From positions 1 to 64,000 of the forward strand of contig NZ_SOEE01000007.1 of assembly GCF_004366035.1 (NCBI RefSeq): 64,000 bases of DNA, read 5' to 3'. Both the position numbers and the translations under genes were made by a program. Positions 1 to 64,000 of the stretch are shown here, piece by piece. A model generated the notes under the pieces. The model was not told where the DNA came from, searched no databases, and worked only from the letters and a program-made list of their open reading frames with translations. Positions within the stretch are counted from its first letter, which is position 1; each line of letters starts with the position of its first letter. The DNA comes from Cytobacillus oceanisediminis. Lineage in GTDB: Bacteria; Bacillota; Bacilli; Bacillales; Cytobacillaceae.

Positions 1-92
<92 letters not shown>

Positions 93-229
93 AAACGAAA
101 AGCGGAGGCGACTGTTCAACTTCGAGAGAAGTTAGGAGCCGAAGCTAGACAAGTCATTGGTGAATACTCGGCAAATGCTTCTTCATGCATTATCTAGTTT
201 TGAGGGAACGAAAAAAAGTAAATTTCCTC

Positions 230-257
230 TTGAAAAATGATAAAAAGACGGTATAAT
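230..257 (+). promoter_or_regulatory. SigmaA-type promoter in the 23S-5S spacer
   Basis: TTGAAA at 230-235 and TATAAT at 252-257 with a 16-base spacer lie about 24 bases before the 5S gene. This would allow 5S and the tRNA cluster to be transcribed apart from the main rrn promoters. It is read from the sequence only. Confidence 0.5.
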
Positions 258-280
258 AATACTTGTCTTTGAAAAAATAG

Positions 281-397
281 TCTGGTGGCGATGGCGAGAA
301 GGTCACACCCGTTCCCATACCGAACACGGAAGTTAAGCTTCTCAGCGCCAATGGTAGTTAGGGGCTGTCCCCTTGTGAGAGTAGGACGCTGCCGGGC
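281..397 (+). rRNA. 5S rRNA
   Basis: The 117-base stretch starts TCTGGTGGCGATGGCGAGAA, contains the conserved CCCGTTCCCATACCGAACAC and ends GTAGGACGCTGCCGGGC, all typical of Bacillus 5S rRNA. It sits between the 23S end and the tRNA cluster. Confidence 0.95.
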
Positions 398-417
398 TGT
401 TTTACAAATATCATTAT

Positions 418-492
418 TCCGCAGTAGCTCAGTGGTAGAGCATTCGGCTGTTAACCGAACGGTCGTAGGTTCGAATCCTACCTGCGGAGCCA
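418..492 (+). tRNA. tRNA-Asn(GTT)
   Basis: Cloverleaf with acceptor TCCGCAG/CTGCGGA, anticodon GTT and encoded CCA. First of 16 tRNAs in the B. subtilis trnD order. Confidence 0.95.
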
Positions 493-495
493 AAT

Positions 496-586
496 GGAGA
501 GCTGTCCGAGTGGCCGAAGGAGCACGATTGGAAATCGTGTATACGCTAACCGCGTATCAAGGGTTCAAATCCCTTGCTCTCCGCCA
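496..586 (+). tRNA. tRNA-Ser(GGA)
   Basis: Class II tRNA with a long variable arm (TACGC...GCGTA), anticodon loop TTGGAAA (anticodon GGA), encoded CCA. Confidence 0.95.
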
Positions 587-602
587 TTATAATTTCTATA
601 TT

Positions 603-677
603 GGCCCCTTGGTCAAGCGGTTAAGACACCGCCCTTTCACGGCGGTAACACGGGTTCGAATCCCGTAGGGGTCACCA
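603..677 (+). tRNA. tRNA-Glu(TTC)
   Basis: Acceptor GGCCCCT/AGGGGTC, anticodon loop CTTTCAC (TTC), encoded CCA. Confidence 0.95.
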
Positions 678-681
678 TTTT

Positions 682-757
682 GGAGGATTAGCTCAGCTGG
701 GAGAGCATCTGCCTTACAAGCAGAGGGTCGGCGGTTCGATCCCGTCATCCTCCACCA
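682..757 (+). tRNA. tRNA-Val(TAC)
   Basis: Acceptor GGAGGAT/ATCCTCC, anticodon TAC, encoded CCA. Confidence 0.95.
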
Positions 758-766
758 TATTATTGT

Positions 767-840
<74 letters not shown>

Positions 841-843
841 TCT

Positions 844-920
844 GGTCCGGTAGTTCAGTTGGTTAGAATGCCTGCCTGTCACGCAGGAGGTCGCGGGTTC
901 GAGTCCCGTCCGGACCGCCA
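844..920 (+). tRNA. tRNA-Asp(GTC)
   Basis: Acceptor GGTCCGG/CCGGACC, anticodon GTC, encoded CCA. Confidence 0.95.
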
Positions 921-943
921 TTTTTACAATGTTAATAATATGT

Positions 944-1016
944 GGCTCAGTAGCTCAGTCGGTAGAGCAAAGGACTGAAAATCCTTGTGTCGGCGGTTCG
1001 ATTCCGTCCTGAGCCA
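944..1016 (+). tRNA. tRNA-Phe(GAA)
   Basis: Acceptor GGCTCAG/CTGAGCC, anticodon loop CTGAAAA (GAA). CCA is incomplete in the DNA: the discriminator A is followed by CCT. Confidence 0.94.
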
Positions 1017-1034
1017 CCTTTACTGAATTGATTT

Positions 1035-1110
<76 letters not shown>

Positions 1111-1126
1111 TTTTTTATGCTAATAT

Positions 1127-1210
1127 GGAGGGGTAGCGAAGTGGCTAAACGCGGCGGACTGTAAATCCGCTCCTTCGGGTTCGGCAGTTCGAATCTGCCC
1201 CCCTCCACCA
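1127..1210 (+). tRNA. tRNA-Tyr(GTA)
   Basis: Class II tRNA with long variable arm, anticodon GTA, encoded CCA. Confidence 0.95.
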
Positions 1211-1217
1211 TTTATAT

Positions 1218-1291
1218 AGGGGTATAGTTTAATGGTAAAACGAAGGTCTCCAAAACCTTTGATGTGGGTTCGATTCCTACTACCCCTGCCA
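1218..1291 (+). tRNA. tRNA-Trp(CCA)
   Basis: Acceptor AGGGGTA/TACCCCT, anticodon loop TCTCCAAAA (CCA), encoded 3' CCA. Confidence 0.95.
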
Positions 1292-1301
1292 ATATTATAA
1301 T

Positions 1302-1378
1302 GGCGGCTGTGGCGAAGTGGTTAACGCATCGGATTGTGGCTCCGACACTCGTGGGTTCGATTCCCATCAGTCGCCCCA
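1302..1378 (+). tRNA. tRNA-His(GTG)
   Basis: Anticodon GTG. The acceptor has eight pairs, giving the extra G-1:C73 pair specific to tRNA-His, followed by encoded CCA. Confidence 0.95.
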
Positions 1379-1436
1379 TAAATTTATAGTAACAGTACGA
1401 GTATAACTCTCATATAAATGTGATATGAACTATCAA

Positions 1437-1511
1437 TGGGCTATAGCCAAGCGGTAAGGCACCGGACTTTGACTCCGTCACTCGCAGGTTCGAATCCTGC
1501 TAGCCCAGCCA
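1437..1511 (+). tRNA. tRNA-Gln(TTG)
   Basis: Acceptor TGGGCTA/TAGCCCA, anticodon TTG, encoded CCA. Confidence 0.95.
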
Positions 1512-1515
1512 TTTT

Positions 1516-1590
1516 GCGGAAGTAGTTCAGTGGTAGAACATCACCTTGCCAAGGTGGGGGTCGCGGGTTCGAATCCCGTCTTCCGCTCCA
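1516..1590 (+). tRNA. tRNA-Gly(GCC)
   Basis: Acceptor GCGGAAG/CTTCCGC, anticodon GCC, encoded CCA. Confidence 0.95.
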
Positions 1591-1608
1591 GAATAAACTT
1601 CATTTTAT

Positions 1609-1682
<74 letters not shown>

Positions 1683-1710
1683 TAATCTAAATCTTGATTC
1701 GCTGATATAC

Positions 1711-1799
1711 GCCGGGGTGGCGGAACTGGCAGACGCACAGGACTTAAAATCCTGCGGTAGGTGACTACCGTACCGGTTCGATTCCGGTCCTCGGCACCA
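1711..1799 (+). tRNA. tRNA-Leu(TAA)
   Basis: Class II tRNA, anticodon loop CTTAAAA (TAA), long variable arm, encoded CCA. Confidence 0.95.
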
Positions 1800-1822
1800 C
1801 AAGATTTACTACATTTTAATAT

Positions 1823-1904
1823 GCCGGTGTGGCGGAATTGGCAGACGCGCACGACTCAAAATCGTGTTCCTTCTGGAGTGTCGGTTCGACCCCGACCACC
1901 GGTA
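1823..1904 (+). tRNA. tRNA-Leu(CAA)
   Basis: Class II tRNA, anticodon loop CTCAAAA (CAA), acceptor GCCGGTG/CACCGGT. No CCA is encoded. Last tRNA of the cluster. Confidence 0.94.
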
Positions 1905-1913
1905 TCTAAAAAT

Positions 1914-1942
1914 AGGTTTCCCAATAGGGAAATCTTTTTTTG
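1914..1942 (+). terminator. Terminator of the rRNA-tRNA operon
   Basis: The inverted repeat GGTTTCCC...GGGAAATC followed by seven T residues sits directly behind the last tRNA. Confidence 0.85.
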
Positions 1943-2077
1943 TTGTTTAATTAATATCTGTGCAAATTTTTAAAGCGGATAGCAAATATCAATGCAGCCA
2001 TTCTGCTGATTGTGATAATATTATCTATCTTGGACGTAACACACATCTGTTCCTTACTTTAGTAATTCAAACCTGGT

Positions 2078-2380
2078 TTATCTTGTTTCATAGGAACCTT
2101 CCGAACAGTTAAGAACCCCCTCTCGAAACCACCCTCTGAATCTTTCGGAACCCTGCATTGAAACAACTTTTATTAGGATTGTATACCATCTGTCCTGTTC
2201 GATATAAAAGTCTCCCTCATAATTCTTGACTTCAAAAATATAGATGCCGCCTCCAGTGATTAATAATGAATCTATTTTTGGAAAAAGCCCACATCCCTAT
2301 GTTCATGATAGCTTCATTCTGTGCAATGTTTTCCATTAACACAAGTTCATTCTTTTCAAGAAGTCAAAATATTGCACCAT
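2078..2380 (-). pseudogene. Remnant of a NERD-domain (nuclease-related) gene
   Basis: Read on the minus strand, one frame gives IDSLLITGGGIYIFEVKNYE and continues GDFYIEQDRWY. This is the core of the NERD domain with its conserved EVK motif. The upstream part lies in another frame (LMENIAQNEAIMNIG) and begins in a third with MVQYFDFLKRMNL. The frames are broken by stops and the reading ends at 2078. I read this as a decayed gene of the Bacillus NERD family; the family is proposed for DNA processing. It fills most of the gene-free gap between the tRNA cluster and the sugar operon. Domain identity is by motif memory, not by a search. Confidence 0.6.
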
Positions 2381-2405
2381 TTTAGTCAATCCAGTCACCT
2401 ATATA

Positions 2406-2444
2406 TGCAAACGGTTTCAAATATAATGTAGGAAAGCGTTTGCA
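2406..2444 (+). promoter_or_regulatory. Two cre-like / LacI-family operator sites
   Basis: TGCAAACGGTTTCA at 2406-2419 matches the CcpA cre consensus (TGWAANCGNTNWCA) with one mismatch. GGAAAGCGTTTGCA at 2431-2444 is a weaker second copy. They precede the first permease gene of the sugar operon, so catabolite control or a local LacI-type regulator is likely. Confidence 0.5.
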
Positions 2445-2469
2445 AGAGATGAGGGGGCGGTGAAGAGAT

Positions 2470-3411
2470 TTGGAGACAAAGATTGAAGTCGGGGAAGCAG
2501 CAGTCAATTCAGAGGTTAAAACAGTATCCAGGAAAAAAGCAAACCTGAAAAAAATGCTAACATACAGTGCATTTGTAGGACCGGCATTGATTTTTTTCCT
2601 GGTGATTCAAATCATTCCTTTTTTGATGGGAATTTATTATTCTTTTACTTCCTGGAATGGTGTCAGTTCTGTAGTTGAGTGGGTCGGACTTGAAAATTAT
2701 ATAAAGATCTTTAAAAATGATCCTAAGTTTTTTGATTCCTTCATTTTTACTACCAAGTTTATGTTAGCTTCGGTTATTATTAGTAATTTACTAGGTTTTG
2801 GGCTTGCATTATTATTGAACGCAGCATTGAAGTCCAGAAATTTATTGCGGACTGTGTTCTTCATTCCTAATGTTATCGGGGGATTATTGCTTGGGTTCAT
2901 CTGGCAGTTTATTTTTGTAAAAGGGTTTGCTGCAATTGGAAATCTTACAGATCTATCCGTATTTAAGCTGCCATGGCTTGGGGATGAGACAACAGCATTC
3001 TGGGGAATTGTAATTGTGTTTGCCTGGCAGATCAGCGGATATATGATGGTTATTTATATTGCAGCGCTGCAGGGGGTTGATCAGACATTGCTGGAGGCCG
3101 CAAGGATCGATGGGGCATCAAGCTGGACACTTCTGACGAAAATTATTAATCCTCTTATTTTGCCGGCGTTTACGATTTGTTTCTTTTTAACTATTTCAAT
3201 GGCATTTAAGATTTTCGACCTGAATATTTCACTGACAGGCGGAGGTCCATTTAATTCAACACAATCTGTTGCAATTAATATTTATCAGGAAGCATTCCAG
3301 AATAACCGGTATGGTCTGGGTACCGCGAAATCCATTTTGTTCTTCCTTGTTGTAGCAATTTTTACAACGGTTCAGGTTATGATGACCAAGAAAAGGGAGG
3401 TTGAGGCCTAA
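2470..3411 (+). CDS. ABC sugar transporter permease, MalF/UgpA type
   Basis: This 313-residue protein is one of two membrane subunits of a CUT1-type carbohydrate importer. A hydrophilic N-terminus of about 28 residues precedes six predicted membrane segments. Near residue 213 the EAA loop reads EAARIDGASSWTLLTKI, the docking site for the ATPase. The start is TTG at 2470, behind GAGGGGG; no better placed ATG exists before the first membrane segment. Its stop codon overlaps the ATG of the second permease by one base, so the two are translationally coupled. No ATPase gene is found in the operon, so a shared MsmX-like ATPase probably energises it. The substrate is unknown; the context suggests a glycoside or oligosaccharide. 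Confidence 0.9.
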   Translation: METKIEVGEAAVNSEVKTVSRKKANLKKMLTYSAFVGPALIFFLVIQIIPFLMGIYYSFTSWNGVSSVVEWVGLENYIKIFKNDPKFFDSFIFTTKFMLASVIISNLLGFGLALLLNAALKSRNLLRTVFFIPNVIGGLLLGFIWQFIFVKGFAAIGNLTDLSVFKLPWLGDETTAFWGIVIVFAWQISGYMMVIYIAALQGVDQTLLEAARIDGASSWTLLTKIINPLILPAFTICFFLTISMAFKIFDLNISLTGGGPFNSTQSVAINIYQEAFQNNRYGLGTAKSILFFLVVAIFTTVQVMMTKKREVEA

Positions 3412-4238
3412 TGAGTCCCAGATATACGAAGGTGACGTTTCTCCTCGAGATTATCGGAATCGTATTAGGAATCATATTCCTCATACCTTTTTATTTCGTG
3501 ATCATCAATTCTGTAAAAGGTTTTGCAGATATTTTGATTGATGCTGCAGCGTGGCCGCAGGAGTTTTTATTCTCCAATTACTTGAAGGTATGGGATATTA
3601 TTAATTTCCCGCGGGCCTTCTGGAATTCGCTTATAATTACGGTGATCAGCAATATTGGACTGGTTGTCATTAGTTCCATGGCTGCCTGGAAGATGGTCCG
3701 AACCCCGGGAAAATTCAGCAAAATCCTGTTTGCGTTATTTGTATCTGCGATGGTTATTCCTTTCCAGACGGTCATGATACCGCTGATGAAGCTGGGAGGC
3801 ACGCTGAATCTGACAAACAGCATACCTGGTCTCATCATTATGTATTTTGGCTTTGGTGTACCATTATCGCTTTTTCTGTATCACGGATTTATTAAAACAG
3901 TTCCAATAGAGATAGAAGAATCGGCCCGAATTGATGGGTGCAGCCAGTTTGGGGTCTTTTGGAGAATTGTTTTTCCGCTTCTAAAGCCAATCACTGTAAC
4001 GGTTGTTATTTTAAATACATTATGGATCTGGAATGATTATCTTCTGCCACTTCTTGTGCTTCAGGATGCAGAACTAAGGACGATTCCTTTGGCCACAAGT
4101 TCATTCTTTGCACAATATACAAAGCAATGGGACATGGGACTGGCCGCCCTTGTGATGGGCATTACACCTGTCGTTATTTTCTTCCTGTTTCTGCAGAGGC
4201 ATATTATTAAAGGCATTGCACAAGGTTCCATCAAGTAG
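3411..4238 (+). CDS. ABC sugar transporter permease, MalG/UgpE type
   Basis: A 275-residue inner-membrane subunit, partner of the preceding permease. It has six predicted membrane segments and the EAA loop EESARIDGCSQFGVFWRIV followed by P near residue 175. The start ATG shares its A with the upstream stop codon (TAATG). The pair forms the translocation pore of a CUT1 importer, with the solute-binding lipoprotein encoded 69 bases downstream. The family is certain; the transported sugar cannot be told from sequence. Confidence 0.9.
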   Translation: MSPRYTKVTFLLEIIGIVLGIIFLIPFYFVIINSVKGFADILIDAAAWPQEFLFSNYLKVWDIINFPRAFWNSLIITVISNIGLVVISSMAAWKMVRTPGKFSKILFALFVSAMVIPFQTVMIPLMKLGGTLNLTNSIPGLIIMYFGFGVPLSLFLYHGFIKTVPIEIEESARIDGCSQFGVFWRIVFPLLKPITVTVVILNTLWIWNDYLLPLLVLQDAELRTIPLATSSFFAQYTKQWDMGLAALVMGITPVVIFFLFLQRHIIKGIAQGSIK

Positions 4239-4307
4239 TTATAGAGACTTTTGCGGCCATATGGGCTGTTAAAGTTTATATAAAAAATTATTCAGGGGGG
4301 AAACAAA

Positions 4308-5594
4308 ATGAAACGCTTTGCTTTATTACTGCTGTCATTGGTTCTGATGGCGGGCATTATGGCGGGCTGTTCTTCTTCCAGCTCTTCAGGGGATGAAAAG
4401 CCTAAGGATGATTCAAAGAATGATGATGAAGTGGTAACATTGAATTTGTTCCAGTTTAAAGTGGAGATTGCCGATCAGCTTCAGGCAATGATCGGTGAAT
4501 TCGAAAAAGAGCATCCGAATATTAAAGTAAAGCTTGAATCAGTCGGCGGCGGTGCTGATTATGGTGCTGCATTAAAAGCAAAGTTTGCATCCGGCGAACA
4601 GCCTGACATTTTTAACAATGGCGGATTTAAAGAATTGGAGCTTTGGAAAGAGCATCTTGCAGATCTTTCGAATGAGCCTTGGGCAGAGCATGTGCTTCCA
4701 ATTGGAAAAGTTCCAATGACTGATAAAGACGGCAAACTTTATGGAATGCCTGTAAACCTTGAAGGATACGGTTTCATTTATAATAAGGATTTATTTGAAG
4801 AAGCAGGCATCACTGAACCACCTAATACGATTTCTGAACTGAAGGATGCTGCTGAAAAGCTAAAAGATAAAGGAATTACTCCTTTCTCTGCCGGTTATGG
4901 AGAGTGGTGGGTCATTGGCCAGCATTTACTAAATATTCCATTTGCACAGCAGGAAGATCCGGTGGCATTTATTGAGGGCTTATACAGCGGATCTGAAAAA
5001 ATTACTGGCAATGATAAATTTAAAGAGTTCAAAGAAGTGCTTGATACTGAAATAAACTTTGGAAATGATAATCCATTAACAACAGATTATAATACGCAAG
5101 TAACGCTATTTGCTTCCGGCAAAACAGCTATGCTTCAGCAGGGGAACTGGACAGAAAACATGATTCTTGAAATCAACCCTGAAATTAATATGGGATTTCT
5201 GCCAATTCCGCTGACTGATGATGAAGCTGAAGCAGACCGTTTACCGGTAGGCGTTCCGAACAACTGGGTTCTTAATAAAAATTCAGAGCATCTTGAAGAA
5301 GCAAAATTATTCCTTGACTGGATGGTTTCTTCTGAAACAGGAAAGCGTTATATCACAGAAGAGTTTGCGTTCATTCCTGCCTTTGACAATATAGAGCCAA
5401 CCGGTTTAGGGCCGCTTGGCCAGCATATTCTTGAGTACTCTAAGGAAGAGAAAACCGTTCCTTGGACATGGTTCAGGTGGCCGGATGGTGCAAATAAAGA
5501 GTTTGCTGCAACAATCCAGGAATACGCTGCAGGAAAGATTGACTATGATACGGTCGTAGAACGCTTCCAGGCATCCTGGGATAATCTGAAATAA
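4308..5594 (+). CDS. Extracellular sugar-binding lipoprotein (SBP family 1)
   Basis: A 428-residue lipoprotein that captures the substrate for the two upstream permeases. The N-terminus has a signal peptide ending in a lipobox with Cys21 (IMAGC), followed by a serine- and acid-rich linker typical of membrane-anchored binding proteins. The mature part has the SBP_bac_1 layout, including the family phrase GKLYGMPVNLEGYGFIYNKD. A strong ribosome site (AGGGGGG) precedes the ATG. A terminator at 5603-5642 follows, so high expression of the transporter can be separated from the regulator pair. Confidence 0.92.
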   Translation: MKRFALLLLSLVLMAGIMAGCSSSSSSGDEKPKDDSKNDDEVVTLNLFQFKVEIADQLQAMIGEFEKEHPNIKVKLESVGGGADYGAALKAKFASGEQPDIFNNGGFKELELWKEHLADLSNEPWAEHVLPIGKVPMTDKDGKLYGMPVNLEGYGFIYNKDLFEEAGITEPPNTISELKDAAEKLKDKGITPFSAGYGEWWVIGQHLLNIPFAQQEDPVAFIEGLYSGSEKITGNDKFKEFKEVLDTEINFGNDNPLTTDYNTQVTLFASGKTAMLQQGNWTENMILEINPEINMGFLPIPLTDDEAEADRLPVGVPNNWVLNKNSEHLEEAKLFLDWMVSSETGKRYITEEFAFIPAFDNIEPTGLGPLGQHILEYSKEEKTVPWTWFRWPDGANKEFAATIQEYAAGKIDYDTVVERFQASWDNLK

Positions 5595-5602
5595 ATTTGG
5601 TT

Positions 5603-5642
5603 AAACAGGAAGCATGTCTGCGGAAGATATGCTTTCTGTTTT
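5603..5642 (+). terminator. Terminator after the binding-protein gene
   Basis: The stem AAACAGGAAGCAT / ATGCTTTCTGTTT with a trailing T run lies just behind the stop codon. Confidence 0.75.
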
Positions 5643-5741
5643 ATATTTTAATTATATGCAAAACCCCATAGCAAAAAGGCATCCCCAAAAAGGGAAGTTC
5701 GCTTTATACTATTGTAAAAGACAAAGCAGCGGGGGATGTAA

Positions 5742-7532
5742 ATGTTCAAAAAGAGCATTAGAAATAAACTGATTGTTCTATTGATGGTAGCCACGATCGT
5801 TCCATTTGGGGCGTCTATAATCATCACTTATTATCATACAGCGGAATCATTGAAAGACCAGGCCATTAAGGAAAATAGCAACCTATTATATCAAGGAAAA
5901 GTGAACCTGGAGGGTTACATAAATGAGCTGGACGGATTAACACTATCCCTTTACAATAATCCAGGTTTAATAAACTTTTTAAAAGATCCCCAAAAGGAAA
6001 ATAATTATCAGGCAGTGGAAGCTGTAAGAAATGTAATTTCTACCATACTGTATGCAGAAGAAAATATCAAAAGAGTTAACATTGCTGTTGCAAAGGAAGA
6101 TCGTCTTATAACAGCTTCCAGGCGCTCTACAGTTATTTTTTCAAAGAAGCTGACAAATGCCAATCAGGAATTTTACGTAAAAGCCAAAGAAAGTCCAAGT
6201 AATATGTATCTTGAGCCTATTCATAAGATAAAGGAGCCTGAGGACAAAAAGCCTAAAAATGTAATAACGCTTCACAGATCTTTAATCAATATTCCATCAG
6301 ATGATGTATTGGCATATATCTCACTGGAGTTCTCACCAGATCAGATAACCAATATCAGCCGTAATCTTTATTCTGGTGAAAATGAAGAATTCTATATAAT
6401 ATCTCCTGAAGGTGAATTGATCTACCGTTCAACTGATGAAACTGATGAAGATTCTAAATCGACTGATTGGATCGATTGGGTAATGAGTACAAATAAAGAA
6501 AATGGCACGGTTGAATGGAAAGAAGGTTCTTTCAACGGCGTCATGATATACGATCAATTATCGCAAAATTCTGGCGGCTGGTATCTTGTTAAGCGTGTCC
6601 CATATATCACTTTATATGAAAGTGCATTCAGCGTGGCGAAAATCAATATTATGTTTGGCGTAATCGGACTTATACTGGTTATTCTTGCTACTCTATTTAT
6701 CTCTGTTAGAATCACTTCACCAATCAGAATCCTGCTGAAATATATTGATCAGGTTGAAAAAGGAAACCTTAATGTCCGTTTTCAATCTTTCGGCAATGAT
6801 GAGATTGGCTATCTCGGTGATCGTTTTAAACAAATGATCGATAAAATTAATGATTTAATCAATCGGGAGTATAAACTTCAGCTTGAAAACAAGACCAATC
6901 AGCTAAAGGTTCTGCAGTCACAGGTTAATCCGCATTTTTTATATAACGCATTGCAGTCTATCGGAACAGCAGCATTAAAAAATCAGGGTCCGCAGATTTA
7001 TTCGTCTGTTACCCGCCTTTCTAAAATCATGCGGTACAGTATGAATATGGAGGAGGATATGGTTCCTCTTCAAAAAGAGATCGAACATACCAAATCTTAT
7101 CTCCTGCTGCAAAAAGAGCGGTTTGGTGACCAGCTTCAGTTCAGTTTTCAGCTTGATGAAGAAGCATTGGGGTTTCCTGTTCCGAAAATGATTTTACAGC
7201 CCATAGTGGAGAATTACTTTAAGCATGGTTTTGATGCGCGGGAAAAAGCTGGAGAGGTTAGTATCACCTGCAGACAGGATGAATTTTATCTGGATATTCT
7301 GATCGAGGATAATGGCACAGGCGTCTCTGAGAGCAGGCTGGAGGAAATCCGATTTCATTTGATGAATGACAGGATGGGGCAAAAGGGTGAGTTAACGAAT
7401 ATCGGACTGAAGAATGTTTACACCCGGTTAAAACTCTATTATGGCAATCGGGCATTCCTGCAGCTTAAGAATCTTGAGCGAGGCGGGCTGCTTGTTTCTA
7501 TTAAACTTCCAAAAAGGATGGAAGGTGGATAA
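5742..7532 (+). CDS. Sensor histidine kinase, YesM type
   Basis: A 596-residue membrane sensor kinase of the YesM/LytS-like His_kinase family. One membrane segment lies near residues 12-32 and a second near 298-322, enclosing a large extracellular sensor domain of the Cache kind. A HAMP linker follows (about 320-372). The phospho-accepting His is residue 398 in QVNPHFLYNALQSI, and the ATPase domain has the N-box PKMILQPIVENYFKHG. Such kinases regulate sugar ABC transporters and usually sense carbohydrate or the loaded binding protein. The ribosome site is GCGGGGGATG. The response regulator follows one base after its stop. Confidence 0.92.
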   Translation: MFKKSIRNKLIVLLMVATIVPFGASIIITYYHTAESLKDQAIKENSNLLYQGKVNLEGYINELDGLTLSLYNNPGLINFLKDPQKENNYQAVEAVRNVISTILYAEENIKRVNIAVAKEDRLITASRRSTVIFSKKLTNANQEFYVKAKESPSNMYLEPIHKIKEPEDKKPKNVITLHRSLINIPSDDVLAYISLEFSPDQITNISRNLYSGENEEFYIISPEGELIYRSTDETDEDSKSTDWIDWVMSTNKENGTVEWKEGSFNGVMIYDQLSQNSGGWYLVKRVPYITLYESAFSVAKINIMFGVIGLILVILATLFISVRITSPIRILLKYIDQVEKGNLNVRFQSFGNDEIGYLGDRFKQMIDKINDLINREYKLQLENKTNQLKVLQSQVNPHFLYNALQSIGTAALKNQGPQIYSSVTRLSKIMRYSMNMEEDMVPLQKEIEHTKSYLLLQKERFGDQLQFSFQLDEEALGFPVPKMILQPIVENYFKHGFDAREKAGEVSITCRQDEFYLDILIEDNGTGVSESRLEEIRFHLMNDRMGQKGELTNIGLKNVYTRLKLYYGNRAFLQLKNLERGGLLVSIKLPKRMEGG

Positions 7533-7533
7533 G

Positions 7534-8262
7534 ATGAAAGCAATTATTGTGGATGATGAAAAACATGTGAGGGAAGGCTTGCTTCTTCTGGGAGATTGGA
7601 GCCGCTTTGGTATTGACACAATCATGGAGGCTGTTGATGGAAATGAGGCCATAAAGCTGATTAAAGAGCATCGCCCGGAAATCATATTCACTGATATGAG
7701 CATGCCAAAGAGAGATGGCATAAGCCTTTTAAAATGGATTCATTCTTCTGGTTTATCCAGCAAGACGATTGTCGTCAGCGGATATGATGATTTTGACTAT
7801 ATGAGGAATGCCATCTGTTATAAAAGCTTTGATTATATCTTGAAGCCTATTGATCCTGAAATACTGAATGAAACCCTGGAAAAAGCTATAAATGAATGGA
7901 AACAGCAAAGTACTCCTGAGGAATGCAAGCAGGAGCATGACGGAGAGATGAATGTGATTCAGCAAATAGAACAGTTTTTGCTGGAAAGCTATAACAAGGA
8001 TATTAACCTGCAGGAAATTGCAGATAGATTTTATTTAAGCAGGGAGTACATTTCCAGGAAGTTTAAACAGGAATACCAGGCTACCATAACAGATTTTATT
8101 ACGAATGTTCGAATGAACAAGGCAAAAGAGCTTCTGCAGAACCCTAAACTGAAAATCTATGAAATTGCTTTCCAGGTCGGCTATCAGGATGAAAAGTATT
8201 TTAGCAAAGTGTTTAAAAAGACAGTGGGGATTTCCCCAAATGAATATCGAAGTATGAATTAA
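7534..8262 (+). CDS. Response regulator with AraC-type DNA-binding domain, YesN-like
   Basis: A 242-residue regulator that pairs with the preceding YesM-type kinase. The receiver domain has acidic residues DD7-8, the phosphorylation site Asp54 (IIFTDMSMP) and a conserved Lys in DYILKP. The C-terminal 100 residues are a double helix-turn-helix of the AraC family ending [13 protein letters not shown]. The protein is shorter than B. subtilis YesN (about 370 residues) because the long linker is missing. The start ATG at 7534 follows GGAAGGTGG. An in-frame extension upstream lies inside the kinase gene and is not used. It presumably activates this sugar operon. Confidence 0.92.
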
Positions 8263-8278
8263 CAGAAGGAGGAAGATC

Positions 8279-9019
8279 ATGATCAACGTGCTTGTTTGGA
8301 ATGAGAATCGACATGAACAAAGGGATGAAAAGGTAAAGTCTGTCTATCCGGATGGTATTCACCGTGCCATTGCAGACTTTTTAAAGGAAGAAGATCATAA
8401 AGTAAAGACAGCTACATTGGATGAGCCCCAGCATGGACTTAGTGATGCTGTTTTACAGGAAACAGACGTTTTGGTCTGGTGGGGACATCTTGCGCATGGG
8501 GAAGTTGAGGATGCAACCGTTGAAAAAGTAAAACAAAGAGTGCTGGACGGAATGGGGCTGATTGTCCTGCATTCTGGCCATTTCTCTAAAATTTTTAAAG
8601 CATTGATGGGAACATCCTGTGATTTAAAATGGAGAGAAGCGGATGAAAAGGAACGGATTTGGATTGTAGATCCAGGCCATCCCATTGCAGAAGGACTTGG
8701 AGAATATATTGAACTTGAAAAAGAAGAAATGTATGGGGAACATTTTGATATCCCGGCACCGGATGAACTTGTAATGGTGAGCTGGTTTGAAGGCGGAGAA
8801 GTTTTTCGGAGCGGCTGTACATACAGGCGCGGAAAAGGGAAAATCTTTTATTTTCGCCCAGGACATGAAACATATCCAACTTATTATCATAAGGACGTTC
8901 AGCAGGTTATTAAAAATGCTGTTAATTGGGCTAAACCAGCTGATCTTCCTGTACCGGTCTATGGGAATGCGAAGCCATTGGAGAGAATTAGAGTGAGTCA
9001 AGAAGGAGTGGAGAATTAA
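8279..9019 (+). CDS. ThuA-like protein
   Basis: A 246-residue protein of the ThuA (trehalose utilisation) family, which has a class I glutamine-amidotransferase-like fold. Visible family features are the early LVWNENRHE, the segment [14 protein letters not shown] and the closing [18 protein letters not shown]. In rhizobia ThuA acts with the dehydrogenase ThuB on 3-keto-disaccharides. Here it is followed after one base by a Gfo/Idh/MocA gene, the same partnership. The ribosome site is GAAGGAGGAAG. The exact reaction is not established for this copy; a role in ketoglycoside catabolism is inference from neighbours. Confidence 0.85.
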
Positions 9020-9020
9020 G

Positions 9021-10049
9021 ATGAAAAAACTCAAAATTGGAATAATTGGCTGTGGAAGTATAGCCAAGCATAGGCATATGCCTGAATATCATGCAAGCAG
9101 CGGTGCTGTCATTGCAGCGGTATGTGATATTAATGAAGAGCGTGCAAATGTGTTTGCCGGCTTGTACGGGGCGGAGGTGTACACCGATTATAGAGAATTG
9201 TTGGCTAATAAGGATATAGATGCAGTGAGTGTCTGCACCCCGAATTATCTGCATGCTCCCATTTCAGCTGCAGCATTAAACGCCGGCAAGCATGTTTTAT
9301 GTGAAAAGCCAATGGCAACTTCTATGGAAGAAGCAAAGGACATGATTGAAGCAGCAAGTAAAAATGGAAAGAAATTAATGATTGCTCATAATCAGCGCTT
9401 TGTTCCATCGCATAAAAAAGCAAAGGAATTGATTGCAGAAGGTGAAGCGGGAAAAATCTATAGTTTCCGGACGGTTTTTGGCCACGGCGGGCCAGAGGGA
9501 TGGAGTGCAGATGGCAAAGAAAGCTGGTTCTTCAAAAAAAACCAGGCTTTTATTGGCGCCATGGGCGACCTTGGTGTACATAAGACCGACTTACTGCGTT
9601 ACCTGCTGGGAGAAGAGTTTACTGAGGTAGGAGCGTTTGTAGAGACAAGTGCTAAGATTGATGCTGATGTCGATGATACAGCGGTATGCGTTTTGAAAAC
9701 GGAAAGCGGTGTAATCGGTACATTGGCTGCAAGCTGGTCTTATGTCTCAAAAGAAGACAATTCCACCATTATTTATGGAGAAAAGGCAATTTTGAGATTA
9801 GAGGATGATCCGGTGCATTCTCTCATTGTTCAGTATGCAAACGATGATACAGTGAAGTACGAACTCGGCGGGATTCAGACAAATGAAGAAGGAGGACAAA
9901 AGAATTCAGGCGTCATTGATCATTTTCTTGAAAGTATCTTAAATGAACAGGAGCCTGCGATTCCTGGTTCTGAGGGAATGAAGTCGCTCCAGGTGATACT
10001 TGCTGCGCTGGAGGCAAGCGAAACAAAGCAGATTGTCAGAATTAATTGA
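9021..10049 (+). CDS. Gfo/Idh/MocA family oxidoreductase (first copy)
   Basis: A 342-residue NAD(P)-dependent sugar dehydrogenase. The Rossmann motif is GIIGCGSIAKHRH near residues 6-18, and the family motif CEKPMA lies near 94-99. Catalytic His of the C-terminal domain is probably in GAMGDLGVHKTDLLRY. It starts one base after the ThuA-like gene and the next dehydrogenase starts nine bases after its stop, so all are one transcript. By analogy with ThuB and YcjS it may oxidise a glycoside at C3. Substrate assignment is inference. Confidence 0.88.
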   Translation: MKKLKIGIIGCGSIAKHRHMPEYHASSGAVIAAVCDINEERANVFAGLYGAEVYTDYRELLANKDIDAVSVCTPNYLHAPISAAALNAGKHVLCEKPMATSMEEAKDMIEAASKNGKKLMIAHNQRFVPSHKKAKELIAEGEAGKIYSFRTVFGHGGPEGWSADGKESWFFKKNQAFIGAMGDLGVHKTDLLRYLLGEEFTEVGAFVETSAKIDADVDDTAVCVLKTESGVIGTLAASWSYVSKEDNSTIIYGEKAILRLEDDPVHSLIVQYANDDTVKYELGGIQTNEEGGQKNSGVIDHFLESILNEQEPAIPGSEGMKSLQVILAALEASETKQIVRIN

Positions 10050-10058
10050 GGTGCATCA

Positions 10059-11090
10059 ATGAAGAAACTTCGGATCGGAATTATCGGTGCTGGCGGAATA
10101 GCCCAGTCCAGGCATATTCCCGTTTTATTAAAATTATCGGATAATGCATCCATAACAGCTATTTGCGATGTGAATGCGGATACTGCACAATTGGCTGCAA
10201 AGAAGTTTGGAATTAACAGCGTTTTCACAGATTATAAAGAAGTGTTCAGTGAAACAGATGCTGTAGTTATTTGTACACCGAATAAGTTTCATGCTGAGAT
10301 TACGGTTGCTGCACTGGAGGCTGGGCTGCATGTTTTGTGTGAGAAGCCGATGGCCATGACAGCAGAAGAATGCAGGAAAATGATAGAAGCCAGAGACAGG
10401 TCTGGAAAGGTTTTGGCCATTGCCTACCACTACCGGTTTATGAAAGAGGCTCAAGCTGCCAAAAAACTCATTTCAGAAGATGAAATTGGTCTTCCATTTG
10501 CAGCCAGGGCACGGGCGATGAGAAGAAGAAAGGTGCCGGGATGGGGTGTTTTCACCAATAAGGAACTTCAGGGCGGAGGGAGTTTGATTGATTATGGATG
10601 CCACTTGCTTGACCTCTCGCTTTGGCTTCTGGGAAACCCGGAGGAAACCGAGGTTTCCGGTACAGCTTATAATACATTGAGCAGAATGCCTGAGCAGGTG
10701 AATCTATGGGGAAGTTTTGACCATCAATCCTTTAATGTCGATGACCATGTGACAGCTTATATAAAATTTGCCAATGGAGCATCCCTGCTTTTTGAAACCT
10801 CATGGTCGGCCAATATCGAACAGGATGAAGAAAGTCTCAGCCTTTCAGGGCAGGATGGAGGAATTGATTTATTCCCATTCAGCTTGAACCAATCCAAACA
10901 TGGAATGCTGCTTAATACACACTCAGAATGGCTGCCAGGGGAGGATGACTATGCTTTGGCTCAGGCGCGAAACTTTATTGACAGCTGTTTGGGGAGAGAA
11001 GCATTTATAGTAGACGCAGAAGAAGCACTGCAGACAACCAGAATTATTGATGCAATTTATAAAAGCAGTGAAATGGGCAGAAGAGAATAG
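10059..11090 (+). CDS. Gfo/Idh/MocA family oxidoreductase (second copy)
   Basis: A 343-residue paralogue of the preceding dehydrogenase. It shares the N-terminal Rossmann motif (GIIGAGGIAQSRH) and CEKPMA, but its C-terminal half is clearly different, so this is an old pair and not a recent duplication. The metal- or substrate-site candidate is GGSLIDYGCHLLDLSLW. Two such enzymes in one operon suggest oxidation and later reduction of the same sugar around a 3-keto intermediate, a scheme known for several glycoside pathways. It overlaps nothing and is followed by the TIM-barrel gene after 19 bases. Confidence 0.88.
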   Translation: MKKLRIGIIGAGGIAQSRHIPVLLKLSDNASITAICDVNADTAQLAAKKFGINSVFTDYKEVFSETDAVVICTPNKFHAEITVAALEAGLHVLCEKPMAMTAEECRKMIEARDRSGKVLAIAYHYRFMKEAQAAKKLISEDEIGLPFAARARAMRRRKVPGWGVFTNKELQGGGSLIDYGCHLLDLSLWLLGNPEETEVSGTAYNTLSRMPEQVNLWGSFDHQSFNVDDHVTAYIKFANGASLLFETSWSANIEQDEESLSLSGQDGGIDLFPFSLNQSKHGMLLNTHSEWLPGEDDYALAQARNFIDSCLGREAFIVDAEEALQTTRIIDAIYKSSEMGRRE

Positions 11091-11109
11091 AAGCCTGGAG
11101 GGGATCTTA

Positions 11110-12078
11110 ATGAAGCTTGGTGTGTTTACCGTTTTATTTGCTGAGAAAAAATTTGAAGAAATGCTTGATCATGTGAAAGCTGCAGGGCTTAAGGCTATTG
11201 AAATCGGAACCGGAGCATATCCCGGAAACGCGCACTGCAGTTTGCACGAGCTTTTAGAAAGTAAAGAACTCAGGGATGATTACCTGAACAAGGTTTTATC
11301 AAGAGGTCTTGAAATCAGCGCATTCAGCTGCCATGGCAATCCGATTTCACCTGATAGCGCATTTGCAGAGGAATCGGACCGCGTTTTATATGACACAATT
11401 AAGTTAGCCAGCTTAATGAATGTTCCGGTTGTTAACTGTTTTTCCGGCACTGCAGGTGATGGGGAAGGGGCCAAGCATCCAAATTGGCCGGTTGCTCCAT
11501 GGCCGAATGAGTATGGAGAAGTGCTGAAATGGCAATGGGAGGAGAAACTCATTCCTTACTGGAAGAAAGCCGGGCAATTTGCAAAAGATCATAATGTGAA
11601 AATTGGTCTTGAACTCCATGGCGGATTCCTTGTGCATACTCCTTATACCCTTCTGAAATTAAGGGAAGAAACCTGTGACGCCATTGGAGCCAATCTGGAT
11701 CCAAGCCATTTATGGTGGCAGGGAATCGACCCTGTTGCAGCAATAAAGATTCTGGGGAAAGAAAATGCCATTCATCATTTTCATGCAAAAGATACCTATA
11801 TTGACCAGGAAAATGTTAATATGTACGGTTTAACGGATATGCAGCCGTATGGAAATGTTCAGACCAGAGCGTGGACATTCAGGTCAGTCGGGTGCGGACA
11901 CGGCCTGCAGGAATGGTCGGATATGATGAGCGCTTTACGGACATTCGGGTATGATTATGTTGTCAGCATTGAGCATGAAGATCCGCTTATGTCTATAGAA
12001 GAAGGATTTACAAGGGCAGTCAGGAACCTTAAATCGATCTTAATCGAAGAGCAGCCTTCAGAAATGTGGTGGGTGTAA
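11110..12078 (+). CDS. Sugar phosphate isomerase/epimerase family TIM-barrel protein
   Basis: A 322-residue protein of the AP_endonuc_2 / xylose isomerase-like TIM-barrel family. Metal-binding positions are visible in GLELHGGF, NLDPSHLWWQG and HFHAKDTY, and VSIEHEDP near the end. The ATG at 11110 follows CTGGAGGGGATC; a longer in-frame reading starts inside the previous gene and lacks such a site. Family members include YcjR-like 3-keto-glucoside epimerases and related lyases. As last gene of the operon it probably acts on the keto product of the dehydrogenases. Exact reaction unknown. Confidence 0.88.
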   Translation: MKLGVFTVLFAEKKFEEMLDHVKAAGLKAIEIGTGAYPGNAHCSLHELLESKELRDDYLNKVLSRGLEISAFSCHGNPISPDSAFAEESDRVLYDTIKLASLMNVPVVNCFSGTAGDGEGAKHPNWPVAPWPNEYGEVLKWQWEEKLIPYWKKAGQFAKDHNVKIGLELHGGFLVHTPYTLLKLREETCDAIGANLDPSHLWWQGIDPVAAIKILGKENAIHHFHAKDTYIDQENVNMYGLTDMQPYGNVQTRAWTFRSVGCGHGLQEWSDMMSALRTFGYDYVVSIEHEDPLMSIEEGFTRAVRNLKSILIEEQPSEMWWV

Positions 12079-12264
12079 ACAACTTTAGCAGGGGAGGATT
12101 ATAAATCCTTTCCTGTATTTTCGACAAATTTCTCAAAAAAGGTTGACCATTGTGGCTGAATTTAGTATTATTAAATAGTTGATTCGACACAATGTTTATT
12201 TTGCTGTTGATAAAAATCGACAAAGGATATAGTCATAATTTCATTAATGATTAAATATAAATAC

Positions 12265-12301
12265 ACAAATGCGGGTGTAGTTTAGTGGTAAAACCTCAGC
12301 C
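12265..12301 (+). repeat. Duplicated 5' half of tRNA-Gly (upstream copy)
   Basis: These 37 bases are identical to 12420-12456. They cover six bases of leader and the first 31 bases of tRNA-Gly(TCC), from the acceptor to the 5' side of the anticodon stem, then diverge. It is a tRNA fragment that cannot fold as a tRNA. The 118 bases between the copies hold no recognised gene; an open frame of 29 codons starts at the ATG at 12317. Confidence 0.9.
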
Positions 12302-12425
12302 ACGAGCAACACATCCATGAATCATCTCCGAGTTGCCTCGACGCATAGGCTTATTGAAAAAGCTTTTAGAGGAAGAGGCATGCAAGAACGGGAAAAAAAT
12401 CAGTAGTCAGTAACTTCATACAAAT

Positions 12426-12499
12426 GCGGGTGTAGTTTAGTGGTAAAACCTCAGCCTTCCAAGCTGATGATGAGGGTTCGATTCCCTTCACCCGCTCCA
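12426..12499 (+). tRNA. tRNA-Gly(TCC)
   Basis: Complete cloverleaf with acceptor GCGGGTG/CACCCGC, anticodon loop CTTCCAA (TCC) and encoded CCA. It stands alone, away from the large cluster, and has its own terminator. A 5' half-copy lies 155 bases upstream. Confidence 0.95.
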
Positions 12500-12510
12500 T
12501 ACATAGCCAA

Positions 12511-12552
12511 CGCAGTGTTTCGTTCAAAAAGAACGAGGTATTGCGTTTTTTC
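12511..12552 (+). terminator. Terminator of tRNA-Gly
   Basis: A long imperfect stem CGCAGTGTTTCGTTC / GAACGAGGTATTGCG followed by six T residues. Confidence 0.85.
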
Positions 12553-12623
12553 ATTTTCTTTGGCTATTATGCAAAAAGATCGGGCGGCATCCGCAGATCC
12601 CGCTCGACTTTTAATAAACTTTT

Positions 12624-13292
12624 TTAACATCCAATTACCTTAAAGTTTTCTTCTCCTCCATGCACTTGCGTGTACATGTTCATTAAGGACTCAACCATTT
12701 TTTCAGCCTTTGCCATTTCCAGAGAAGGGCGCAAATAAACGATCTGAACGGCATTTTTAGTCTGTTCCGTCACCGCTGTCCTTTCAGAGTCGACAAACGG
12801 ACTGCCAAATGGCCCTGACGCATCTTCGCTAATAATTAAATTGGATAGCGAGTTGGGTCTCCCGTTTAAACCGTTATATTCTTCTCCTTCTTTGCCTAAC
12901 CTGATAGTCACATTGCCTGAAAGCATATCGGTATCATACACGCCAATCGGTATTTGATATTCGAGGGAAAAGAAGTTGTTAATATCTATGGAGCTGTTGA
13001 CCGGCTGCAGATAATTTTGCTTTTTAATTCTTCTGTATAGTGCTTCTGCAGAGTGGCGGTACCGATTTGGATCCTTGCCTGCTGTTTTGAAAATCTGTCT
13101 CCATTCTTTGATCCCTTCAAATTCTGTAACATTCTTGTCCTCTAAGTCAAAATAAATTGATTCCTGAAATAACTGGAGTCTGCCCTTTACCATTTGAGGA
13201 GATTGTCCGACTTCTATATTTTTATATGTAATGAATCCAATTTTAAATTGGGGAAATAACCTGCACAACTCGGGAGCAATCGTAATTTCCAA
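12624..13292 (-). CDS. B3/B4 domain protein (PheT-like tRNA-binding fold)
   Basis: A 222-residue cytosolic protein resembling the B3/B4 domain of the phenylalanyl-tRNA synthetase beta chain. Family features visible are EWRQIFKTAGKDPNRYRHSA, the following EALYRR, and the PVNSSIDINNFFSLEYQIPIG turn, here split at its middle. Free-standing members are thought to act in tRNA proofreading or related RNA binding, but their role is not proven. The start is TTG at 13292, chosen because GGAGGTGG lies five bases before it; a longer ATG reading at 13331 has no such site. It is transcribed away from queG. Confidence 0.8.
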   Translation of the reverse strand: MEITIAPELCRLFPQFKIGFITYKNIEVGQSPQMVKGRLQLFQESIYFDLEDKNVTEFEGIKEWRQIFKTAGKDPNRYRHSAEALYRRIKKQNYLQPVNSSIDINNFFSLEYQIPIGVYDTDMLSGNVTIRLGKEGEEYNGLNGRPNSLSNLIISEDASGPFGSPFVDSERTAVTEQTKNAVQIVYLRPSLEMAKAEKMVESLMNMYTQVHGGEENFKVIGC

Positions 13293-13399
13293 GCTTTCCA
13301 CCTCCAAAATTACTTTAAAATAGTTTATCATAATAATCGGTGATTCAAAAAATTAAAGGCTTTCATATAAATGTAATTTTCATGAAAGGAGGTTATACA

Positions 13400-14536
13400 A
13401 TGAATTTTGCCCAATTCAAGCAGGAAGTGATTGAATACAGCAAAACAATTGGTATAGATAAAATCGGTTTTACAGCAGCCGGCACTTTTGATGAGATGAA
13501 AAATAGACTGATTCGTCAGCAGGAACTTCAATATCAATCAGGATTTGAAGAGCCTGATATTGAGAAGAGAGTGAATCCGGGCCTGCTATTGGACAAGCCC
13601 AAATCCATTATCTCAATAGCTGTTGCTTACCCTTCCAAAATGAAGGTCAGAGTTGTCAGCAAAAGAGGTGAACGAAGAGGAATTTTCTGCCGCGCTTCAT
13701 GGGGGAAAGACTATCATCATATCTTGAGGGAACGTCTGCAGAAACTTGAGGGATTCATTCAGTCAAGAATCCCTGAGGCGATATGCAAATCCATGGTGGA
13801 TACAGGTGAGCTTGTGGATCGGGCCGTAGCGCAGCGTGCCGGAATTGGCTGGAGCGGAAAGAACTGTTCTATCATCACACCTGAATTCGGATCTTATGTC
13901 TATCTTGGAGAAATGATAACGAATCTGCCATTTGAGCCGGATAAACCAATGGAAGACAGATGCGGCAGCTGCAATAAATGTGTAGACGTCTGTCCTACTG
14001 GTGCTTTAATTCAGGGAGGTCAGCTTGATGCACAGAAGTGCATCGCGTTTCTGACGCAGACAAAAGGCTTTCTTCCAGAGCCATATAGAGAAAAACTGGG
14101 GAACAGACTTTATGGGTGCGATACCTGTCAAACCGTATGCCCTGAAAATAAAGGCAAGGATTTTCATCTGCACGAAGAGATGGAGCCGGATCCGGAAGTG
14201 GCAAAGCCGCTTTTAAGGCCGCTTCTATTTATCAGCAACCGGGAATTTAAAGAAAAATATGGCCCGGTTTCAGGCTCCTGGAGAGGTAAAAAGCCGATCC
14301 AGCGGAATGCCATTATTGCCTTGGCTCACTATAAAGATGAAACAGCTGTAGAAGATCTGATTAAAGTCATGACAGAAGATCCTCGGCCGGTGATCCGTGG
14401 TACGGCTGCCTGGGCACTCGGGAAAATTGGCGGTGAGAAATCACTTGCTGCCCTGGAACAGGCTTTGCAGCAGGAAAAAGACGGAGAGGTCATTGCTGAG
14501 ATTGAAAAAGGTTTAAGTTTTATTGAAAAACGATGA
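13400..14536 (+). CDS. queG: Epoxyqueuosine reductase QueG
   Basis: A 378-residue iron-sulfur, cobalamin-dependent enzyme that reduces epoxyqueuosine to queuosine in the wobble base of tRNAs. Two 4Fe-4S motifs are visible: CGSCNKCVDVCPTGA and, later, CDTCQTVCPEN. The active-site region VDTGELVDRAVAQRAGIGW is typical. The C-terminus has a HEAT-like repeat (VIRGTAAWALGKIGGEKSL). The ATG at 13400 follows AAAGGAGG. The order queG, amidase-domain gene, trmL equals B. subtilis yhbA-yhbB-cspR. Confidence 0.96.
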   Translation: MNFAQFKQEVIEYSKTIGIDKIGFTAAGTFDEMKNRLIRQQELQYQSGFEEPDIEKRVNPGLLLDKPKSIISIAVAYPSKMKVRVVSKRGERRGIFCRASWGKDYHHILRERLQKLEGFIQSRIPEAICKSMVDTGELVDRAVAQRAGIGWSGKNCSIITPEFGSYVYLGEMITNLPFEPDKPMEDRCGSCNKCVDVCPTGALIQGGQLDAQKCIAFLTQTKGFLPEPYREKLGNRLYGCDTCQTVCPENKGKDFHLHEEMEPDPEVAKPLLRPLLFISNREFKEKYGPVSGSWRGKKPIQRNAIIALAHYKDETAVEDLIKVMTEDPRPVIRGTAAWALGKIGGEKSLAALEQALQQEKDGEVIAEIEKGLSFIEKR

Positions 14537-14557
14537 GGGAGGAATCTCCCTCTTTTT
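14535..14557 (+). terminator. Terminator after queG
   Basis: GAGGGA / TCCCTC hairpin followed by TTTTT, overlapping the end of the gene. Confidence 0.75.
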
Positions 14558-14732
14558 CTATGGCCATTTTTATGGAAAAATTTAATTTTTTTCTCGGTGC
14601 AATATGCAAAGGGAAAAATTCAAATGCAGAGAAACTGTTCAGTCCGGCTGACTTACTGTTATATTGCACGAAAAATTAAGCAAAGTCCTCTGCTTCCTTT
14701 CATATGTATTGAATAGGAGAGGAGTGAGATGC

Positions 14733-15611
14733 GTGAGGGACCAGCTTCAGGAGCTGTTAATAAAAAGAGTGCAGCAGTGCGTTTCCCATTCAAGAAGTTC
14801 AATTCATACCTGCCCTAAAATTGAAAAGAAGAAAGAATCTCTTTCCGGCCGGTCCGGTGAGATTGTTAAAGCCCAGGCAACCGGAAAAGTGATCACGGTT
14901 GGAAGGGAGCAGGATGATGTTAAGCAGGTTGAATACAGAGTTCACTTTAAATATTTAATTAAGCAAAAAGACGTATTCTATATGGAAGAAGAAATTGAAG
15001 AGCGCATAGCCGACTTTTATAAGGGAGTGTTTGTCGAGGATCGGGAGAAAAACCCTTTTAAAGAGATTCAAAAAGATGAAGCGTCTCAAGACCAAGAATA
15101 TGGAGAGGAAGTAAGGCTTGAGTATGAGTATGACCGCATGAGAGCAGTGCAGTATGCAGAAAAATGGTGGAACAGCTATAATCCGGCTTATAAAAAATTT
15201 GAAGTGGATTGCACCAATTATATTTCACAGTGCCTTCATGTAGGCGGCGGCCCGATGAGGGGGTATCCTAACCGCGGAAAAGGGTGGTGGATGAGAAGCG
15301 GGAATTGGAGCTACAGCTGGACAGTAGCGAATTCATTGCGGTGGTATCTGCCGAGTTCGAATGCTGGGTTAAGAGCGGAGGAAGTCTCCAGTCCGGATCA
15401 GCTCTTAATTGGAGATGTTATTTGCTATGATTTTCAGGGAGACGGACGATTTGACCATACAACGATCGTGACGGGAAAAGATGCCTCGGGAATGCCCCTG
15501 GTCAATGCTCATACTTATAACAGCCGAATGCGTTATTGGGCTTATGAGGATTCAACAGCCTATACACCGAATATTAAATATAAATTTTTGTCTATAGCAG
15601 ATGACCAGTAA
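14733..15611 (+). CDS. Amidase-domain protein, YhbB-like
   Basis: A 292-residue protein with a C-terminal putative amidase domain (Amidase_6). The catalytic Cys is in VDCTNYISQCLHVGG and the His in RFDHTTIVTG; the aromatic stretch WWMRSGNWSYSWTVANS is typical. The N-terminal half is charged and less conserved. No signal peptide is visible. The start is GTG at 14733, behind AGGAGAGGAG; a longer in-frame reading upstream has no ribosome site. Homologues are often spore or cell-wall related. Synteny with B. subtilis yhbB supports the call. Confidence 0.85.
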   Translation: MRDQLQELLIKRVQQCVSHSRSSIHTCPKIEKKKESLSGRSGEIVKAQATGKVITVGREQDDVKQVEYRVHFKYLIKQKDVFYMEEEIEERIADFYKGVFVEDREKNPFKEIQKDEASQDQEYGEEVRLEYEYDRMRAVQYAEKWWNSYNPAYKKFEVDCTNYISQCLHVGGGPMRGYPNRGKGWWMRSGNWSYSWTVANSLRWYLPSSNAGLRAEEVSSPDQLLIGDVICYDFQGDGRFDHTTIVTGKDASGMPLVNAHTYNSRMRYWAYEDSTAYTPNIKYKFLSIADDQ

Positions 15612-15673
15612 TTTGTATGGTGATTTCAAAGTGATATAATAACACATGCAGATTTAATTTAGAGGTGAAAAAA

Positions 15674-16147
15674 GTGGGATTGCATGTAGTATTATATCAG
15701 CCGGAAATTCCGGCCAACACTGGTAATATAGCCCGTACTTGTGCGGCTACTGATACGACATTGCATCTGATCCGGCCGCTTGGCTTCTCGACGGAAGATA
15801 AAATGCTGAAGCGTGCAGGCTTGGATTATTGGCAATTTGTAAAGATCGTCTATCATGAATCATTGGACGATTTTTTTAAAAGCAGTGAAGGCGGTGAATA
15901 CTTCTACTTAACGAAGTATGGCACCAAGCCGCATTCCAGTTTCGATTACAGCAATGTCGGGAAGGATTATTATTTTATTTTCGGCAAAGAAACGACGGGC
16001 CTTCCGAAGAATATCATTGAAAGCAACAAAGAGCGCGCATTAAGGGTTCCAATGAACGATAAAGTCCGTTCGCTTAACTTATCCAACACTGCAGCCATTC
16101 TTGTTTATGAAGCACTGCGGCAGCTGGACTACTTGCATTTAAAATAG
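15674..16147 (+). CDS. trmL: tRNA (cytidine/uridine-34-2'-O)-methyltransferase TrmL
   Basis: A 157-residue SPOUT-family enzyme that methylates the ribose of the wobble base in certain tRNA-Leu species. Motifs visible are the N-terminal LYQPEIPANTGNIARTC, YYFIFGKETTGLP (knot and SAM site) and the closing RSLNLSNTAAILVYEALRQ. The start is GTG at 15674 behind AGAGGTG; a GTG nine bases earlier is the ribosome site itself. B. subtilis cspR is the orthologue and lies in the same gene order. Confidence 0.94.
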   Translation: MGLHVVLYQPEIPANTGNIARTCAATDTTLHLIRPLGFSTEDKMLKRAGLDYWQFVKIVYHESLDDFFKSSEGGEYFYLTKYGTKPHSSFDYSNVGKDYYFIFGKETTGLPKNIIESNKERALRVPMNDKVRSLNLSNTAAILVYEALRQLDYLHLK

Positions 16148-16155
16148 GAAACAGC

Positions 16156-16180
16156 AGGCCTGGTATTTTTCGGGCCTTTT
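16156..16180 (+). terminator. Terminator after trmL
   Basis: AGGCC / GGCCT hairpin followed by TTTCC; moderate quality. Confidence 0.55.
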
Positions 16181-16244
16181 CCTTTGGAGAATCCTTTCCT
16201 TTCTGGGTAAAATGAAAAAGTACATATGGAAAGGATGAGATGTG

Positions 16245-16994
16245 ATGAATGAAGTGACCAATTTGCTGATGGACCATCGCTCCGTGCGGAATTTTGAAGA
16301 CAGGGCTCTATCCGAAGAACAGATAGAAACGATTGTACTTTCTGCTCAAGGTGCGTCCACCTCAAGTTTTGTTCAAGCCTATTCAATAATCGGTCTTACC
16401 GATAAAGCAAAGAAAGCGAAACTTGCTGAATTTGCAGGCAATCAGAATTATGTAGCGGAAAATGGCCATTTTTTCGTATTTTGTGCTGATTTGCATCGTC
16501 ATGAAGTCATGGGACAAATGGAAAATATCAATGTAATTCCTTCCATTGAAAGCACAGAGAAATTTATGGTGGCTGTCATTGATGCAGCATTGGCTGCACA
16601 GAATGCTGCGGTTGCTGCTGAATCGCTGGGATTGGGAATCTGCTATATTGGCGGAATAAGAAACAATCTTGAAGGTGTAGCTGAGCTTTTAAAAACACCG
16701 GATCGCGTAATTCCTTTGTTTGGACTGGCTGTTGGCTATCCTTCCAAAAAGAACGATAAAAAACCAAGGCTGCCTCTTCAGCATATATACCATGAAAATG
16801 AATACAAGCAGGATGAAACTGCCTACCGCGAAGAGCTGAAAATGTATAATAAAATCATTTCAGAGTATTATGCTGAGCGTACGGGCGGCAAGCGGAATGA
16901 CACGTGGACTGGTCAAATCGCCGGCATGCTCGAAAAGCAGACACGAATGTATATGAAGGATTTTGTACAGAAGAAAAAAATGGATTTAAGGTAG
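16245..16994 (+). CDS. nfrA: NADPH-dependent FMN nitroreductase, NfrA type
   Basis: A 249-residue flavoprotein of the NfsA/FRP group of oxygen-insensitive nitroreductases. Visible features are the N-terminal HRSVRNF (FMN phosphate), SSFVQAYSII, and ESLGLGICYIGGIRNN with LFGLAVGYPS. These enzymes reduce flavins, nitro compounds and quinones with NADPH and can release nitrite stress or disulfides. Start ATG at 16245 follows AAAGGATGAG; a GTG one codon earlier is possible. It is monocistronic, ending at a shared terminator. Confidence 0.9.
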   Translation: MNEVTNLLMDHRSVRNFEDRALSEEQIETIVLSAQGASTSSFVQAYSIIGLTDKAKKAKLAEFAGNQNYVAENGHFFVFCADLHRHEVMGQMENINVIPSIESTEKFMVAVIDAALAAQNAAVAAESLGLGICYIGGIRNNLEGVAELLKTPDRVIPLFGLAVGYPSKKNDKKPRLPLQHIYHENEYKQDETAYREELKMYNKIISEYYAERTGGKRNDTWTGQIAGMLEKQTRMYMKDFVQKKKMDLR

Positions 16995-17036
16995 GGTATA
17001 TTGAAATACCAAGAGTTTGCCCTCTAAATAAGAAAA

Positions 17037-17066
17037 AAGCTGCTGAATGATCAGCAGCTTATTTTT
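17037..17066. terminator. Bidirectional terminator
   Basis: Perfect stem AAGCTGCTGA / TCAGCAGCTT flanked by A-rich and T-rich runs. It serves nfrA on the plus strand and overlaps the last codon of the small minus-strand gene. Confidence 0.85.
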
Positions 17067-17154
17067 TGTTTACGCCTGGCTTGTCATCATAACCAGCAGC
17101 GAAAATAGCAGCAAGGAAAGCAACCATTACACCGATAATAATAATTGTACCCAT
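17059..17154 (-). CDS. Small single-span membrane protein, 31 residues
   Basis: A short gene with an excellent ribosome site (AAAGGAGGATTAC) before its ATG at 17154. The product starts MGTIIIIGVMVAFLAAIFAA, a single membrane helix, and ends in a short charged tail GYDDKPGVNKK. Its function is not recognised. It lies divergently from prkA and ends in the nfrA terminator. A longer in-frame reading upstream lacks a ribosome site and is unlikely. Confidence 0.7.
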   Translation of the reverse strand: MGTIIIIGVMVAFLAAIFAAGYDDKPGVNKK

Positions 17155-17408
17155 GTATATGTAATCCTCCTTTAGCGGTATCTCAATAGGCAAGCATGTA
17201 AATATAAGCTTATTATAGCCCAAAAATGAATAACTGTGAATGAAAAGTATGGAGTTTTTTTTACAGTTAGATCGCGCAGCAAAGTGTTCCTTATAATTAA
17301 TTCCCGTAAAAAGTACAAACCAAACTCTCAATAGTTTACGCATGTTCGATTGCCGGGGCGCATAGAGTATATTAATCGTCTCTGATAATGCGACAGGGGG
17401 AGGTCCTT

Positions 17409-19304
17409 ATGGATATTCTAAAAAAAATTGAGATGTACAGACACGAGGAAGAAAAGCTTAAATGGGAAGGGACTTTTGGAGAGTATTTAGAAATTGTTAA
17501 AGAGAAGCCATGGGTTGCCCAGTCAGCACATTCACGGGTATATAATATGATTAAGGATGCCGGTGTCGAAGAAGTGAAGGGGCAAAAAAGATATCAATTT
17601 TTCAGCAATCAGCTCTTTGGATTAGAAGAAGCATTGGAAAGGCTGGTAGAAGAGTATTTCCATCCTGCTGCCAAACGCCTCGATGTCCGCAAAAGGATTC
17701 TTTTATTAATGGGGCCGGTCAGCGGCGGTAAATCAACTTTAGTGACAATGCTAAAGAGAGGTTTAGAGCAATATTCTCACGCTGATAGGGGAGCGGTCTA
17801 TGCTATTAAGGGCTGTCCAATGCATGAAGATCCGCTTCATTTAATCCCTCATCACCTCCGCAAGGACTTTCATGATGAATATGGAATAAGAATTGAAGGA
17901 AACCTCTCGCCATTGAATAGTATGCGTCTCGAACAGGAGTATGGCGGCCGCATAGAAGATGTTTTAATCGAAAGAATTATTTTCTCAGAAGACCGCAGGG
18001 TGGGGATTGGAACCTTTAGCCCTTCAGATCCAAAATCTCAGGATATTGCCGATCTGACTGGAAGCATTGACTTTTCAACCATTGCAGAATATGGTTCAGA
18101 ATCAGATCCTCGTGCCTATCGTTTCGATGGGGAACTAAATAAAGCAAACCGAGGAATGATGGAATTCCAGGAAATGCTGAAGTGCGACGAGAAATTTTTA
18201 TGGCATTTATTATCCCTGACTCAGGAAGGCAACTTTAAAGCTGGCCGCTTCGCCTTGATTTCGGCAGATGAGCTAATTGTTGCTCACACGAATGAAACAG
18301 AGTATCGTTCATTCATTTCCAATAAAAAGAATGAAGCTCTGCATTCCAGAATTATCGTTATGCCAATCCCATATAATTTAAAGGTTTCTGAGGAAGAGAA
18401 GATTTACGATAAAATGATCCGTGAAAGCGATGTTTCCAATGTGCATATTGCACCGCATACCCTGAGGGTTGCAGCGATGTTTACGATTTTAACCCGCATG
18501 AAGGATCCGAAAAAAGGCGATATAGACTTAGTTAAAAAAATGCGTTTGTATGATGGAGAGAGCGTTGAAGGCTATAACAGGGCTGATGTGGAAGAATTGA
18601 AAAAAGAGCATGCAGATGAAGGCATGAGCGGTATTGACCCGCGCTATGTCATCAACAGAATCTCTTCTACAATCATCCGCAAAAATATCACAAGCATCAA
18701 TGCCCTGGATGTATTGCGGTCACTTAAAGAAGGATTGGATCAGCATCCATCCATTACTCCAGAACTGAAGGAAAGATACCTGAACTTTATTTCTCTGGCC
18801 CGCAAAGAGTATGATGATATTGCTAAGAAAGAAGTACAAAAGGCATTTGTTTATTCTTATGAAGAATCTGCGAAAACGCTTATGGAAAACTACCTTGATA
18901 ATGTTGAAGCATACTGCAATAAAGCGAAGCTGCGCGACCCATTAACCGGTGAGGAAATCAGTCCGGATGAAAAGCTGATGCGCTCAATCGAAGAGCAGAT
19001 CGGTATCTCTGAGAATGCGAAAAAAGCATTCAGGGAGGAAATCCTCATCCGTATCTCAGCTTACGCAAGAAAAGGCAAGCGCTTTGATTATAATTCACAT
19101 GACCGTCTGCGTGAAGCTATCCAAAAGAAGCTTTTCGCTGACCTGAAAGATGTCGTGAAGATCACCACATCTTCAAAAACGCCGGATGAGCAGCAGCTGA
19201 AGAAAGTGAATGAAGTTGTAGCAAGATTAATTGACGAACATGGCTATAACTCAACATCAGCAAACGAACTGCTCCGCTATGTCGGAAGCTTGCTGAATCG
19301 TTAA
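17409..19304 (+). CDS. prkA: Serine protein kinase PrkA
   Basis: A 631-residue AAA+ ATPase with a C-terminal kinase-like region, the same length as B. subtilis PrkA. The Walker A motif is GPVSGGKSTLV near residue 102. The N-terminus (EMYRHEEEKLKWEGTFGEYL) and VAQSAHSRVYNMI are family signatures. PrkA is induced in sporulation (SigE in B. subtilis) and in enterobacteria its homologue YeaG works with YeaH. Here the partner gene yhbH lies 1.3 kb downstream, and spoVR, the third member of the conserved trio, at 56.4 kb. The start ATG at 17409 follows GGGGGAGG. Confidence 0.96.
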   Translation: MDILKKIEMYRHEEEKLKWEGTFGEYLEIVKEKPWVAQSAHSRVYNMIKDAGVEEVKGQKRYQFFSNQLFGLEEALERLVEEYFHPAAKRLDVRKRILLLMGPVSGGKSTLVTMLKRGLEQYSHADRGAVYAIKGCPMHEDPLHLIPHHLRKDFHDEYGIRIEGNLSPLNSMRLEQEYGGRIEDVLIERIIFSEDRRVGIGTFSPSDPKSQDIADLTGSIDFSTIAEYGSESDPRAYRFDGELNKANRGMMEFQEMLKCDEKFLWHLLSLTQEGNFKAGRFALISADELIVAHTNETEYRSFISNKKNEALHSRIIVMPIPYNLKVSEEEKIYDKMIRESDVSNVHIAPHTLRVAAMFTILTRMKDPKKGDIDLVKKMRLYDGESVEGYNRADVEELKKEHADEGMSGIDPRYVINRISSTIIRKNITSINALDVLRSLKEGLDQHPSITPELKERYLNFISLARKEYDDIAKKEVQKAFVYSYEESAKTLMENYLDNVEAYCNKAKLRDPLTGEEISPDEKLMRSIEEQIGISENAKKAFREEILIRISAYARKGKRFDYNSHDRLREAIQKKLFADLKDVVKITTSSKTPDEQQLKKVNEVVARLIDEHGYNSTSANELLRYVGSLLNR

Positions 19305-19311
19305 AAAAGAA

Positions 19312-19343
19312 GGGCCTGGCAGAGTTGCTGCCAGGCTTATTTT
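19312..19343 (+). terminator. Terminator of prkA
   Basis: GCCTGGCA...TGCCAGGC stem followed by TTATTTTT. Confidence 0.85.
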
Positions 19344-19396
19344 TGCGGATGAATAAAAGAGCAGAATGAGGTGGGGGGCGAATAAGTATAGTACAG

Positions 19397-19803
19397 GCGC
19401 AATCATTTTAGGAGAGCGTAATAAAGAATGAGGAAGGCGCTAATGACACGGGTTGTGGCGCAAAAATCAATTGGGCAGAGCAAATTAGCTGGATTCCGGC
19501 GCAATTTTGATACGAGAGGCAATAAAGAATGAGGAAGCGAAATTAACACGGGTTGTGGCACAAAAATAATTGGGGAGCGCAAATCAGCTGAATCCCGGTG
19601 CAATTATGATACGAGAGGCAATAAAAGATAGGAAAGGCGTAAATAACAAGGGTTGCGGCGCAAAAATCAAATTGGGCAGCGCAAATCAGCTGGATCCTGG
19701 CACAATTATGATACGAAAGCGCAATGAAAAATGGGAAAAGGTAAATAACACGGGTTACAGCGCAAAACATGTATCGGCGCAAATAATTGGTGAAGCGGCG
19801 CAA
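19397..19803. repeat. Nested tandem repeat: 20-21 bp GCGCAA module in ~100 bp units
   Basis: About 21 copies of a GCGCAA-like hexamer (GCGTAA, GCACAA, GAGCAA variants) recur every 17-22 bases, mostly 19-21. Hexamers begin near 19397, 19416, 19437, 19458, 19478, 19499 and so on to 19798. Five modules form a longer unit of 99-102 bases, which begins at 19396, 19498, 19597 and 19699 and recurs four times with moderate divergence; each long unit contains AACACGGGTT-like and CAGCTGGATCC-like segments. No gene is seen in the stretch 19344-19901; open frames through it are by-products of the repeat. The period is close to two helical turns. Confidence 0.88.
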
Positions 19804-19901
19804 TAAAAAAAATCAGAACCGGAATGTAAACGGTCTAAATGTATCAAAAATGATAGATTCCAGTAAAAATACCCCCAAAAAAGAGGCCCTGAAAGCCCCC
19901 T

Positions 19902-20042
19902 TCATCCATTTTTCTCTATATTTAGTGCAGCTTCTTTCTTTTTTTTCTGGCATTCAGGACAAATTGGCTTGTTTTCAAGATAAACTGTCCGATCATACAG
20001 TGATAATTCGCCACACCAGCCGCAGCAAAGGATTTCGCTCAT
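19902..20042 (-). CDS. Small four-cysteine zinc-ribbon-like protein, 46 residues
   Basis: On the minus strand an ATG at 20042 follows AAAGGGGGGATTTTT and opens a 46-residue protein. It contains CGWCGEL near residues 7-13 and CPEC at 28-31, two Cys pairs that look like a rubredoxin/zinc-ribbon knuckle, and ends in a lysine-rich tail (QKKKKEAALNIEKNG). No function is recognised. It is too short for ordinary gene calls. The good ribosome site and the two CxxC motifs argue that it is real. Confidence 0.65.
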   Translation of the reverse strand: MSEILCCGWCGELSLYDRTVYLENKPICPECQKKKKEAALNIEKNG

Positions 20043-20158
20043 AAAAATCCCCCCTTTAGTATAATCCTATTTTCGCTTGGCCATTTTTATGCAGCTGAAT
20101 CTGCCTAAAAGTTTAGATAAGTCCAATTGGGGGTATAAATACAGCAGAGGTGATATTC

Positions 20159-20344
20159 ATGAAAAAGAAAGAATTAGATAAGGATTATACACCGAGAAAC
20201 AGCTCAATGGCAGAGAATATTGAAGAAATGGAAAATCTGGGTAAGCAGATGGAAAATTTGCGGACAAATAAAGAATTAAAAGAGGATTATGATAAATATC
20301 CCGATCCCATTCAGCATAAAAACAAGGACAAGAACCTTCGCTAA
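20159..20344 (+). CDS. Small hydrophilic protein of unknown function, 61 residues
   Basis: A 61-residue, highly charged protein with no hydrophobic segment and no cysteine. The middle (NIEEMENLGKQMENLRTNKE) is likely a short helix; the end is DPIQHKNKDKNLR. The ATG at 20159 follows AGAGGTGATATTC. It sits between the small zinc-ribbon-like gene and yhbH, both in a sporulation-linked neighbourhood, but I cannot assign a role. A terminator overlaps its last codons. Confidence 0.65.
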   Translation: MKKKELDKDYTPRNSSMAENIEEMENLGKQMENLRTNKELKEDYDKYPDPIQHKNKDKNLR

Positions 20345-20363
20345 CCGCGGAGGTTCATTTTTG
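20332..20363 (+). terminator. Terminator of the small hydrophilic-protein gene
   Basis: GAACCT / AGGTTC hairpin followed by ATTTTTG. The stem overlaps the stop codon. Confidence 0.6.
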
Positions 20364-20648
20364 TTTAAATAGGCAGATTCCCATATGAAAAAATGGGCTT
20401 GTCCAAGAGATGCTGCGAATGTCTTATTGTCAAAATTATTTGTAAATTATTTTGTCTTCTCGCATATGATAGAGTAATAAACATTTCTTTGTATTGGAGC
20501 ATTAATAACAAATTTGCTGCCAGGAAATGAGTCTATGAAAAGAAGGCAGACAGCTGAATTGGGGATGTTTCATCATTTTTTGACACTCGCGATATTGTAT
20601 GTTGGAAAGCTGTAATATGTGAAATTTAATTTAAAAGGAGGGGTTAAC

Positions 20649-21821
20649 ATGACGAATGTCAATAACCATCAGTTTGTGATTTCCCAAGAAGATTGGTCCC
20701 TCCATCGCAAAGGCTATGATGACCAGCAGCGTCATCAGGATAAAGTCCAGGAAGCAATCCGCAACAATTTGCCTGATTTAATAACGGAAGAAAACATTGT
20801 AATGTCGAATGGGCGGGAAGTGGTGAAGATTCCAATTCGCTCATTGGATGAATACAAAATCCGTTATAACTATGATAAAAACAAACATGTCGGCCAAGGC
20901 GATGGAGATAGCCAGATTGGAGATGTAGTGGCACGTGATGGATCCGGCAGCCAGAAAGGGCCCGGAAAGGGGCAAGGGGCAGGCGACCAGGCAGGCGAGG
21001 ATTATTTTGAAGCAGAAGTATCACTGATGGAAATTGAAGAAGCTTTATTTAAACAATTGGAATTGCCTAACTTAAAAAGAAAAGAGCAGGATGAAAATCT
21101 GGTAGAGGACATTGAATTTAATGATATCAGAAAGACTGGATTAATGGGTAATATTGATAAGAAACGGACTATGATGTCGGCATTCAAGCGCAATGCAATG
21201 AATGGAAAGGCAGCTTTCCACCCAATTTATAAGGAAGATTTGAAGTTTAAGACCTGGAATGAAATTGTAAAGCCTGATTCAAAGGCTGTCGTGCTTGCAA
21301 TGATGGATACGAGCGGCTCGATGGGGATTTGGGAAAAGTATATGGCCAGAAGCTTTTTCTTCTGGATGACCCGGTTCCTGAGGACCAAATATGAGACAGT
21401 TGAGATAGAATTTATTGCCCATCATACTGAAGCAAAGGTGGTCTCAGAAGAGGACTTCTTCTCAAAAGGAGAAAGCGGGGGAACCATTTGTTCATCTGCC
21501 TATCGTAAAGCGCTTGAACTGGTTGATGTCAAATACGACCCGCGCAAATATAATATTTACCCTTTCCACTTTTCGGACGGTGATAACCTGACCTCTGACA
21601 ATGCCCGCTGTGTTAAGCTTGTGGAAGACCTGATGAAGGTGTCCAATATGTTCGGATACGGCGAGGTCAACCAGTATAACCGCCACTCAACCCTGATGTC
21701 AGCCTATAAAAATATTAAAAATGAGGATTTTCGCTATTATATCCTTAAGCAAAAAGCAGATGTATTCCATGCAATGAAGAGTTTCTTCAAAGAGGAGGAA
21801 GATAAGAAGAAGTATGCTTAA
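20649..21821 (+). CDS. yhbH: Sporulation protein YhbH (DUF444)
   Basis: A 390-residue cytosolic protein of the YeaH/YhbH family with a von Willebrand factor A-like domain. The MIDAS-type motif MMDTSGSMG lies near residue 220, followed by GGTICSSAY. The N-terminal third is charged and contains a glycine-rich loop ([19 protein letters not shown]). It acts with PrkA and SpoVR in the sporulation/stress system. The start ATG at 20649 follows AAAAGGAGG. Confidence 0.95.
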
Positions 21822-21847
21822 GAGAGGGGAACCTCTCTTTTTTATTT
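21821..21847 (+). terminator. Terminator of yhbH
   Basis: AGAGAGG / CCTCTCT hairpin followed by TTTTT. Confidence 0.85.
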
Positions 21848-21879
21848 CTAAAAAAAGACCCCATACGGGGGGCCAATTG

Positions 21880-22494
21880 CTATTTGAGCCTTTCCTTTGT
21901 AAGCCGATCATCCCAGTTTAATTCAGCACTGGTTTTCACATCAAGAGACTTGGGGGAAAAGTGAACACGATTGATTTCCTGATGATCGGCAGCACATGAG
22001 TTGCTGGATTTATCTGCCAGTGTTTTGATATCTGCTTTATGGACAACTTCCCGTGCTGAAGCGCTTTCGAGGTTTCCTTCTGAGTCTACAGCACTGATCG
22101 TTTGATTGTCTTCCTGGGAAGTAGGATAGTTCCCGTAGTAATCTGCGATTAAGACATATTTTCCATCAAACACCATGCTTGCGTATTTATCCAGGTCATG
22201 GTCATCAAACCGTGTACCATCTTTTTTATCAGGATCCATTCCTGAACTTGTGGCTGGATTTTCTCCCATAAAAAGGGCTTTCACTGAATCAAGAAAGCGC
22301 TGATTGCCGAGCTCCTGGGATCCGACTATTCGCAAGTTCACTCCATAATTGTCTGCAAAGCTTTCAAGATTCGCACCATCTTTTGAAACAATCACCAGGT
22401 TGTCTTTCTGATACCCGTTTGACTCTGCCCCTTCAATAGCATCTCTCAGCTCTTCCTGTGTATCATACCCGCCTACTAATATATTTTTCTTCAT
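21880..22494 (-). CDS. General stress protein, YflT domain
   Basis: A 204-residue cytosolic protein. The N-terminal half has the heat-induced stress protein YflT fold (ILVGGYDTQEELRDAIEGAE...). The C-terminal half is acidic and looks unstructured. The ATG at 22494 follows GAGGAGTG; an ATG 15 bases earlier has no ribosome site. A good SigmaB promoter lies upstream, so induction by general stress is expected. Biochemical function is unknown in the family. Confidence 0.8.
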   Translation of the reverse strand: MKKNILVGGYDTQEELRDAIEGAESNGYQKDNLVIVSKDGANLESFADNYGVNLRIVGSQELGNQRFLDSVKALFMGENPATSSGMDPDKKDGTRFDDHDLDKYASMVFDGKYVLIADYYGNYPTSQEDNQTISAVDSEGNLESASAREVVHKADIKTLADKSSNSCAADHQEINRVHFSPKSLDVKTSAELNWDDRLTKERLK

Positions 22495-22528
22495 GTTTTC
22501 ACTCCTCATGTCATATTGTATTTTCTAT

Positions 22529-22554
22529 TTTCCCTGAATTGCAGGAGGAGAAAC
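22529..22554 (-). promoter_or_regulatory. SigmaB promoter of the YflT-domain stress gene
   Basis: On the minus strand GTTTCT at 22554-22549 and GGGAAA at 22534-22529 are separated by 14 bases, matching the SigmaB consensus GTTTaa-N12-15-GGGwAw. Confidence 0.6.
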
Positions 22555-22708
22555 TTTCTTTTATATTTTGAAGGGCGGACAGTCATCAAAATAATAGACT
22601 GTCCTGGATCATTACATGGTACAAGCCGTATGAATTAATAAAACACAGTAAATACAGTATGATAAAGGTAATAGCCAATAAATTGGAATTGCTGCTGGAG
22701 GTGGGGAT

Positions 22709-23347
22709 ATGGAGATTGAGAAACTGGCTAAAAGATTAAGTAACAGGACCCCAGTCGTTTTAGGGAGTGAGCGATTTTCAAAATTCGCTATTTTGCTTCC
22801 GCTTGTTGAGATGAATAAGGAGACACATGTCCTTTTTGAGGTGCGTTCACTTACAATGAGAAGGCAGCCTGGGGAGGTCTGTTTCCCCGGCGGAAGAATA
22901 GATCCGGAAGACAGGGATGAGGAGCATACGGCCATCCGTGAGACCTCAGAGGAACTTGGCATAAGTGAAGACAGCATCACAGATGTGTCCCCGTTGGATT
23001 ACATGATTTCCTTCGGACAAATTATTTACCCTTATGCAGGTATTATCCATAATCCTGATCAGATCGTGCCAAACCCTGACGAAGTAGAAGAAGTTTTTAC
23101 CGTGCCTCTTTCCTTTCTAAAAAAAGTAAAGCCGGAAACGTATCACGTGAATTTTAAAGTAGAGCCCGAAGAAAATTTTCCTTTTGACTTGATTGCCGGA
23201 GGCGAAAATTACAATTGGCAGACAAGGAAAGTAGAAGAAGTATTTTACTTTTTTGAGGATAAGGTTATTTGGGGGATGACTGCCAGAATTCTTAAGCATT
23301 TTCTTGAAATCATTATTGAAGATTTCGAGGAAAATGAAAGCGTTTGA
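22709..23347 (+). CDS. Nudix hydrolase, CoA pyrophosphatase type
   Basis: A 212-residue Nudix enzyme. The Nudix box is GGRIDPEDRDEEHTAIRETS followed by EELG. Directly before it stands FEVRSLTMRRQPGEVCFPGG, the extra motif of CoA-specific Nudix enzymes, so the likely reaction is cleavage of CoA to phosphopantetheine and 3',5'-ADP. The ATG follows GGAGGTGGGG. It is monocistronic between the stress gene and the SAM riboswitch. Confidence 0.88.
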   Translation: MEIEKLAKRLSNRTPVVLGSERFSKFAILLPLVEMNKETHVLFEVRSLTMRRQPGEVCFPGGRIDPEDRDEEHTAIRETSEELGISEDSITDVSPLDYMISFGQIIYPYAGIIHNPDQIVPNPDEVEEVFTVPLSFLKKVKPETYHVNFKVEPEENFPFDLIAGGENYNWQTRKVEEVFYFFEDKVIWGMTARILKHFLEIIIEDFEENESV

Positions 23348-23370
23348 AGAAAATATTTTTTCAAAAAAGG

Positions 23371-23399
23371 TTGACGCAGTCCTTATAAATGTTTATGAT
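23371..23399 (+). promoter_or_regulatory. SigmaA promoter of the SAM riboswitch-hom unit
   Basis: TTGACG at 23371 and TATGAT at 23394 with a 17-base spacer, 26 bases before the riboswitch P1 stem. Confidence 0.75.
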
Positions 23400-23424
23400 T
23401 CATATAAATTGAATACTTAGAAAC

Positions 23425-23592
23425 TTCTTATCAAGAGAGGCGGAGGGACTGACCCTATGAAGCCTCGGCAACCAGCATTTATGCACGGTGCCAAATTCAG
23501 AGGAAATCATTTTCCGAAGATAAGAAGGCGGAATGAACGGAAAGTAAATTCAAACCCCTTCTTGTCTGTAATAGACGGAAGGGGTTTTTTGT
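23425..23592 (+). ncRNA. SAM-I (S-box) riboswitch with terminator
   Basis: The leader has the S-box core AAGAGAGGCGGAGGGACTG, then CCCTATGAAGCCTCGGCAACC. P1 pairs TTCTTATC (23425-23432) with GATAAGAA (23519-23526). A terminator (AAACCCCTTC...GAAGGGGTTTTTT) fills 23552-23591. AAGAAGG at 23522-23528 can instead pair with CCTTCTT at 23557-23563 as antiterminator. With SAM bound P1 forms and transcription stops before hom. Confidence 0.95.
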
Positions 23593-23638
23593 TTTTATAA
23601 GTATCTGTACTTTAAACATGAACCAGGAGGAATGAGAA

Positions 23639-24856
23639 ATGTCAGCGATAACGATTGGGCTATTGGGGTTTGGAACAGTTGGAAAAGGAGTGTATGAAAC
23701 GATCAGCAAACATCAGGGAAGGCTTCAGGCAATATTCGGGAAAGAAGTGAAGGTCTCTGCCATCCTTGTCAAAAATGTGAGTAAGCATTCTGTGCCTGAT
23801 GATGAGGTGCTTTTAACTGATGACTTTCAAGATATTATTGACCTTCCTAAGCTTGATGTCGTAATTGATGCCATTGTTGGCAGGGAACCAGGGTATACGT
23901 ATCTGCGCCAGGCAATATCGAGAGGATGCCATGTCATTACAGCAAATAAGGAGATGTTTGCATTCCATGGAAGTGAGCTTACTAGGCTCGCAAAAGAGAA
24001 TAATGTATCATTAGGATTCGAAGCAACAGTAGGAGGCGGAATCCCTATAATTCAGACTATTAAGCAGCTGCTGAATGCCAACAAGATTGAACGGATAGAA
24101 GGAATTTTAAATGGCACATCGAATTTCATTTTGACAAGTATGCGCGAAGAGAACTTATCATTTGAAGAAGCACTGAAAATAGCTCAGGAAAAAGGATATG
24201 CAGAAGCCGATCCCAAAAATGATATCGAAGGATATGACGCTTTTTACAAAGCGGTTGTTCTGAGTGAGCTGGTGTTTGGGAAAGCACCGGCGCAAGGAAA
24301 ATCTGTTAGAGAAGGCATTACTGACATTACAATTGAACAAATTCGTATGGCTGATTCCCTGGGACTGAAATTTAAACATGTAGCATCAATTGAGAGGGAA
24401 AAAGATACTATCCGCTGTACTGTAAAACCGGTCTTGACGGGGGAGGAACATCCCTTGTACAGAGTAGAAGGAGTGCAAAATGCAGTTTCAATTGATGCGG
24501 ATATAGTCGGGAATATCAGCTTGCAGGGTCCTGGAGCCGGCATGTTTCCGACAGCTAGCGCAATTATTGAAGATTTGATTCATGTAGGCAGAGGGGATAT
24601 TCCTTCAGTCTTTGAGGAAGGCAGGCCGGAGGGAACTGTTATTTACGAGCCAGTTTGGATTATTTGGGGTGATGCTGATAAAGCGGAATTGCCTGAGGGG
24701 TGTGAAATAATCAGCAAAGTGTCAAAAGAAGTATTCATCTTTAAGGCATCATTGGAAGCTGTGTCATTATTAGATACATCAGATTTGAAGGCTTATCAGG
24801 TGCTTGGAGACTATGCTCCGGCTGCAAAGGAAAATAAACAGGTACAAACAGTATAA
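23639..24856 (+). CDS. hom: Homoserine dehydrogenase
   Basis: A 405-residue NAD(P)-dependent enzyme reducing aspartate semialdehyde to homoserine. The Rossmann motif GLLGFGTVGKGVYE is at residues 7-20. Catalytic-domain signatures are GILNGTSNFILTSM and AEADPKNDIEGYDAFYK. The usual C-terminal ACT domain (total about 430 residues) is not obvious; only some 60 residues follow the catalytic core. Control by a SAM riboswitch instead of a thrLeader or thrB operon suggests this copy feeds methionine synthesis, and a second hom for threonine may exist elsewhere. Confidence 0.93.
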   Translation: MSAITIGLLGFGTVGKGVYETISKHQGRLQAIFGKEVKVSAILVKNVSKHSVPDDEVLLTDDFQDIIDLPKLDVVIDAIVGREPGYTYLRQAISRGCHVITANKEMFAFHGSELTRLAKENNVSLGFEATVGGGIPIIQTIKQLLNANKIERIEGILNGTSNFILTSMREENLSFEEALKIAQEKGYAEADPKNDIEGYDAFYKAVVLSELVFGKAPAQGKSVREGITDITIEQIRMADSLGLKFKHVASIEREKDTIRCTVKPVLTGEEHPLYRVEGVQNAVSIDADIVGNISLQGPGAGMFPTASAIIEDLIHVGRGDIPSVFEEGRPEGTVIYEPVWIIWGDADKAELPEGCEIISKVSKEVFIFKASLEAVSLLDTSDLKAYQVLGDYAPAAKENKQVQTV

Positions 24857-24871
24857 CCTGAAAACATAATG

Positions 24872-24909
24872 AAAAACAGGAGGGGCAAGCTTATGAGCTG
24901 CCCCTCCTG
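24872..24909 (-). terminator. Strong minus-strand terminator
   Basis: CAGGAGGGGC / GCCCCTCCTG stem; on the minus strand it is followed by TTTTT. On the plus strand no T run follows, so it does not look like a hom terminator. Confidence 0.8.
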
Positions 24910-25140
24910 AAGTATGTTTAGAGATGGTGGATGTTATCGAAGTCTAACGGGCAGTATGCCCCCCTCTTCAAGACTCAGAGGAATCGAAAGAGGTAAGCGG
25001 GAGTCCAACTGCCCATAAAGGCCAGACAGCAGAACAAAGACTAAAAACGCCACGTCCTCCAAAAAGCTATGCATCGCTGCCGCAGCTTTCCTTTTCCTGT
25101 GTCAACGTCTTTGTAATCCGCACTTCCTGTGGGCCTCAAC
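24872..25140 (-). ncRNA. Candidate structured non-coding RNA
   Basis: The 331-base gap after hom holds no plausible gene but many mutually consistent stems: 24949-24955/25008-25014 (GGGCAGT/ACTGCCC), 24963-24968/24988-24993 (CCTCTT/AAGAGG), 25019-25023/25132-25136 (AGGCC/GGCCT), 25034-25041/25107-25114 (ACAAAGAC/GTCTTTGT) and 25063-25068/25084-25089 (AAAGCT/AGCTTT). A ten-pair hairpin at 24877-24909 is followed by a U run only on the minus strand, so the RNA reads leftward and ends there. It does not match tmRNA, 6S, SRP or RNase P as I know them. A further stem at 25145-25177 (CAGTGGGG/CCCCACTG) may be part of it. No clear promoter is visible. Confidence 0.5.
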
Positions 25141-25187
25141 TTACAATCAGTGGGGTATAAAGCCCCCCCACTGATTGAAGTTTCACT

Positions 25188-25421
25188 TTATGCCTGCTGG
25201 TTTTTTAATAAAGGTTTATTTAATCCAGAATAAAGGTCTTTTACATGGACCGTTACAATCTTAGCACCAATCTGGACATGGACCATATTATCAAAAACAG
25301 CTGTTACCAGGCCGTTTAATGAAACATTCGCACCAATATTGAGATCTTTGCCGGGAGTTTTAACATTTTTCTTGTCTGCCATCGTAACACCATCCCATTC
25401 CGTTTTATTGAACTTATACAT
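25188..25421 (-). CDS. Small protein of unknown function, beta-rich
   Basis: A 77-residue protein. The core (LNIGANVSLNGLVTAVFDNM followed by VHVQIGAKIVTVHV) alternates hydrophobic residues as in a small beta-barrel of the KOW or DUF2187 kind, but I do not recognise the family with certainty. The ATG at 25421 follows AAAAAGG; a second ATG at 25382 (MADKKNVK) is a possible start. It lies upstream of, and on the same strand as, the candidate structured RNA. Confidence 0.6.
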   Translation of the reverse strand: MYKFNKTEWDGVTMADKKNVKTPGKDLNIGANVSLNGLVTAVFDNMVHVQIGAKIVTVHVKDLYSGLNKPLLKNQQA

Positions 25422-25609
25422 AGAATATTGCCTTTTTATAGTAAAATAAACGCTTTAATAAAAAAAGTCCAGTAATATAGCTTGTTTTTTTATCGACAAA
25501 TTTTATTGGTGCCAGGGACCTGTCGAATTTTCTCTATATCAATATTTTAGTATTCATTGCCGAGATTAAGCACAATCGAAAAAACAATCCTTGGAGGGAA
25601 GTACACAAT

Positions 25610-25717
25610 TTGTTCTATCCGATTTTGGATCTAACTGACAGGAGTGAAATTCAGACAAAGAGGGTATTGAAGTCCGTAAAAATACAGATTCAGAAAAGGA
25701 TGAAATACGGAATATGA
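25610..25717 (+). CDS. Possible 35-residue leader ORF overlapping the antiporter start
   Basis: A TTG at 25610 stands nine bases behind TTGGAGGGA, the only strong ribosome site in the gap. The frame runs 35 codons and ends with the overlap ATGA at the antiporter start. The peptide (FYPILDLTDRSEIQ..., then lysine-rich) matches nothing I know. It could couple translation to the antiporter, whose own ribosome site is poor, or be the end of a decayed regulator gene. Weak call. Confidence 0.3.
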   Translation: MFYPILDLTDRSEIQTKRVLKSVKIQIQKRMKYGI

Positions 25718-26859
25718 ATTTGCCTCTTGCAATTGGGCTCATTTTTATTGCCCTTTATATAACTGCCATAATCGGGATTAAGATCTTAAGAATTCCCGAT
25801 ATCGTAATTTATATTATTTTAGGAGCTGGCATCGGTTTTTTTGGATTCTACAAAGAGGCGAAATTAATTGAAGCTGCAGGTGAAATTGGCTTGATTCTGC
25901 TTTTCTTTCTGCTTGGCACCAAATTCTCTGTGCGTGAATTAAGGAATAACGGAAGGAAGGTCTGGAAATCCGGGCTATTGGATGTTTTTTTGGGAGTGGG
26001 AGTGACTGCGGGAATTGCCTATGCTGCAGGTCAAAATATGTTTGTCTCTTTATTGATTGCCGGAATCGTATATGCAACTAGTTCTTCAATTACTGTTAAG
26101 CTGCTGGAATCAAAGAATCGCCTTGAAGATAAAGATTCTAAATATATGCTCTCTCTTCTGATTTTTGAAGACCTCGCTGCCCCGATTCTTGTGACCGTGC
26201 TGATTGGGCTAAGCGGTGGAAATAGTTTTTCCGCTTCAGATTTTCTGTTTATTTTTCTGAAGGTATCTCTTCTTGCCGGCACTGCAGTTTGGATGAGCAG
26301 AATAGTTCTTCATAAGGCCCAGCATTGGATGAAGAAAGTTGCTCATGAAGATTCCTTTTTGATTCTTGTTCTCGGAGTTGCGATTACCTATGGCGGATTT
26401 GCAGTATTTCTGGGGCTGTCAGAGGTTATTGGCGCATTTCTTGCCGGCATCATTCTTGCCGGAACGGAGGTAAAAGAAAAAACAGAGGAAGTTGTACTTC
26501 CCGTCAGGAATTTGTTTCTTCCATTTTTCTTCTTGAATTTCGGACTTTCGCTTGAATTTAATGAAGAAATTCCTTCTCTGGGTCTTCTGGTTATTATTGT
26601 TATCTGGTCCATCATTCACAAGCTTGCTGCAGGATATTTTGGAGGCCAATGGTATGGCCTATCGAAACAGGAAGCTCTTAAGGTGGGTTTATCATTATCA
26701 TCAAGGGGAGAATTCTCTGTAATTATTGCTGGATTGGCCACAGGGGGCCTTAAAGTATTTGCAGGGGCTTATATCCTGATTACAGCTTTGGTCGGCATGC
26801 TGCTGTTTCAGTTATCATTCTGGATTCATTCACGGGTGCAGAGGAATTCCAGTCAGTAG
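25714..26859 (+). CDS. Cation/proton antiporter, KefB/KhtU (CPA2) type
   Basis: A 381-residue membrane protein with about 12 hydrophobic segments and the Na_H_Exchanger fold. Typical phrases are GEIGLILLFFLLGTKF, YATSSSITVKLLESKNR and SLSSRGEFSVIIAG. It lacks the C-terminal TrkA-N domain of KefC. In B. subtilis KhtU works with a cytosolic regulator KhtT encoded upstream; no such gene is seen here. Its own ribosome site (AAGGATG, 12 bases away) is weak. Likely K+ or NH4+ efflux for pH or osmotic control. Confidence 0.85.
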   Translation: MNLPLAIGLIFIALYITAIIGIKILRIPDIVIYIILGAGIGFFGFYKEAKLIEAAGEIGLILLFFLLGTKFSVRELRNNGRKVWKSGLLDVFLGVGVTAGIAYAAGQNMFVSLLIAGIVYATSSSITVKLLESKNRLEDKDSKYMLSLLIFEDLAAPILVTVLIGLSGGNSFSASDFLFIFLKVSLLAGTAVWMSRIVLHKAQHWMKKVAHEDSFLILVLGVAITYGGFAVFLGLSEVIGAFLAGIILAGTEVKEKTEEVVLPVRNLFLPFFFLNFGLSLEFNEEIPSLGLLVIIVIWSIIHKLAAGYFGGQWYGLSKQEALKVGLSLSSRGEFSVIIAGLATGGLKVFAGAYILITALVGMLLFQLSFWIHSRVQRNSSQ

Positions 26860-26870
26860 CAATAAAAATT

Positions 26871-26906
26871 ACCGGAAAACCTCTTGTTTTGAAGAGTTTT
26901 TCCGGT
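26871..26906. terminator. Bidirectional terminator
   Basis: ACCGGAAAAC-CTCTT / AAGAG-TTTTTCCGGT stem between two converging genes. Confidence 0.8.
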
Positions 26907-26929
26907 TGCTGTTTATTAATTTCTTCATC

Positions 26930-27535
26930 CTACTTCCTGCTCCGTGAAACATAAGGATTTTCAGCAATCCAAAATCTCCAGGGATAATTCCGTGCTTCAC
27001 CGGAATTATCAATTCCGATTCGTTTTCCGTGTGTGACTTTCCCGGGAGGAATTCCATTAGCAATCATAAGAGGGGGGCTTGTAAAATGCCGGCCATAATC
27101 ATCTATTGTAATATCGAGAGCTTTGGTTAATTTACCAGGTCCATTAGTGAGGTTCTTAAGATCATCCATTTTTCGTCTTTTCTTCATTAAATAAAGCCCG
27201 TCTACAGGTTCAATTCCCCTGATCAATACAGCTTCCGGTTTTTCCTTTGGGCCGCTCACAACATTAACTAAACAATGGGTATGCATCACATACGTGTAGA
27301 CAAATCCGGGTTCATTGAACATGATTTCGGTCCGCTTTGTTCTCCTGTTTCCAAAGCTGTGAGCTGCCCTGTCTTCCGGGCCCATATATGCCTCTGTCTC
27401 AACGATATAGCCTGAGGCAATGCCCTCTTCAGTTTCTTTGATCAATAAGCAGCCCAGCAGTGCCTCCGCCAATAGCAGTGTCGGCTGCTGAAAGAAGTCA
27501 TCTGGCAGAGGGGCATATGGTTTTATATCTTTCAA
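26930..27535 (-). CDS. DNA-3-methyladenine glycosylase (AAG/Mpg family)
   Basis: A 201-residue base-excision repair enzyme that removes alkylated purines. Family motifs are IVETEAYMGPEDRAAHSF (with the catalytic Glu), RRTKRTEIMF, YVMHTHCLVNVV and NGPGKLTKAL. The start is probably TTG at 27535, seven bases behind GGAGAG; a TTG at 27550 is the other option. It is convergent with the antiporter gene and divergent from proC. Confidence 0.92.
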   Translation of the reverse strand: MKDIKPYAPLPDDFFQQPTLLLAEALLGCLLIKETEEGIASGYIVETEAYMGPEDRAAHSFGNRRTKRTEIMFNEPGFVYTYVMHTHCLVNVVSGPKEKPEAVLIRGIEPVDGLYLMKKRRKMDDLKNLTNGPGKLTKALDITIDDYGRHFTSPPLMIANGIPPGKVTHGKRIGIDNSGEARNYPWRFWIAENPYVSRSRK

Positions 27536-27666
27536 GTTCAATCTCTCCAAACATTATTTTATTAGTGTTGCAGCATCGAGTCTTATGTTTTTACCCTTTG
27601 CTATTTTTTCATAACCATACCTGCAGTATAATAGCAAAAGGAAATACTATACAGGATGTGGGCATT

Positions 27667-28482
27667 ATGAATAAAAATATCGGTTTTATCGGATGTGGAA
27701 AAATGGCTCAGGCTATAATTGGAGGAATACTCAAATCCAATTTGGTAAATCCAAGCCAGATTATTGCTTCAGCGAGAACGGAGAAGACGCTTGAGGATGT
27801 AAAAAGCAGGTGGAATATACAAACACGCCTTTCCAATATTGGAGCAGCGGCAGAAGCGGATATACTGTTTTTGGCTATTAAGCCTGATGTACATGGGGAA
27901 GTTATTGATGAGATTAAAGATAGCATTCGTTCCCATGCCATCATCATAACCATTGCAGCCGGAATCAGCCTTTCCTTTCTGGAACAGTCATTTGGCCGGA
28001 AAATTAGAGCAGTTCGCACCATGCCTAATACGCCATCATTAGTAGGCGAAGGAATGAGTGTCCTTTCCGCAAATGAATCAGTATCTCCAGATGATTTGGA
28101 AGAAGTGGTAAAAATATTTTCATGTATTGGAAAAGCAGCTGTTATGGAAGAAAAGATGATGGACGCCATTCCCGCTATCAGCGGTTCTTCTCCGGCTTAT
28201 GCCTATATGTTCATTGAAGCTTTGGCAGATGGCGGTGTAAAATCTGGTTTGCCCCGTGACCAGTCTTATCAGCTCGCAGCCCAGGCTGTTTTGGGGGCAG
28301 CCAAGATGGTGCTGGAAACGGGTCTGCATCCTGCGGAATTAAAGGATGAGGTCTGTACTCCAGGAGGGGCGACGATTGAAGCCGTTGCCGAACTGGAGAG
28401 AAAAGGATTCCGTGCAGCGGTGATGAGTGCAATGGAACAATGTTTTGAAAAAACAAAGGCCCTTTCCGGAAAAAATAGATAA
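27667..28482 (+). CDS. proC: Pyrroline-5-carboxylate reductase
   Basis: A 271-residue NAD(P)H enzyme for the last step of proline synthesis. The Rossmann motif is IGFIGCGKMAQAIIGG at residues 5-20; VRTMPNTPSLVGEGMSVL and the C-terminal CTPGGATIEAVAELE are diagnostic. The ATG at 27667 follows AGGATGTGGG; longer readings run into the divergent glycosylase gene. A TATAAT lies about 30 bases upstream. Bacilli often have several ProC paralogues, so this may be one of them. Confidence 0.95.
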   Translation: MNKNIGFIGCGKMAQAIIGGILKSNLVNPSQIIASARTEKTLEDVKSRWNIQTRLSNIGAAAEADILFLAIKPDVHGEVIDEIKDSIRSHAIIITIAAGISLSFLEQSFGRKIRAVRTMPNTPSLVGEGMSVLSANESVSPDDLEEVVKIFSCIGKAAVMEEKMMDAIPAISGSSPAYAYMFIEALADGGVKSGLPRDQSYQLAAQAVLGAAKMVLETGLHPAELKDEVCTPGGATIEAVAELERKGFRAAVMSAMEQCFEKTKALSGKNR

Positions 28483-28499
28483 ATAGGATTTATTAACCT

Positions 28500-28530
28500 A
28501 AACCCGGCAGTTATACACCTGGCGGGTTTT
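28500..28530 (+). terminator. Terminator of proC
   Basis: AACCCG...CGGGTT hairpin followed by TTTC. Confidence 0.65.
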
Positions 28531-28700
28531 CTAATACTTCTTGAAATTTAGGCACACAGCAAAAGAGAAAACAATGAACATTTCACGGCAAAATAGAATA
28601 TATAATAAGAAAATTTAAATTTTAATTCCGACTTGACTCATAGGAATACATGTATTATAGTAAGTCATTATGAAAACATCTATTGGGGAGGATTCAGTCC

Positions 28701-30089
28701 ATGAGTACAGGACTTTTAGTTTTAAATATTGCCATATTGCTTCTGCTTATAGGCGTATTGTTCTTTATGCAAAAAAAGCATTTTTCATTTTCAAAGCGTG
28801 TGTTTACAGCGCTTGGATTAGGGATTTTGTTTGGTTTCGCACTTCAGCTGATTTACGGACCGGGTGCTGAGATCATTGCCAAATCTGCAGACTGGTTTAA
28901 TTTGGTAGGCGGGGGTTATGTCAAATTCCTGCAAATGATTGTAATGCCATTAGTCTTCATTTCTATTTTAGGTGCGTTTACTAAGCTTAAATTAACAAAT
29001 AATATTGGAAAAATCAGTGTGCTTATCCTTGGGCTGCTGGTAGGTACAACTGCAGTTGCTGCCGCTGTCGGAATTGCCACAGCTGTCGGCTTCGACTTGG
29101 AGGCAGTCCAAATCAGCGGAGGCGATGCAGAGACAGCCCGCGGGGAACAGCTGGAAGAAACTTATCAGGGCATTGAAGGAAGAACGTTCCCTCAGCAAAT
29201 GCTGGATTTGCTTCCGGCAAACCCATTCCTTGACTTTACAGGGGCAAGACCAACATCAACCATTTCAGTTGTTATCTTTGCTGCCTTTTTAGGAATTGCT
29301 TATCTGGGTGTGAGAAGGAAATCACCAGAGCAGGCTGAACTTTTCGCTAAAATTGTGGATGCATTCTATGCCATCATCATGCGTGTTGTTACATTAATCT
29401 TACGCTTGACTCCTTACGGTGTTTTGGCCATTATGACAAAAACCGTTGCCATGAGTGATTTCGACTCCATTTTAAATTTAGGTAAATTTGTTATTGCTTC
29501 ATATGTAGCACTTGCCATTATGTTCCTGATCCACCTGCTGCTTTTAACATTGAGCGGTTTAAATCCAATCACCTATATGAAAAAAGCATTTCCTGTATTA
29601 ACATTTGCCTTTACATCTAGAACAAGTGCCGGTGCATTGCCATTGAACATTAAAACACAAAAGTCACTGGGTGTACCTGAAGGAATTGCCAACTTTGCAG
29701 GATCATTTGGTCTTTCCATCGGCCAAAATGGATGTGCTGGAATCTATCCGGCAATGCTGGCGGTAATGATTGCTCCGACTGTGGGCATTAACCCGCTGTC
29801 ACCAGGTTTTATTTTTACCGTCATTCTCATTGTAGCGATCAGCTCCTTTGGTGTGGCAGGGGTCGGCGGCGGTGCGACGTTCGCAGCGATCCTTGTATTA
29901 TCTGCCCTTGACCTGCCAGTTGCACTGGCCGGCTTGCTGATCTCTATTGAACCGCTGATTGACATGGGACGCACAGCTGTTAACGTCAGCGGATCCATGA
30001 CCTCCGGCATCTTAACGAGCCGTATCACCGGTGAAATTGATGGAAATCTTTATAGCGACTTGAATGAAAAAATAGAAGCAGAAGCATAA
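28701..30089 (+). CDS. tcyP: L-cystine:cation symporter TcyP
   Basis: A 462-residue membrane transporter of the dicarboxylate/amino acid:cation symporter family, same length as B. subtilis TcyP. Signatures are GYVKFLQMIVMPLVFISI, LPANPFLDFTGARPTSTISV, FTSRTSAGALPLNI and ASFG-like SFGLSIGQNGCAGIYPAM. It imports cystine using a cation gradient. The ATG at 28701 follows GGGGAGG. Sulfur supply connects it loosely with the persulfide cluster at 58-63 kb, though no CymR or S-box leader was seen here. Confidence 0.93.
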   Translation: MSTGLLVLNIAILLLLIGVLFFMQKKHFSFSKRVFTALGLGILFGFALQLIYGPGAEIIAKSADWFNLVGGGYVKFLQMIVMPLVFISILGAFTKLKLTNNIGKISVLILGLLVGTTAVAAAVGIATAVGFDLEAVQISGGDAETARGEQLEETYQGIEGRTFPQQMLDLLPANPFLDFTGARPTSTISVVIFAAFLGIAYLGVRRKSPEQAELFAKIVDAFYAIIMRVVTLILRLTPYGVLAIMTKTVAMSDFDSILNLGKFVIASYVALAIMFLIHLLLLTLSGLNPITYMKKAFPVLTFAFTSRTSAGALPLNIKTQKSLGVPEGIANFAGSFGLSIGQNGCAGIYPAMLAVMIAPTVGINPLSPGFIFTVILIVAISSFGVAGVGGGATFAAILVLSALDLPVALAGLLISIEPLIDMGRTAVNVSGSMTSGILTSRITGEIDGNLYSDLNEKIEAEA

Positions 30090-30090
30090 G

Positions 30091-30125
30091 AAAAGCGACA
30101 GGTGCCGCCACCTGTCGCTTTTTTC
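30091..30125. terminator. Bidirectional terminator
   Basis: AAAAGCGACAGGTG / CACCTGTCGCTTTT perfect stem between converging genes. Confidence 0.9.
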
Positions 30126-30705
30126 ATTTAACGATATTCTGCTCTTTTCTTATAATTGTTAACGATGTCATGGCGCCAACAAATATAATTGTGATAAACG
30201 AGTACAGGAATTTTTCAATACCGACAATTTTTAAACCGCTCAAAATGACCACTCCATCAATTACAAATATCAAAGCGCCGATATTGATAGGGAGGAGCTT
30301 TGTCATCAGCTGTGCAAGCAGGTCTGTCCCCCCTGTGCTGGTTTCATAACGGAGCATAAGGCCTATCCCAAAACCGACCAGGCAGCCCCCTAAAATCGAG
30401 CTTGGCAATATGGAAAGCTCAAAATGACCTCGCATAGCAGAAAGCAAATCAATAATGAAGGATGATATCAGGAGGCCGTGCAGGCTATAGAAAAAATATT
30501 TTTTCTCATAAAACCAGGCAAGTACATATAATGGAATGCTTAAGATAATCATACTCAATCCAGTGGGAAGCTCGTAATAATAATGGAGGATCAGCCCAAT
30601 GCCAATAATGCCCCCATCAAGCAAATGGTGGGGGACAAGGAAGCAGTTAATGCCTATGCCTAATAATAAACTTCCTATTAAAGTTGCAAACAGCTTTTCA
30701 TACAT
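30124..30705 (-). CDS. YitT family membrane protein
   Basis: A 193-residue integral membrane protein of the YitT/DUF161 family, with five to six hydrophobic segments and the typical N-terminus NCFLVPHHLLDGGIIGIGLI and YETSTGGTDLLAQ. It lacks the cytosolic DUF2179 domain found in longer members. Transport function is assumed but unproven. ATG at 30705 follows TAGGGTGATAGC. Confidence 0.85.
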   Translation of the reverse strand: MYEKLFATLIGSLLLGIGINCFLVPHHLLDGGIIGIGLILHYYYELPTGLSMIILSIPLYVLAWFYEKKYFFYSLHGLLISSFIIDLLSAMRGHFELSILPSSILGGCLVGFGIGLMLRYETSTGGTDLLAQLMTKLLPINIGALIFVIDGVVILSGLKIVGIEKFLYSFITIIFVGAMTSLTIIRKEQNIVK

Positions 30706-30780
30706 AAGCTATCACCCTAACTTGTCCATTCTATACTTATAGAATATGAATGGTCAGGTATTAAATAGAAGCGTTAAAAA

Positions 30781-30818
30781 ACAAAAACAAAAAAGCTTGT
30801 CCGGTTTGGACAAGCTTT
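30781..30818 (-). terminator. Terminator of the purine permease gene
   Basis: AAAGCTTGTCC / GGACAAGCTTT stem, with the U run on the minus strand. Confidence 0.85.
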
Positions 30819-30847
30819 TGTTATAAGGCGAGCCTCAGCTTTTCTTT

Positions 30848-32149
30848 TTAGTGAGGCAGGAAAGCTAGCTGATAAAAGAATAACACTGCAAATAAATAAA
30901 CCAGCGGATGAACTTCTCTCCATTTGCCTTTTACCACTTTCATAAGCGGATAAGCGATAAATCCAAGCGCAATTCCTGTAGCAATGCTGGATGTCAGCGG
31001 CATGCTTAAGATAATCAGGAATGCAGGGAATGCTTCATCAAGTTCATTCCACTTAATATGTGAAATGCTGCCCATCATCAGGCTTCCAACGATGATCAGG
31101 GCTGGTGCAGTAATGGCAGCAAGACCTGAAACCGCACTGACAAGCGGTCCGAAGAAAGCTGAAAGCAGGAATAAACCTGCAACGGTCAAGGTTGTTAATC
31201 CTGTTCTTCCGCCGGCTGACACACCTGTGGAAGATTCAATATAAGCTGAAGTCGGGCTTGTACCAAACATGGCACCGATTGAAGTAGCGATGGAATCTGA
31301 CAAAAGCGCCTCGCGAGCTCTAGGCATCGTTTTGCCTTTCATTAATCCAGCCTGCTGGGCAACCCCGATCATCGTTCCAGTCGTATCAAAAATCGTTACA
31401 AGCAGGAAGGAGAAAACTACTGCGTATAAACTATGCTGGATAACATCTCCAATTGCTTCGAATGGATTTAAAATGATGATTCCATCCGGAAGCGAAGGCA
31501 GTGAAACAAATCCTTGGTCAAAAGAGAGCTGACCGGTAAAGAAGGCAATCAGGGCTGTGAGAATCATTCCGAAAAATAAAGCCCCATTAATCCCGAGTGT
31601 CATGAGAATTAAAGTCACAGCAAGGCCGACCAGAGCAAGAATGGATTGTGGAGAATGCAAATCCCCGAGTGCAACAAGATTTGTCGGGTGGCTTGTAATC
31701 AGCCCGGTTAACCGCAAGCCGATAAATGCAATAAATAAGCCGATTCCGGCAGTAATGCCGTGCTTTAAATTATCTGGTATCGCAATGATCAGTTTTTCCC
31801 GGAAAGGGGTAAGCGACAATATAATGAAGATAATACCTGCAATAAATACTGCTGAGAATGCAGTCATGTAATCAATATTTCCATGTGTGCCGACAACGGA
31901 GTAGGCAAAATAGGCGTTCAGGCCCATTCCTGGCGCGATGGCAATCGGATAATTGGCGAAAAGCGCCATCCAAAGAGTACCTGCAACGGTTGCGATAATG
32001 GTTGCGGAAAAGACTTGCTCAAAAGGTACACCTGCATCAGATAATATGACAGGGTTAACGACCACAATATAAACCATAGTTAAGAAAGTGGTGATGCCTG
32101 CCAGAACCTCGGTCTTTACGTTTGTTTGATTTTCTTTTAATTTGAACAT
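30848..32149 (-). CDS. Purine permease, NCS2/AzgA type (PbuG/PbuO-like)
   Basis: A 433-residue membrane protein with about 13 segments. Diagnostic phrases are AGITTFLTMVYIVVVNP, APGMGLNAYFAYSVVG, FDTTGTMIGVAQQAGLM and MFGTSPTSAYIESSTGVSAG. It takes up hypoxanthine, guanine or related bases by proton symport. A pair of PurR boxes upstream supports a purine substrate. ATG at 32149 follows GGGGGAC. Which of PbuG or PbuO it matches best cannot be decided by eye. Confidence 0.9.
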   Translation of the reverse strand: MFKLKENQTNVKTEVLAGITTFLTMVYIVVVNPVILSDAGVPFEQVFSATIIATVAGTLWMALFANYPIAIAPGMGLNAYFAYSVVGTHGNIDYMTAFSAVFIAGIIFIILSLTPFREKLIIAIPDNLKHGITAGIGLFIAFIGLRLTGLITSHPTNLVALGDLHSPQSILALVGLAVTLILMTLGINGALFFGMILTALIAFFTGQLSFDQGFVSLPSLPDGIIILNPFEAIGDVIQHSLYAVVFSFLLVTIFDTTGTMIGVAQQAGLMKGKTMPRAREALLSDSIATSIGAMFGTSPTSAYIESSTGVSAGGRTGLTTLTVAGLFLLSAFFGPLVSAVSGLAAITAPALIIVGSLMMGSISHIKWNELDEAFPAFLIILSMPLTSSIATGIALGFIAYPLMKVVKGKWREVHPLVYLFAVLFFYQLAFLPH

Positions 32150-32197
32150 ATAAAGTCCCCCATAAACTAAAACTTCTTTTAGGTGTTATGTGTAATT

Positions 32198-32242
32198 AAA
32201 TACGAACGTTTAAAAAGCACAAATAATATAATATTCGTTTTT
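32198..32242 (-). promoter_or_regulatory. PurR operator: two inverted PurBoxes
   Basis: AAATACGAACGTTT (32198-32211) faces ATAATATTCGTTTT (32229-32242), whose complement is AAAACGAATATTAT. Both fit the PurBox with central CGAA, and the 17-base gap is the spacing known for B. subtilis PurR sites. It lies 49-93 bases before the permease start. Confidence 0.65.
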
Positions 32243-32426
32243 GATATAGATTTCAAGACCTTAATGGTATTATTCTATATATTGGCGGTTTCATCCTTAT
32301 ATATAGAAAAAAGCATTGATTACGAAACTAGCTTTCCGTGAAACGGCCATTAAATCAAAATGTGTTGATAATCAATGGAGTATGCCTATAAACTAATGTC
32401 AAATGAAAACGAAATGGGGTTGGCTT

Positions 32427-34097
32427 ATGTTTGAGAATCTAAAAACAATGAACTTGAGTCAGCAGGCCGAATATTTAACGAAGGCCCTTGTGCAGTTGAA
32501 GAGTTATAACCATTCAGATGGAGAAAGGCAAAAGGCTGACTTTTTAGAGGAGATTATCCGTTCTTACCCATCTTTTAAAGACAATGAAAATTTAGTTTGG
32601 TCCCAGGAAATACCTGGTGATAAATTGGGACGCAAGAATGTTTTTGCCTTCCTCAAGGGACGTACCAGGGCCCAAAAGACCATAATTTATCTGGCTCATT
32701 TGGACACGGTCGGCATAGAAGATTTTGGACCAATTCAGAGCCTGGCACATGACCCGGACGAACTGCAGGATTTTTTTGTACAGTATGACTCAGATTCAGA
32801 AGTACAGGAAGATGCCCGATCTAATGAGTGGCTTTTTGGCAGAGGGGCATTGGATATGCAGAGCGGAATTGCTGTTCACCTTGCCAATCTGCTGTATTTC
32901 TGTGAAAATCGCGATGAACTGGAAGGAAATTTGCTTGTCATGTTCAATGCTGATGAGGAGGGTGAGCATAAAGGAAGCAGAGCTGCACTTTCCGAATTGC
33001 AATTACTGAAAGAAAAAATGAACCTGGAATATATGGCTGCTATAAATAATGATTTTATCTCGCCATTGTATGATAGGGACACCACGAAGTATGTATACAC
33101 CGGTACAGCAGGAAAGATCCTGCCGTGTTTCTCTATTTTTGGAAGGGAAGCCCATGCGGGTGAAAGTCTGGCGGGAATTGATCCTACATTAATTGCTGCG
33201 GAGCTGACTGCACGGATAAGCCAGAATTTTCAGCTGACTGAGAAGCTTGAGGGAGAGCTGGTGCTTCCTCCAAGCTGTTTATATATGAGGGATGATAAAC
33301 AACGCTATGACGTTCAGACGGCAGTTGGCTCCAGGGTTTACTTCAATTACTTTTTCTATGAAAAGCCACTGAAGCAGCTTTCGAAAGAACTGAGGATGAT
33401 TGCTGAAGATGCGTCCATTGCTGTGGAACACAGGCTGGAAGGTGCTTACAAAGATTTTCGGACTGTCAATAAGCTGCCGGAAAGACAGCTGGACTGGGGA
33501 ACAGAAGTGATGGCTTTAGAGGACTTTCTGGCATATCTTGAAGAAAAGGGAATAGATACAGTGAGTGTTATGGAAGAAGCAAAGAAGCAAAGCTCACTAA
33601 AAGAAACTGATGCCAGAATGATTGCTTTTGATATTGTAGAAGCTCTCCATCAATCAGACCCTGAGAAAAAACCTAGAGTAATCTTATTTTATGGAACACC
33701 TTTTCTTCCCGCCAACACGGTTGATATAAGTACAGAAAGAGGAATATTTTTAAAAAGTCGTCTGGAGGAAGTGCTTGCTGAAGAGGCTAAGAAAACAGGT
33801 GAGATATTCAAGGTCCGTAAATATTTCCCATACTTATCTGATGGAAGCTTTTTATCCTTCGATGGCTCGGATGAGGATATACAATCCCTTAAAAAGAACT
33901 TTCCTGCTATAAAAAGCCTTTTTCCAATTCCATTAAAGGCAATGCGGGATTTAAATATTCCTGTCATTAACCTTGGAGTTTATGGGAAGGCTGGCCATAA
34001 GTGGACCGAGCGGGTCTATAAACCATATACTTTTGAAGTTTTGCCTGAGATTATCCGAAAGCTTACAAGAAGAATACTTCAAAAGCCGGGAAGCTAA
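32427..34097 (+). CDS. M20-family peptidase, RocB-like
   Basis: A 556-residue protein related to RocB, the arginine-utilisation protein of Bacillus (566 residues). M20 metal-site motifs are visible: YLAHLDTVG, FGRGALDMQSG and FNADEEGEHKGSRAA. The start ATG at 32427 follows GGGGTTGG. RocB is a putative deacylase of uncertain substrate; no other roc gene is adjacent and no -24/-12 promoter was seen, so membership in an arginine pathway is not assured. Confidence 0.85.
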   Translation: MFENLKTMNLSQQAEYLTKALVQLKSYNHSDGERQKADFLEEIIRSYPSFKDNENLVWSQEIPGDKLGRKNVFAFLKGRTRAQKTIIYLAHLDTVGIEDFGPIQSLAHDPDELQDFFVQYDSDSEVQEDARSNEWLFGRGALDMQSGIAVHLANLLYFCENRDELEGNLLVMFNADEEGEHKGSRAALSELQLLKEKMNLEYMAAINNDFISPLYDRDTTKYVYTGTAGKILPCFSIFGREAHAGESLAGIDPTLIAAELTARISQNFQLTEKLEGELVLPPSCLYMRDDKQRYDVQTAVGSRVYFNYFFYEKPLKQLSKELRMIAEDASIAVEHRLEGAYKDFRTVNKLPERQLDWGTEVMALEDFLAYLEEKGIDTVSVMEEAKKQSSLKETDARMIAFDIVEALHQSDPEKKPRVILFYGTPFLPANTVDISTERGIFLKSRLEEVLAEEAKKTGEIFKVRKYFPYLSDGSFLSFDGSDEDIQSLKKNFPAIKSLFPIPLKAMRDLNIPVINLGVYGKAGHKWTERVYKPYTFEVLPEIIRKLTRRILQKPGS

Positions 34098-34180
34098 GTT
34101 TCCCGGCTTGCTTCAAAAAGTAACTTTAATATAGCCAATAGCGTCTAATGTAAGGAAAGAAATCAGGAGGCGGTGGCAGA

Positions 34181-34840
34181 ATGATCAAGGCTGTAATTTT
34201 TGATTTTGATGGAACCATTGTAGACACAGAATCTTTATGGTATGAGGTCTTTAAACAAGTCCTGTTTGAAGATTATGAATTTGAGCTTCACCTTGAGGAT
34301 TTTGCCAAGGGCATTGGCACCACAGATGATATTTTATTTGATTATATTGATAGTAAATTAGGTATTCAAATGAATCGTGAATCTATACAGGAGAAAACAG
34401 AAAAAGCATTCCAGAGCCAAAGGGATATTTTAATTCTGAGGGAAGGGATTCAGGACCTAATAGAAAAGTGCACTGAAAAAGGCCTTAAGCTTGGAGTCGC
34501 ATCCAGCTCCGGCAGGGTTTGGGTTAAGCATTATTTAGACCATTTTGGAATTGAGGGTCATTTTCAAACCATCAAAACAAAAGAAGATGTTGAAAAAGTA
34601 AAGCCTGACCCGGCTCTTTACATAAAAGCACTTGAAGAAATAGGCGTCGAGCCGGAGGAAAGTCTGGCCATTGAAGATTCCGTAAATGGATCACTTGCCG
34701 CTGTTCAGGCAGGAATGCACTGTGCGGCTGTTCCAAATGATGTTACACATTTTCTTTCCTTCCATGAAAAGGTTTTGCGGTATAAGGCTTTTTCTGAAAT
34801 ACCTATTGATGAACTGGTAATGGGGAAAGGCAAGGGTTAA
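34181..34840 (+). CDS. HAD-superfamily hydrolase, beta-phosphoglucomutase-like
   Basis: A 219-residue phosphatase-like protein. Motif I is FDFDGTIVDTES, motif II lies in LGVASSSGR, and motifs III-IV in KPDPALYIKAL and AIEDSVNGSLAA. It resembles B. subtilis YhcW, from the same chromosomal neighbourhood. The substrate is unknown; sugar phosphates or nucleotides are likely. Strong ribosome site (AGGAGGCGG). Confidence 0.88.
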   Translation: MIKAVIFDFDGTIVDTESLWYEVFKQVLFEDYEFELHLEDFAKGIGTTDDILFDYIDSKLGIQMNRESIQEKTEKAFQSQRDILILREGIQDLIEKCTEKGLKLGVASSSGRVWVKHYLDHFGIEGHFQTIKTKEDVEKVKPDPALYIKALEEIGVEPEESLAIEDSVNGSLAAVQAGMHCAAVPNDVTHFLSFHEKVLRYKAFSEIPIDELVMGKGKG

Positions 34841-34874
34841 AAAAAGGAGCGGGCTCAGCCTGCTCCTTTTTTTT
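34839..34874. terminator. Bidirectional terminator
   Basis: GGAGC-G-GGC tca GCC-T-GCTCC stem framed by A8 and T8 runs, between converging genes. Confidence 0.9.
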
Positions 34875-34875
34875 A

Positions 34876-35874
34876 TTAGAAAATGGCATTCAAGATTAAA
34901 TAAACAATGCCAGCTAAAGTTGCAGAAATCGGCAGGGTGATTACCCATGTAATAAGCATTCTCTGCGCTGTTCCCCACTTTACTCCTTTAAGCCTGTGGG
35001 CAGACCCTACACCCAGGATAGAAGAGGAGATAACATGAGTAGTACTGACTGGCAAATGGATAAATGTTGCGCCAAAAATGATCATTGCACCTGTTAAGTC
35101 TGCTGCCACTCCATTTATCGGCCGGATTTTCATGATTTTTCCACCAACCGTTTTGATTATTTTCCAGCCTCCGATGGAAGTCCCAAGACCCATAGCTAAT
35201 GCACAGGAAAACTGTACCCAAAATGGAATATCAGTTGAAGTGACATAGTTGTTTGCAATAAGTGCCATTGTAATAATACCCATAGCTTTTTGGGCGTCAT
35301 TTGTTCCATGTGTATATGATTGCAGAGCGGCTGTGAAAATTTGAAACAGCCTGAAGTTCCGGTTTGTCTTTGTAAGATTGTTGTGTTTAAAGACAATCTT
35401 GAAGATGCTGTAAACGATAAAACCGACTGTAAAGGCAATTAACGGCGAAAAGATAAGTGCTTGAAGAATTTTTAAAAATCCCTGGTAATTTAAAGCTGAA
35501 AATCCTGCTGCCGCAATCGCAGCACCGGCAATCGACCCTATGATCGCATGGGAGGAGCTGCTTGGGATGCCATAATACCACGTCAGCAGGTTCCAGAATA
35601 TCGCAGCAGCTAAAGCGGCCAGAATGACAAGTGAACCATTCTGCAAAGTGAATGGGTCCACTATATCCTTTGTTATGGTTTTGGCCACCCCAGTAAATGT
35701 CATGGCACCAACAAAGTTCATGACGGCAGCCAATATGATGGCATGCCTTGGTTTAAGAGCCTTAGTGGAGACAGAGGTAGCTATTGCGTTTGCCGTATCA
35801 TGAAATCCATTGATAAAATCAAATGCCAGAGCTCCAATGACAATTAAGATTGTAATAATAAATACTGCATCCAT
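34876..35874 (-). CDS. pit: Inorganic phosphate transporter PitA family
   Basis: A 332-residue membrane protein of the PiT family of metal-phosphate:proton symporters. The duplicated signature is visible as FDFINGFHDTANAIATSVST near residue 20 and GTNDAQKAMGI near residue 195. The ATG at 35874 lies 12 bases behind the stop of the DUF47 gene, forming a two-gene operon as ykaA-pit in B. subtilis. Confidence 0.93.
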   Translation of the reverse strand: MDAVFIITILIVIGALAFDFINGFHDTANAIATSVSTKALKPRHAIILAAVMNFVGAMTFTGVAKTITKDIVDPFTLQNGSLVILAALAAAIFWNLLTWYYGIPSSSSHAIIGSIAGAAIAAAGFSALNYQGFLKILQALIFSPLIAFTVGFIVYSIFKIVFKHNNLTKTNRNFRLFQIFTAALQSYTHGTNDAQKAMGIITMALIANNYVTSTDIPFWVQFSCALAMGLGTSIGGWKIIKTVGGKIMKIRPINGVAADLTGAMIIFGATFIHLPVSTTHVISSSILGVGSAHRLKGVKWGTAQRMLITWVITLPISATLAGIVYLILNAIF

Positions 35875-35886
35875 TGTTATCGCCCC

Positions 35887-36504
35887 TTAAGCATTTTTCA
35901 TGATGATGGTTTCGAGCGTATTGGCGACATTCTGGCAGCTGTCAGCAATATCTTCCAGAGTTTCATATATTTCTTTATACTGGATAATCCGGATTGGATC
36001 TTTTTCAGTAGCAAAAAGATGCTTGATTGACTGACGGCGGACTCCATCACATTTGGATTCGTAATCTTTAATTTTGATTGCATGCTCTCTGATCTGCAGT
36101 AATTTCTTAGTTGAAAGAAGTTCCACGCATTTTTCAATTTCAATTGCACAATTCTTAATTGCATCCACGAACTTCAGCATAAACTCATCAGCCTGTGTCA
36201 TGGAATACATTTCAAATAAATCAGCACATTCCTCAAAACCATCGAGCACATCATCCATGCTCATAGCGAGGTGGAGGATATCTTCTCTTTCAATCGGCGT
36301 AATAAAAGCGTTATTTAATTCCTTAATGACTTCATGAACATAGGAATCGCCTTTTGTTTCATAATCCTTCATTGTTTTTGAAAAGGTTTTTAAATCACTG
36401 ACATTGTTAATTTTATAATCGGCAAAGTAAATTGCACTATCCTTTAAATTCACGGAAATGTTGCTTAACAATGTGTTAAACTTGTCCTTCTTCTTAAAAA
36501 CCAT
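35887..36504 (-). CDS. DUF47 PhoU-like protein, partner of Pit
   Basis: A 205-residue all-helical cytosolic protein of the DUF47/PhoU-like family (YkaA). The phrases ETKGDSYVHEVIKELNNAFI and PIEREDILHLAMSMDDVLDG are typical. Such proteins regulate the adjacent Pit transporter. The start ATG at 36504 follows TGGGGGTAA. It is the first gene of the operon. Confidence 0.9.
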   Translation of the reverse strand: MVFKKKDKFNTLLSNISVNLKDSAIYFADYKINNVSDLKTFSKTMKDYETKGDSYVHEVIKELNNAFITPIEREDILHLAMSMDDVLDGFEECADLFEMYSMTQADEFMLKFVDAIKNCAIEIEKCVELLSTKKLLQIREHAIKIKDYESKCDGVRRQSIKHLFATEKDPIRIIQYKEIYETLEDIADSCQNVANTLETIIMKNA

Positions 36505-36644
36505 TTTTTTACCCCCAATTATTTTAGGAAAAATTCAATCAAACGTCATTATTTTATACGAAATCGACAAAATATGATAGTTTTTTTTATTACAGTAATA
36601 TTCCCCAGTTTAATGAGAATAAACGATGAGCCTTTTCATACCAT

Positions 36645-36680
36645 AAAGAAGACACCGCCAAATTAGGCGGTGTCTTCTTT
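36645..36680. terminator. Terminator, bidirectional
   Basis: AAAGAAGACACCGCC / GGCGGTGTCTTCTTT stem behind the FusB-like gene. Confidence 0.85.
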
Positions 36681-36691
36681 ATGGGGATACT

Positions 36692-37330
36692 CTATCCTTT
36701 AAGCCTTCTGATAAAATCATGAAGATTTTCCAGTGAATTTAAATTCTCATTGCATTTCTGGCTGTCCAGGCAAATGTAATTCCCTTTTTTTGTATAGGTG
36801 CCCAACCGAGTACCCTTGGTTTCAGTTAAGAACATGCCTGTTTCTTCGAATTTGCTGCAGATGGCACAGATCCCTTTTTTGCCCAGCGGTTTAAATGTTC
36901 CATATATGCCAGTAAGTTTGCCATCCAGCAGACTGATCATATACTTCCTGTTTGAGCCTTTGTCGTCCCACCCTAAGTAGCTTATTTCCCTGAAATCGAT
37001 ATTATCAAGTGCTGGTATCTTTAATTTTTTTGCTTTAGGGAACAGCTTTTTGATGGATTGCTCCGTCAATGATGCAAACGGTATTACATATTCCTTTATT
37101 TGTGCCAAGAAGGCATCAGCCTGATCTCTTTCTTTTATATCACTGACTTGAGAAAGAAGCTGTTTTTGTTCCTCGCTAAGTTCTTCAAAAAGGCCAAATA
37201 CCTTCTCAGCAGAAAGAGATTTCAGTGCATTCAGCACTCCTGTATCATTGACAGATGCATGGCCATTAATTAGCACTTGCGTCTGATATTTAATAAAATT
37301 AAATTGATCATTCCTGATGAAAGGTTCCAT
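36692..37330 (-). CDS. FusB-family EF-G-binding protein
   Basis: A 212-residue protein of the FusB/FusC family. The N-terminal part (MEPFIRNDQFNFIKYQTQVL) is helical. The C-terminal treble-clef zinc site has CAICSKF and then YICLDSQKCNENL, which places four Cys as in staphylococcal FusB, and SNRKYMISLLDGKLTGIYG matches the preceding strand. FusB proteins bind EF-G and drive it off the ribosome, which gives fusidic acid resistance. The start ATG at 37330 follows AGGAGTGG; a longer reading to 37375 has no such site. Confidence 0.88.
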   Translation of the reverse strand: MEPFIRNDQFNFIKYQTQVLINGHASVNDTGVLNALKSLSAEKVFGLFEELSEEQKQLLSQVSDIKERDQADAFLAQIKEYVIPFASLTEQSIKKLFPKAKKLKIPALDNIDFREISYLGWDDKGSNRKYMISLLDGKLTGIYGTFKPLGKKGICAICSKFEETGMFLTETKGTRLGTYTKKGNYICLDSQKCNENLNSLENLHDFIRRLKG

Positions 37331-37435
37331 TATACCCACTCCTATACCTTCAGCACCTTTATATATCACCTTCACTTTAAAAGAATTACATAAAAATGTA
37401 AATGTCTAAAACGATTAGGAAATGAACTTGGCATA

Positions 37436-37463
37436 TGAAAAAGCACTGAACAAGGTTCAGTGC
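37436..37463 (-). terminator. Terminator of the CD3324-family gene
   Basis: GCACTGAAC / GTTCAGTGC hairpin, with a U run on the minus strand. Confidence 0.75.
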
Positions 37464-37470
37464 GAATAAG

Positions 37471-37734
37471 TCATTTTTTATAAACTATTTTTTTGATTGT
37501 TTCAACTGAAAGAAAATATTCCTCCGCCAATTGGCAGATTGTTTTGCCGTTTTTGAAGGCGCCTTTAATGGAATGATTCCTTTCATCCAGGGACTTTCTC
37601 GCTCCAGAGCGTGAGCCCCATTTTTGGTAGTCCTTTTCAGGCTTGGGGATATAAATTGCTTCACCCTGAACGTATTTTTGAATTTCTGCTATCAAAGTCT
37701 CCGGTAAAACGGCATTCGCTTTTACATAACTCAT
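37471..37734 (-). CDS. CD3324-family small HTH-like protein
   Basis: An 87-residue protein of the CD3324/Mor-like helix-turn-helix group. It starts MSYVKANAVLPETLIAEIQ, has the basic stretch WGSRSGARKSLDERN and ends in a probable HTH (ICQLAEEYFLSVETIKKIV). The ATG at 37734 follows AAGGAGCTGG. A DNA-binding role is likely; the target is unknown. Confidence 0.8.
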   Translation of the reverse strand: MSYVKANAVLPETLIAEIQKYVQGEAIYIPKPEKDYQKWGSRSGARKSLDERNHSIKGAFKNGKTICQLAEEYFLSVETIKKIVYKK

Positions 37735-37828
37735 TTCTGCCAGCTCCTTATTGATTTTTGATAATAAAAAATGAATAAGGTGCAAAGCCGATATCAGAAA
37801 TGGTTTTAGCTGAATGGGCGATAATAAT

Positions 37829-37921
37829 TTAGTCTATTACCGCCTCATGCAAAGTATCGCCACCAATATCAGGCTTTGCATGAGACGCTGCATTATCAGG
37901 CATTGCAACTGCAATGGCCAC
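37829..37921 (-). CDS. Putative 30-residue peptide
   Basis: On the minus strand AGGAGG is followed after eight bases by GTG at 37921, opening a 30-codon frame (VAIAVAMPDNAASHAKPDIG and then GDTLHEAVID). An ATG two codons upstream is only two bases from the ribosome site. The peptide has a short hydrophobic start and no cysteine. It fits no family I know; a leader or signalling peptide is possible. Call rests on the ribosome site alone. Confidence 0.4.
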   Translation of the reverse strand: MAIAVAMPDNAASHAKPDIGGDTLHEAVID

Positions 37922-38126
37922 CTTCATCACCTCCTAAAGAGTGTTTTTCTATATTATAAATTAACATGATTGCCAATGCATTTAATACCCTAATTCGACA
38001 AAATCAAATTTGTATTTATCATCCCTTGATTCTTGCAGATTTTTCTGATAATATGTTTTTCTGCCCACGCGTACGCTCATATGTATTTCTCCATTGCGGC
38101 TGAAAAAACAATGAAAGGAGAAACAT

Positions 38127-40394
38127 ATGCCATCTGAATTTGAACACCCCGATTTTCAGCAGGAAACTCAGCGGCTGGAATTTACGAAACGTTATATTGA
38201 TGTCGTAATAAGAACTTCAGAATCCAGCAAAGATAAGTTTCAGGAAAACATGAAAGAAGCTTTCGAAGACGTTGATTGGCTTGAATCCAGTTTAAGTTAC
38301 TCTTCTTTATTGACAAATGCCCGTTTCTTTGAAATGTCCAAAGATGAATTAAAACAATTGAAAAAAGCCCGGAAAAAGCCATATTTCGCCAGAATTGATT
38401 TCTTAAGAGAAGATTTAAATGAAAAAGAGATTTTATACATAGGCAAAACTTCATTGTATTCAAGGGAGAATCAGGAGCAGATTATCGTTGACTGGCGTTC
38501 TCCGATAGCCAATTTATACTATGAAGGCAGGCTGGGTGAGGTTCAATACCATTCCTATGAAGAGAGCTTTACAGGTCATCTGTCATTGAAACGCCAGTAT
38601 ATGATTGAAGATGGTTTTCTGGATGAGATCCGGGATATAGACCTCACGACTACAGATGAATTGCTTCAGGAATCACTGTCTAAAAGCTCAAGCAACCGCC
38701 TCACAGAAATTATTTCAACGATACAGGAAGAACAAAATAAAATAATACGTGCTGATTTGAATAAGCCCATCATTGTTCAGGGGGCAGCGGGCAGCGGCAA
38801 AACAACAATTGCCCTGCACAGGATTAGTTATTTCATTTATCAGTACAAAGAAAACTTTGCCCCTGAACAGCTTATGATACTGGCACCGAGCAGGCTATTC
38901 ATTGATTATATTTCAGAAGCTCTCCCAGAGCTTGGGGTAGAAAGAGTCCGCCAGACTACCTTCCAGGAATATGTGCTGGCATGTCTTGGTGAGAATCTTA
39001 AAATGGCTGATGACAGTAAATTGGTGAACTTGCTTGAAGACCATGACAGTGAAGAAGTAAACCTGGCAGCCTGGGCATCATCCATTAAAGGATCGCCTGT
39101 TTTTCAGATAATCCTTACCAATTACCTAAAAGAAATTTATAATAGCTTCTGCCCCAGTGATGATTTTATGGTAGATAAATTCAGGCTGTTCAGCCATAAG
39201 AAATTCTTCCAGCTTTTTTTGGAAGATTACAATTATCTGCCTCTTTATCGAAGGCTCGAAAAATTAAAAGCTGTGCTCCAAAATGATCTTGCGAAGAAAA
39301 AGAAAAATATCATAAAGAAGATTGAAACGTATTATGACGAGAGAATCGAAAGGGCCATTAACAGGGGAAAAGACCCTGAAAAAAGAAGAACGTACGTTTC
39401 AGATGCGCTTGATAAAAAAGCAGCCAGGCTGGAAGAATTAAAAAAAAGCTTCAGAACTGCTGTGCCAAAATACATGAAGCAATTTCCGAAAAAAAGCCTT
39501 ATCCGTTATTATAAGGACCTTTTTGAAGACTCCATCCGTCTTTCAAGATTGTCAGGCGGGAAATTGCCTGTAAAAGATGCGGATTTACTATGTGAATACA
39601 GCAGGAAATTGTTCAGGAAAAAAGTTTATGAGAGAGAAGACTTAGCTTTAATGCTTTACTTGCAGGAAAGCCTTTTTGGCATCCCTAAAGAGCTGAAGGC
39701 AAAAAATATCGTCATTGATGAAGCACAGGATTACAGTTTTATGGAGCTCCTCTCTTTGAAAAAGTCACTTGATACGGATATGTTCACATTAGTGGGGGAT
39801 CTTGCACAGGGAATTCATTCCTACAGAGGACTAACAAGCTGGCAGGAGGTTCTTGACTTTATTTTTCCGCGAGCAACATATACAGAACTTCAAAAAAGCT
39901 ATCGTACCACCGTGGAAATCATGAATAAGGCGAATGAATTGCTCAAGCTCCTTCCCTATTCATTCCCTGAAGTAGAGCCGGTTGTCCGCCATGGGAAAAG
40001 TCCTGAATTTATCAAGAGAGATAATGGCCACAGGCTTGTACAGCAGCTTGAGGAACAGGTAATTTCATTGAAAAAAGAAGATTATAAAACATTTGCGGTG
40101 ATTGGGAAAACGATGAAAGACTGTCTGCTCATTTATGACCTTTTCGAAAAGTATGCCAATCTCCCTTTTAAACTGCTGCAGGAGCAGGAAAGCATACCAA
40201 AGGATGAAATCGTCATCGTCCCCTCCTACTTGGCAAAGGGCTTAGAATTTGATGCGGTCATGATTCTGTCACTTGAAGAAGAATTTTCCAGAAACTCGGA
40301 ATTGGATATTAAGCTTCTTTATGTCGCCATGACACGGCCTCTGCACCGATTATATTTCTATGGAATGGAAAAAAACAATTTTATTATTAGTTAA
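38127..40394 (+). CDS. helD: RNA polymerase recycling helicase HelD
   Basis: A 755-residue UvrD/Rep-like superfamily 1 ATPase. The N-terminal coiled coil (about residues 1-75) is the part of HelD that inserts into the RNA polymerase secondary channel. Walker A is QGAAGSGKTTIALHR near residue 220; the DE box is VIDEAQDYSFMEL and later VPSYLAKGLEFDAVMI and LYVAMTRPLHRLY. HelD frees stalled polymerase from DNA. Start ATG follows GAAAGGAG. Bacilli can carry more than one HelD-like protein. Confidence 0.93.
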   Translation: MPSEFEHPDFQQETQRLEFTKRYIDVVIRTSESSKDKFQENMKEAFEDVDWLESSLSYSSLLTNARFFEMSKDELKQLKKARKKPYFARIDFLREDLNEKEILYIGKTSLYSRENQEQIIVDWRSPIANLYYEGRLGEVQYHSYEESFTGHLSLKRQYMIEDGFLDEIRDIDLTTTDELLQESLSKSSSNRLTEIISTIQEEQNKIIRADLNKPIIVQGAAGSGKTTIALHRISYFIYQYKENFAPEQLMILAPSRLFIDYISEALPELGVERVRQTTFQEYVLACLGENLKMADDSKLVNLLEDHDSEEVNLAAWASSIKGSPVFQIILTNYLKEIYNSFCPSDDFMVDKFRLFSHKKFFQLFLEDYNYLPLYRRLEKLKAVLQNDLAKKKKNIIKKIETYYDERIERAINRGKDPEKRRTYVSDALDKKAARLEELKKSFRTAVPKYMKQFPKKSLIRYYKDLFEDSIRLSRLSGGKLPVKDADLLCEYSRKLFRKKVYEREDLALMLYLQESLFGIPKELKAKNIVIDEAQDYSFMELLSLKKSLDTDMFTLVGDLAQGIHSYRGLTSWQEVLDFIFPRATYTELQKSYRTTVEIMNKANELLKLLPYSFPEVEPVVRHGKSPEFIKRDNGHRLVQQLEEQVISLKKEDYKTFAVIGKTMKDCLLIYDLFEKYANLPFKLLQEQESIPKDEIVIVPSYLAKGLEFDAVMILSLEEEFSRNSELDIKLLYVAMTRPLHRLYFYGMEKNNFIIS

Positions 40395-40401
40395 AACTAT
40401 T

Positions 40402-40430
40402 AGCAGCTGATTTTTCAGGCTGCTTTTTTT
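40402..40430 (+). terminator. Terminator of helD
   Basis: AGCAGC / GCTGCT hairpin followed by eight T residues. Confidence 0.85.
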
Positions 40431-40694
40431 TAAAAAAATTCAACTGTTTCGGAGAACTTCAAAAAATATTTTTTGTCCATTGTTTAGGACATTTTTACAC
40501 CGGGAAAATCAATCTTACATAAGAAAGGATGGCGAAAAATCCGTGAAATCATAATCCCGGCATATGCCGTTTATATAGATGGGCGATTGCATCCATAGGG
40601 CAATCGCTTTTGTTTTGGGAGTGTAAATAGTAGGTATCCTTTTCATGCAAATGATAAAATGAATTAAAAAACATGAAGGAGATGATTTCGTCAT
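40431..40694. other. Gap with a second orphan terminator
   Basis: No gene is evident. A second hairpin GCGATTGC / GCAATCGC at 40583-40607 followed by TTTTGTTTT ends an unexplained transcript that must begin between it and the helD terminator. GTCCATTGTTTAGGAC at 40477-40492 is an inverted repeat in the same gap. Confidence 0.5.
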
Positions 40695-41525
40695 ATGAAG
40701 GATATCAGCAGCACTTTAACAACCTTACATAATGGAGTTGAAATGCCTCAATTCGGGCTGGGAGTATATAAAGTAGAAGAGGGCCAGCAGGTTGAAGACA
40801 CCGTGAAAAATGCAATAAACATAGGCTACAGGCAAATTGATACTGCTGCCTTTTATGAAAATGAAGAGGGTGTTGGAAGGGCAATAAAAGAAAGCGGTGT
40901 TCCCAGGGAAGAGCTTTTCATAACGACAAAGGTGTGGAATACGGACCAGGGATATGAGCAAACATTAGATGCCTTTGATAAGAGTTTAAAGAAGCTGGGT
41001 TTAGAATACATCGATTTATATCTAATTCATTGGCCAGTTAAGGAGAAATACCTGGAAACCTGGCGAGCGCTTGAAAAGCTTTATAGGGATGGAAAGGTAA
41101 GAGCCATCGGCGTGAGCAATTTTCAAATTCATCATTTAAAGGACATTATGGAAAACGCAGCTGAAAAGCCTGCAGTAAATCAGGTTGAGCTTCATCCTCT
41201 TCTATCTCAGGAAGAATTGAGGGCATTTTGTGATGAGCACAATATAAAAGTGGAGGCCTGGTCTCCGATTGCAAGGGGCAGAGTGCTGGAGAACCCTGCC
41301 ATAAAAGAAATTGCCGAAGGTCACGGCAAATCATCAGCACAAGTTATATTAAGATGGCATCTCCAAAACAGTATTATTGTAATCCCCAAATCAGTTAAAG
41401 AAGAAAGATTAAGGGAAAATGCAAATATTTTTGATTTTGAATTAACTGAAGAAGAAATGAGTCAAATGAATACATTAAATAAAGATCAGCGATTTGGGCC
41501 TGACCCTGACAGATTTGATTTTTAA
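40695..41525 (+). CDS. Aldo/keto reductase, YvgN/YtbE type
   Basis: A 276-residue NADPH-dependent carbonyl reductase. Catalytic residues appear in RQIDTAAFYENEEGVG (Asp, Tyr), FITTKVWN (Lys) and YLIHWPV (His); the cofactor motif is VIPKSVKEERLREN. Members such as YvgN reduce methylglyoxal and glyoxal. Start ATG at 40695, behind GAAGGAGATG. Monocistronic. Confidence 0.92.
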   Translation: MKDISSTLTTLHNGVEMPQFGLGVYKVEEGQQVEDTVKNAINIGYRQIDTAAFYENEEGVGRAIKESGVPREELFITTKVWNTDQGYEQTLDAFDKSLKKLGLEYIDLYLIHWPVKEKYLETWRALEKLYRDGKVRAIGVSNFQIHHLKDIMENAAEKPAVNQVELHPLLSQEELRAFCDEHNIKVEAWSPIARGRVLENPAIKEIAEGHGKSSAQVILRWHLQNSIIVIPKSVKEERLRENANIFDFELTEEEMSQMNTLNKDQRFGPDPDRFDF

Positions 41526-41536
41526 TAAAGCTATTC

Positions 41537-41566
41537 AAAAAGCATCCTTAGGGATGTTTTTTTGTT
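41537..41566 (+). terminator. Terminator of the aldo/keto reductase gene
   Basis: CATCC / GGATG hairpin followed by seven T residues. Confidence 0.7.
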
Positions 41567-41615
41567 TTATTGGGGATTATAAAATTTTTCCAGAAGAATA
41601 GTTTTTTAATTTTTG

Positions 41616-41640
41616 GTTTTAGATAGAGAATCCTGGGTAA
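41616..41640 (+). promoter_or_regulatory. SigmaB promoter of the GlsB-like gene
   Basis: GTTTTA at 41616 and GGGTAA at 41635 with a 13-base spacer match the SigmaB consensus, 106 bases before the gene. Confidence 0.6.
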
Positions 41641-41745
41641 TTTAATTATACAAGCAGATAAGATCACCAAAAGCTGCGCAGCTGCTGAATGAAATTCTTA
41701 ATCTGAACAGAAACTAATTCAAATCAAAACGAGGAGTGATTTTCA

Positions 41746-42006
41746 ATGTTAAGCTTTTTATGGGCATTAATTATAGGTGGTATCATTGGTTGGTTAGCAG
41801 GCATGGTTGTGGGAAGAGATATTCCAGGAGGAATTATTGGTAACATCATCGCTGGTTTCATTGGTGCATGGTTAGGTTCATTAATTCTTGGTGATTGGGG
41901 TCCTGTAGTAGCTGACTTTGCTATTATTCCTGCTTTAATTGGTGCTATCGTGCTTGTATTCATCGTAGGCTTCATCATGAAGGCTATGCGTAAATCTCAT
42001 GACTAA
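41746..42006 (+). CDS. GlsB/YeaQ/YmgE family stress membrane protein
   Basis: An 86-residue, very hydrophobic protein with three membrane helices and glycine-rich motifs (GGIIGWLAGMVVGRDIPGGI, GFIGAWLGSLILGDWG). The family is called transglycosylase-associated but has no known enzymatic activity. A SigmaB promoter upstream suggests general stress control. Ribosome site GAGGAGTG. Confidence 0.88.
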   Translation: MLSFLWALIIGGIIGWLAGMVVGRDIPGGIIGNIIAGFIGAWLGSLILGDWGPVVADFAIIPALIGAIVLVFIVGFIMKAMRKSHD

Positions 42007-42018
42007 TAGAATCATTTC

Positions 42019-42048
42019 AAAGAAGTCCCATATGGGGCTTCTTTTTTT
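42019..42048 (+). terminator. Terminator of the GlsB-like gene
   Basis: AGAAG-CCCA / TGGG-CTTCT hairpin followed by seven T residues. Confidence 0.85.
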
Positions 42049-42120
42049 GCGCTGAAAGCCTCTGCTCTTTATTTTAGCGATATAAAAGCTGCCACTCTAA
42101 AGGGCAGCTCTGAATCGTTA

Positions 42121-43041
42121 TTAAAAGCAATACGGATTAATTCCTTTAAATATCTCAGGATCATCTAAGAAAGGCGCATGACAGACTATGGTTTCCTCCA
42201 AGAACGGGTGTGGAATCTCAAGTTTTACGGCGTGCAGAGCCTGCCGTGGAAAATCAGGTTTCCCGCCATATAAAATATCCCCTGCAAGCGGATGTCCGAT
42301 ATGGCTGAGGTGAACACGGATCTGATGTGTTCTGCCTGTATCCAGACGGCATTTAATTAGTGAAAGCTTCTGCTTAGGAAAGTATTCAATTAGTTCATAG
42401 TTCGTGACAGCATGCTGGCCGCCGGGAGATACTCTTCTTCTGGATGGATGATGCCTGTCCCGCCCAATTGGCTCGCTGATGGTTCCTTTGATCTTTGCAA
42501 TCCTTCCATGAACCAATGCTAAATATGTACGTTTAATTGTTCTTCTTTCCAGTTTTTTATCCAGGATCGCTCCTGCCAATGCATGCTTGGCAAACAAAAT
42601 GGCACCGGTCGTATCTCGGTCCAGGCGATGTATATGTTTTATGCTTCTGTATTCGCCCTGCATCTGCATAATAAAGGCTGCAGCGTTTGCTAAGGTATTA
42701 TTATGTTCTGGAGAATTAGGGTGTGTGTCCATGCCTGCAGGCTTATTCAAAACAAGTAAATGATCATCTTCAAAGAGTACTTCGATGTCATAATAAGTGG
42801 GTATAAGGCCCAAATCTTCCTCCCGGAAGAAATGGAATTTTAATTTATCCCCTGCCTGCATCGGGTTTGTCCAATTGGCTGGTTCATCATTGGTTAAAAC
42901 CTGCCTGTTCATCCTCATATTGTGTGTCTGTTTTTTTGGTGCTCCCCATAATGTCCGGACTATGTAATCGATGGAATATCCTTCCCAGTGAACAGGTACC
43001 TCTATTTCACACCATTCGCCAAACCTTTGTATTTTTACCAT
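42121..43041 (-). CDS. RluA-family pseudouridine synthase, YhcT-like
   Basis: A 306-residue enzyme that isomerises uridine in rRNA or tRNA. The catalytic Asp is in HRLDRDTTGAILFAK; further motifs are LVLNKPAGMDTHPN and RLDTGRTHQIRVHLSHIGHP. An N-terminal S4-like region is weak. The start ATG at 43041 follows AAGGAGC. It corresponds in position to B. subtilis yhcT, next to yhcU. Confidence 0.92.
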   Translation of the reverse strand: MVKIQRFGEWCEIEVPVHWEGYSIDYIVRTLWGAPKKQTHNMRMNRQVLTNDEPANWTNPMQAGDKLKFHFFREEDLGLIPTYYDIEVLFEDDHLLVLNKPAGMDTHPNSPEHNNTLANAAAFIMQMQGEYRSIKHIHRLDRDTTGAILFAKHALAGAILDKKLERRTIKRTYLALVHGRIAKIKGTISEPIGRDRHHPSRRRVSPGGQHAVTNYELIEYFPKQKLSLIKCRLDTGRTHQIRVHLSHIGHPLAGDILYGGKPDFPRQALHAVKLEIPHPFLEETIVCHAPFLDDPEIFKGINPYCF

Positions 43042-43384
43042 AAATTGCTCCTTATCCTGATTGAATAATCGTGACTTTTCTACATATAAATTAATTACAA
43101 TAATATATTAGCCTTTATAATCAGCGGATAAAAGGAATAGATGTCTACATATTATTATTGTAATATTTAAAATCAACTTTTGTTTTACTGAAAATGGAGT
43201 TAATATAGAACTTTAGAACTAATTATAAAGCATTATGCCTGTGGCATCTATTTCCTCGGGAGGAATAATTGTCAACAAATCCCTTCTCCATGGGTATAAT
43301 TACCACCCTAAAGGGCTTTCTGAATATGATATTCTTATGTATATATTACGAACTGATTACAAGGATTACAAAGGTGGGTTATCA
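43042..43384. other. Gap between yhcT-like and yhcU-like genes
   Basis: AT-rich divergent region. I see no gene, RNA or clear operator. An open frame in phase with the yhcU-like gene reaches back to 43235, but that extension lacks similarity to the family and a ribosome site. Confidence 0.5.
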
Positions 43385-43783
43385 GTGAAAGTTGTATTTG
43401 CATCAACTCCTGATCAGGAACAAAAAATTCAAGAGTTAATTAGAAAATTCTATTCAAATGTGTTTCCTCTTTATTTCACAGATGATGACATAAGAGAATT
43501 TGAACAGCAGAAGATTTTACATACTTCTACACGGCACTTTGAATACTTCGGAACATTAAAGGAGGCTTATCAGGTTATAGCAGGACTGCAGACGCTAATG
43601 GCTATTCTGGAATCCCGTCAGATGAATGACAAATATGAGATGATTTTCGCCAAAAATGTTCAAATACTTCAAGAATTCGGTTTGTCATTCCCATTTGCCT
43701 ACAGTCATTTTTGCGGAGAAAGGATGCCTCGGAATAATTTGTTCAGTGTCTACGCTAAAGCCGCAAATGAAATGCTCGTATAA
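43385..43783 (+). CDS. YhcU-like protein
   Basis: A 132-residue protein matching B. subtilis YhcU over its whole length: VKVVFASTPDQEQKIQELI at the start, FYSNVFPLYFTDDDI and HFEYFGTLKEAYQVIAGLQT in the middle. The start is GTG at 43385, behind AAAGGTGGG, which agrees with the family length (about 131). Function unknown; cytosolic. Confidence 0.85.
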   Translation: MKVVFASTPDQEQKIQELIRKFYSNVFPLYFTDDDIREFEQQKILHTSTRHFEYFGTLKEAYQVIAGLQTLMAILESRQMNDKYEMIFAKNVQILQEFGLSFPFAYSHFCGERMPRNNLFSVYAKAANEMLV

Positions 43784-43784
43784 T

Positions 43785-43815
43785 AAAAAACGCCTGCAGC
43801 CGCAGGCGTTTTTTT
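43785..43815. terminator. Bidirectional terminator
   Basis: AAAAAACGCCTGC / GCAGGCGTTTTTTT stem between converging genes. Confidence 0.9.
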
Positions 43816-43816
43816 G

Positions 43817-44287
43817 TTATTTCGAATTCTCATTAAACCATTGTTTAAAGACTTCTTTTTCCTGGTAACCAGTAATTCTGTTAACCTCTTTGCCGTCTTT
43901 GAATTGAACAATTGTTGGAGTCTCCTTAATTCCATAATTGTCCCAGCCGTCTTCAAATTCAAGCAGGTTGAATTGAACCAGGTCAATGCCCATTTCTTCT
44001 GTAAGCGGAGACACAATAGGAGTTGTCCTCTGGCAATGAGGGCATGTCGGACTATAAAAATACACAGTTACATCTTCATTTTCATTTAACCTTTTGTCCA
44101 ATTCTTCAGGAAGAATCAGATTTTGATAATTTGGGTCATCAAGCTGTTTGACTGTTTCAGGATGAAGTGAATCCTTTTCATATGGGTTATTCCCAGAAAC
44201 TTTTTCTTCATTTTGCATTTTAGTTAAGATTCCAACAGCTGCGAATAACGCAACGATAATGGCAAGAAAAATAATGACCTTCTTCAT
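43817..44287 (-). CDS. Membrane-anchored thioredoxin-like protein
   Basis: A 156-residue protein with one N-terminal membrane anchor (residues 2-21) and a thioredoxin fold outside the cell. The redox site is CPHC at residues 82-85 (FYSPTCPHCQRTTPI); the cis-proline is in KETPTIVQF. The ATG at 44287 shares a base with the stop of bdbC, so the two are coupled. A role as thiol oxidant or reductase partner of BdbC is likely. A longer in-frame reading lies inside bdbC and is rejected. Confidence 0.88.
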   Translation of the reverse strand: MKKVIIFLAIIVALFAAVGILTKMQNEEKVSGNNPYEKDSLHPETVKQLDDPNYQNLILPEELDKRLNENEDVTVYFYSPTCPHCQRTTPIVSPLTEEMGIDLVQFNLLEFEDGWDNYGIKETPTIVQFKDGKEVNRITGYQEKEVFKQWFNENSK

Positions 44288-44727
44288 TATTCTGCTACCT
44301 CCTTGGTTTTCTTCCAGACAAGATAACTGCAAATAAAAATAATTGTAAAAGCTGTTAATGCTAAAAACGGAATCGTGATGAACCCAAGCCAATTAATATA
44401 TTGGCCTGTACATGGAACTCTTCCGCATGCTGCTGCATGGTCTGCCATAAATGAAATTTTCTGAATGGAATAGTGGTATATGGAAATCCCTGCTCCAACT
44501 GCAGATAACACCATTGTATAAAGGCTGATGCGATAATCTTTCTTAATAACAGCCAATCCTAATATGACAGCAAATGGATACATGACAATCCTTTGATACC
44601 AGCAAAGCTCGCAAGGCTCGTATTGCCTGATTTCCGAAAAATAAAGGCTGCCGAACATGGCTAGAACCGATGCTGCCCAGGCAATAAACAGCAAATTCTC
44701 CCGACGGTCTGTTTGTGTTTTCTCCAT
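44287..44727 (-). CDS. bdbC: Disulfide oxidoreductase BdbC (DsbB family)
   Basis: A 146-residue, four-helix membrane protein that reoxidises extracellular thiol oxidases and passes electrons to quinone. The first Cys pair is in YEPCELCWYQRIVMYPF, the second in CGRVPCTGQYINW. The start ATG at 44727 follows AAGGAGATT. The usual partner BdbD is replaced here by a thioredoxin-like protein with a CPHC site. Confidence 0.93.
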   Translation of the reverse strand: MEKTQTDRRENLLFIAWAASVLAMFGSLYFSEIRQYEPCELCWYQRIVMYPFAVILGLAVIKKDYRISLYTMVLSAVGAGISIYHYSIQKISFMADHAAACGRVPCTGQYINWLGFITIPFLALTAFTIIFICSYLVWKKTKEVAE

Positions 44728-44950
44728 AATAATCTCCTTATTAATATGTACTCTAAAATTATAAAGCTATTGGACATCCCTTGTAAATTAACATGTTCAA
44801 AGGACCATCAGAAATAGGGCATTTGTAATATTGAAATGATATTAGCAAGGATAAAAGAAGATATACAGCACCTTTATAGAAATATATATAAAGGAAAAGA
44901 CGCAAGATAAGAATAAGAGGGAAATTGGATAAGAAAATTCAGAGGGTGTT

Positions 44951-45067
44951 ATGAATGCAGTAAAAAAGGGAAAAGAGCTGTATCACTGGAAGAGGCTGAA
45001 CTTTCTTATCAGCTCCCAGGATAATTATTATTTCCAAAAGGAGTGCACCACCATTGACAAAGCTTGA
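44951..45067 (+). CDS. Possible 38-residue upstream peptide
   Basis: An ATG at 44951 behind AGAGGGTGTT opens 38 codons that end 14 bases inside the next gene. The product is basic with one Cys (KKGKELYHWKRLNFLISS near the start). It is unlike anything I know. The overlap with the TTG-started yhcX-like gene suggests a translationally coupled leader, but this may be chance. Confidence 0.35.
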   Translation: MNAVKKGKELYHWKRLNFLISSQDNYYFQKECTTIDKA

Positions 45068-46592
45068 TTTAAAGAAGTTTGAGAAAAAAATGATTATCAG
45101 AAATACACGGCATTCAGATATAGATCATATCATTGCCCTGCAGGAGCTCTGTTTCCCAGGCATGATACCCTGGAAGAAGGATCAGCTTGAGAGCCATCTG
45201 GGTATATTCCCTGAAGGCCAGTTTGTTGCAGAATATGATGGGGAAATCATTGGTTCGTGCTCCAGCCTTATTATCAATTTTGATGAGTATGATGACCGTC
45301 ATTCCTGGGATGACGTAACAGATAAAGGATACATAACAAACCATAATCCGGAAGGCTATAACCTTTATGGGATAGAAGTAATGGTTCATCCGGATTACCG
45401 CAGAATGAAAATTGGCCACCGCCTGTATGAGGAAAGAAAAGAGCTTGTCAGATCTTTAAATTTAAAAAGTATCATCATAGGGGGGCGTATTCCGAATTAT
45501 CATAAATACGCCAAAGAAATGAACCCCCGTGAGTATGTGAACGAGGTTTCACTTCATAAAATCTATGACCCGGTTTTATCCTTTCAGCTCCTGAATGGCT
45601 TTACCCTGATGAGGATTAACCCGAACTATTTGCCTGACGATGTGCAGTCAAATAAATATGCAACGCTGATGGAATGGAATAATGTTGATTACAGGCCAAT
45701 GACCAAGCGTTTTTACAAAACAAGTTACCCGGTCCGTATATGTGTGGTGCAATATTTAATGCGGCAGATTAAATCCTTCGATGAATTTGCCCATCAGGTT
45801 GAATATTTTACAGATGTTGCTTCTGATTCCGGTTCTGACTTTGCAGTATTTCCCGAGTTATTTACCACTCAGCTAATGTCCTTTTTGGATGAACGGTCTC
45901 CAAGCCTGGCTGTCAGGAAGCTTACGGAATACACTGAGCAATATATCGAGTTATTTACGGATTTGGCAGTCAGGTATAATATCAATATAATTGGCGGCTC
46001 TCATTTTGTTAAAGAAGATGATGATGAGATTTATAATATCGCTTATCTTTTCCGCCGCGATGGAACGATTGAAAAGCAGTATAAGCTCCACATTACGCCA
46101 AATGAGCGCAAATGGTGGGGGATCAGCCGCGGGGATGAAGTGAAAGTATTTGATACGGATTGCGGAAAAATAGCCATCCAAATTTGCTATGACATTGAAT
46201 TTCCTGAACTGGCGAGGATTGCAACTGATAAAGGTGCAAAAATTATATTTACACCCTTCTGTACTGAGGATCGCCAAGGATATTTGCGGGTGCGCTATTG
46301 TGCTCAGGCCCGCGCTGTTGAAAATCAGATATACACGGTTATTTCAGGGACGGTCGGCAATCTTCCGCAAACAGAGAATATGGATATTCAGTATGCACAG
46401 TCTGCCATATTTGCACCATCTGATTTTGAGTTTGCAAGGGATGGCATTGTGGGAGAGACCAATCCAAATATTGAAATGGTCCTGATTGGTGATGTTGATC
46501 TGGAAATTCTCCGCCGTCAAAGACAGGATGGCACGGTGCGCCAGCTAAAAGACCGCAGGCATGATATTTACAGCATTAAATATAAGAAGTAA
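45054..46592 (+). CDS. yhcX: GNAT-nitrilase fusion hydrolase, YhcX-like
   Basis: A 512-residue two-domain protein. The N-terminal domain (about 13-200) is a GNAT acetyltransferase fold (YGIEVMVHPDYRRMKIGHRL). The C-terminal domain (about 225-505) is a carbon-nitrogen hydrolase with the catalytic triad in FAVFPELFT (Glu), KQYKLHITPNER (Lys) and IAIQICYDIEFPE (Cys). Its reaction is unknown. The start TTG at 45054 lies ten bases behind AAGGAG. Position next to pgcA matches B. subtilis yhcX-yhxB. Confidence 0.9.
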   Translation: MTKLDLKKFEKKMIIRNTRHSDIDHIIALQELCFPGMIPWKKDQLESHLGIFPEGQFVAEYDGEIIGSCSSLIINFDEYDDRHSWDDVTDKGYITNHNPEGYNLYGIEVMVHPDYRRMKIGHRLYEERKELVRSLNLKSIIIGGRIPNYHKYAKEMNPREYVNEVSLHKIYDPVLSFQLLNGFTLMRINPNYLPDDVQSNKYATLMEWNNVDYRPMTKRFYKTSYPVRICVVQYLMRQIKSFDEFAHQVEYFTDVASDSGSDFAVFPELFTTQLMSFLDERSPSLAVRKLTEYTEQYIELFTDLAVRYNINIIGGSHFVKEDDDEIYNIAYLFRRDGTIEKQYKLHITPNERKWWGISRGDEVKVFDTDCGKIAIQICYDIEFPELARIATDKGAKIIFTPFCTEDRQGYLRVRYCAQARAVENQIYTVISGTVGNLPQTENMDIQYAQSAIFAPSDFEFARDGIVGETNPNIEMVLIGDVDLEILRRQRQDGTVRQLKDRRHDIYSIKYKK

Positions 46593-46605
46593 TATATAGT
46601 TGCTG

Positions 46606-46639
46606 ATTGAGCGCCTTTCACCTGGCGCTCAATGCTTTT
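46606..46639 (+). terminator. Terminator after yhcX-like gene
   Basis: ATTGAGCGCC / GGCGCTCAAT stem with a short T run. Confidence 0.65.
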
Positions 46640-46759
46640 CATCGGAAGCATACCTGATTTTAGAGTGAATTTTGTCAAAATAACTCGGATGTTTTTAAGA
46701 GGAATATCCGTGTGGAACTCGAAAAGGATATGGTGAAGCTTACTTTAGGAGGTCATACA

Positions 46760-48505
46760 ATGGAATGGAAGACAGCGGCAGAACGATGGATAAACCATGA
46801 GAATTTGGACAGTGAATTACTTGAACAGCTGAAACGTCTGCAGGGAAATGAAAAGCTCCTTGAAGAAGCGTTTTATAAGGGACTGGAATTTGGAACGGGC
46901 GGCATGCGCGGGGAAATAGGACCGGGAACAAACCGCATGAATTTATATACAGTCCGCAAGGCATCTGCGGGACTTGCCGCATACATAGAAGAAAAAGGAT
47001 TGGAAGCAAAGAACAGAGGGGTGGCAATAGCATATGATTCACGCCACATGTCCCCGGAATTTGCAATGGAAGCTGCTAAAACCCTTGCAAGCAGAGGCAT
47101 TCAGACATATGTATTTGACGAGCTGCGCCCAACACCTGAACTTTCATTCGCAGTCCGGTACCTGCATGCCTATGCAGGGATAGTCGTGACAGCTAGCCAT
47201 AATCCTCCGGAATACAATGGCTATAAAGTGTATGGATCGGACGGAGCTCAGCTGACTCCTGCTGAAGCTGACATTGTAATCGGCAAAGTAAATGAAATAG
47301 AAAACGAACTGCTTATTGAAGTGATGGACGAGGACAGTTTAAAAGAGAAAGGCCTTATCACAATGATTGGGGCTACAGTTGATCAGGCCTATCAGAAGCA
47401 GCTCCTTACCATTTCCGAAAACCCTGATGCCGCAATGGAAGCGGATGTTCATGTAGTTTTTACACCTCTGCACGGTACAGCGAATAAGCCCGTTAGAGAG
47501 GCTTTGGCTGCTTTGGGCTATGAACATGTGCATGTAGTAAAGGAACAGGAGCTGCCGGATCCTGAATTTTCAACAGTAAAGAGTCCTAATCCAGAGGAAA
47601 AAATTGCATTTGAGCTTGCCATGAGAGATGGAAGAGAAACAAATGCAGATATACTAATTGCCACAGACCCAGACGCCGATCGACTTGGCATTGCTGCAAA
47701 GAACAGAGATGGCGAGTATGTCCTTTTGACAGGAAATCAGACAGGTGCGCTGCTGCTTCATTACATACTTTCTCAGAAGAAAGAGAAGAATACACTGCCT
47801 GACAATGGCATTATGCTAAAAACGATCGTTACATCAGAATTTGGACGCAGGGTTGCCTCATCTTTCGGTGTAGAAACCATCGATGTTTTAACAGGCTTTA
47901 AATTCATAGCAGAAAAAATCAAGGAATATGAGGAGACGGGTGAATACAGCTTCCTGTTTGGGTATGAGGAAAGCTATGGCTATCTTATTGGTGACTTTGC
48001 AAGGGATAAAGATGCTATCCAGGCAGCTTTGCTTGCTGCGGAAATGGCCGCTTTTTATAAAAAGAAGGACATGTCCCTTTATGATGCATTACTTAGTTTA
48101 TTTGACGAGTATGGCTATTTTCTTGAAGGGTTAAAATCAATGACTCTAAAAGGAATTGAAGGAGCAGAAAAAATCCAGCAGACACTGGCATCCTTCCGTG
48201 CTAATCCGATAAAAGACCTTCAAGGAATGAAGGTCCAGGCTGTTGAAGATTACTTAATAGGAATCAGAACGGAAGCAGATGGAAGGGAGAAAGTAATAGA
48301 CCTGCCAAAGTCCAATGTTATCAAGTATTTCTTCGAAGATGGGACCTGGATCTGCCTAAGGCCATCAGGCACAGAACCGAAGATTAAATTCTATTTTGGG
48401 ATCAGCGCCTCTTCATTAGCCAGCAGCAAGGAAAAACTGAAATCTGTCCAAAGTGATTTTATGCAAATCGTTGAAGAAAGAATGGGCAGTTCGGTAATAC
48501 AATAG
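46760..48505 (+). CDS. pgcA: Alpha-phosphoglucomutase PgcA
   Basis: A 581-residue enzyme interconverting glucose 1- and 6-phosphate for UDP-glucose, teichoic acid and glycolipid synthesis; same length as B. subtilis PgcA (YhxB). The active serine is in [18 protein letters not shown]; metal binding DPDADR is in [13 protein letters not shown]; the sugar loop is [12 protein letters not shown] and the phosphate site [12 protein letters not shown]. The ATG at 46760 follows TTAGGAGG. Confidence 0.96.
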
Positions 48506-48547
48506 CGTTAAACATCCAGAAGGTTATTAGCCAGAAAGGAAGATTCG

Positions 48548-49270
48548 ATGTTAAAGGGACAAACGGCAATTGTAACAGGTGCATCAAGAGGTATCGGCAA
48601 GGAAATTGCTGTTAAACTGGCCCAGCAGGGCATGAAGCTTACCCTGATTGGAAGCTCAGAGGAAATTTATCAATCTGCTGAAGATCTTAAAAAATTGGGA
48701 TATGCAGATGTACTGCCCATTCAGGCGGATATTTCAGATGAAGCCGAAATAAAGGATGCAGTTGAAAAAACTCTTCAAAAGTATAAACAGCTTGATCTTC
48801 TGGTGAATAATGCAGGGGTGGGCTTTTTTAAGCGGGTTGATGAAACAACACTGGACGAGTGGAGAAAGGTCTTTGAAGTAAATGTGCAGGGAGTTTTCCT
48901 CGGAAGCAAGGCAGTAATGCCGCATATGAAAGAACGCAAATCCGGTACAATCATTACCATTTCATCAGACGTAGCCAGATACACCATCCCTAATGGATCA
49001 GCCTATACAGCTACCAAATATGCAGTGCAGGGCTTTTCAGGATCTTTAGCTCAGGAAGTCAGAGAATACGGCATCCGCGTCGGAACCATTAATCCCGGCA
49101 TGGTAGATACGTTTTTTGCAGAATCTAAGCAGGGGCTTGAAGAGAAAAGAGATTGGCTGAAGGTCGAAGATATCGCCAATGCTGTTGTTTACATGGCATC
49201 TGCGCCGAAGCACATGATGATAGACGAAATCGTGCTTCATCCATTTGTACAAAACTATCCAATTGCATAA
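48548..49270 (+). CDS. Short-chain dehydrogenase/reductase (YoxD-like)
   Basis: A 240-residue Rossmann-fold oxidoreductase of the classical SDR type. The cofactor motif is TGASRGIGKEIA, the structural motif NNAGVG, and the active site Ser-Tyr-Lys is in ISSDVAR and SAYTATKYAVQGF. It resembles 3-ketoacyl-ACP reductase-like proteins such as YoxD. Substrate unknown. The ATG lies seven bases behind AGAAAGGAAG. Confidence 0.88.
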   Translation: MLKGQTAIVTGASRGIGKEIAVKLAQQGMKLTLIGSSEEIYQSAEDLKKLGYADVLPIQADISDEAEIKDAVEKTLQKYKQLDLLVNNAGVGFFKRVDETTLDEWRKVFEVNVQGVFLGSKAVMPHMKERKSGTIITISSDVARYTIPNGSAYTATKYAVQGFSGSLAQEVREYGIRVGTINPGMVDTFFAESKQGLEEKRDWLKVEDIANAVVYMASAPKHMMIDEIVLHPFVQNYPIA

Positions 49271-49276
49271 TCGATT

Positions 49277-49307
49277 CACCGAAGAGGCCTGCTCTTCGGT
49301 GTTTTTT
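49277..49307 (+). terminator. Terminator of the SDR gene
   Basis: CACCGAAGAG / CTCTTCGGTG stem followed by six T residues. Confidence 0.9.
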
Positions 49308-49416
49308 CTGTATACAACTTTGGTCGCAGTCCGCCTCCTCCCAAATGCCAAGGAAGAAAGGGAAAAAAAGTTATATAATGAAAGTACATAATATGACAGT
49401 TCCAAGGGGGATAAGG

Positions 49417-50547
49417 GTGTTAGGGGAAAAAAGGCAATCTGAAATCAAAATATTAAAAGAAATAGCAGAAATATTGAATGAAGGAACGGAAATTGATTCC
49501 CTTCTTAAAGAGGTTCTGCAAAAATTGCTTCATATTACCGGTCTTGAAACGGGATGGGTATTTTTAATTGATAGCCAAGGGGCTTTTCGCCTGGCAGCAG
49601 AAGAGAAACTGCCCCCTGCCCTTACCGCGGATAACTGCAGACCGATGTGCAAGGGAGACTGCTGGTGTATTGACCGCTATAATGACGGCAGGTTAAACAA
49701 AGCTTCGAACATTATTGAATGCAAAAGAATAGAAGATGCCATTGCCGAGCAAAGAAAGGATACCAATGGGCTTACCCATCATGCCTCCGTCCCGCTGAGA
49801 GCAGGGAAAGAAAAATTTGGGATCCTTAATATCGGCTCGCCTGATAAAACGCATTTTTCACCAGAAGAATTGGCTTTGCTGGAATCAGTGGCTTTTCAGG
49901 TTGGAACGGCTATAAAACGAATCAAGCTGACACAGCTCGAACAGGAGACGGCTCTTGCTGCGGAAAGAAACAGGCTGGCAAGGGACCTGCATGATTCAGT
50001 CAACCAGCTTTTGTTCTCCTTAAGCTTAACTGCGAGAGGAGGGGCTGAAATGACTGATAACCCTGAAATTAAAGAGACATTTTCCTACATGCAGGATCTC
50101 GCACAGGAAGCTTTAAGCGAGATGAGAGCACTTATTTGGCAGCTGAAACCCCGCGGGCTGGAAAATGGGATTGTATGTGCTATGCAGACCTACAGCCAAA
50201 TGCTTGGCCTGAAGCTCAATTCAAAAGTAAAAGGTGTGATCTGTCTGCCCGGAAAAGTTGAAGAGACACTTTGGAGAATTGGCCAGGAAGCACTGGCAAA
50301 TTGCAAAAAACACTCTGGTGGATCAACAGCAGATTTAGCACTGACAGTTGATGAAAAAACAGTTGCAATGGTGATTTCCGATTGCGGCAGAGGGTTTCAT
50401 TATCGTGAAAACGATATCCCTTCTCTCGGTCTCAAAAGCATGAAGAAAAGGACGGAAGCAATGAATGGTTTATTTAAAATAAAAACAGAGCCAAACAAAG
50501 GAACGAATATTGAAATTATCATTCCTTTGGAAAAGGGAGGGAAATAG
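49417..50547 (+). CDS. GAF-domain sensor histidine kinase, YhcY-like
   Basis: A 376-residue soluble sensor kinase. A GAF domain fills about residues 20-170 and carries three Cys (CRPMCKGDCWC), a possible metal or redox site. The HisKA_3 dimerisation domain has the phospho-His in ERNRLARDLHDSVNQLLFS, and the ATPase domain ends SDCGRGFHYR. The start is GTG at 49417 behind AAGGGGG; an ATG at 49393 lacks a ribosome site. It forms a unit with the following response regulator and precedes an azoreductase, as yhcY-yhcZ-yhdA in B. subtilis. Confidence 0.9.
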   Translation: MLGEKRQSEIKILKEIAEILNEGTEIDSLLKEVLQKLLHITGLETGWVFLIDSQGAFRLAAEEKLPPALTADNCRPMCKGDCWCIDRYNDGRLNKASNIIECKRIEDAIAEQRKDTNGLTHHASVPLRAGKEKFGILNIGSPDKTHFSPEELALLESVAFQVGTAIKRIKLTQLEQETALAAERNRLARDLHDSVNQLLFSLSLTARGGAEMTDNPEIKETFSYMQDLAQEALSEMRALIWQLKPRGLENGIVCAMQTYSQMLGLKLNSKVKGVICLPGKVEETLWRIGQEALANCKKHSGGSTADLALTVDEKTVAMVISDCGRGFHYRENDIPSLGLKSMKKRTEAMNGLFKIKTEPNKGTNIEIIIPLEKGGK

Positions 50548-51195
50548 ATGGCGATCAAGGTTTTAATAGCGGACGATCATCATGTTGTTAGAAGGGGTCT
50601 TGTATTTTTTCTCAAAACACAGCCGGAAATAGAAATCATCGGAGAAGCAAAGAACGGCCGTGAAGCTGTAGAGATGATGCAAACGAACCAGCCTGATGTT
50701 GTATTAATGGACTTGGATATGCCTGTTATGAATGGTATTGAAGCCACCAGGCAAATTAAAGCGAGCTGCCCTGAAGTGAAAATCATGATACTCACAAGCT
50801 TTTCAGACCAGGATCATGTGATTCCGGCAATTGAGGCGGGGGCCTCAGGATATCAGCTGAAGGACATTGAGCCGGATATTCTTGTCCAGGTAATTATCCA
50901 GCTAATGAAAGGGGAAAACCAGCTTCATCCAAAAGCCACCTCCCATCTGCTCACACATTTAACGAATAAAAACAGTACAGAAAGACAGCCGCTGGAAGAG
51001 CTGACAAAGAGAGAGCTGGAGGTTCTGCGGGAGATTGCAAAAGGGAAGAGCAATAAAGAAATTGCTTCATCCCTTTATATAACAGAAAAGACAGTCAAAA
51101 CCCATGTTTCCAACTTATTGTCCAAATTGGAACTCGCGGACAGAACACAGGCAGCACTTTATGCAGTTCGTCATGGTATTGCAGAGTCAAATTGA
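50548..51195 (+). CDS. NarL-type response regulator, YhcZ-like
   Basis: A 215-residue regulator starting directly after the stop of its kinase. The receiver has DD at 9-10 and the phospho-Asp in VVLMDLDMPVMNG; the LuxR-type HTH is LTKRELEVLREIAKGKSNKE followed by IASSLYITEKTVKTHVSNLL. Likely to control itself and stress genes in response to a redox or metal signal sensed by the GAF domain (inference). Confidence 0.92.
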   Translation: MAIKVLIADDHHVVRRGLVFFLKTQPEIEIIGEAKNGREAVEMMQTNQPDVVLMDLDMPVMNGIEATRQIKASCPEVKIMILTSFSDQDHVIPAIEAGASGYQLKDIEPDILVQVIIQLMKGENQLHPKATSHLLTHLTNKNSTERQPLEELTKRELEVLREIAKGKSNKEIASSLYITEKTVKTHVSNLLSKLELADRTQAALYAVRHGIAESN

Positions 51196-51297
51196 AAAAA
51201 TCATCCTAAAGTTGCAGAAGATATATACTGAATTAGTCCTGAGGTAAGTTTTATAAAACTCAGCCATACTGACGATGTTTAAAAACGCATATTTCTA

Positions 51298-51313
51298 TAT
51301 ACTAAATAGTATA
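51298..51313. promoter_or_regulatory. Palindromic operator before the azoreductase gene
   Basis: TATACTAAATAGTATA is a perfect 16-base palindrome located 20 bases before the ATG of the azoreductase gene. Its half-site TACTA/TAGTA resembles sites of YodB/HxlR-type quinone-sensing repressors that control azoreductases in B. subtilis. Regulator identity is inference. Confidence 0.5.
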
Positions 51314-51332
51314 GGAACTAAAAGGAGAGTTT

Positions 51333-51872
51333 ATGATGAAGCTTACAATTATTAATGGAAGCCCGCGATTGAAAGGAAGAACAGGAATAGCCTCACGTTA
51401 TATTGCAAGGAAATATAATGCTGAACTGATCGATTTAAGTCTTGGAGAAATTCCTTTATATAATGGAACAGAAGGTCAATATCAGCTGCCTGCCGTTAAG
51501 AATCTGCGCCAGCAGATTGCAGAATCTGATGGAGTCGTTCTTGCTTCCCCTGAGTACCACAGTGCCATGAGCGGAGCCCTAAAGAATGCGCTCGATTTTC
51601 TTGGGAGTGAGCAATTTGCGCATAAGCCAGTCGGCTTACTGGTTGTGGCAGGAGGCGGAAAAGGCGGCATTAATGCCCTGAATAATTTAAGAGTTGCCGG
51701 CAGAGGTGTATATGCCAATGTTATTCCTAAACAGCTGGTCCTGGATCCGCATTGTTTTGATTATGAAAATGATGGCCTTTATGAAGAACCTGCCAAGCTT
51801 GTTGAGGGGTTAATGAAGGAACTTCAGGTATATATGAAGGCATATGGTCAAATGAAGCTGGAATTAAAATAA
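51333..51872 (+). CDS. azr: FMN-dependent NADPH azoreductase
   Basis: A 179-residue flavodoxin-like enzyme that reduces azo compounds and quinones with NADPH. The FMN phosphate loop is NGSPRLKGRTGIASRY; SPEYHSAMSGALKNALDFL and VAGGGKGGINALNNLR are typical of the B. subtilis YhdA (Azr) family. Two ATGs in a row (51333, 51336) follow AAAAGGAGAG. Stop codon lies in a run of four AAAATA hexamers. Confidence 0.92.
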   Translation: MMKLTIINGSPRLKGRTGIASRYIARKYNAELIDLSLGEIPLYNGTEGQYQLPAVKNLRQQIAESDGVVLASPEYHSAMSGALKNALDFLGSEQFAHKPVGLLVVAGGGKGGINALNNLRVAGRGVYANVIPKQLVLDPHCFDYENDGLYEEPAKLVEGLMKELQVYMKAYGQMKLELK

Positions 51873-51890
51873 AAATAAAAATAAAAATAA

Positions 51891-51920
51891 AAAAACACGG
51901 ACCAAAAAATCCGTGTTTTT
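51891..51920. terminator. Bidirectional terminator
   Basis: AAAAACACGG / CCGTGTTTTT stem. Confidence 0.85.
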
Positions 51921-51941
51921 ATTATTGGTGGAATTCTTTTA

Positions 51942-52196
51942 TTAGGTTAGTTCATAAAATACAGTATTTGGCAGCTGTTTTTCCGATAATTCATTGGCAT
52001 GGTCAATATATCTCAGCAGTGAATATAAATGTTTCTCAATGACAGAATAGTCTTTTTCGAAGTTGTAGGCATGTAGAAAATGTTCAATCTTCTTCGAAAG
52101 AAATTGATCATCTGTTCTGACCATCAGGATCAGCAGGTTATCCCATTCTGACCGGTGCGTATAATATAGCGCCCGGTCATAATCCACTTTATTCAT
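51942..52196 (-). CDS. YhdB-like protein
   Basis: An 84-residue cytosolic protein very similar in outline to B. subtilis YhdB: the start NKVDYDRALYYTHRSEWDN, then LLILMVRTDDQFLSKKIEHF. The function is unknown. It lies next to the azoreductase and the yhdC-like gene exactly as in B. subtilis. Ribosome site GGAGGAG. Confidence 0.85.
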   Translation of the reverse strand: MNKVDYDRALYYTHRSEWDNLLILMVRTDDQFLSKKIEHFLHAYNFEKDYSVIEKHLYSLLRYIDHANELSEKQLPNTVFYELT

Positions 52197-52400
52197 TTGT
52201 CCTCTCCTCCTCTTTCAGGAGTTGATTATAGTTTATGATGATGCTGAATTTTATTTCGAAGTAAATCTTGGACTTGTTGATTTACAAGGGTTTTCATCAT
52301 TTACCTGTATATTGGCCACATCCATTTATAAGACAATTCCATACATAAAATTAAAGACTGAGCCAAAAATATAATTAACGACACATGCTTTGGAGGAAAA

Positions 52401-52718
52401 ATGAAAAAGTATTTATCGATGTTTATGCTGGTTTGTTTATTAGCCGGGGGAGGCTCATTTGCAGGAGCTGTCCAAAAACCGGATTATGAAAAGTATGGGA
52501 GAATTGCCATCGCAGTTGTTAAGGAAGACTATCCTGGGGAAGAAGTAGTGGATTATCAGTATGGAGGAAGGAAAAAAGTTACCGAAACAGATGTGACAGA
52601 CACCTTCACTTTTACTGTAAAGGAAGATGGGAAGCCTGTAACCGTGCTGGTCAGGGTCACACATAACCTTAAGGATAACAAAGCGGTTAGCCTATCTGTA
52701 GAGAGAAAAACGCAGTAA
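52401..52718 (+). CDS. Secreted DUF3889 protein, YhdC-like
   Basis: A 105-residue protein with a cleavable signal peptide (residues 1-23, cut near SFAGA) followed by a small PepSY-like alpha/beta domain (YEKYGRIAIAVVKEDYPGEE, VVDYQYGGR). It matches the DUF3889 family (B. subtilis YhdC, 107 residues). Function unknown, extracellular. ATG behind TTTGGAGGA. Confidence 0.82.
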   Translation: MKKYLSMFMLVCLLAGGGSFAGAVQKPDYEKYGRIAIAVVKEDYPGEEVVDYQYGGRKKVTETDVTDTFTFTVKEDGKPVTVLVRVTHNLKDNKAVSLSVERKTQ

Positions 52719-52739
52719 GCTCCTTCGGGGGCTTTTTTC
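52718..52739 (+). terminator. Terminator of the yhdC-like gene
   Basis: AGCTCC-TTCG-GGGGCT hairpin with a UUCG tetraloop and six T residues, starting at the stop codon. Confidence 0.85.
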
Positions 52740-52845
52740 ATTGTATTTGGCAAACAAACTCCTTATTTAAAATAATGATAAAAAAATATTTTTCTGATAA
52801 TCTTGGATTATGAATATTACCGTAAAATTATGGGGAGTGAGTTTT

Positions 52846-53541
52846 TTGAAGGAATCAATTCTTGTTGCGGAGGATGAAGCTAAAATTGCGAGGCTTCTGG
52901 AAATTGAACTTGAATTCGAGGGCTATCAAGTGACAAAGGCAATGGATGGTTATCAGGCAATGGAGTTATACCGGACTGGAAGCTGGGACTTAATTATTCT
53001 GGATATCATGCTTCCTGGGTTTAGCGGAATAGAAATTCTGCGAAGAATTCGCAGCAAGGATAAACATACCCCCATTTTGCTCCTGACGGCTAAAAGCTCA
53101 GTGGAAGATAAAGTATCTGGTTTAGACTTGGGTGCGAATGATTACATAACAAAACCCTTCCAGATTGAAGAGCTGCTTGCCAGAATACGAGCTGCACTAA
53201 GAATAAAGTCAGCAGGTACAGAGGAACCTGCAGTTCATGACTGTCTGGAAGTGTCGGATTTAAAGCTCAATGAAAAAACAAGAGAGGTCAGCCGGGGAGA
53301 TCAGCACATAGAACTCACCCCAAGAGAATTTGATTTACTTGTTTATTTAATGACAAATAAAAGACAGGTCCTGAACAGGGAACAGATTTTGGAGGCCGTT
53401 TGGGGATATGACTTTTTGGGGGACACAAATGTGGTTGATGTCTATATCCGATATTTGCGCAAGAAAATAGACATGCCTGAGAGGCCTGCTCTTATTCAAA
53501 CAATTCGCGGAGTAGGGTATGTATTAAAGGAGACGAAATGA
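52846..53541 (+). CDS. OmpR-family response regulator (YkoG-like)
   Basis: A 231-residue regulator. The receiver domain has ILVAEDEAKIARLLEIE and phospho-Asp in LIILDIMLPG; the winged helix is LTPREFDLLVYLMTNKRQVL and ends TIRGVGYVLKE. The start is TTG at 52846 behind GGGGAGTG; a longer ATG reading lacks a site. The kinase follows with a four-base overlap and two PepSY genes come next, as in the B. subtilis ykoGHIJ region. Confidence 0.9.
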   Translation: MKESILVAEDEAKIARLLEIELEFEGYQVTKAMDGYQAMELYRTGSWDLIILDIMLPGFSGIEILRRIRSKDKHTPILLLTAKSSVEDKVSGLDLGANDYITKPFQIEELLARIRAALRIKSAGTEEPAVHDCLEVSDLKLNEKTREVSRGDQHIELTPREFDLLVYLMTNKRQVLNREQILEAVWGYDFLGDTNVVDVYIRYLRKKIDMPERPALIQTIRGVGYVLKETK

Positions 53542-54890
53542 ATCTTAGGAAGAAAATATATTTGTATACAACCGTTCTCTTTGCAGTACTTCTGCTTATC
53601 ATGAATATTGCCGTGTATGCTGTTTTCAGCAAATTAATATATGAAAATGAGCAGGCAGCCATTTCAAATGAAATGGCTAATATTACAAAGATTGCGCAAA
53701 GTTCAATCGGGGAGGTTCCGGAAACTGAACTGCTTAGGGCCCTTGTTCCTACAAGTGGAATGGTAAGACTGGTTCAGCCAGACAATAAGGCAGTAACTTC
53801 CACATCCCTGGATGAAAAGGCGCTCAGTGAAATTCCTGCAGAGTATATCAGCAGTGAATTGATAAAAACAATGGAAAGTGATAAGAAGGTATATATGTTT
53901 GCGTCTGCACCTGTGATCCTTCCAGACGGTGAAATAGGGAGCTTTCAGCTGACCAGAAGCATGGAAAGTGCAGAAAAAATATTAAGGACTCTACGCTTTG
54001 TTCTAGGGATTGCCACAGTCCTGGCAATGATTCCAGTTCTAATTTCCAGTGCTATCCTTAGTAAATTTATTACAAGGCCTGTTGCGACAATGACAGCCAC
54101 GATGAAAGAAATTAGAAAAAGCGGTCAATTCAAGCGTCTTGAACTGGAGGGGAAATCCCAGGATGAGCTGCATCAAATGGGTGAAACCTTCAACCATATG
54201 ATTGATCTTCTGGAATCCAATTATGAAAAGCAAAAACTTTTTATATCAAATGCTTCCCATGAATTAAAAACCCCATTAACTGTTATTGAGAGTTATTCAA
54301 GCCTGCTTAAGAGAAGGGGATTGAAAGAACCTGAATTATTTAATGAATCAATAGAAGCCATTCATTCAGAGGCATTAAGAATGAAGGAAATGACAGAACA
54401 GCTTCTTTTGCTTGCACGGCATGATGACCAGTGGATGCTCGATTTGAAATTGATAGATCTTAACCGTTTTTTAACCCAAGTCATTCGGACTTATGGAGAT
54501 GCTTTTAAAAGGACTATACAGTTGGAATTCAGTTTGGCTGGAAATACCTTTATTCAAACAGATGAGAATAAATTAAAGCAGCTCCTGTTTATTTTTCTGG
54601 ATAATGCCAGGAAATACAGTGACGATGTCATAAGGGTTACTGCCCGGGCAGAGAAAAGTGAAGTTTATATCCGGATTGAAGATCGCGGCATGGGTATTCC
54701 CGAGAAGGATTTACCAAGAGTGTTTGACCGTTTTTACCGGGTAGATGAGGCGAGAAACAGGAAAACAGGAGGATCGGGACTGGGACTGTCCCTTGCCAAA
54801 GAAATTGCTGATGCTCTTGGGGTTGAGATTAGGCTCGAAAGTACTGAAGGAGTAGGAACTGCAGCATCCATAAGCATTAAAATAACTTAA
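53538..54890 (+). CDS. Sensor histidine kinase (YkoH-like)
   Basis: A 450-residue membrane kinase overlapping the regulator gene by four bases. Two membrane helices (about 9-31 and 155-177) enclose an extracellular domain of about 120 residues. HAMP follows, then the HisKA box FISNASHELKTPLTVIESY, and HATPase motifs (FIFLDNARKYSDD, IEDRGMGIPEKDLPRVFDRF, GGSGLGLSLAKEIA). The signal is unknown; linked PepSY proteins suggest envelope or protease control. Confidence 0.92.
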   Translation: MNLRKKIYLYTTVLFAVLLLIMNIAVYAVFSKLIYENEQAAISNEMANITKIAQSSIGEVPETELLRALVPTSGMVRLVQPDNKAVTSTSLDEKALSEIPAEYISSELIKTMESDKKVYMFASAPVILPDGEIGSFQLTRSMESAEKILRTLRFVLGIATVLAMIPVLISSAILSKFITRPVATMTATMKEIRKSGQFKRLELEGKSQDELHQMGETFNHMIDLLESNYEKQKLFISNASHELKTPLTVIESYSSLLKRRGLKEPELFNESIEAIHSEALRMKEMTEQLLLLARHDDQWMLDLKLIDLNRFLTQVIRTYGDAFKRTIQLEFSLAGNTFIQTDENKLKQLLFIFLDNARKYSDDVIRVTARAEKSEVYIRIEDRGMGIPEKDLPRVFDRFYRVDEARNRKTGGSGLGLSLAKEIADALGVEIRLESTEGVGTAASISIKIT

Positions 54891-54960
54891 CCATTCTCAT
54901 CATTTTCTCATTTTATTATCAGATAATAGAGAAATAAGATAAGTGGAGAGGTGTAAGGAA

Positions 54961-55653
54961 ATGAAGAATAAACTTATAATAATTTCAGCTTCGGGGCTTC
55001 TGCTTGCTGCGCTCCTTGTATTTGCTGCAGTACAATTCACAAATGTTTCCTCTTCAGAATCAATTACTGAGAGTGAAGCCAGGGAAATAATAAAAGACCG
55101 ATATCAGGGGGAAATTCTGAATTTGAAAAAAGTGAACAGCACTTATTTGATTGAAATGAAAAGAGACCAAGGGTTCTATCAAATCAAGCTGAGTGAAAAA
55201 AGGGGAGAAATTCTTTCTTTTGAAAAAAAAGATCAGATTTCTAATGCTGAACAGAAGCAGCTTGATGAAGAAAAAATAAAGGAAATTATTCAAGCAGAAG
55301 AAAATGGTGAATTACTCTCCCTGAAAAAAGTGACTCAAAAAGAAAAGTCAGCCTTCGAGGCAATCGTTCAGAAAGATGAAGAGAAGATTAAGATTACTGT
55401 TGATGCTCTGAATGGAGAAATTTTATCCCGTGTCGCTGAGGAAAATAAGGGCCCTGTCAAAAATCTAACCGAAGAGGAAGCTGTCCAAATTGCTCTTAAA
55501 AATGAACCTGGGGAAGTGGATGATATCAGCTTTGGAGAAACAGACAAGGGACCATATTATCTTGTTGAGATAGAAAAAGATGATGGCAGTGAGGCAGCTG
55601 TCGAGATCCATGCTATTACAGGAAAAGTGTTGTCGGTTACCTGGGATGATTAA
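54961..55653 (+). CDS. Membrane-anchored protein with three PepSY domains
   Basis: A 230-residue protein: one N-terminal anchor (residues 5-24) and three consecutive PepSY-like repeats outside the cell. Each repeat has the pattern E-A-x-x-I...Y..E(I/V)..G.I.S, seen in ITESEAREIIKDRYQGEILN, near residue 105, and in LTEEEAVQIALKNEPGEVDD. PepSY domains inhibit proteases. The ATG at 54961 is preferred to GTG 18 bases earlier, which lies in the ribosome site. Likely target of the upstream two-component system. Confidence 0.85.
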   Translation: MKNKLIIISASGLLLAALLVFAAVQFTNVSSSESITESEAREIIKDRYQGEILNLKKVNSTYLIEMKRDQGFYQIKLSEKRGEILSFEKKDQISNAEQKQLDEEKIKEIIQAEENGELLSLKKVTQKEKSAFEAIVQKDEEKIKITVDALNGEILSRVAEENKGPVKNLTEEEAVQIALKNEPGEVDDISFGETDKGPYYLVEIEKDDGSEAAVEIHAITGKVLSVTWDD

Positions 55654-55748
55654 TCCCTTTCTCATCAAATTTTAATTTTCTTATCCTTTTTCTCTCATTT
55701 TCACCGGTTATATTGAACATGTAGAAAAGAAAAAGGAGGAAAAATAAA

Positions 55749-56300
55749 ATGAACAAAAAATTTACAGTTATTTCTTTGGCAGGAGCCTTATTGCTGGGTG
55801 GTGCTGTTGCAGCAGGTGCAGCAGATACGAATGGAGAAGGGAGCACTTGGAGTAAAAAAGAAACTGGACAGGATTTGATCACTGTTGAAGAAGCTAAGAA
55901 GATTGCTCTTTCAGAGGCAGAGGGAAGAGTAGAGAGCATTGAATTGGAAAGAGCAAATGGCAAACAGTATTATGAAATTGATATTGAGAACGGGAGAGAA
56001 GATTTCGATATTAAAGTTCACGCCTTAGATGGAGAAGTCATTTCAATTAATAAAGAGCGAAATGACGATGATGACAATGATCAGTCCGAAAAAGAGGTAA
56101 ATGGGGAAAATGTAATCTCCGAACAAAAGGCTATTGAAATAGCTGAAAAAGAAGTTAATGGAACGATGAAAGAAATTGATATAGACGAAGACAATGGACA
56201 AATCCTATATGAAGTTGAGCTGCAAACAAATAAAGGCGAAGCAGATGTTGATATTGATGCTGAAACAGGAAAGGTATTAAAAGTCGAATTGGACGACTAA
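55749..56300 (+). CDS. Secreted PepSY-domain protein
   Basis: A 183-residue exported protein with a signal peptide (residues 1-24, cut after AGAA) and two PepSY repeats (ITVEEAKKIALSEAEGRVES and ISEQKAIEIAEKEVNGTMKE) joined by a very acidic linker (NDDDDNDQ). It resembles YkoJ. Strong ribosome site AAAAGGAGG. A gap of 95 bases separates it from the previous PepSY gene, so it may have its own promoter. Confidence 0.87.
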   Translation: MNKKFTVISLAGALLLGGAVAAGAADTNGEGSTWSKKETGQDLITVEEAKKIALSEAEGRVESIELERANGKQYYEIDIENGREDFDIKVHALDGEVISINKERNDDDDNDQSEKEVNGENVISEQKAIEIAEKEVNGTMKEIDIDEDNGQILYEVELQTNKGEADVDIDAETGKVLKVELDD

Positions 56301-56310
56301 TGTCTAATCG

Positions 56311-56337
56311 AAAGCGGGGCGAAATGCTCCGCTTTTT
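56311..56337 (+). terminator. Terminator after the PepSY gene
   Basis: AAGCGG-GC / GC-CCGCTT-like hairpin followed by TTTTTG. Confidence 0.75.
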
Positions 56338-56428
56338 GCTTTAATTTGTTACAAGCTTATGGAGAGACTACTCATCAATCCTCTTGTTGGTTCATAGATT
56401 ATGGTAAGGACTAAAAGGGGGAGTGGCA

Positions 56429-57841
56429 ATGCGAGAAGAAGAAAATAAGTCATTGGAATATGCCATTCAGGAAATTACTGAAATTGCAAATGGGTTTGGG
56501 TTGGACTATTACCCGATGAGGTATGAGATTTGTCCTGCAGAAATCATTTATACATTCGGCGCTTATGGCATGCCGACCAGGTTTTCGCATTGGAGCTTTG
56601 GAAAACAGTTTCACAAGATGAAATTGCATTATGATTTAGGATTATCAAAAATTTATGAGCTTGTAATCAATTCGGATCCTTGCTATGCATTTCTGCTCGA
56701 TTCCAATGCCCTTATTCAAAACAAATTAATTGTGGCACATGTTTTAGCACACTGCGATTTCTTTAAAAATAATGTCCGTTTTCAAAACACAAAGAGGGAC
56801 ATGGTAGAGAGCATGGCTGCAACCGCAGAAAGAATCAGGCAATATGAAATTGAGTTTGGGAAGAAGGAAGTGGAAACTTTCCTGGATGCAGTGCTGGCAA
56901 TTGAAGAACATATTGATCCGTCTCTTATGAGACCGAAGCTCGCATGGAGTACGGAAGATGAATATGAAAGCAGCGGTGATACGGCAGCGCCTAGCCCTTA
57001 TGATGATTTATGGGGTTTGGATGAAAGGAACAAGAAGCATGAGCCGAAGAAGAAGAAAAAGAAATTCCCTCCAAAACCTGAAAAGGATTTACTATTATTT
57101 ATTGAAAGCTACAGCAGGGAGCTGACCGATTGGCAGCGGGATATATTAACTATGATGCGGGAAGAAATGCTCTATTTTTGGCCGCAGCTAGAAACAAAAA
57201 TCATGAATGAGGGCTGGGCTTCCTATTGGCATCAGCGTATTTTAAGGGAAATGGATTTGACATCTGCAGAAGCGCTTGAATTTGCCAAATTGAATGCAGG
57301 AGTGGTTCAGCCGTCAAGAACCGGAATCAATCCATATTATCTGGGTCTGAAAATTTTTGAAGATATCGAAGAAAGGTATAACAATCCGACGCAAGAAATG
57401 AAGAGACGCGGTGCAGTTCCAGGTTCAGGCAGGGAAAAAATGTTTGAGGTACGTGAAATCGAATCAGATATTTCTTTTTTGAGAAATTATTTAACAAAAG
57501 ACCTTGTCATGAGAGAAGATATGTATCTTTTCCAAAAGCAGGGAAAGGATTATAAAGTTGTTGATAAACAGTGGGAGCATGTTCGTGATCAGCTTGTCAG
57601 CATGCGTGTAAATGGAGGATTCCCGTATTTGACGGTTAATGACGGCGATTATATGAAGAATGGAGAGCTTTACCTAAAGCACTGGTTTGAAGGAGTGGAG
57701 CTTGATCTTAAGTATCTAGAAAAAGTACTGCCATATGTATACCAGCTTTGGGGAAGAGGAGTCCATATGGAAACCATGGTTGAAGGCAAGAACATGCTTT
57801 TTACTTACGATGGGAAGAGCATCCACAGAAAATATTTATAG
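56429..57841 (+). CDS. spoVR: Stage V sporulation protein SpoVR
   Basis: A 470-residue cytosolic protein needed for normal spore cortex in B. subtilis (468 residues there). Family phrases are [48 protein letters not shown] and [16 protein letters not shown] lysine patch ([11 protein letters not shown]) precedes the second half. The ATG at 56429 follows AAAAGGGGGAG; GTG two codons earlier is less well spaced. SpoVR, PrkA and YhbH form a conserved functional trio, here all within 40 kb. Confidence 0.95.
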
Positions 57842-57848
57842 AAAAACG

Positions 57849-57880
57849 GACGAACCACATATGTTGCGGTTCGTCTTTTT
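57849..57880 (+). terminator. Terminator of spoVR
   Basis: GACGAACC / GGTTCGTC hairpin followed by TTTTT. Confidence 0.85.
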
Positions 57881-57954
57881 GGGTTATGAAACAAACAGTT
57901 TTTTCAAAAATGGGCAGAATAAAACTAAATACTTTCCTTCCTAAGGTGTATTGC

Positions 57955-58015
57955 AGTAATATTAACGTGTACAGGCGGGGGTATTGGGCAGGTAATTTGA
58001 TGACCCCCAGTTACT
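57955..58015 (+). promoter_or_regulatory. Leader stem-loop before the selenoprotein gene
   Basis: GGGGGT (57977-57982) can pair with ACCCCC (58003-58008), and outside it AGTAA (57955-57959) with TTACT (58011-58015). There is no T run, so it is not a plain terminator. It may be a 5' leader control element. Confidence 0.35.
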
Positions 58016-58053
58016 GATATTTGCTTTATATTTATTGATAAACTGAGGAAAGG

Positions 58054-58341
58054 ATGATGATCTTGAAAATTTCAGATTCAGCTCGGGATCTGCTGAAACA
58101 GGTTCTTCAAGAGAAAAATACTGGCGGCATTAGAGTTTATTTTGCAGGCTTTGGCTGAGGAGGCCCGCAAATTGGACTGGCTCTGGATGAGCCGGAAGCA
58201 GATGATATGATTGAAACAATAAATGAAATCCAGGTGGCAATCGACCCGGAAATCAAACCGCATACGGAAAGTATGATTCTAGACTATGATCAGGAAAATG
58301 AAAGACTAGTCTTGTTAGGCAATGAAAGCGACTGCTGCTAA
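58054..58341 (+). CDS. HesB/IscA-like selenoprotein (in-frame UGA = Sec35)
   Basis: A 95-residue A-type iron-sulfur carrier-like protein. Reading through TGA at 58156-58158 gives IRVYFAGFG-Sec-GGPQIGLALDE, so the UGA replaces the Cys of the family motif GFGCGGP. The frame continues 60 codons to TAA and ends in the Cys pair DCC, as the family does. A SECIS-like hairpin lies at 58177-58195: CTGGCTC, loop TGGAT, GAGCCGG; its loop begins 25 bases after the UGA, with G in the loop as SelB requires. HesB-like selenoproteins are a known family. Start ATG at 58054 behind GAGGAAAGG; ATG 58057 and TTG 58063 are alternatives. Role: probably Fe-S or sulfur/selenium transfer beside the persulfide regulon. 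No sel genes are in the window. Confidence 0.85.
58177..58195 (+). promoter_or_regulatory. Bacterial SECIS element
   Basis: Seven-pair stem CTGGCTC / GAGCCGG (one T-G pair) with five-base loop TGGAT. It lies inside the coding sequence downstream of the UGA, the arrangement used by bacterial SelB. Confidence 0.75.
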
Positions 58342-58344
58342 ATC

Positions 58345-58372
58345 AAAAACACCCGCTTGGGTGTTTTTTTAT
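58345..58372 (+). terminator. Terminator of the selenoprotein gene
   Basis: AAAAACACCC / GGGTGTTTTTTT hairpin with a GCTT loop. Confidence 0.9.
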
Positions 58373-58389
58373 TTTTAAAAACTAAGGTA

Positions 58390-58418
58390 TTGACTATATA
58401 CCTATTAGGGTATATTGT
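58390..58418 (+). promoter_or_regulatory. Promoter with CstR-type operator 1
   Basis: TTGACT at 58390 and a TATATT/TATTGT -10 region enclose the palindrome TATACCTATTAGGGTATA (58397-58414). Binding here would block RNA polymerase at the degenerate rhodanese-cstR unit. Confidence 0.7.
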
Positions 58419-58457
58419 ATGAATTGTAATTGAATTATTTATGCAGAGGAGAGAAAT

Positions 58458-58802
58458 ATGCTGCTGATTTTTTTAACCTTGCTGCTAGGCAGTTTCCCAT
58501 TAATTAAAAGGTATTATCCTGTTAGAGACATCCCTTGTTATCATTTGGATCAATGCCTGCCCAAGGAAGGCATAGCACTGCTGGATGTCAGGGATTATAA
58601 TGTTTCCTGTCATTGTGAAATACCCGGAGCGATCAATCTGCCCATTCCATATATAAATAGGCATATAAAAGATATACCTTATAACCAAATCCATTTAGTT
58701 GCATCCAGTTCATTAGAGAAAAATATGGGAATAAGGTTGCTCCGAAAAAAAGGGTTTAAGATAGTTGGTTTTTCAATGCCTGATTGCCAATGTGTAAAAT
58801 AA
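58458..58802 (+). CDS. Degenerate rhodanese-like protein with CxC pairs
   Basis: A 114-residue protein with an N-terminal membrane helix (residues 1-16) and a rhodanese fold (LLDVRDYNV, then IPGAINLPIPYI). The catalytic loop, normally CxxGxRS, reads VASSSLEKNMG and has no Cys, so ordinary sulfurtransferase activity is unlikely. Instead it has unusual Cys pairs CHC at 51-53 and CQC at 110-112, besides Cys27 and Cys33. These could carry metal or persulfide. It precedes cstR by 21 bases and is under operator 1. Confidence 0.75.
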   Translation: MLLIFLTLLLGSFPLIKRYYPVRDIPCYHLDQCLPKEGIALLDVRDYNVSCHCEIPGAINLPIPYINRHIKDIPYNQIHLVASSSLEKNMGIRLLRKKGFKIVGFSMPDCQCVK

Positions 58803-58823
58803 AACTATAATGGGGTGAAGCTT

Positions 58824-59084
58824 GTGCTGTTCGATGCAAAAACTAAAAATCGAATCAAAAGGGCGGAGGGCCAGCTTAGAGGGATTTTAAAAATGATGGA
58901 GGATGAAAAAGATTGCAAATCTGTTATTACCCAGCTAACAGCTTCAAGATCAGCAATTGATAAAGCAATTGCAGTTATTGTCAGTTCGAATCTTGAACAA
59001 TGCATTATTGAAAACTCGGAAAAGGGAATTGAGAGTTCCATGATGATTAAAGAAGCTGTCAACTTACTTGTTAAAAGCAGATGA
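58824..59084 (+). CDS. cstR: Persulfide-sensing repressor CstR (CsoR family)
   Basis: An 86-residue all-helical DUF156 repressor. With the GTG start at 58824, the two conserved Cys fall at residues 31 (EDEKDCKSV) and 60 (NLEQCII), the numbering of Staphylococcus aureus CstR, where they form di- or trisulfide links on reaction with persulfides. The His of copper-sensing CsoR is absent. The start is also favoured by GGGGTG six bases before it; a GTG at 58815 is the alternative. It presumably binds the four palindromes in this cluster. Confidence 0.9.
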   Translation: MLFDAKTKNRIKRAEGQLRGILKMMEDEKDCKSVITQLTASRSAIDKAIAVIVSSNLEQCIIENSEKGIESSMMIKEAVNLLVKSR

Positions 59085-59091
59085 TGGTTAG

Positions 59092-59136
59092 TTGACTTCC
59101 TTTTTTTATTTAGTTATAATATACCCTACAGGGTAT
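59092..59136 (+). promoter_or_regulatory. SigmaA promoter with CstR-type operator 2
   Basis: TTGACT at 59092 and TATAAT at 59115 with a 17-base spacer, directly followed by ATACCCTACAGGGTAT at 59121-59136, a perfect palindrome with four central bases. Confidence 0.8.
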
Positions 59137-59187
59137 TATTAACCGAGTATAAAAAAATTTGAATCACCTAAATTCGGAGGGAAGCAA

Positions 59188-59547
59188 ATGACTATTGCAA
59201 ATGGAATTATTATCGCCCTGCTTATTATTTTTCTGGCTCAGAAGCTGATTCCGGTAAAGGGCGTAAAGCAGTTGACAACTGCTCAGCTCAAGAATGAAAT
59301 GAAGGACAAAACAAAGCAATATATTGATGTGAGAACATCAGCAGAATTCAACAGCTTCCATATTACGGGATTTAAGAACATACCTCTTCATCAGCTTCAC
59401 CAGAAAATGGGACAGCTATCAAGGGACAAGGAAATAGTTGTTATCTGCCAAAGCGGAATGAGAAGCAGCAAAGCAAGTAAAATGCTAAAAAAATCTGGAT
59501 ATAAGAACATTACTAACATAAAAGGCGGAGTAAGCGCCTGGAGATAA
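59188..59547 (+). CDS. Membrane-anchored rhodanese
   Basis: A 119-residue sulfurtransferase with one N-terminal membrane helix (residues 5-21) and a rhodanese domain. The persulfide-bearing Cys is residue 87 in VVICQSGMRSSKA; the substrate region YIDVRTSAEF and the C-terminal GGVSAWR are typical. It would transfer sulfane sulfur at the inner face of the membrane. Under operator 2 and 15 bases before the next rhodanese gene. Confidence 0.9.
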   Translation: MTIANGIIIALLIIFLAQKLIPVKGVKQLTTAQLKNEMKDKTKQYIDVRTSAEFNSFHITGFKNIPLHQLHQKMGQLSRDKEIVVICQSGMRSSKASKMLKKSGYKNITNIKGGVSAWR

Positions 59548-59562
59548 AGGGGAGAATATTAT

Positions 59563-59862
59563 ATGAAAACAACTACTGTGAAAGAAGTTGAGCAGCAACT
59601 TGCTGCCGGAGTAAATTTAAATATCATTGATGTGCGTGAAGCAGATGAAGTAAAAGAAGGAAAGATACCTTCAGCTATTCATATTCCGCTTGGATTAGTT
59701 GAATTTCGTATGCATGAGCTGGATAAGAATCAAGAATATGTTATGGTTTGCCGATCAGGCAACCGCAGCGGATTAGCTGCACGCTTACTTGAAGGGCAGG
59801 GGTTTAGTGTAATTAACATGCTTGGCGGTATGGTGAATTGGGAAGGGCCATTAGATTATTGA
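59563..59862 (+). CDS. Single-domain rhodanese
   Basis: A 99-residue cytosolic sulfurtransferase. The active Cys is residue 63 in VMVCRSGNRSGLA; the start is IIDVREADEVKEGKIPSAIH and the end GGMVNWEG. It is cotranscribed with the membrane-anchored rhodanese. A new promoter and two operators follow. Confidence 0.92.
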   Translation: MKTTTVKEVEQQLAAGVNLNIIDVREADEVKEGKIPSAIHIPLGLVEFRMHELDKNQEYVMVCRSGNRSGLAARLLEGQGFSVINMLGGMVNWEGPLDY

Positions 59863-59888
59863 TCTGCAAAACAACCAAGAATAGGGTA

Positions 59889-59933
59889 TTGACAGAAAGT
59901 CAAATATACTCTAGTATATACCCTGTTAGGTAT
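59889..59933 (+). promoter_or_regulatory. SigmaA promoter with CstR-type operator 3
   Basis: TTGACA at 59889 and TAGTAT at 59912 with a 17-base spacer, followed by ATACCCTGTTAGGTAT at 59918-59933. Confidence 0.75.
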
Positions 59934-59986
59934 TTAAGTTCTTTTTAAAAGCGATAAGAAATAAATATATTTTTTTGATTATAAAT

Positions 59987-60002
59987 ATACCCTGTAGGGT
60001 AA
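59987..60002 (+). promoter_or_regulatory. CstR-type operator 4
   Basis: ATACCCTGTAGGGTAA lies 54 bases downstream of operator 3 and ends just before the ribosome site of the DsrE-like gene, so this promoter has two operators. Confidence 0.75.
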
Positions 60003-60017
60003 AGGGAGGATAAAAGA

Positions 60018-60494
60018 TTGGAAAAGAAAAAAACAACAATTGTTCTATTCAGCGGAGATTATGACAAAGTGATGGCGGCTTATATTATTGCAAACGGTGC
60101 AGCTGCTTACGATCATGAGGTAACCATCTTTCACACTTTCTGGGGACTGAATGCTCTTAGAAAAGATGAGCCAATTCAAGTTAAAAAAACATTTATGGAA
60201 AAAATGTTTGGCAAAATGATGCCAAGAGGTCCGGAAAAGATGGGCTTATCGAAAATGAATATGGCTGGAATGGGTCCTAAGATGATAAAAGATATTATGA
60301 AAAAGCACAACACTATGCCAGTAAGCGACCTTATTGAAATGGCTAAAGAACAGGACATTAAGCTTGTAGCATGTCAAATGACTGTTGACCTTCTTGGATT
60401 TAAACAGGAAGAAATAATTGATGGTGTGGAATTTGCCGGAGTAGCTGCTTATCTTGCAGATGCAGAAGACGGCAATGTCAACTTATTTATCTAA
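60018..60494 (+). CDS. DsrE/DsrF-like sulfur carrier protein
   Basis: A 158-residue cytosolic protein of the DsrE2-like group. The fold is recognised from IVLFSGDYDKVMAAYIIANG and EVTIFHTFWGLNAL. A likely sulfur-carrying Cys is residue 119 (IKLVACQMTVDLLG). The middle (residues 60-100) is rich in Met, with about ten of them. Such proteins pass persulfide to TusA or to PDO enzymes. Start TTG at 60018 behind GGGAGGA. First gene of the third transcription unit. Confidence 0.85.
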   Translation: MEKKKTTIVLFSGDYDKVMAAYIIANGAAAYDHEVTIFHTFWGLNALRKDEPIQVKKTFMEKMFGKMMPRGPEKMGLSKMNMAGMGPKMIKDIMKKHNTMPVSDLIEMAKEQDIKLVACQMTVDLLGFKQEEIIDGVEFAGVAAYLADAEDGNVNLFI

Positions 60495-60515
60495 AAATAT
60501 AAGGAGGAATTATAA

Positions 60516-61094
60516 ATGGAAGTTTTAAAAACAAACTTTTCAGTAGATGCAAAGGGGCTTGCCTGCCCAATGCCGATTGTAAGAACGAAAAAAGCAATCA
60601 ATAATCTGAATCCGGGGGAAGTGCTTGAGGTGCTTGCAACAGATAAAGGTTCAAAAGCAGATATCCAGGCTTGGGCAAAAAGCTCGGGACACCAATATCT
60701 TGGCACCATGGAAGAAGGCGAAGTGCTTAAGCACTATATACGAAAAGCAGGTGAAAATGAAGAGCGCGAAGCTGCAACATTTGAGCCTGTTGCCTCTAAC
60801 GATGATCTTTTAAAAGAGATGGAGTCAAATAATGATATAGTTGTTCTAGATGTCAGGGAACCTGCTGAATATGCATTCGGCCATATTCCCAATGCCATTT
60901 CTATCCCCTTCGGAGAATTGGAGGAGAGAATTAGCGAGCTGAACCAGGATAAAAAGATTTTTGTAGTATGCCGTACAGGGAGCCGAAGTGATATGGCATC
61001 CCAGGTATTAGCTGAAAAAGGCTTCTCGAATGTAATTAATGTAGTCCCGGGGATGTCTGAATGGAATGGACCAACAGAAACGAAGCTTAACTAA
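60516..61094 (+). CDS. TusA-rhodanese fusion (CstA-like, two-domain)
   Basis: A 192-residue protein. Residues 5-77 are TusA (DAKGLACPMPIVRTKKA, Cys17); residues 95-190 are rhodanese (VVLDVREPAEYAFGHIPNAI, active Cys152 in VVCRTGSRSDMA). S. aureus CstA has rhodanese-TusA-rhodanese; this version lacks the first rhodanese, which may be supplied by the separate small rhodaneses in the cluster. It would accept persulfide and pass it within the same chain. Ribosome site AAGGAGGA. Confidence 0.9.
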   Translation: MEVLKTNFSVDAKGLACPMPIVRTKKAINNLNPGEVLEVLATDKGSKADIQAWAKSSGHQYLGTMEEGEVLKHYIRKAGENEEREAATFEPVASNDDLLKEMESNNDIVVLDVREPAEYAFGHIPNAISIPFGELEERISELNQDKKIFVVCRTGSRSDMASQVLAEKGFSNVINVVPGMSEWNGPTETKLN

Positions 61095-61136
61095 AAAATT
61101 TTTAAACATAACTATACATCAGGGGGTATATAAACA

Positions 61137-62258
61137 ATGAAAGCAATGTCTGCTAAAGAAGTAACAAAAAAGGTTATTCATAATGAAGAACTATTTATAC
61201 TTGATGTCCGTAATGAAACCGACTTTAATGATTGGAAGATTGAAGGCAAAAAATTTGATTACTTGAATGTTCCATACTTCGATCTTCTTGATGGGGTAGA
61301 ACCTATTCTTGATAAAATTCCGGCTGATAAAGAGCTTTTAGTAGTGTGTGCAAAAGAAGGTTCTTCTGTAATGGTCGCAGAAATGCTTGAAGAAGCAGGA
61401 CGCGATGCTTCCTACCTGAAAGGCGGGATGAAATCTTGGAGTGAACACCTTGAGCCTGTTAAAGTGGGCGATTTGAAGAATGGCGGAGAAATGTATCAAT
61501 TCGTCCGCATCGGAAAAGGCTGTCTGTCCTACATGGTGATTTCAAACGGTGAAGCTGCAATTGTCGATGCAACAAGAATGACAGACGTATTTACTGATTT
61601 TGCTGCTGAAAAGAATGCAGAGATCAAGCATGTCTTTGATACACATCTGCATGCAGATCATATTTCAGGCGGCCGCAAAATTGCTGAAAAAACGGGTGCT
61701 TCTTACTGGCTTCCTCCTAAGGATGCAGAGGAAGTAACATTTGAATACAGCCGTCTTGAAGATGGAAACGAAGTAATGATTGGTTCTACTAAGATCAGTA
61801 TTCAAGCTGTTTATTCACCAGGCCATACAATCGGTTCAACATCTTTTGTAGTGGACGATCAATACCTTCTTTCAGGTGATATTCTATTCATCGATTCAAT
61901 CGGACGTCCAGACCTTGCCGGTAAAGCTGGGGATTGGGCTGGAGATTTAAGAGAAACACTTTATAAGCGTTATAAAGACCTATCAGGCGAATTAGTTGTT
62001 TTGCCTGCACACTTCATGATTATTGAAGAATTAAATGAAGATGGCAGCGTATCCGAAAAACTTGGCACATTATTTGCTGAAAATCACGGACTAAATATTG
62101 AAGACGAAGGGGAGTTCAGAAAATTGGTTTCTGAGAATCTTCCTCCTCAGCCAAATGCTTATCAGGAAATCCGCGAAACAAATATGGGGAAAATCAGCCC
62201 GGACGAAGAAAAACAGCGTGAAATGGAAATCGGTCCAAATCGCTGTGCCGTAAGATAA
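61137..62258 (+). CDS. Rhodanese-persulfide dioxygenase fusion (CstB-like, reversed order)
   Basis: A 373-residue protein. The N-terminal 105 residues are a rhodanese domain ([13 protein letters not shown], Cys71 in [12 protein letters not shown]). Residues 117-350 are an ETHE1-type metallo-beta-lactamase fold with the iron site HLHADH at 170-175, [12 protein letters not shown] and [10 protein letters not shown]. The reaction expected is oxidation of persulfide to sulfite or thiosulfate. In S. aureus CstB the dioxygenase is N-terminal and rhodanese C-terminal; here the order is the opposite. ATG 61137 follows CAGGGGG. Confidence 0.9.
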
Positions 62259-62311
62259 TCTTTTAGTAATATAATTCAAAATACTAATAATAAAAATTGG
62301 AGGAATGGAAC

Positions 62312-62539
62312 ATGAACGCAGCAAAAGTACTGGATGCAAAGGGTTTAGCTTGTCCAATGCCCATCGTAAAAACGAAGAAAGCAATAGGTGAAATCGAATC
62401 AGGGCAAGTGCTTGAAGTTCATACAACAGATAAAGGCGCCGTTAAAGATTTGGCTGCCTGGACAGAGTCAACAGGACATGAGCTTTTAAAACATGAGGAT
62501 GACAATGGAGTGTTAAAGTTCTGGATAAAAAAAGGCTAA
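62312..62539 (+). CDS. TusA-family sulfur carrier
   Basis: A 75-residue sulfur carrier whose persulfide Cys is residue 14 in DAKGLACPMPIVKTKKAIG. The C-terminal end (NGVLKFWIKKG) is typical. It is closely similar to the TusA domain of the fusion two genes upstream, so one probably arose from the other. ATG at 62312 behind TTGGAGGA; an earlier in-frame start lies in the ribosome site. Confidence 0.92.
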   Translation: MNAAKVLDAKGLACPMPIVKTKKAIGEIESGQVLEVHTTDKGAVKDLAAWTESTGHELLKHEDDNGVLKFWIKKG

Positions 62540-62551
62540 TCTATTAAAAGG

Positions 62552-62577
62552 TAAAAGGGGGTTTCTACTCCCTTTTA
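62552..62577 (+). promoter_or_regulatory. Stem-loop between tusA and the exporter gene
   Basis: TAAAAGGG / CCCTTTTA hairpin. No T run follows, so it may slow, protect or partly stop the transcript. Confidence 0.35.
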
Positions 62578-62601
62578 TCGCTAAAAGGAGGAGATAGCCA
62601 C

Positions 62602-63378
62602 ATGGATTTAACCTTTTTACTCGTTATATTTTTAATTGGTTTTATCGGGTCTTACATTTCCGGCATGGTAGGAATTGGAGGCTCTATCATTAAATATCCT
62701 ATGCTTTTATACATTCCGCCTTTATTTGGATTAGCTGCTTTTTCTGCTCATGAAGTATCCGGAATCAGTGCAGTACAGGTGTTTTTTGCAACAATCGGGG
62801 GAGTCTGGGCTTACAGAAAAGGCGGATACCTGAATAAAACACTTATTATTTATATGGGTTCAGCTATACTAATTGGAAGTTTAATCGGGAGCTACGGTTC
62901 AAGGTTTATGACTGAAGGCGCCATTAATCTTGTATATGGTATATTGGCTTTAATTGCGGCAGTCATGATGTTCGTGCCGAAAAAAGGATTGGATGATATT
63001 CCCTTAGCTCAAGTAAGGTTCAATAAATGGCTTGCAGCCTTTTTTGCTTTGATTGTCGGCATCGGAGCTGGAATCGTAGGTGCAGCTGGTGCATTTTTAC
63101 TGGTTCCTATTATGCTGGTTATATTAAAGATCCCTACGAGGATGACAATTGCGACATCATTGGCCATCACGTTCATTTCATCGATTGGATCTACAGCTGG
63201 TAAATTGGCAACCGGCCAGGTGGACTATTTTCCAGCTGCCATAATGATCATTGCCAGCTTAATTGCTTCTCCATTAGGAGCTGCTGCAGGAAAGAGAGTG
63301 AATACAAAAATCCTCCAAGTCATATTGGCTGTTTTAATTCTGGCAACATCAATCAAAATCTGGATGGATATTTTATAA
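62602..63378 (+). CDS. Sulfite exporter TauE/SafE family protein
   Basis: A 258-residue membrane protein with eight predicted helices in two repeats ([20 protein letters not shown] and [20 protein letters not shown]). TauE/SafE proteins export sulfite, thiosulfate or organosulfonates; the family member in the S. aureus cst locus is presumed to remove the sulfite made by CstB. Ribosome site AAAAGGAGGAG. Last gene of the sulfur regulon. Confidence 0.9.
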
Positions 63379-63478
63379 TTAATAGGGAGGGGGCAGCGGA
63401 TGCTGTTCCCTTTAAGTTTAACCTATCGTTAAGAGGAAAATATATTCTTATACTTTGTTAAGGGGAGAGCTGATTCAA

Positions 63479-63841
63479 ATGGAAGAAGCTAAAGAGTCGA
63501 AATACATACAGCAGCATCTGGCGAATGAAAGAACCTTCCTCGCATGGGTCAGGACTTCTATCGCTGTAATTGGAATAGGCGTTTTGGCTTCAACACTGCA
63601 TTTTAATAATGTGCAGAGAGTAAATAAGTTCGCTGACAGCATTGCCATTTCATTAAGTCTATTTTCTTTGGTTACCGGTCTGACAATCCTGGTATACTCT
63701 ACCCTGAATTACTTTCAGGTCAGAAAAAGAATTAACATGCAGACCTACTCATCATCCCAATCTCTAATATACTTAATAACAGCTGTTATCTTTTTGATAT
63801 TTATCTTATTGCTAACCTATTTATTTGTTATTTTAATTTAA
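63479..63841 (+). CDS. DUF202 (YidH) family membrane protein
   Basis: A 120-residue protein with three membrane helices and the family start QQHLANERTFLAWVRTSIAV. Function unknown. The ATG at 63479 is used; a TTG eight codons upstream lies before the ribosome site AAGGGGAG. It is on the same strand as the sulfur genes but 100 bases away and may be separate. Confidence 0.85.
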   Translation: MEEAKESKYIQQHLANERTFLAWVRTSIAVIGIGVLASTLHFNNVQRVNKFADSIAISLSLFSLVTGLTILVYSTLNYFQVRKRINMQTYSSSQSLIYLITAVIFLIFILLLTYLFVILI

Positions 63842-63875
63842 CTGCCGCATCCAGGGTTCAGCAGCAAAGGATATC

Positions 63876-64000
63876 TTAGTGAATGGCTTTCTTTTTAAAT
63901 CTGCCGCCTCTGACTTCAGCAATATCAGCTACTGCCAAAAAAGCACTCTGATCTATTTCTTCGACAATTGATTTTAATTTTGCTTCTTCTAGTCTGGTTA
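63876..64000 (-). CDS. YitT/DUF2179 family protein, C-terminus (partial)
   Basis: The window ends inside a minus-strand gene. The visible 40 residues ([20 protein letters not shown], then [12 protein letters not shown] and stop) are the DUF2179 tail that follows the membrane part of long YitT-family proteins. The remainder lies beyond position 64000. Confidence 0.75.

Follow-up and report, generated by a model that had tools for sequence, protein, structure and literature searches.

The window, by which we mean the whole 64-kb stretch of DNA analysed here, contains a small HesB/IscA-like gene that almost certainly encodes a selenoprotein, its in-frame UGA being decoded as selenocysteine (Sec). 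What is new here, as read from gene order, is that relatives of this gene, in Sec and in Cys form, recur in arsenic (ars) operons, and the explanation that we judge best overall is a probable one: a small selenoprotein related to A-type carriers, serving most likely in metalloid handling. Lists of HesB-like selenoproteins go back to at least 2006, and the review consulted here still describes their function as unclear; soil bacilli carrying Sec and Cys versions in the same kind of ars operon, including some species without Sec decoding, make the question of function directly testable.

A single in-frame UGA in a HesB/IscA-like gene

Translation of positions 58054–58341 (+ strand) bore out a sequence-only reading, made before this analysis, of a single TGA in an otherwise open 95-codon frame. 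With TGA read as Sec the frame yields 95 residues (MMILKISDSARDLLKQVLQEKNTGGIRVYFAGFG-U-GGPQIGLALDEPEADD...NESDCC), the sole TGA lying at 58156–58158 and the stop codon TAA at 58339–58341. The same reading began the frame at ATG 58054; a start at TTG 58063 is more likely, because homologue starts align there (ATG, GTG or TTG at that codon, several homologues having no start upstream at all) and AGGAAAGG stands 9 nt ahead, so that the product is probably a protein of 92 aa with Sec at residue 32. The principal features of the gene are as follows.

58063..58341, + strand: predicted HesB/IscA-like selenoprotein gene, probable TTG start, 92 codons plus TAA (frame with TGA as Sec, PF01521 match, homologue starts aligned)
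58156..58158, + strand: UGA codon predicted to be read as selenocysteine, residue 32, in the motif GFG-U-GGP (TGA in 50 homologues, TGC/TGT in 12; Sec machinery present)
58046..58053, + strand: Shine-Dalgarno-like AGGAAAGG, 9 nt before TTG 58063 and conserved in relatives
58333..58338, + strand: C-terminal Cys-Cys pair, the last two residues, candidate further metal or metalloid ligands, kept in most Sec and Cys forms

The protein matches the HesB/IscA domain PF01521 with 31.7 bits (gathering threshold 26.3). Its best NCBIfam hit is TIGR01911 (HesB_rel_seleno), at 53–55.2 bits against a cut-off of 66.35, and NF038090 (IscA_HesB_Se) scores 48 bits against a cut-off of 85; all 28 of the 28 aligned members match both models. 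Because its scores fall below these cut-offs, the window protein appears to represent a sister or divergent branch and, by NCBI's rule, is no member of TIGR01911. Thus a HesB/IscA-like selenoprotein had been named correctly from the letters alone, in a family that is already known and on a branch that is divergent. Such selenoproteins have been described from Deltaproteobacteria, Clostridia and Actinobacteria (PMC1794560), and 90 of them have been counted (PMC5029168). Their published Sec motif is UxGP (PMC13188914), which GFG-U-GGP fits, and the window protein shares with them (TIGR01911; PMC1794560, PMC13188914) the HesB/IscA domain, Sec within UxGP and a SECIS element behind the UGA. Structure prediction was poor, with a mean pLDDT of 62 (five close sequences in the alignment).

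Selenocysteine decoding machinery

A genome check for selA, selB, selC (tRNA-Sec) and selD, proposed in the sequence-only reading, returned all four: selA at 548 bits, selB at 375 bits (cut-off 242), selD at 419 bits and a tRNA-Sec with anticodon UCA at 60 bits. The selD gene holds an in-frame TGA of its own (context KGG-U-GCK) with a hairpin behind it. The expectation that selenoproteins would be rare in Bacillaceae did not hold, since, of 193 genomes from the same bacterial family, 172 have a selA that scores above its cut-off; in this lineage decoding of Sec is the norm. Together with the window gene, selD (L018 1531) and a HesB paralogue (L068) make three selenoprotein candidates noted in this genome.

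SECIS hairpin and selection around the UGA

Behind the UGA lies a putative SECIS element, for which the spacing and fold given in the sequence-only reading (seven pairs, loop TGGAT, 25 bases from UGA to loop) were confirmed:

58177..58195, + strand: SECIS hairpin CUGGCUC-UGGAU-GAGCCGG, 7 bp (fold; lowest synonymous rate of all 9-codon windows; absent from Cys forms)

The loop UGGAU occupies 58184–58188, and the UGA is separated from the stem by 18 nt and from the loop by 25 nt. A published model of bacterial SECIS elements specifies a loop of 3–9 nt, a stem of 4–16 bp, G within the first two loop positions, 16–37 nt from UGA to loop and a minimum free energy of at most −7.5 (PMC13188914); the window hairpin agrees with it throughout (5-nt loop UGGAU, 7-bp stem, 25 nt, and −13.1 kcal/mol when the 50 nt following the UGA are folded). 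The window holds a single copy of the 17-nt hairpin core, against a chance expectation of 0.09 (up to 3 mismatches). Folding energy was rejected as evidence for the SECIS, because the whole 71-nt stretch is not more stable than its own shuffles (z −0.92); the case for the hairpin is one of conservation, and the synonymous-rate test was used instead.

Among 18 genus-level orthologues, the proportion of synonymous differences (pS) was 0.014 in the hairpin codons (+6 to +14 after the UGA) versus 0.53 in codons +15 to +60, and a blind sliding window of nine codons placed the pS minimum of the whole gene exactly at the hairpin. The Leu codon at +9 is CTG in 50/50 Sec forms and TTA or TTG in 12/12 Cys forms, CTG making up 18% of Leu codons in neighbouring genes; given this difference between the forms, the synonymous freeze goes beyond protein constraint alone. 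Purifying selection acts on both sides of the UGA, with dN/dS of 0.095 before it and 0.132 behind it in the same orthologues, and the objection that the gene might be decaying accordingly failed.

A search across the bacterial family gave a match in 151 of 193 genomes and, among the ~150 matches listed, nearly all hold exactly one TGA. The TGA occupies the same site in all 18 genus-level orthologues compared and is present in 50 homologues read in detail, so a sequencing error, another objection raised beforehand, is very unlikely; with selB and tRNA-Sec present in the genome, none of the objections named in the sequence-only reading held. Individual relatives depart from this pattern. One (L065/L142; G010:C2:43781-44056) has TAA in place of TGA at the Sec site, with gene and hairpin intact and the full Sec machinery in its genome; the sister genome G009 has TGA there, and the TAA in G010 is either a null mutation or a sequencing error. 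In L063 and L048 (C. firmus NBRC 15306) the N-terminal frame of the orthologue is disturbed, by pseudogene formation or an assembly error.

Sec/Cys exchange among homologues

Aligning the homologues for Sec/Cys exchange, as had been suggested, revealed a natural exchange that follows the presence of the machinery. Seven genomes lacking selA (G063, G066, G165, G169, G172, G173, G176) carry a family gene with Cys at the site and no hairpin, and in the six of these that were searched (G063, G066, G165, G172, G173, G176) neither a full selB nor a tRNA-Sec was found (E up to 1e-9, 1e-60). In G171, also without selA, a UGA copy is missing its N-terminal part. The correspondence is not absolute, because some machinery-bearing genomes (G030, G032 and G039, and by selA G105 and G127) also hold the Cys form. 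Where Sec forms have UGGP or UGQP, the Cys forms mostly have CCGP, with CEKS in G032.

Recurrent linkage to arsenic operons

Flanks of up to 8 kb were screened with reference ars proteins taken from an annotated C. firmus plasmid. Among loci picked by similarity to the window protein and not by neighbourhood, several of them too closely related to count as independent, two or more ars genes lay upstream on the same strand in 23/52 Sec forms and 17/18 Cys forms (40/70 together), compared to ars genes in 0/20 control regions from the same genome set; the other 29/52 Sec forms are not next to ars genes. The paralogue in the same genome as the window gene (G000:C3:327117-327389) follows arsR, arsB and arsC, and two orthologues within the clade of the window gene (L062 and L131) stand directly behind arsR-B-C-D-A and are followed by the same persulfide block as the window gene. 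Immediately upstream of the window copy, on its own strand, there are no ars genes; spoVR is found there instead. In a tree of 92 columns, which is poorly resolved, the window copy groups in a clade of mostly spoVR-linked genes, which itself lies inside a family where every Cys relative except one is linked to ars genes; ars genes may have been lost at the window copy or gained in L062 and L131, the tree fitting either. The record holding L062 (JAGGRA010000048.1, ‘Pseudomonas sp. ISL-84’) has genes of Cytobacillus type along the whole of the stretch read; its label appears to be wrong.

On annotated plasmids, the Cys form occurs in ars operons of Peribacillus, Sporosarcina, Paenibacillus, Niallia, Alicyclobacillus and Stenotrophomonas, frequently with trxB and the gene for a dual-specificity phosphatase next to it. 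Many Cys homologues are annotated as ‘adhesin’, a name that looks misleading. The prediction that automatic annotation would miss the gene fits with five RefSeq Cytobacillus plasmids carrying Sec paralogues, for which the PLSDB table (itself incomplete) lists no feature at the matched position; this small gene is overlooked by current annotation. Two Sec forms on Cytobacillus plasmids (L113, NZ_CP097350.1; L118, NZ_CP107028.1) end ars operons, and the plasmid table lists no annotation for them.

The closest described arrangement is that of the HesB-like orf7 in the ars1 cluster of Bacillus sp. CDB3 (PMC4562236, PMC5481582), where a HesB-like gene is found towards the end of arsRYCDAT-orf7-orf8, next to the gene for a dual-specificity phosphatase, an arrangement of the kind that we find in other Bacillales. 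Compared by description only, the CDB3 orf7 differs in being described without selenocysteine; the Cys forms found here, mostly CCGP, have no SECIS. The window protein is set apart from the TIGR01911 set by its scores below cut-off and by its family's ars linkage, which goes unmentioned for HesB-like selenoproteins in the literature searched: no paper joining the two was found in the open-licence literature, and the link may be published elsewhere.

Neighbourhood and regulation of the window gene

Upstream of the window gene lies spoVR, followed by a hairpin and T-run. A terminator-like hairpin directly follows the stop codon of the window gene, which suggests that the gene forms its own transcription unit:

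58345..58368, + strand: intrinsic terminator-like hairpin, 10 pairs with a T tail, directly behind the stop codon
57960..57984, + strand: possible sigma-B-type promoter TATTAA-13-GGGTAT, a conserved block ~80 nt upstream of the start (a lead)

Downstream of the terminator, the persulfide block comprises a CsoR-type repressor (PF02583), rhodaneses, a DsrE-like protein, a TusA-rhodanese fusion and a rhodanese/beta-lactamase-fold protein (named from sequence). A rhodanese-like protein encoded at 58458–58802 (+) has SSS in place of the active-site Cys; it gives no Pfam match at 0.001 and is conserved in C. firmus relatives. The TATTAA-13-GGGTAT block is present in 10 of 11 aligned orthologous upstream regions (the eleventh, L061, has GATTAA-12-GGGTAT), is missing from other spoVR-linked copies (L129, L130, L132, L133, L141, L159), and sigB is present in the genome. 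Since the motif occurs near chance level (7 found versus 4.7 in shuffles), the putative promoter stands on conservation and is taken as a lead only. No sigma-70 promoter was found upstream of the window gene, and no ArsR operator was recognised by eye in the alignment of regions upstream of the window copy.

Proposed role and alternatives

Comparison strongly supports decoding of the UGA at 58156–58158 as Sec; the hairpin at 58177–58195 would recruit SelB with Sec-tRNA(UCA), whereupon the ribosome would read the UGA in this way. From alignment with solved IscA-type proteins, Sec32 would replace the first Cys ligand of the IscA-type fold, and the C-terminal Cys-Cys pair would supply the other ligands, working together with Sec32. 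Gene order, the CC/U exchange and the ligand pattern suggest that the selenolate and thiolates could bind As(III), or a soft metalloid like it, so that the protein would buffer or carry the metalloid alongside ArsD/ArsA. Metalloid handling is the most likely function because arsR-arsB-arsC-arsD-arsA operons often end with a close homologue, in Sec or in Cys form; a role related to arsenic is likely for the subfamily and less certain for the window copy itself, which may have left its ars partners or may never have had any and is now a solitary gene with spoVR on one side and the persulfide operon on the other, perhaps under a general-stress promoter. A tentative extension, which we regard as a serious possibility, is that the HesB-like selenoprotein subfamily now forms part of Bacillales arsenic defence, its selenolate and C-terminal Cys pair constituting an As(III) site, and that the CCGP version, which has a second Cys compared with UGGP, could replace it where Sec is not decoded. 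Sec has also been proposed as a metal(loid) ligand in SaoC, SaoB, UXX-star and Sec-type ArsM (PMC13188914); these protein families and operons are unrelated to the HesB-like protein of the window.

A selenoprotein for Fe-S cluster carriage or repair, akin to ErpA/IscA and linked to ars genes only through arsenite damage to Fe-S clusters and thiols, is rather unlikely. As in the A-type Fe-S carriers IscA, ErpA and SufA, PF01521 scores above gathering, and in the alignment the Sec falls on the Cys that comes first among those conserved in the IscA fold; there are weak ErpA/IscA matches, the solved relatives HI1723 and Aq_1857 are of IscA type, and the genome holds other IscA-like genes without an internal stop. 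The C-terminal ligand motif of IscA/ErpA is CGC (Cys-Gly-Cys). The window protein lacks this motif of the A-type carriers and ends in Asp-Cys-Cys, thus having Cys-Cys in place of CxC as well as Sec in place of Cys; moreover, no suf or isc genes were noted beside the window gene, and the ars linkage of 17/18 Cys forms also argues against this reading.

Improbable, in turn, is a selenoprotein for persulfide or selenium/sulfur trafficking. It would fit the position before the CstR/rhodanese/TusA operon, a conserved neighbour in most orthologues of the window clade, and in G175, G171 and G039 an operon of this kind contains or adjoins a distant HesB-like gene with a UGA; yet the window gene has its own terminator at 58345–58368, and more distant relatives lack this neighbourhood, whereas linkage to ars genes keeps reappearing. 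A pseudogene or truncated 31-residue product, with UGA acting as the plain stop that it is in table 11, is highly improbable: a few relatives are decayed (L088, L085) or carry TAA (L065), but the complete Sec machinery, purifying selection behind the UGA, the synonymous freeze of the hairpin and the exchange with Cys speak against it.

Other UGA-containing candidates

A scan of both strands of the 64-kb window for TGA with open frames and a SECIS-like hairpin returned two candidates, one of them the window gene. The second, at 19294, was set aside: its open runs are short (21 and 19 codons), and its 11-bp hairpin is probably terminator-like.

Elsewhere, a distant HesB-like gene combines a UGA with an intact SECIS-like hairpin (L098, G175:C2:381263-381496; L101, in G171; L173, 8001–8234, − strand), and it belongs to, or adjoins, a TusA/TauE-like/DsrE/rhodanese operon. 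In G175 and G171, the hosts of L098 and L101, searches found neither selA nor a full selB nor tRNA-Sec, and there the UGA gene may be a stranded gene or may reflect recent machinery loss or recent transfer. Because these two genomes without detectable machinery keep both features, a UGA with a hairpin is by itself no proof of decoding. Directly behind the TusA/DsrE/rhodanese operon of L173 (7400–7520, − strand) lies a short frame, CGKGS-U-GIPNKKSRSFFPPI-U-PGILVWLLVGV, with two UGA codons followed by a SECIS-like hairpin, which is possibly a further small selenoprotein.
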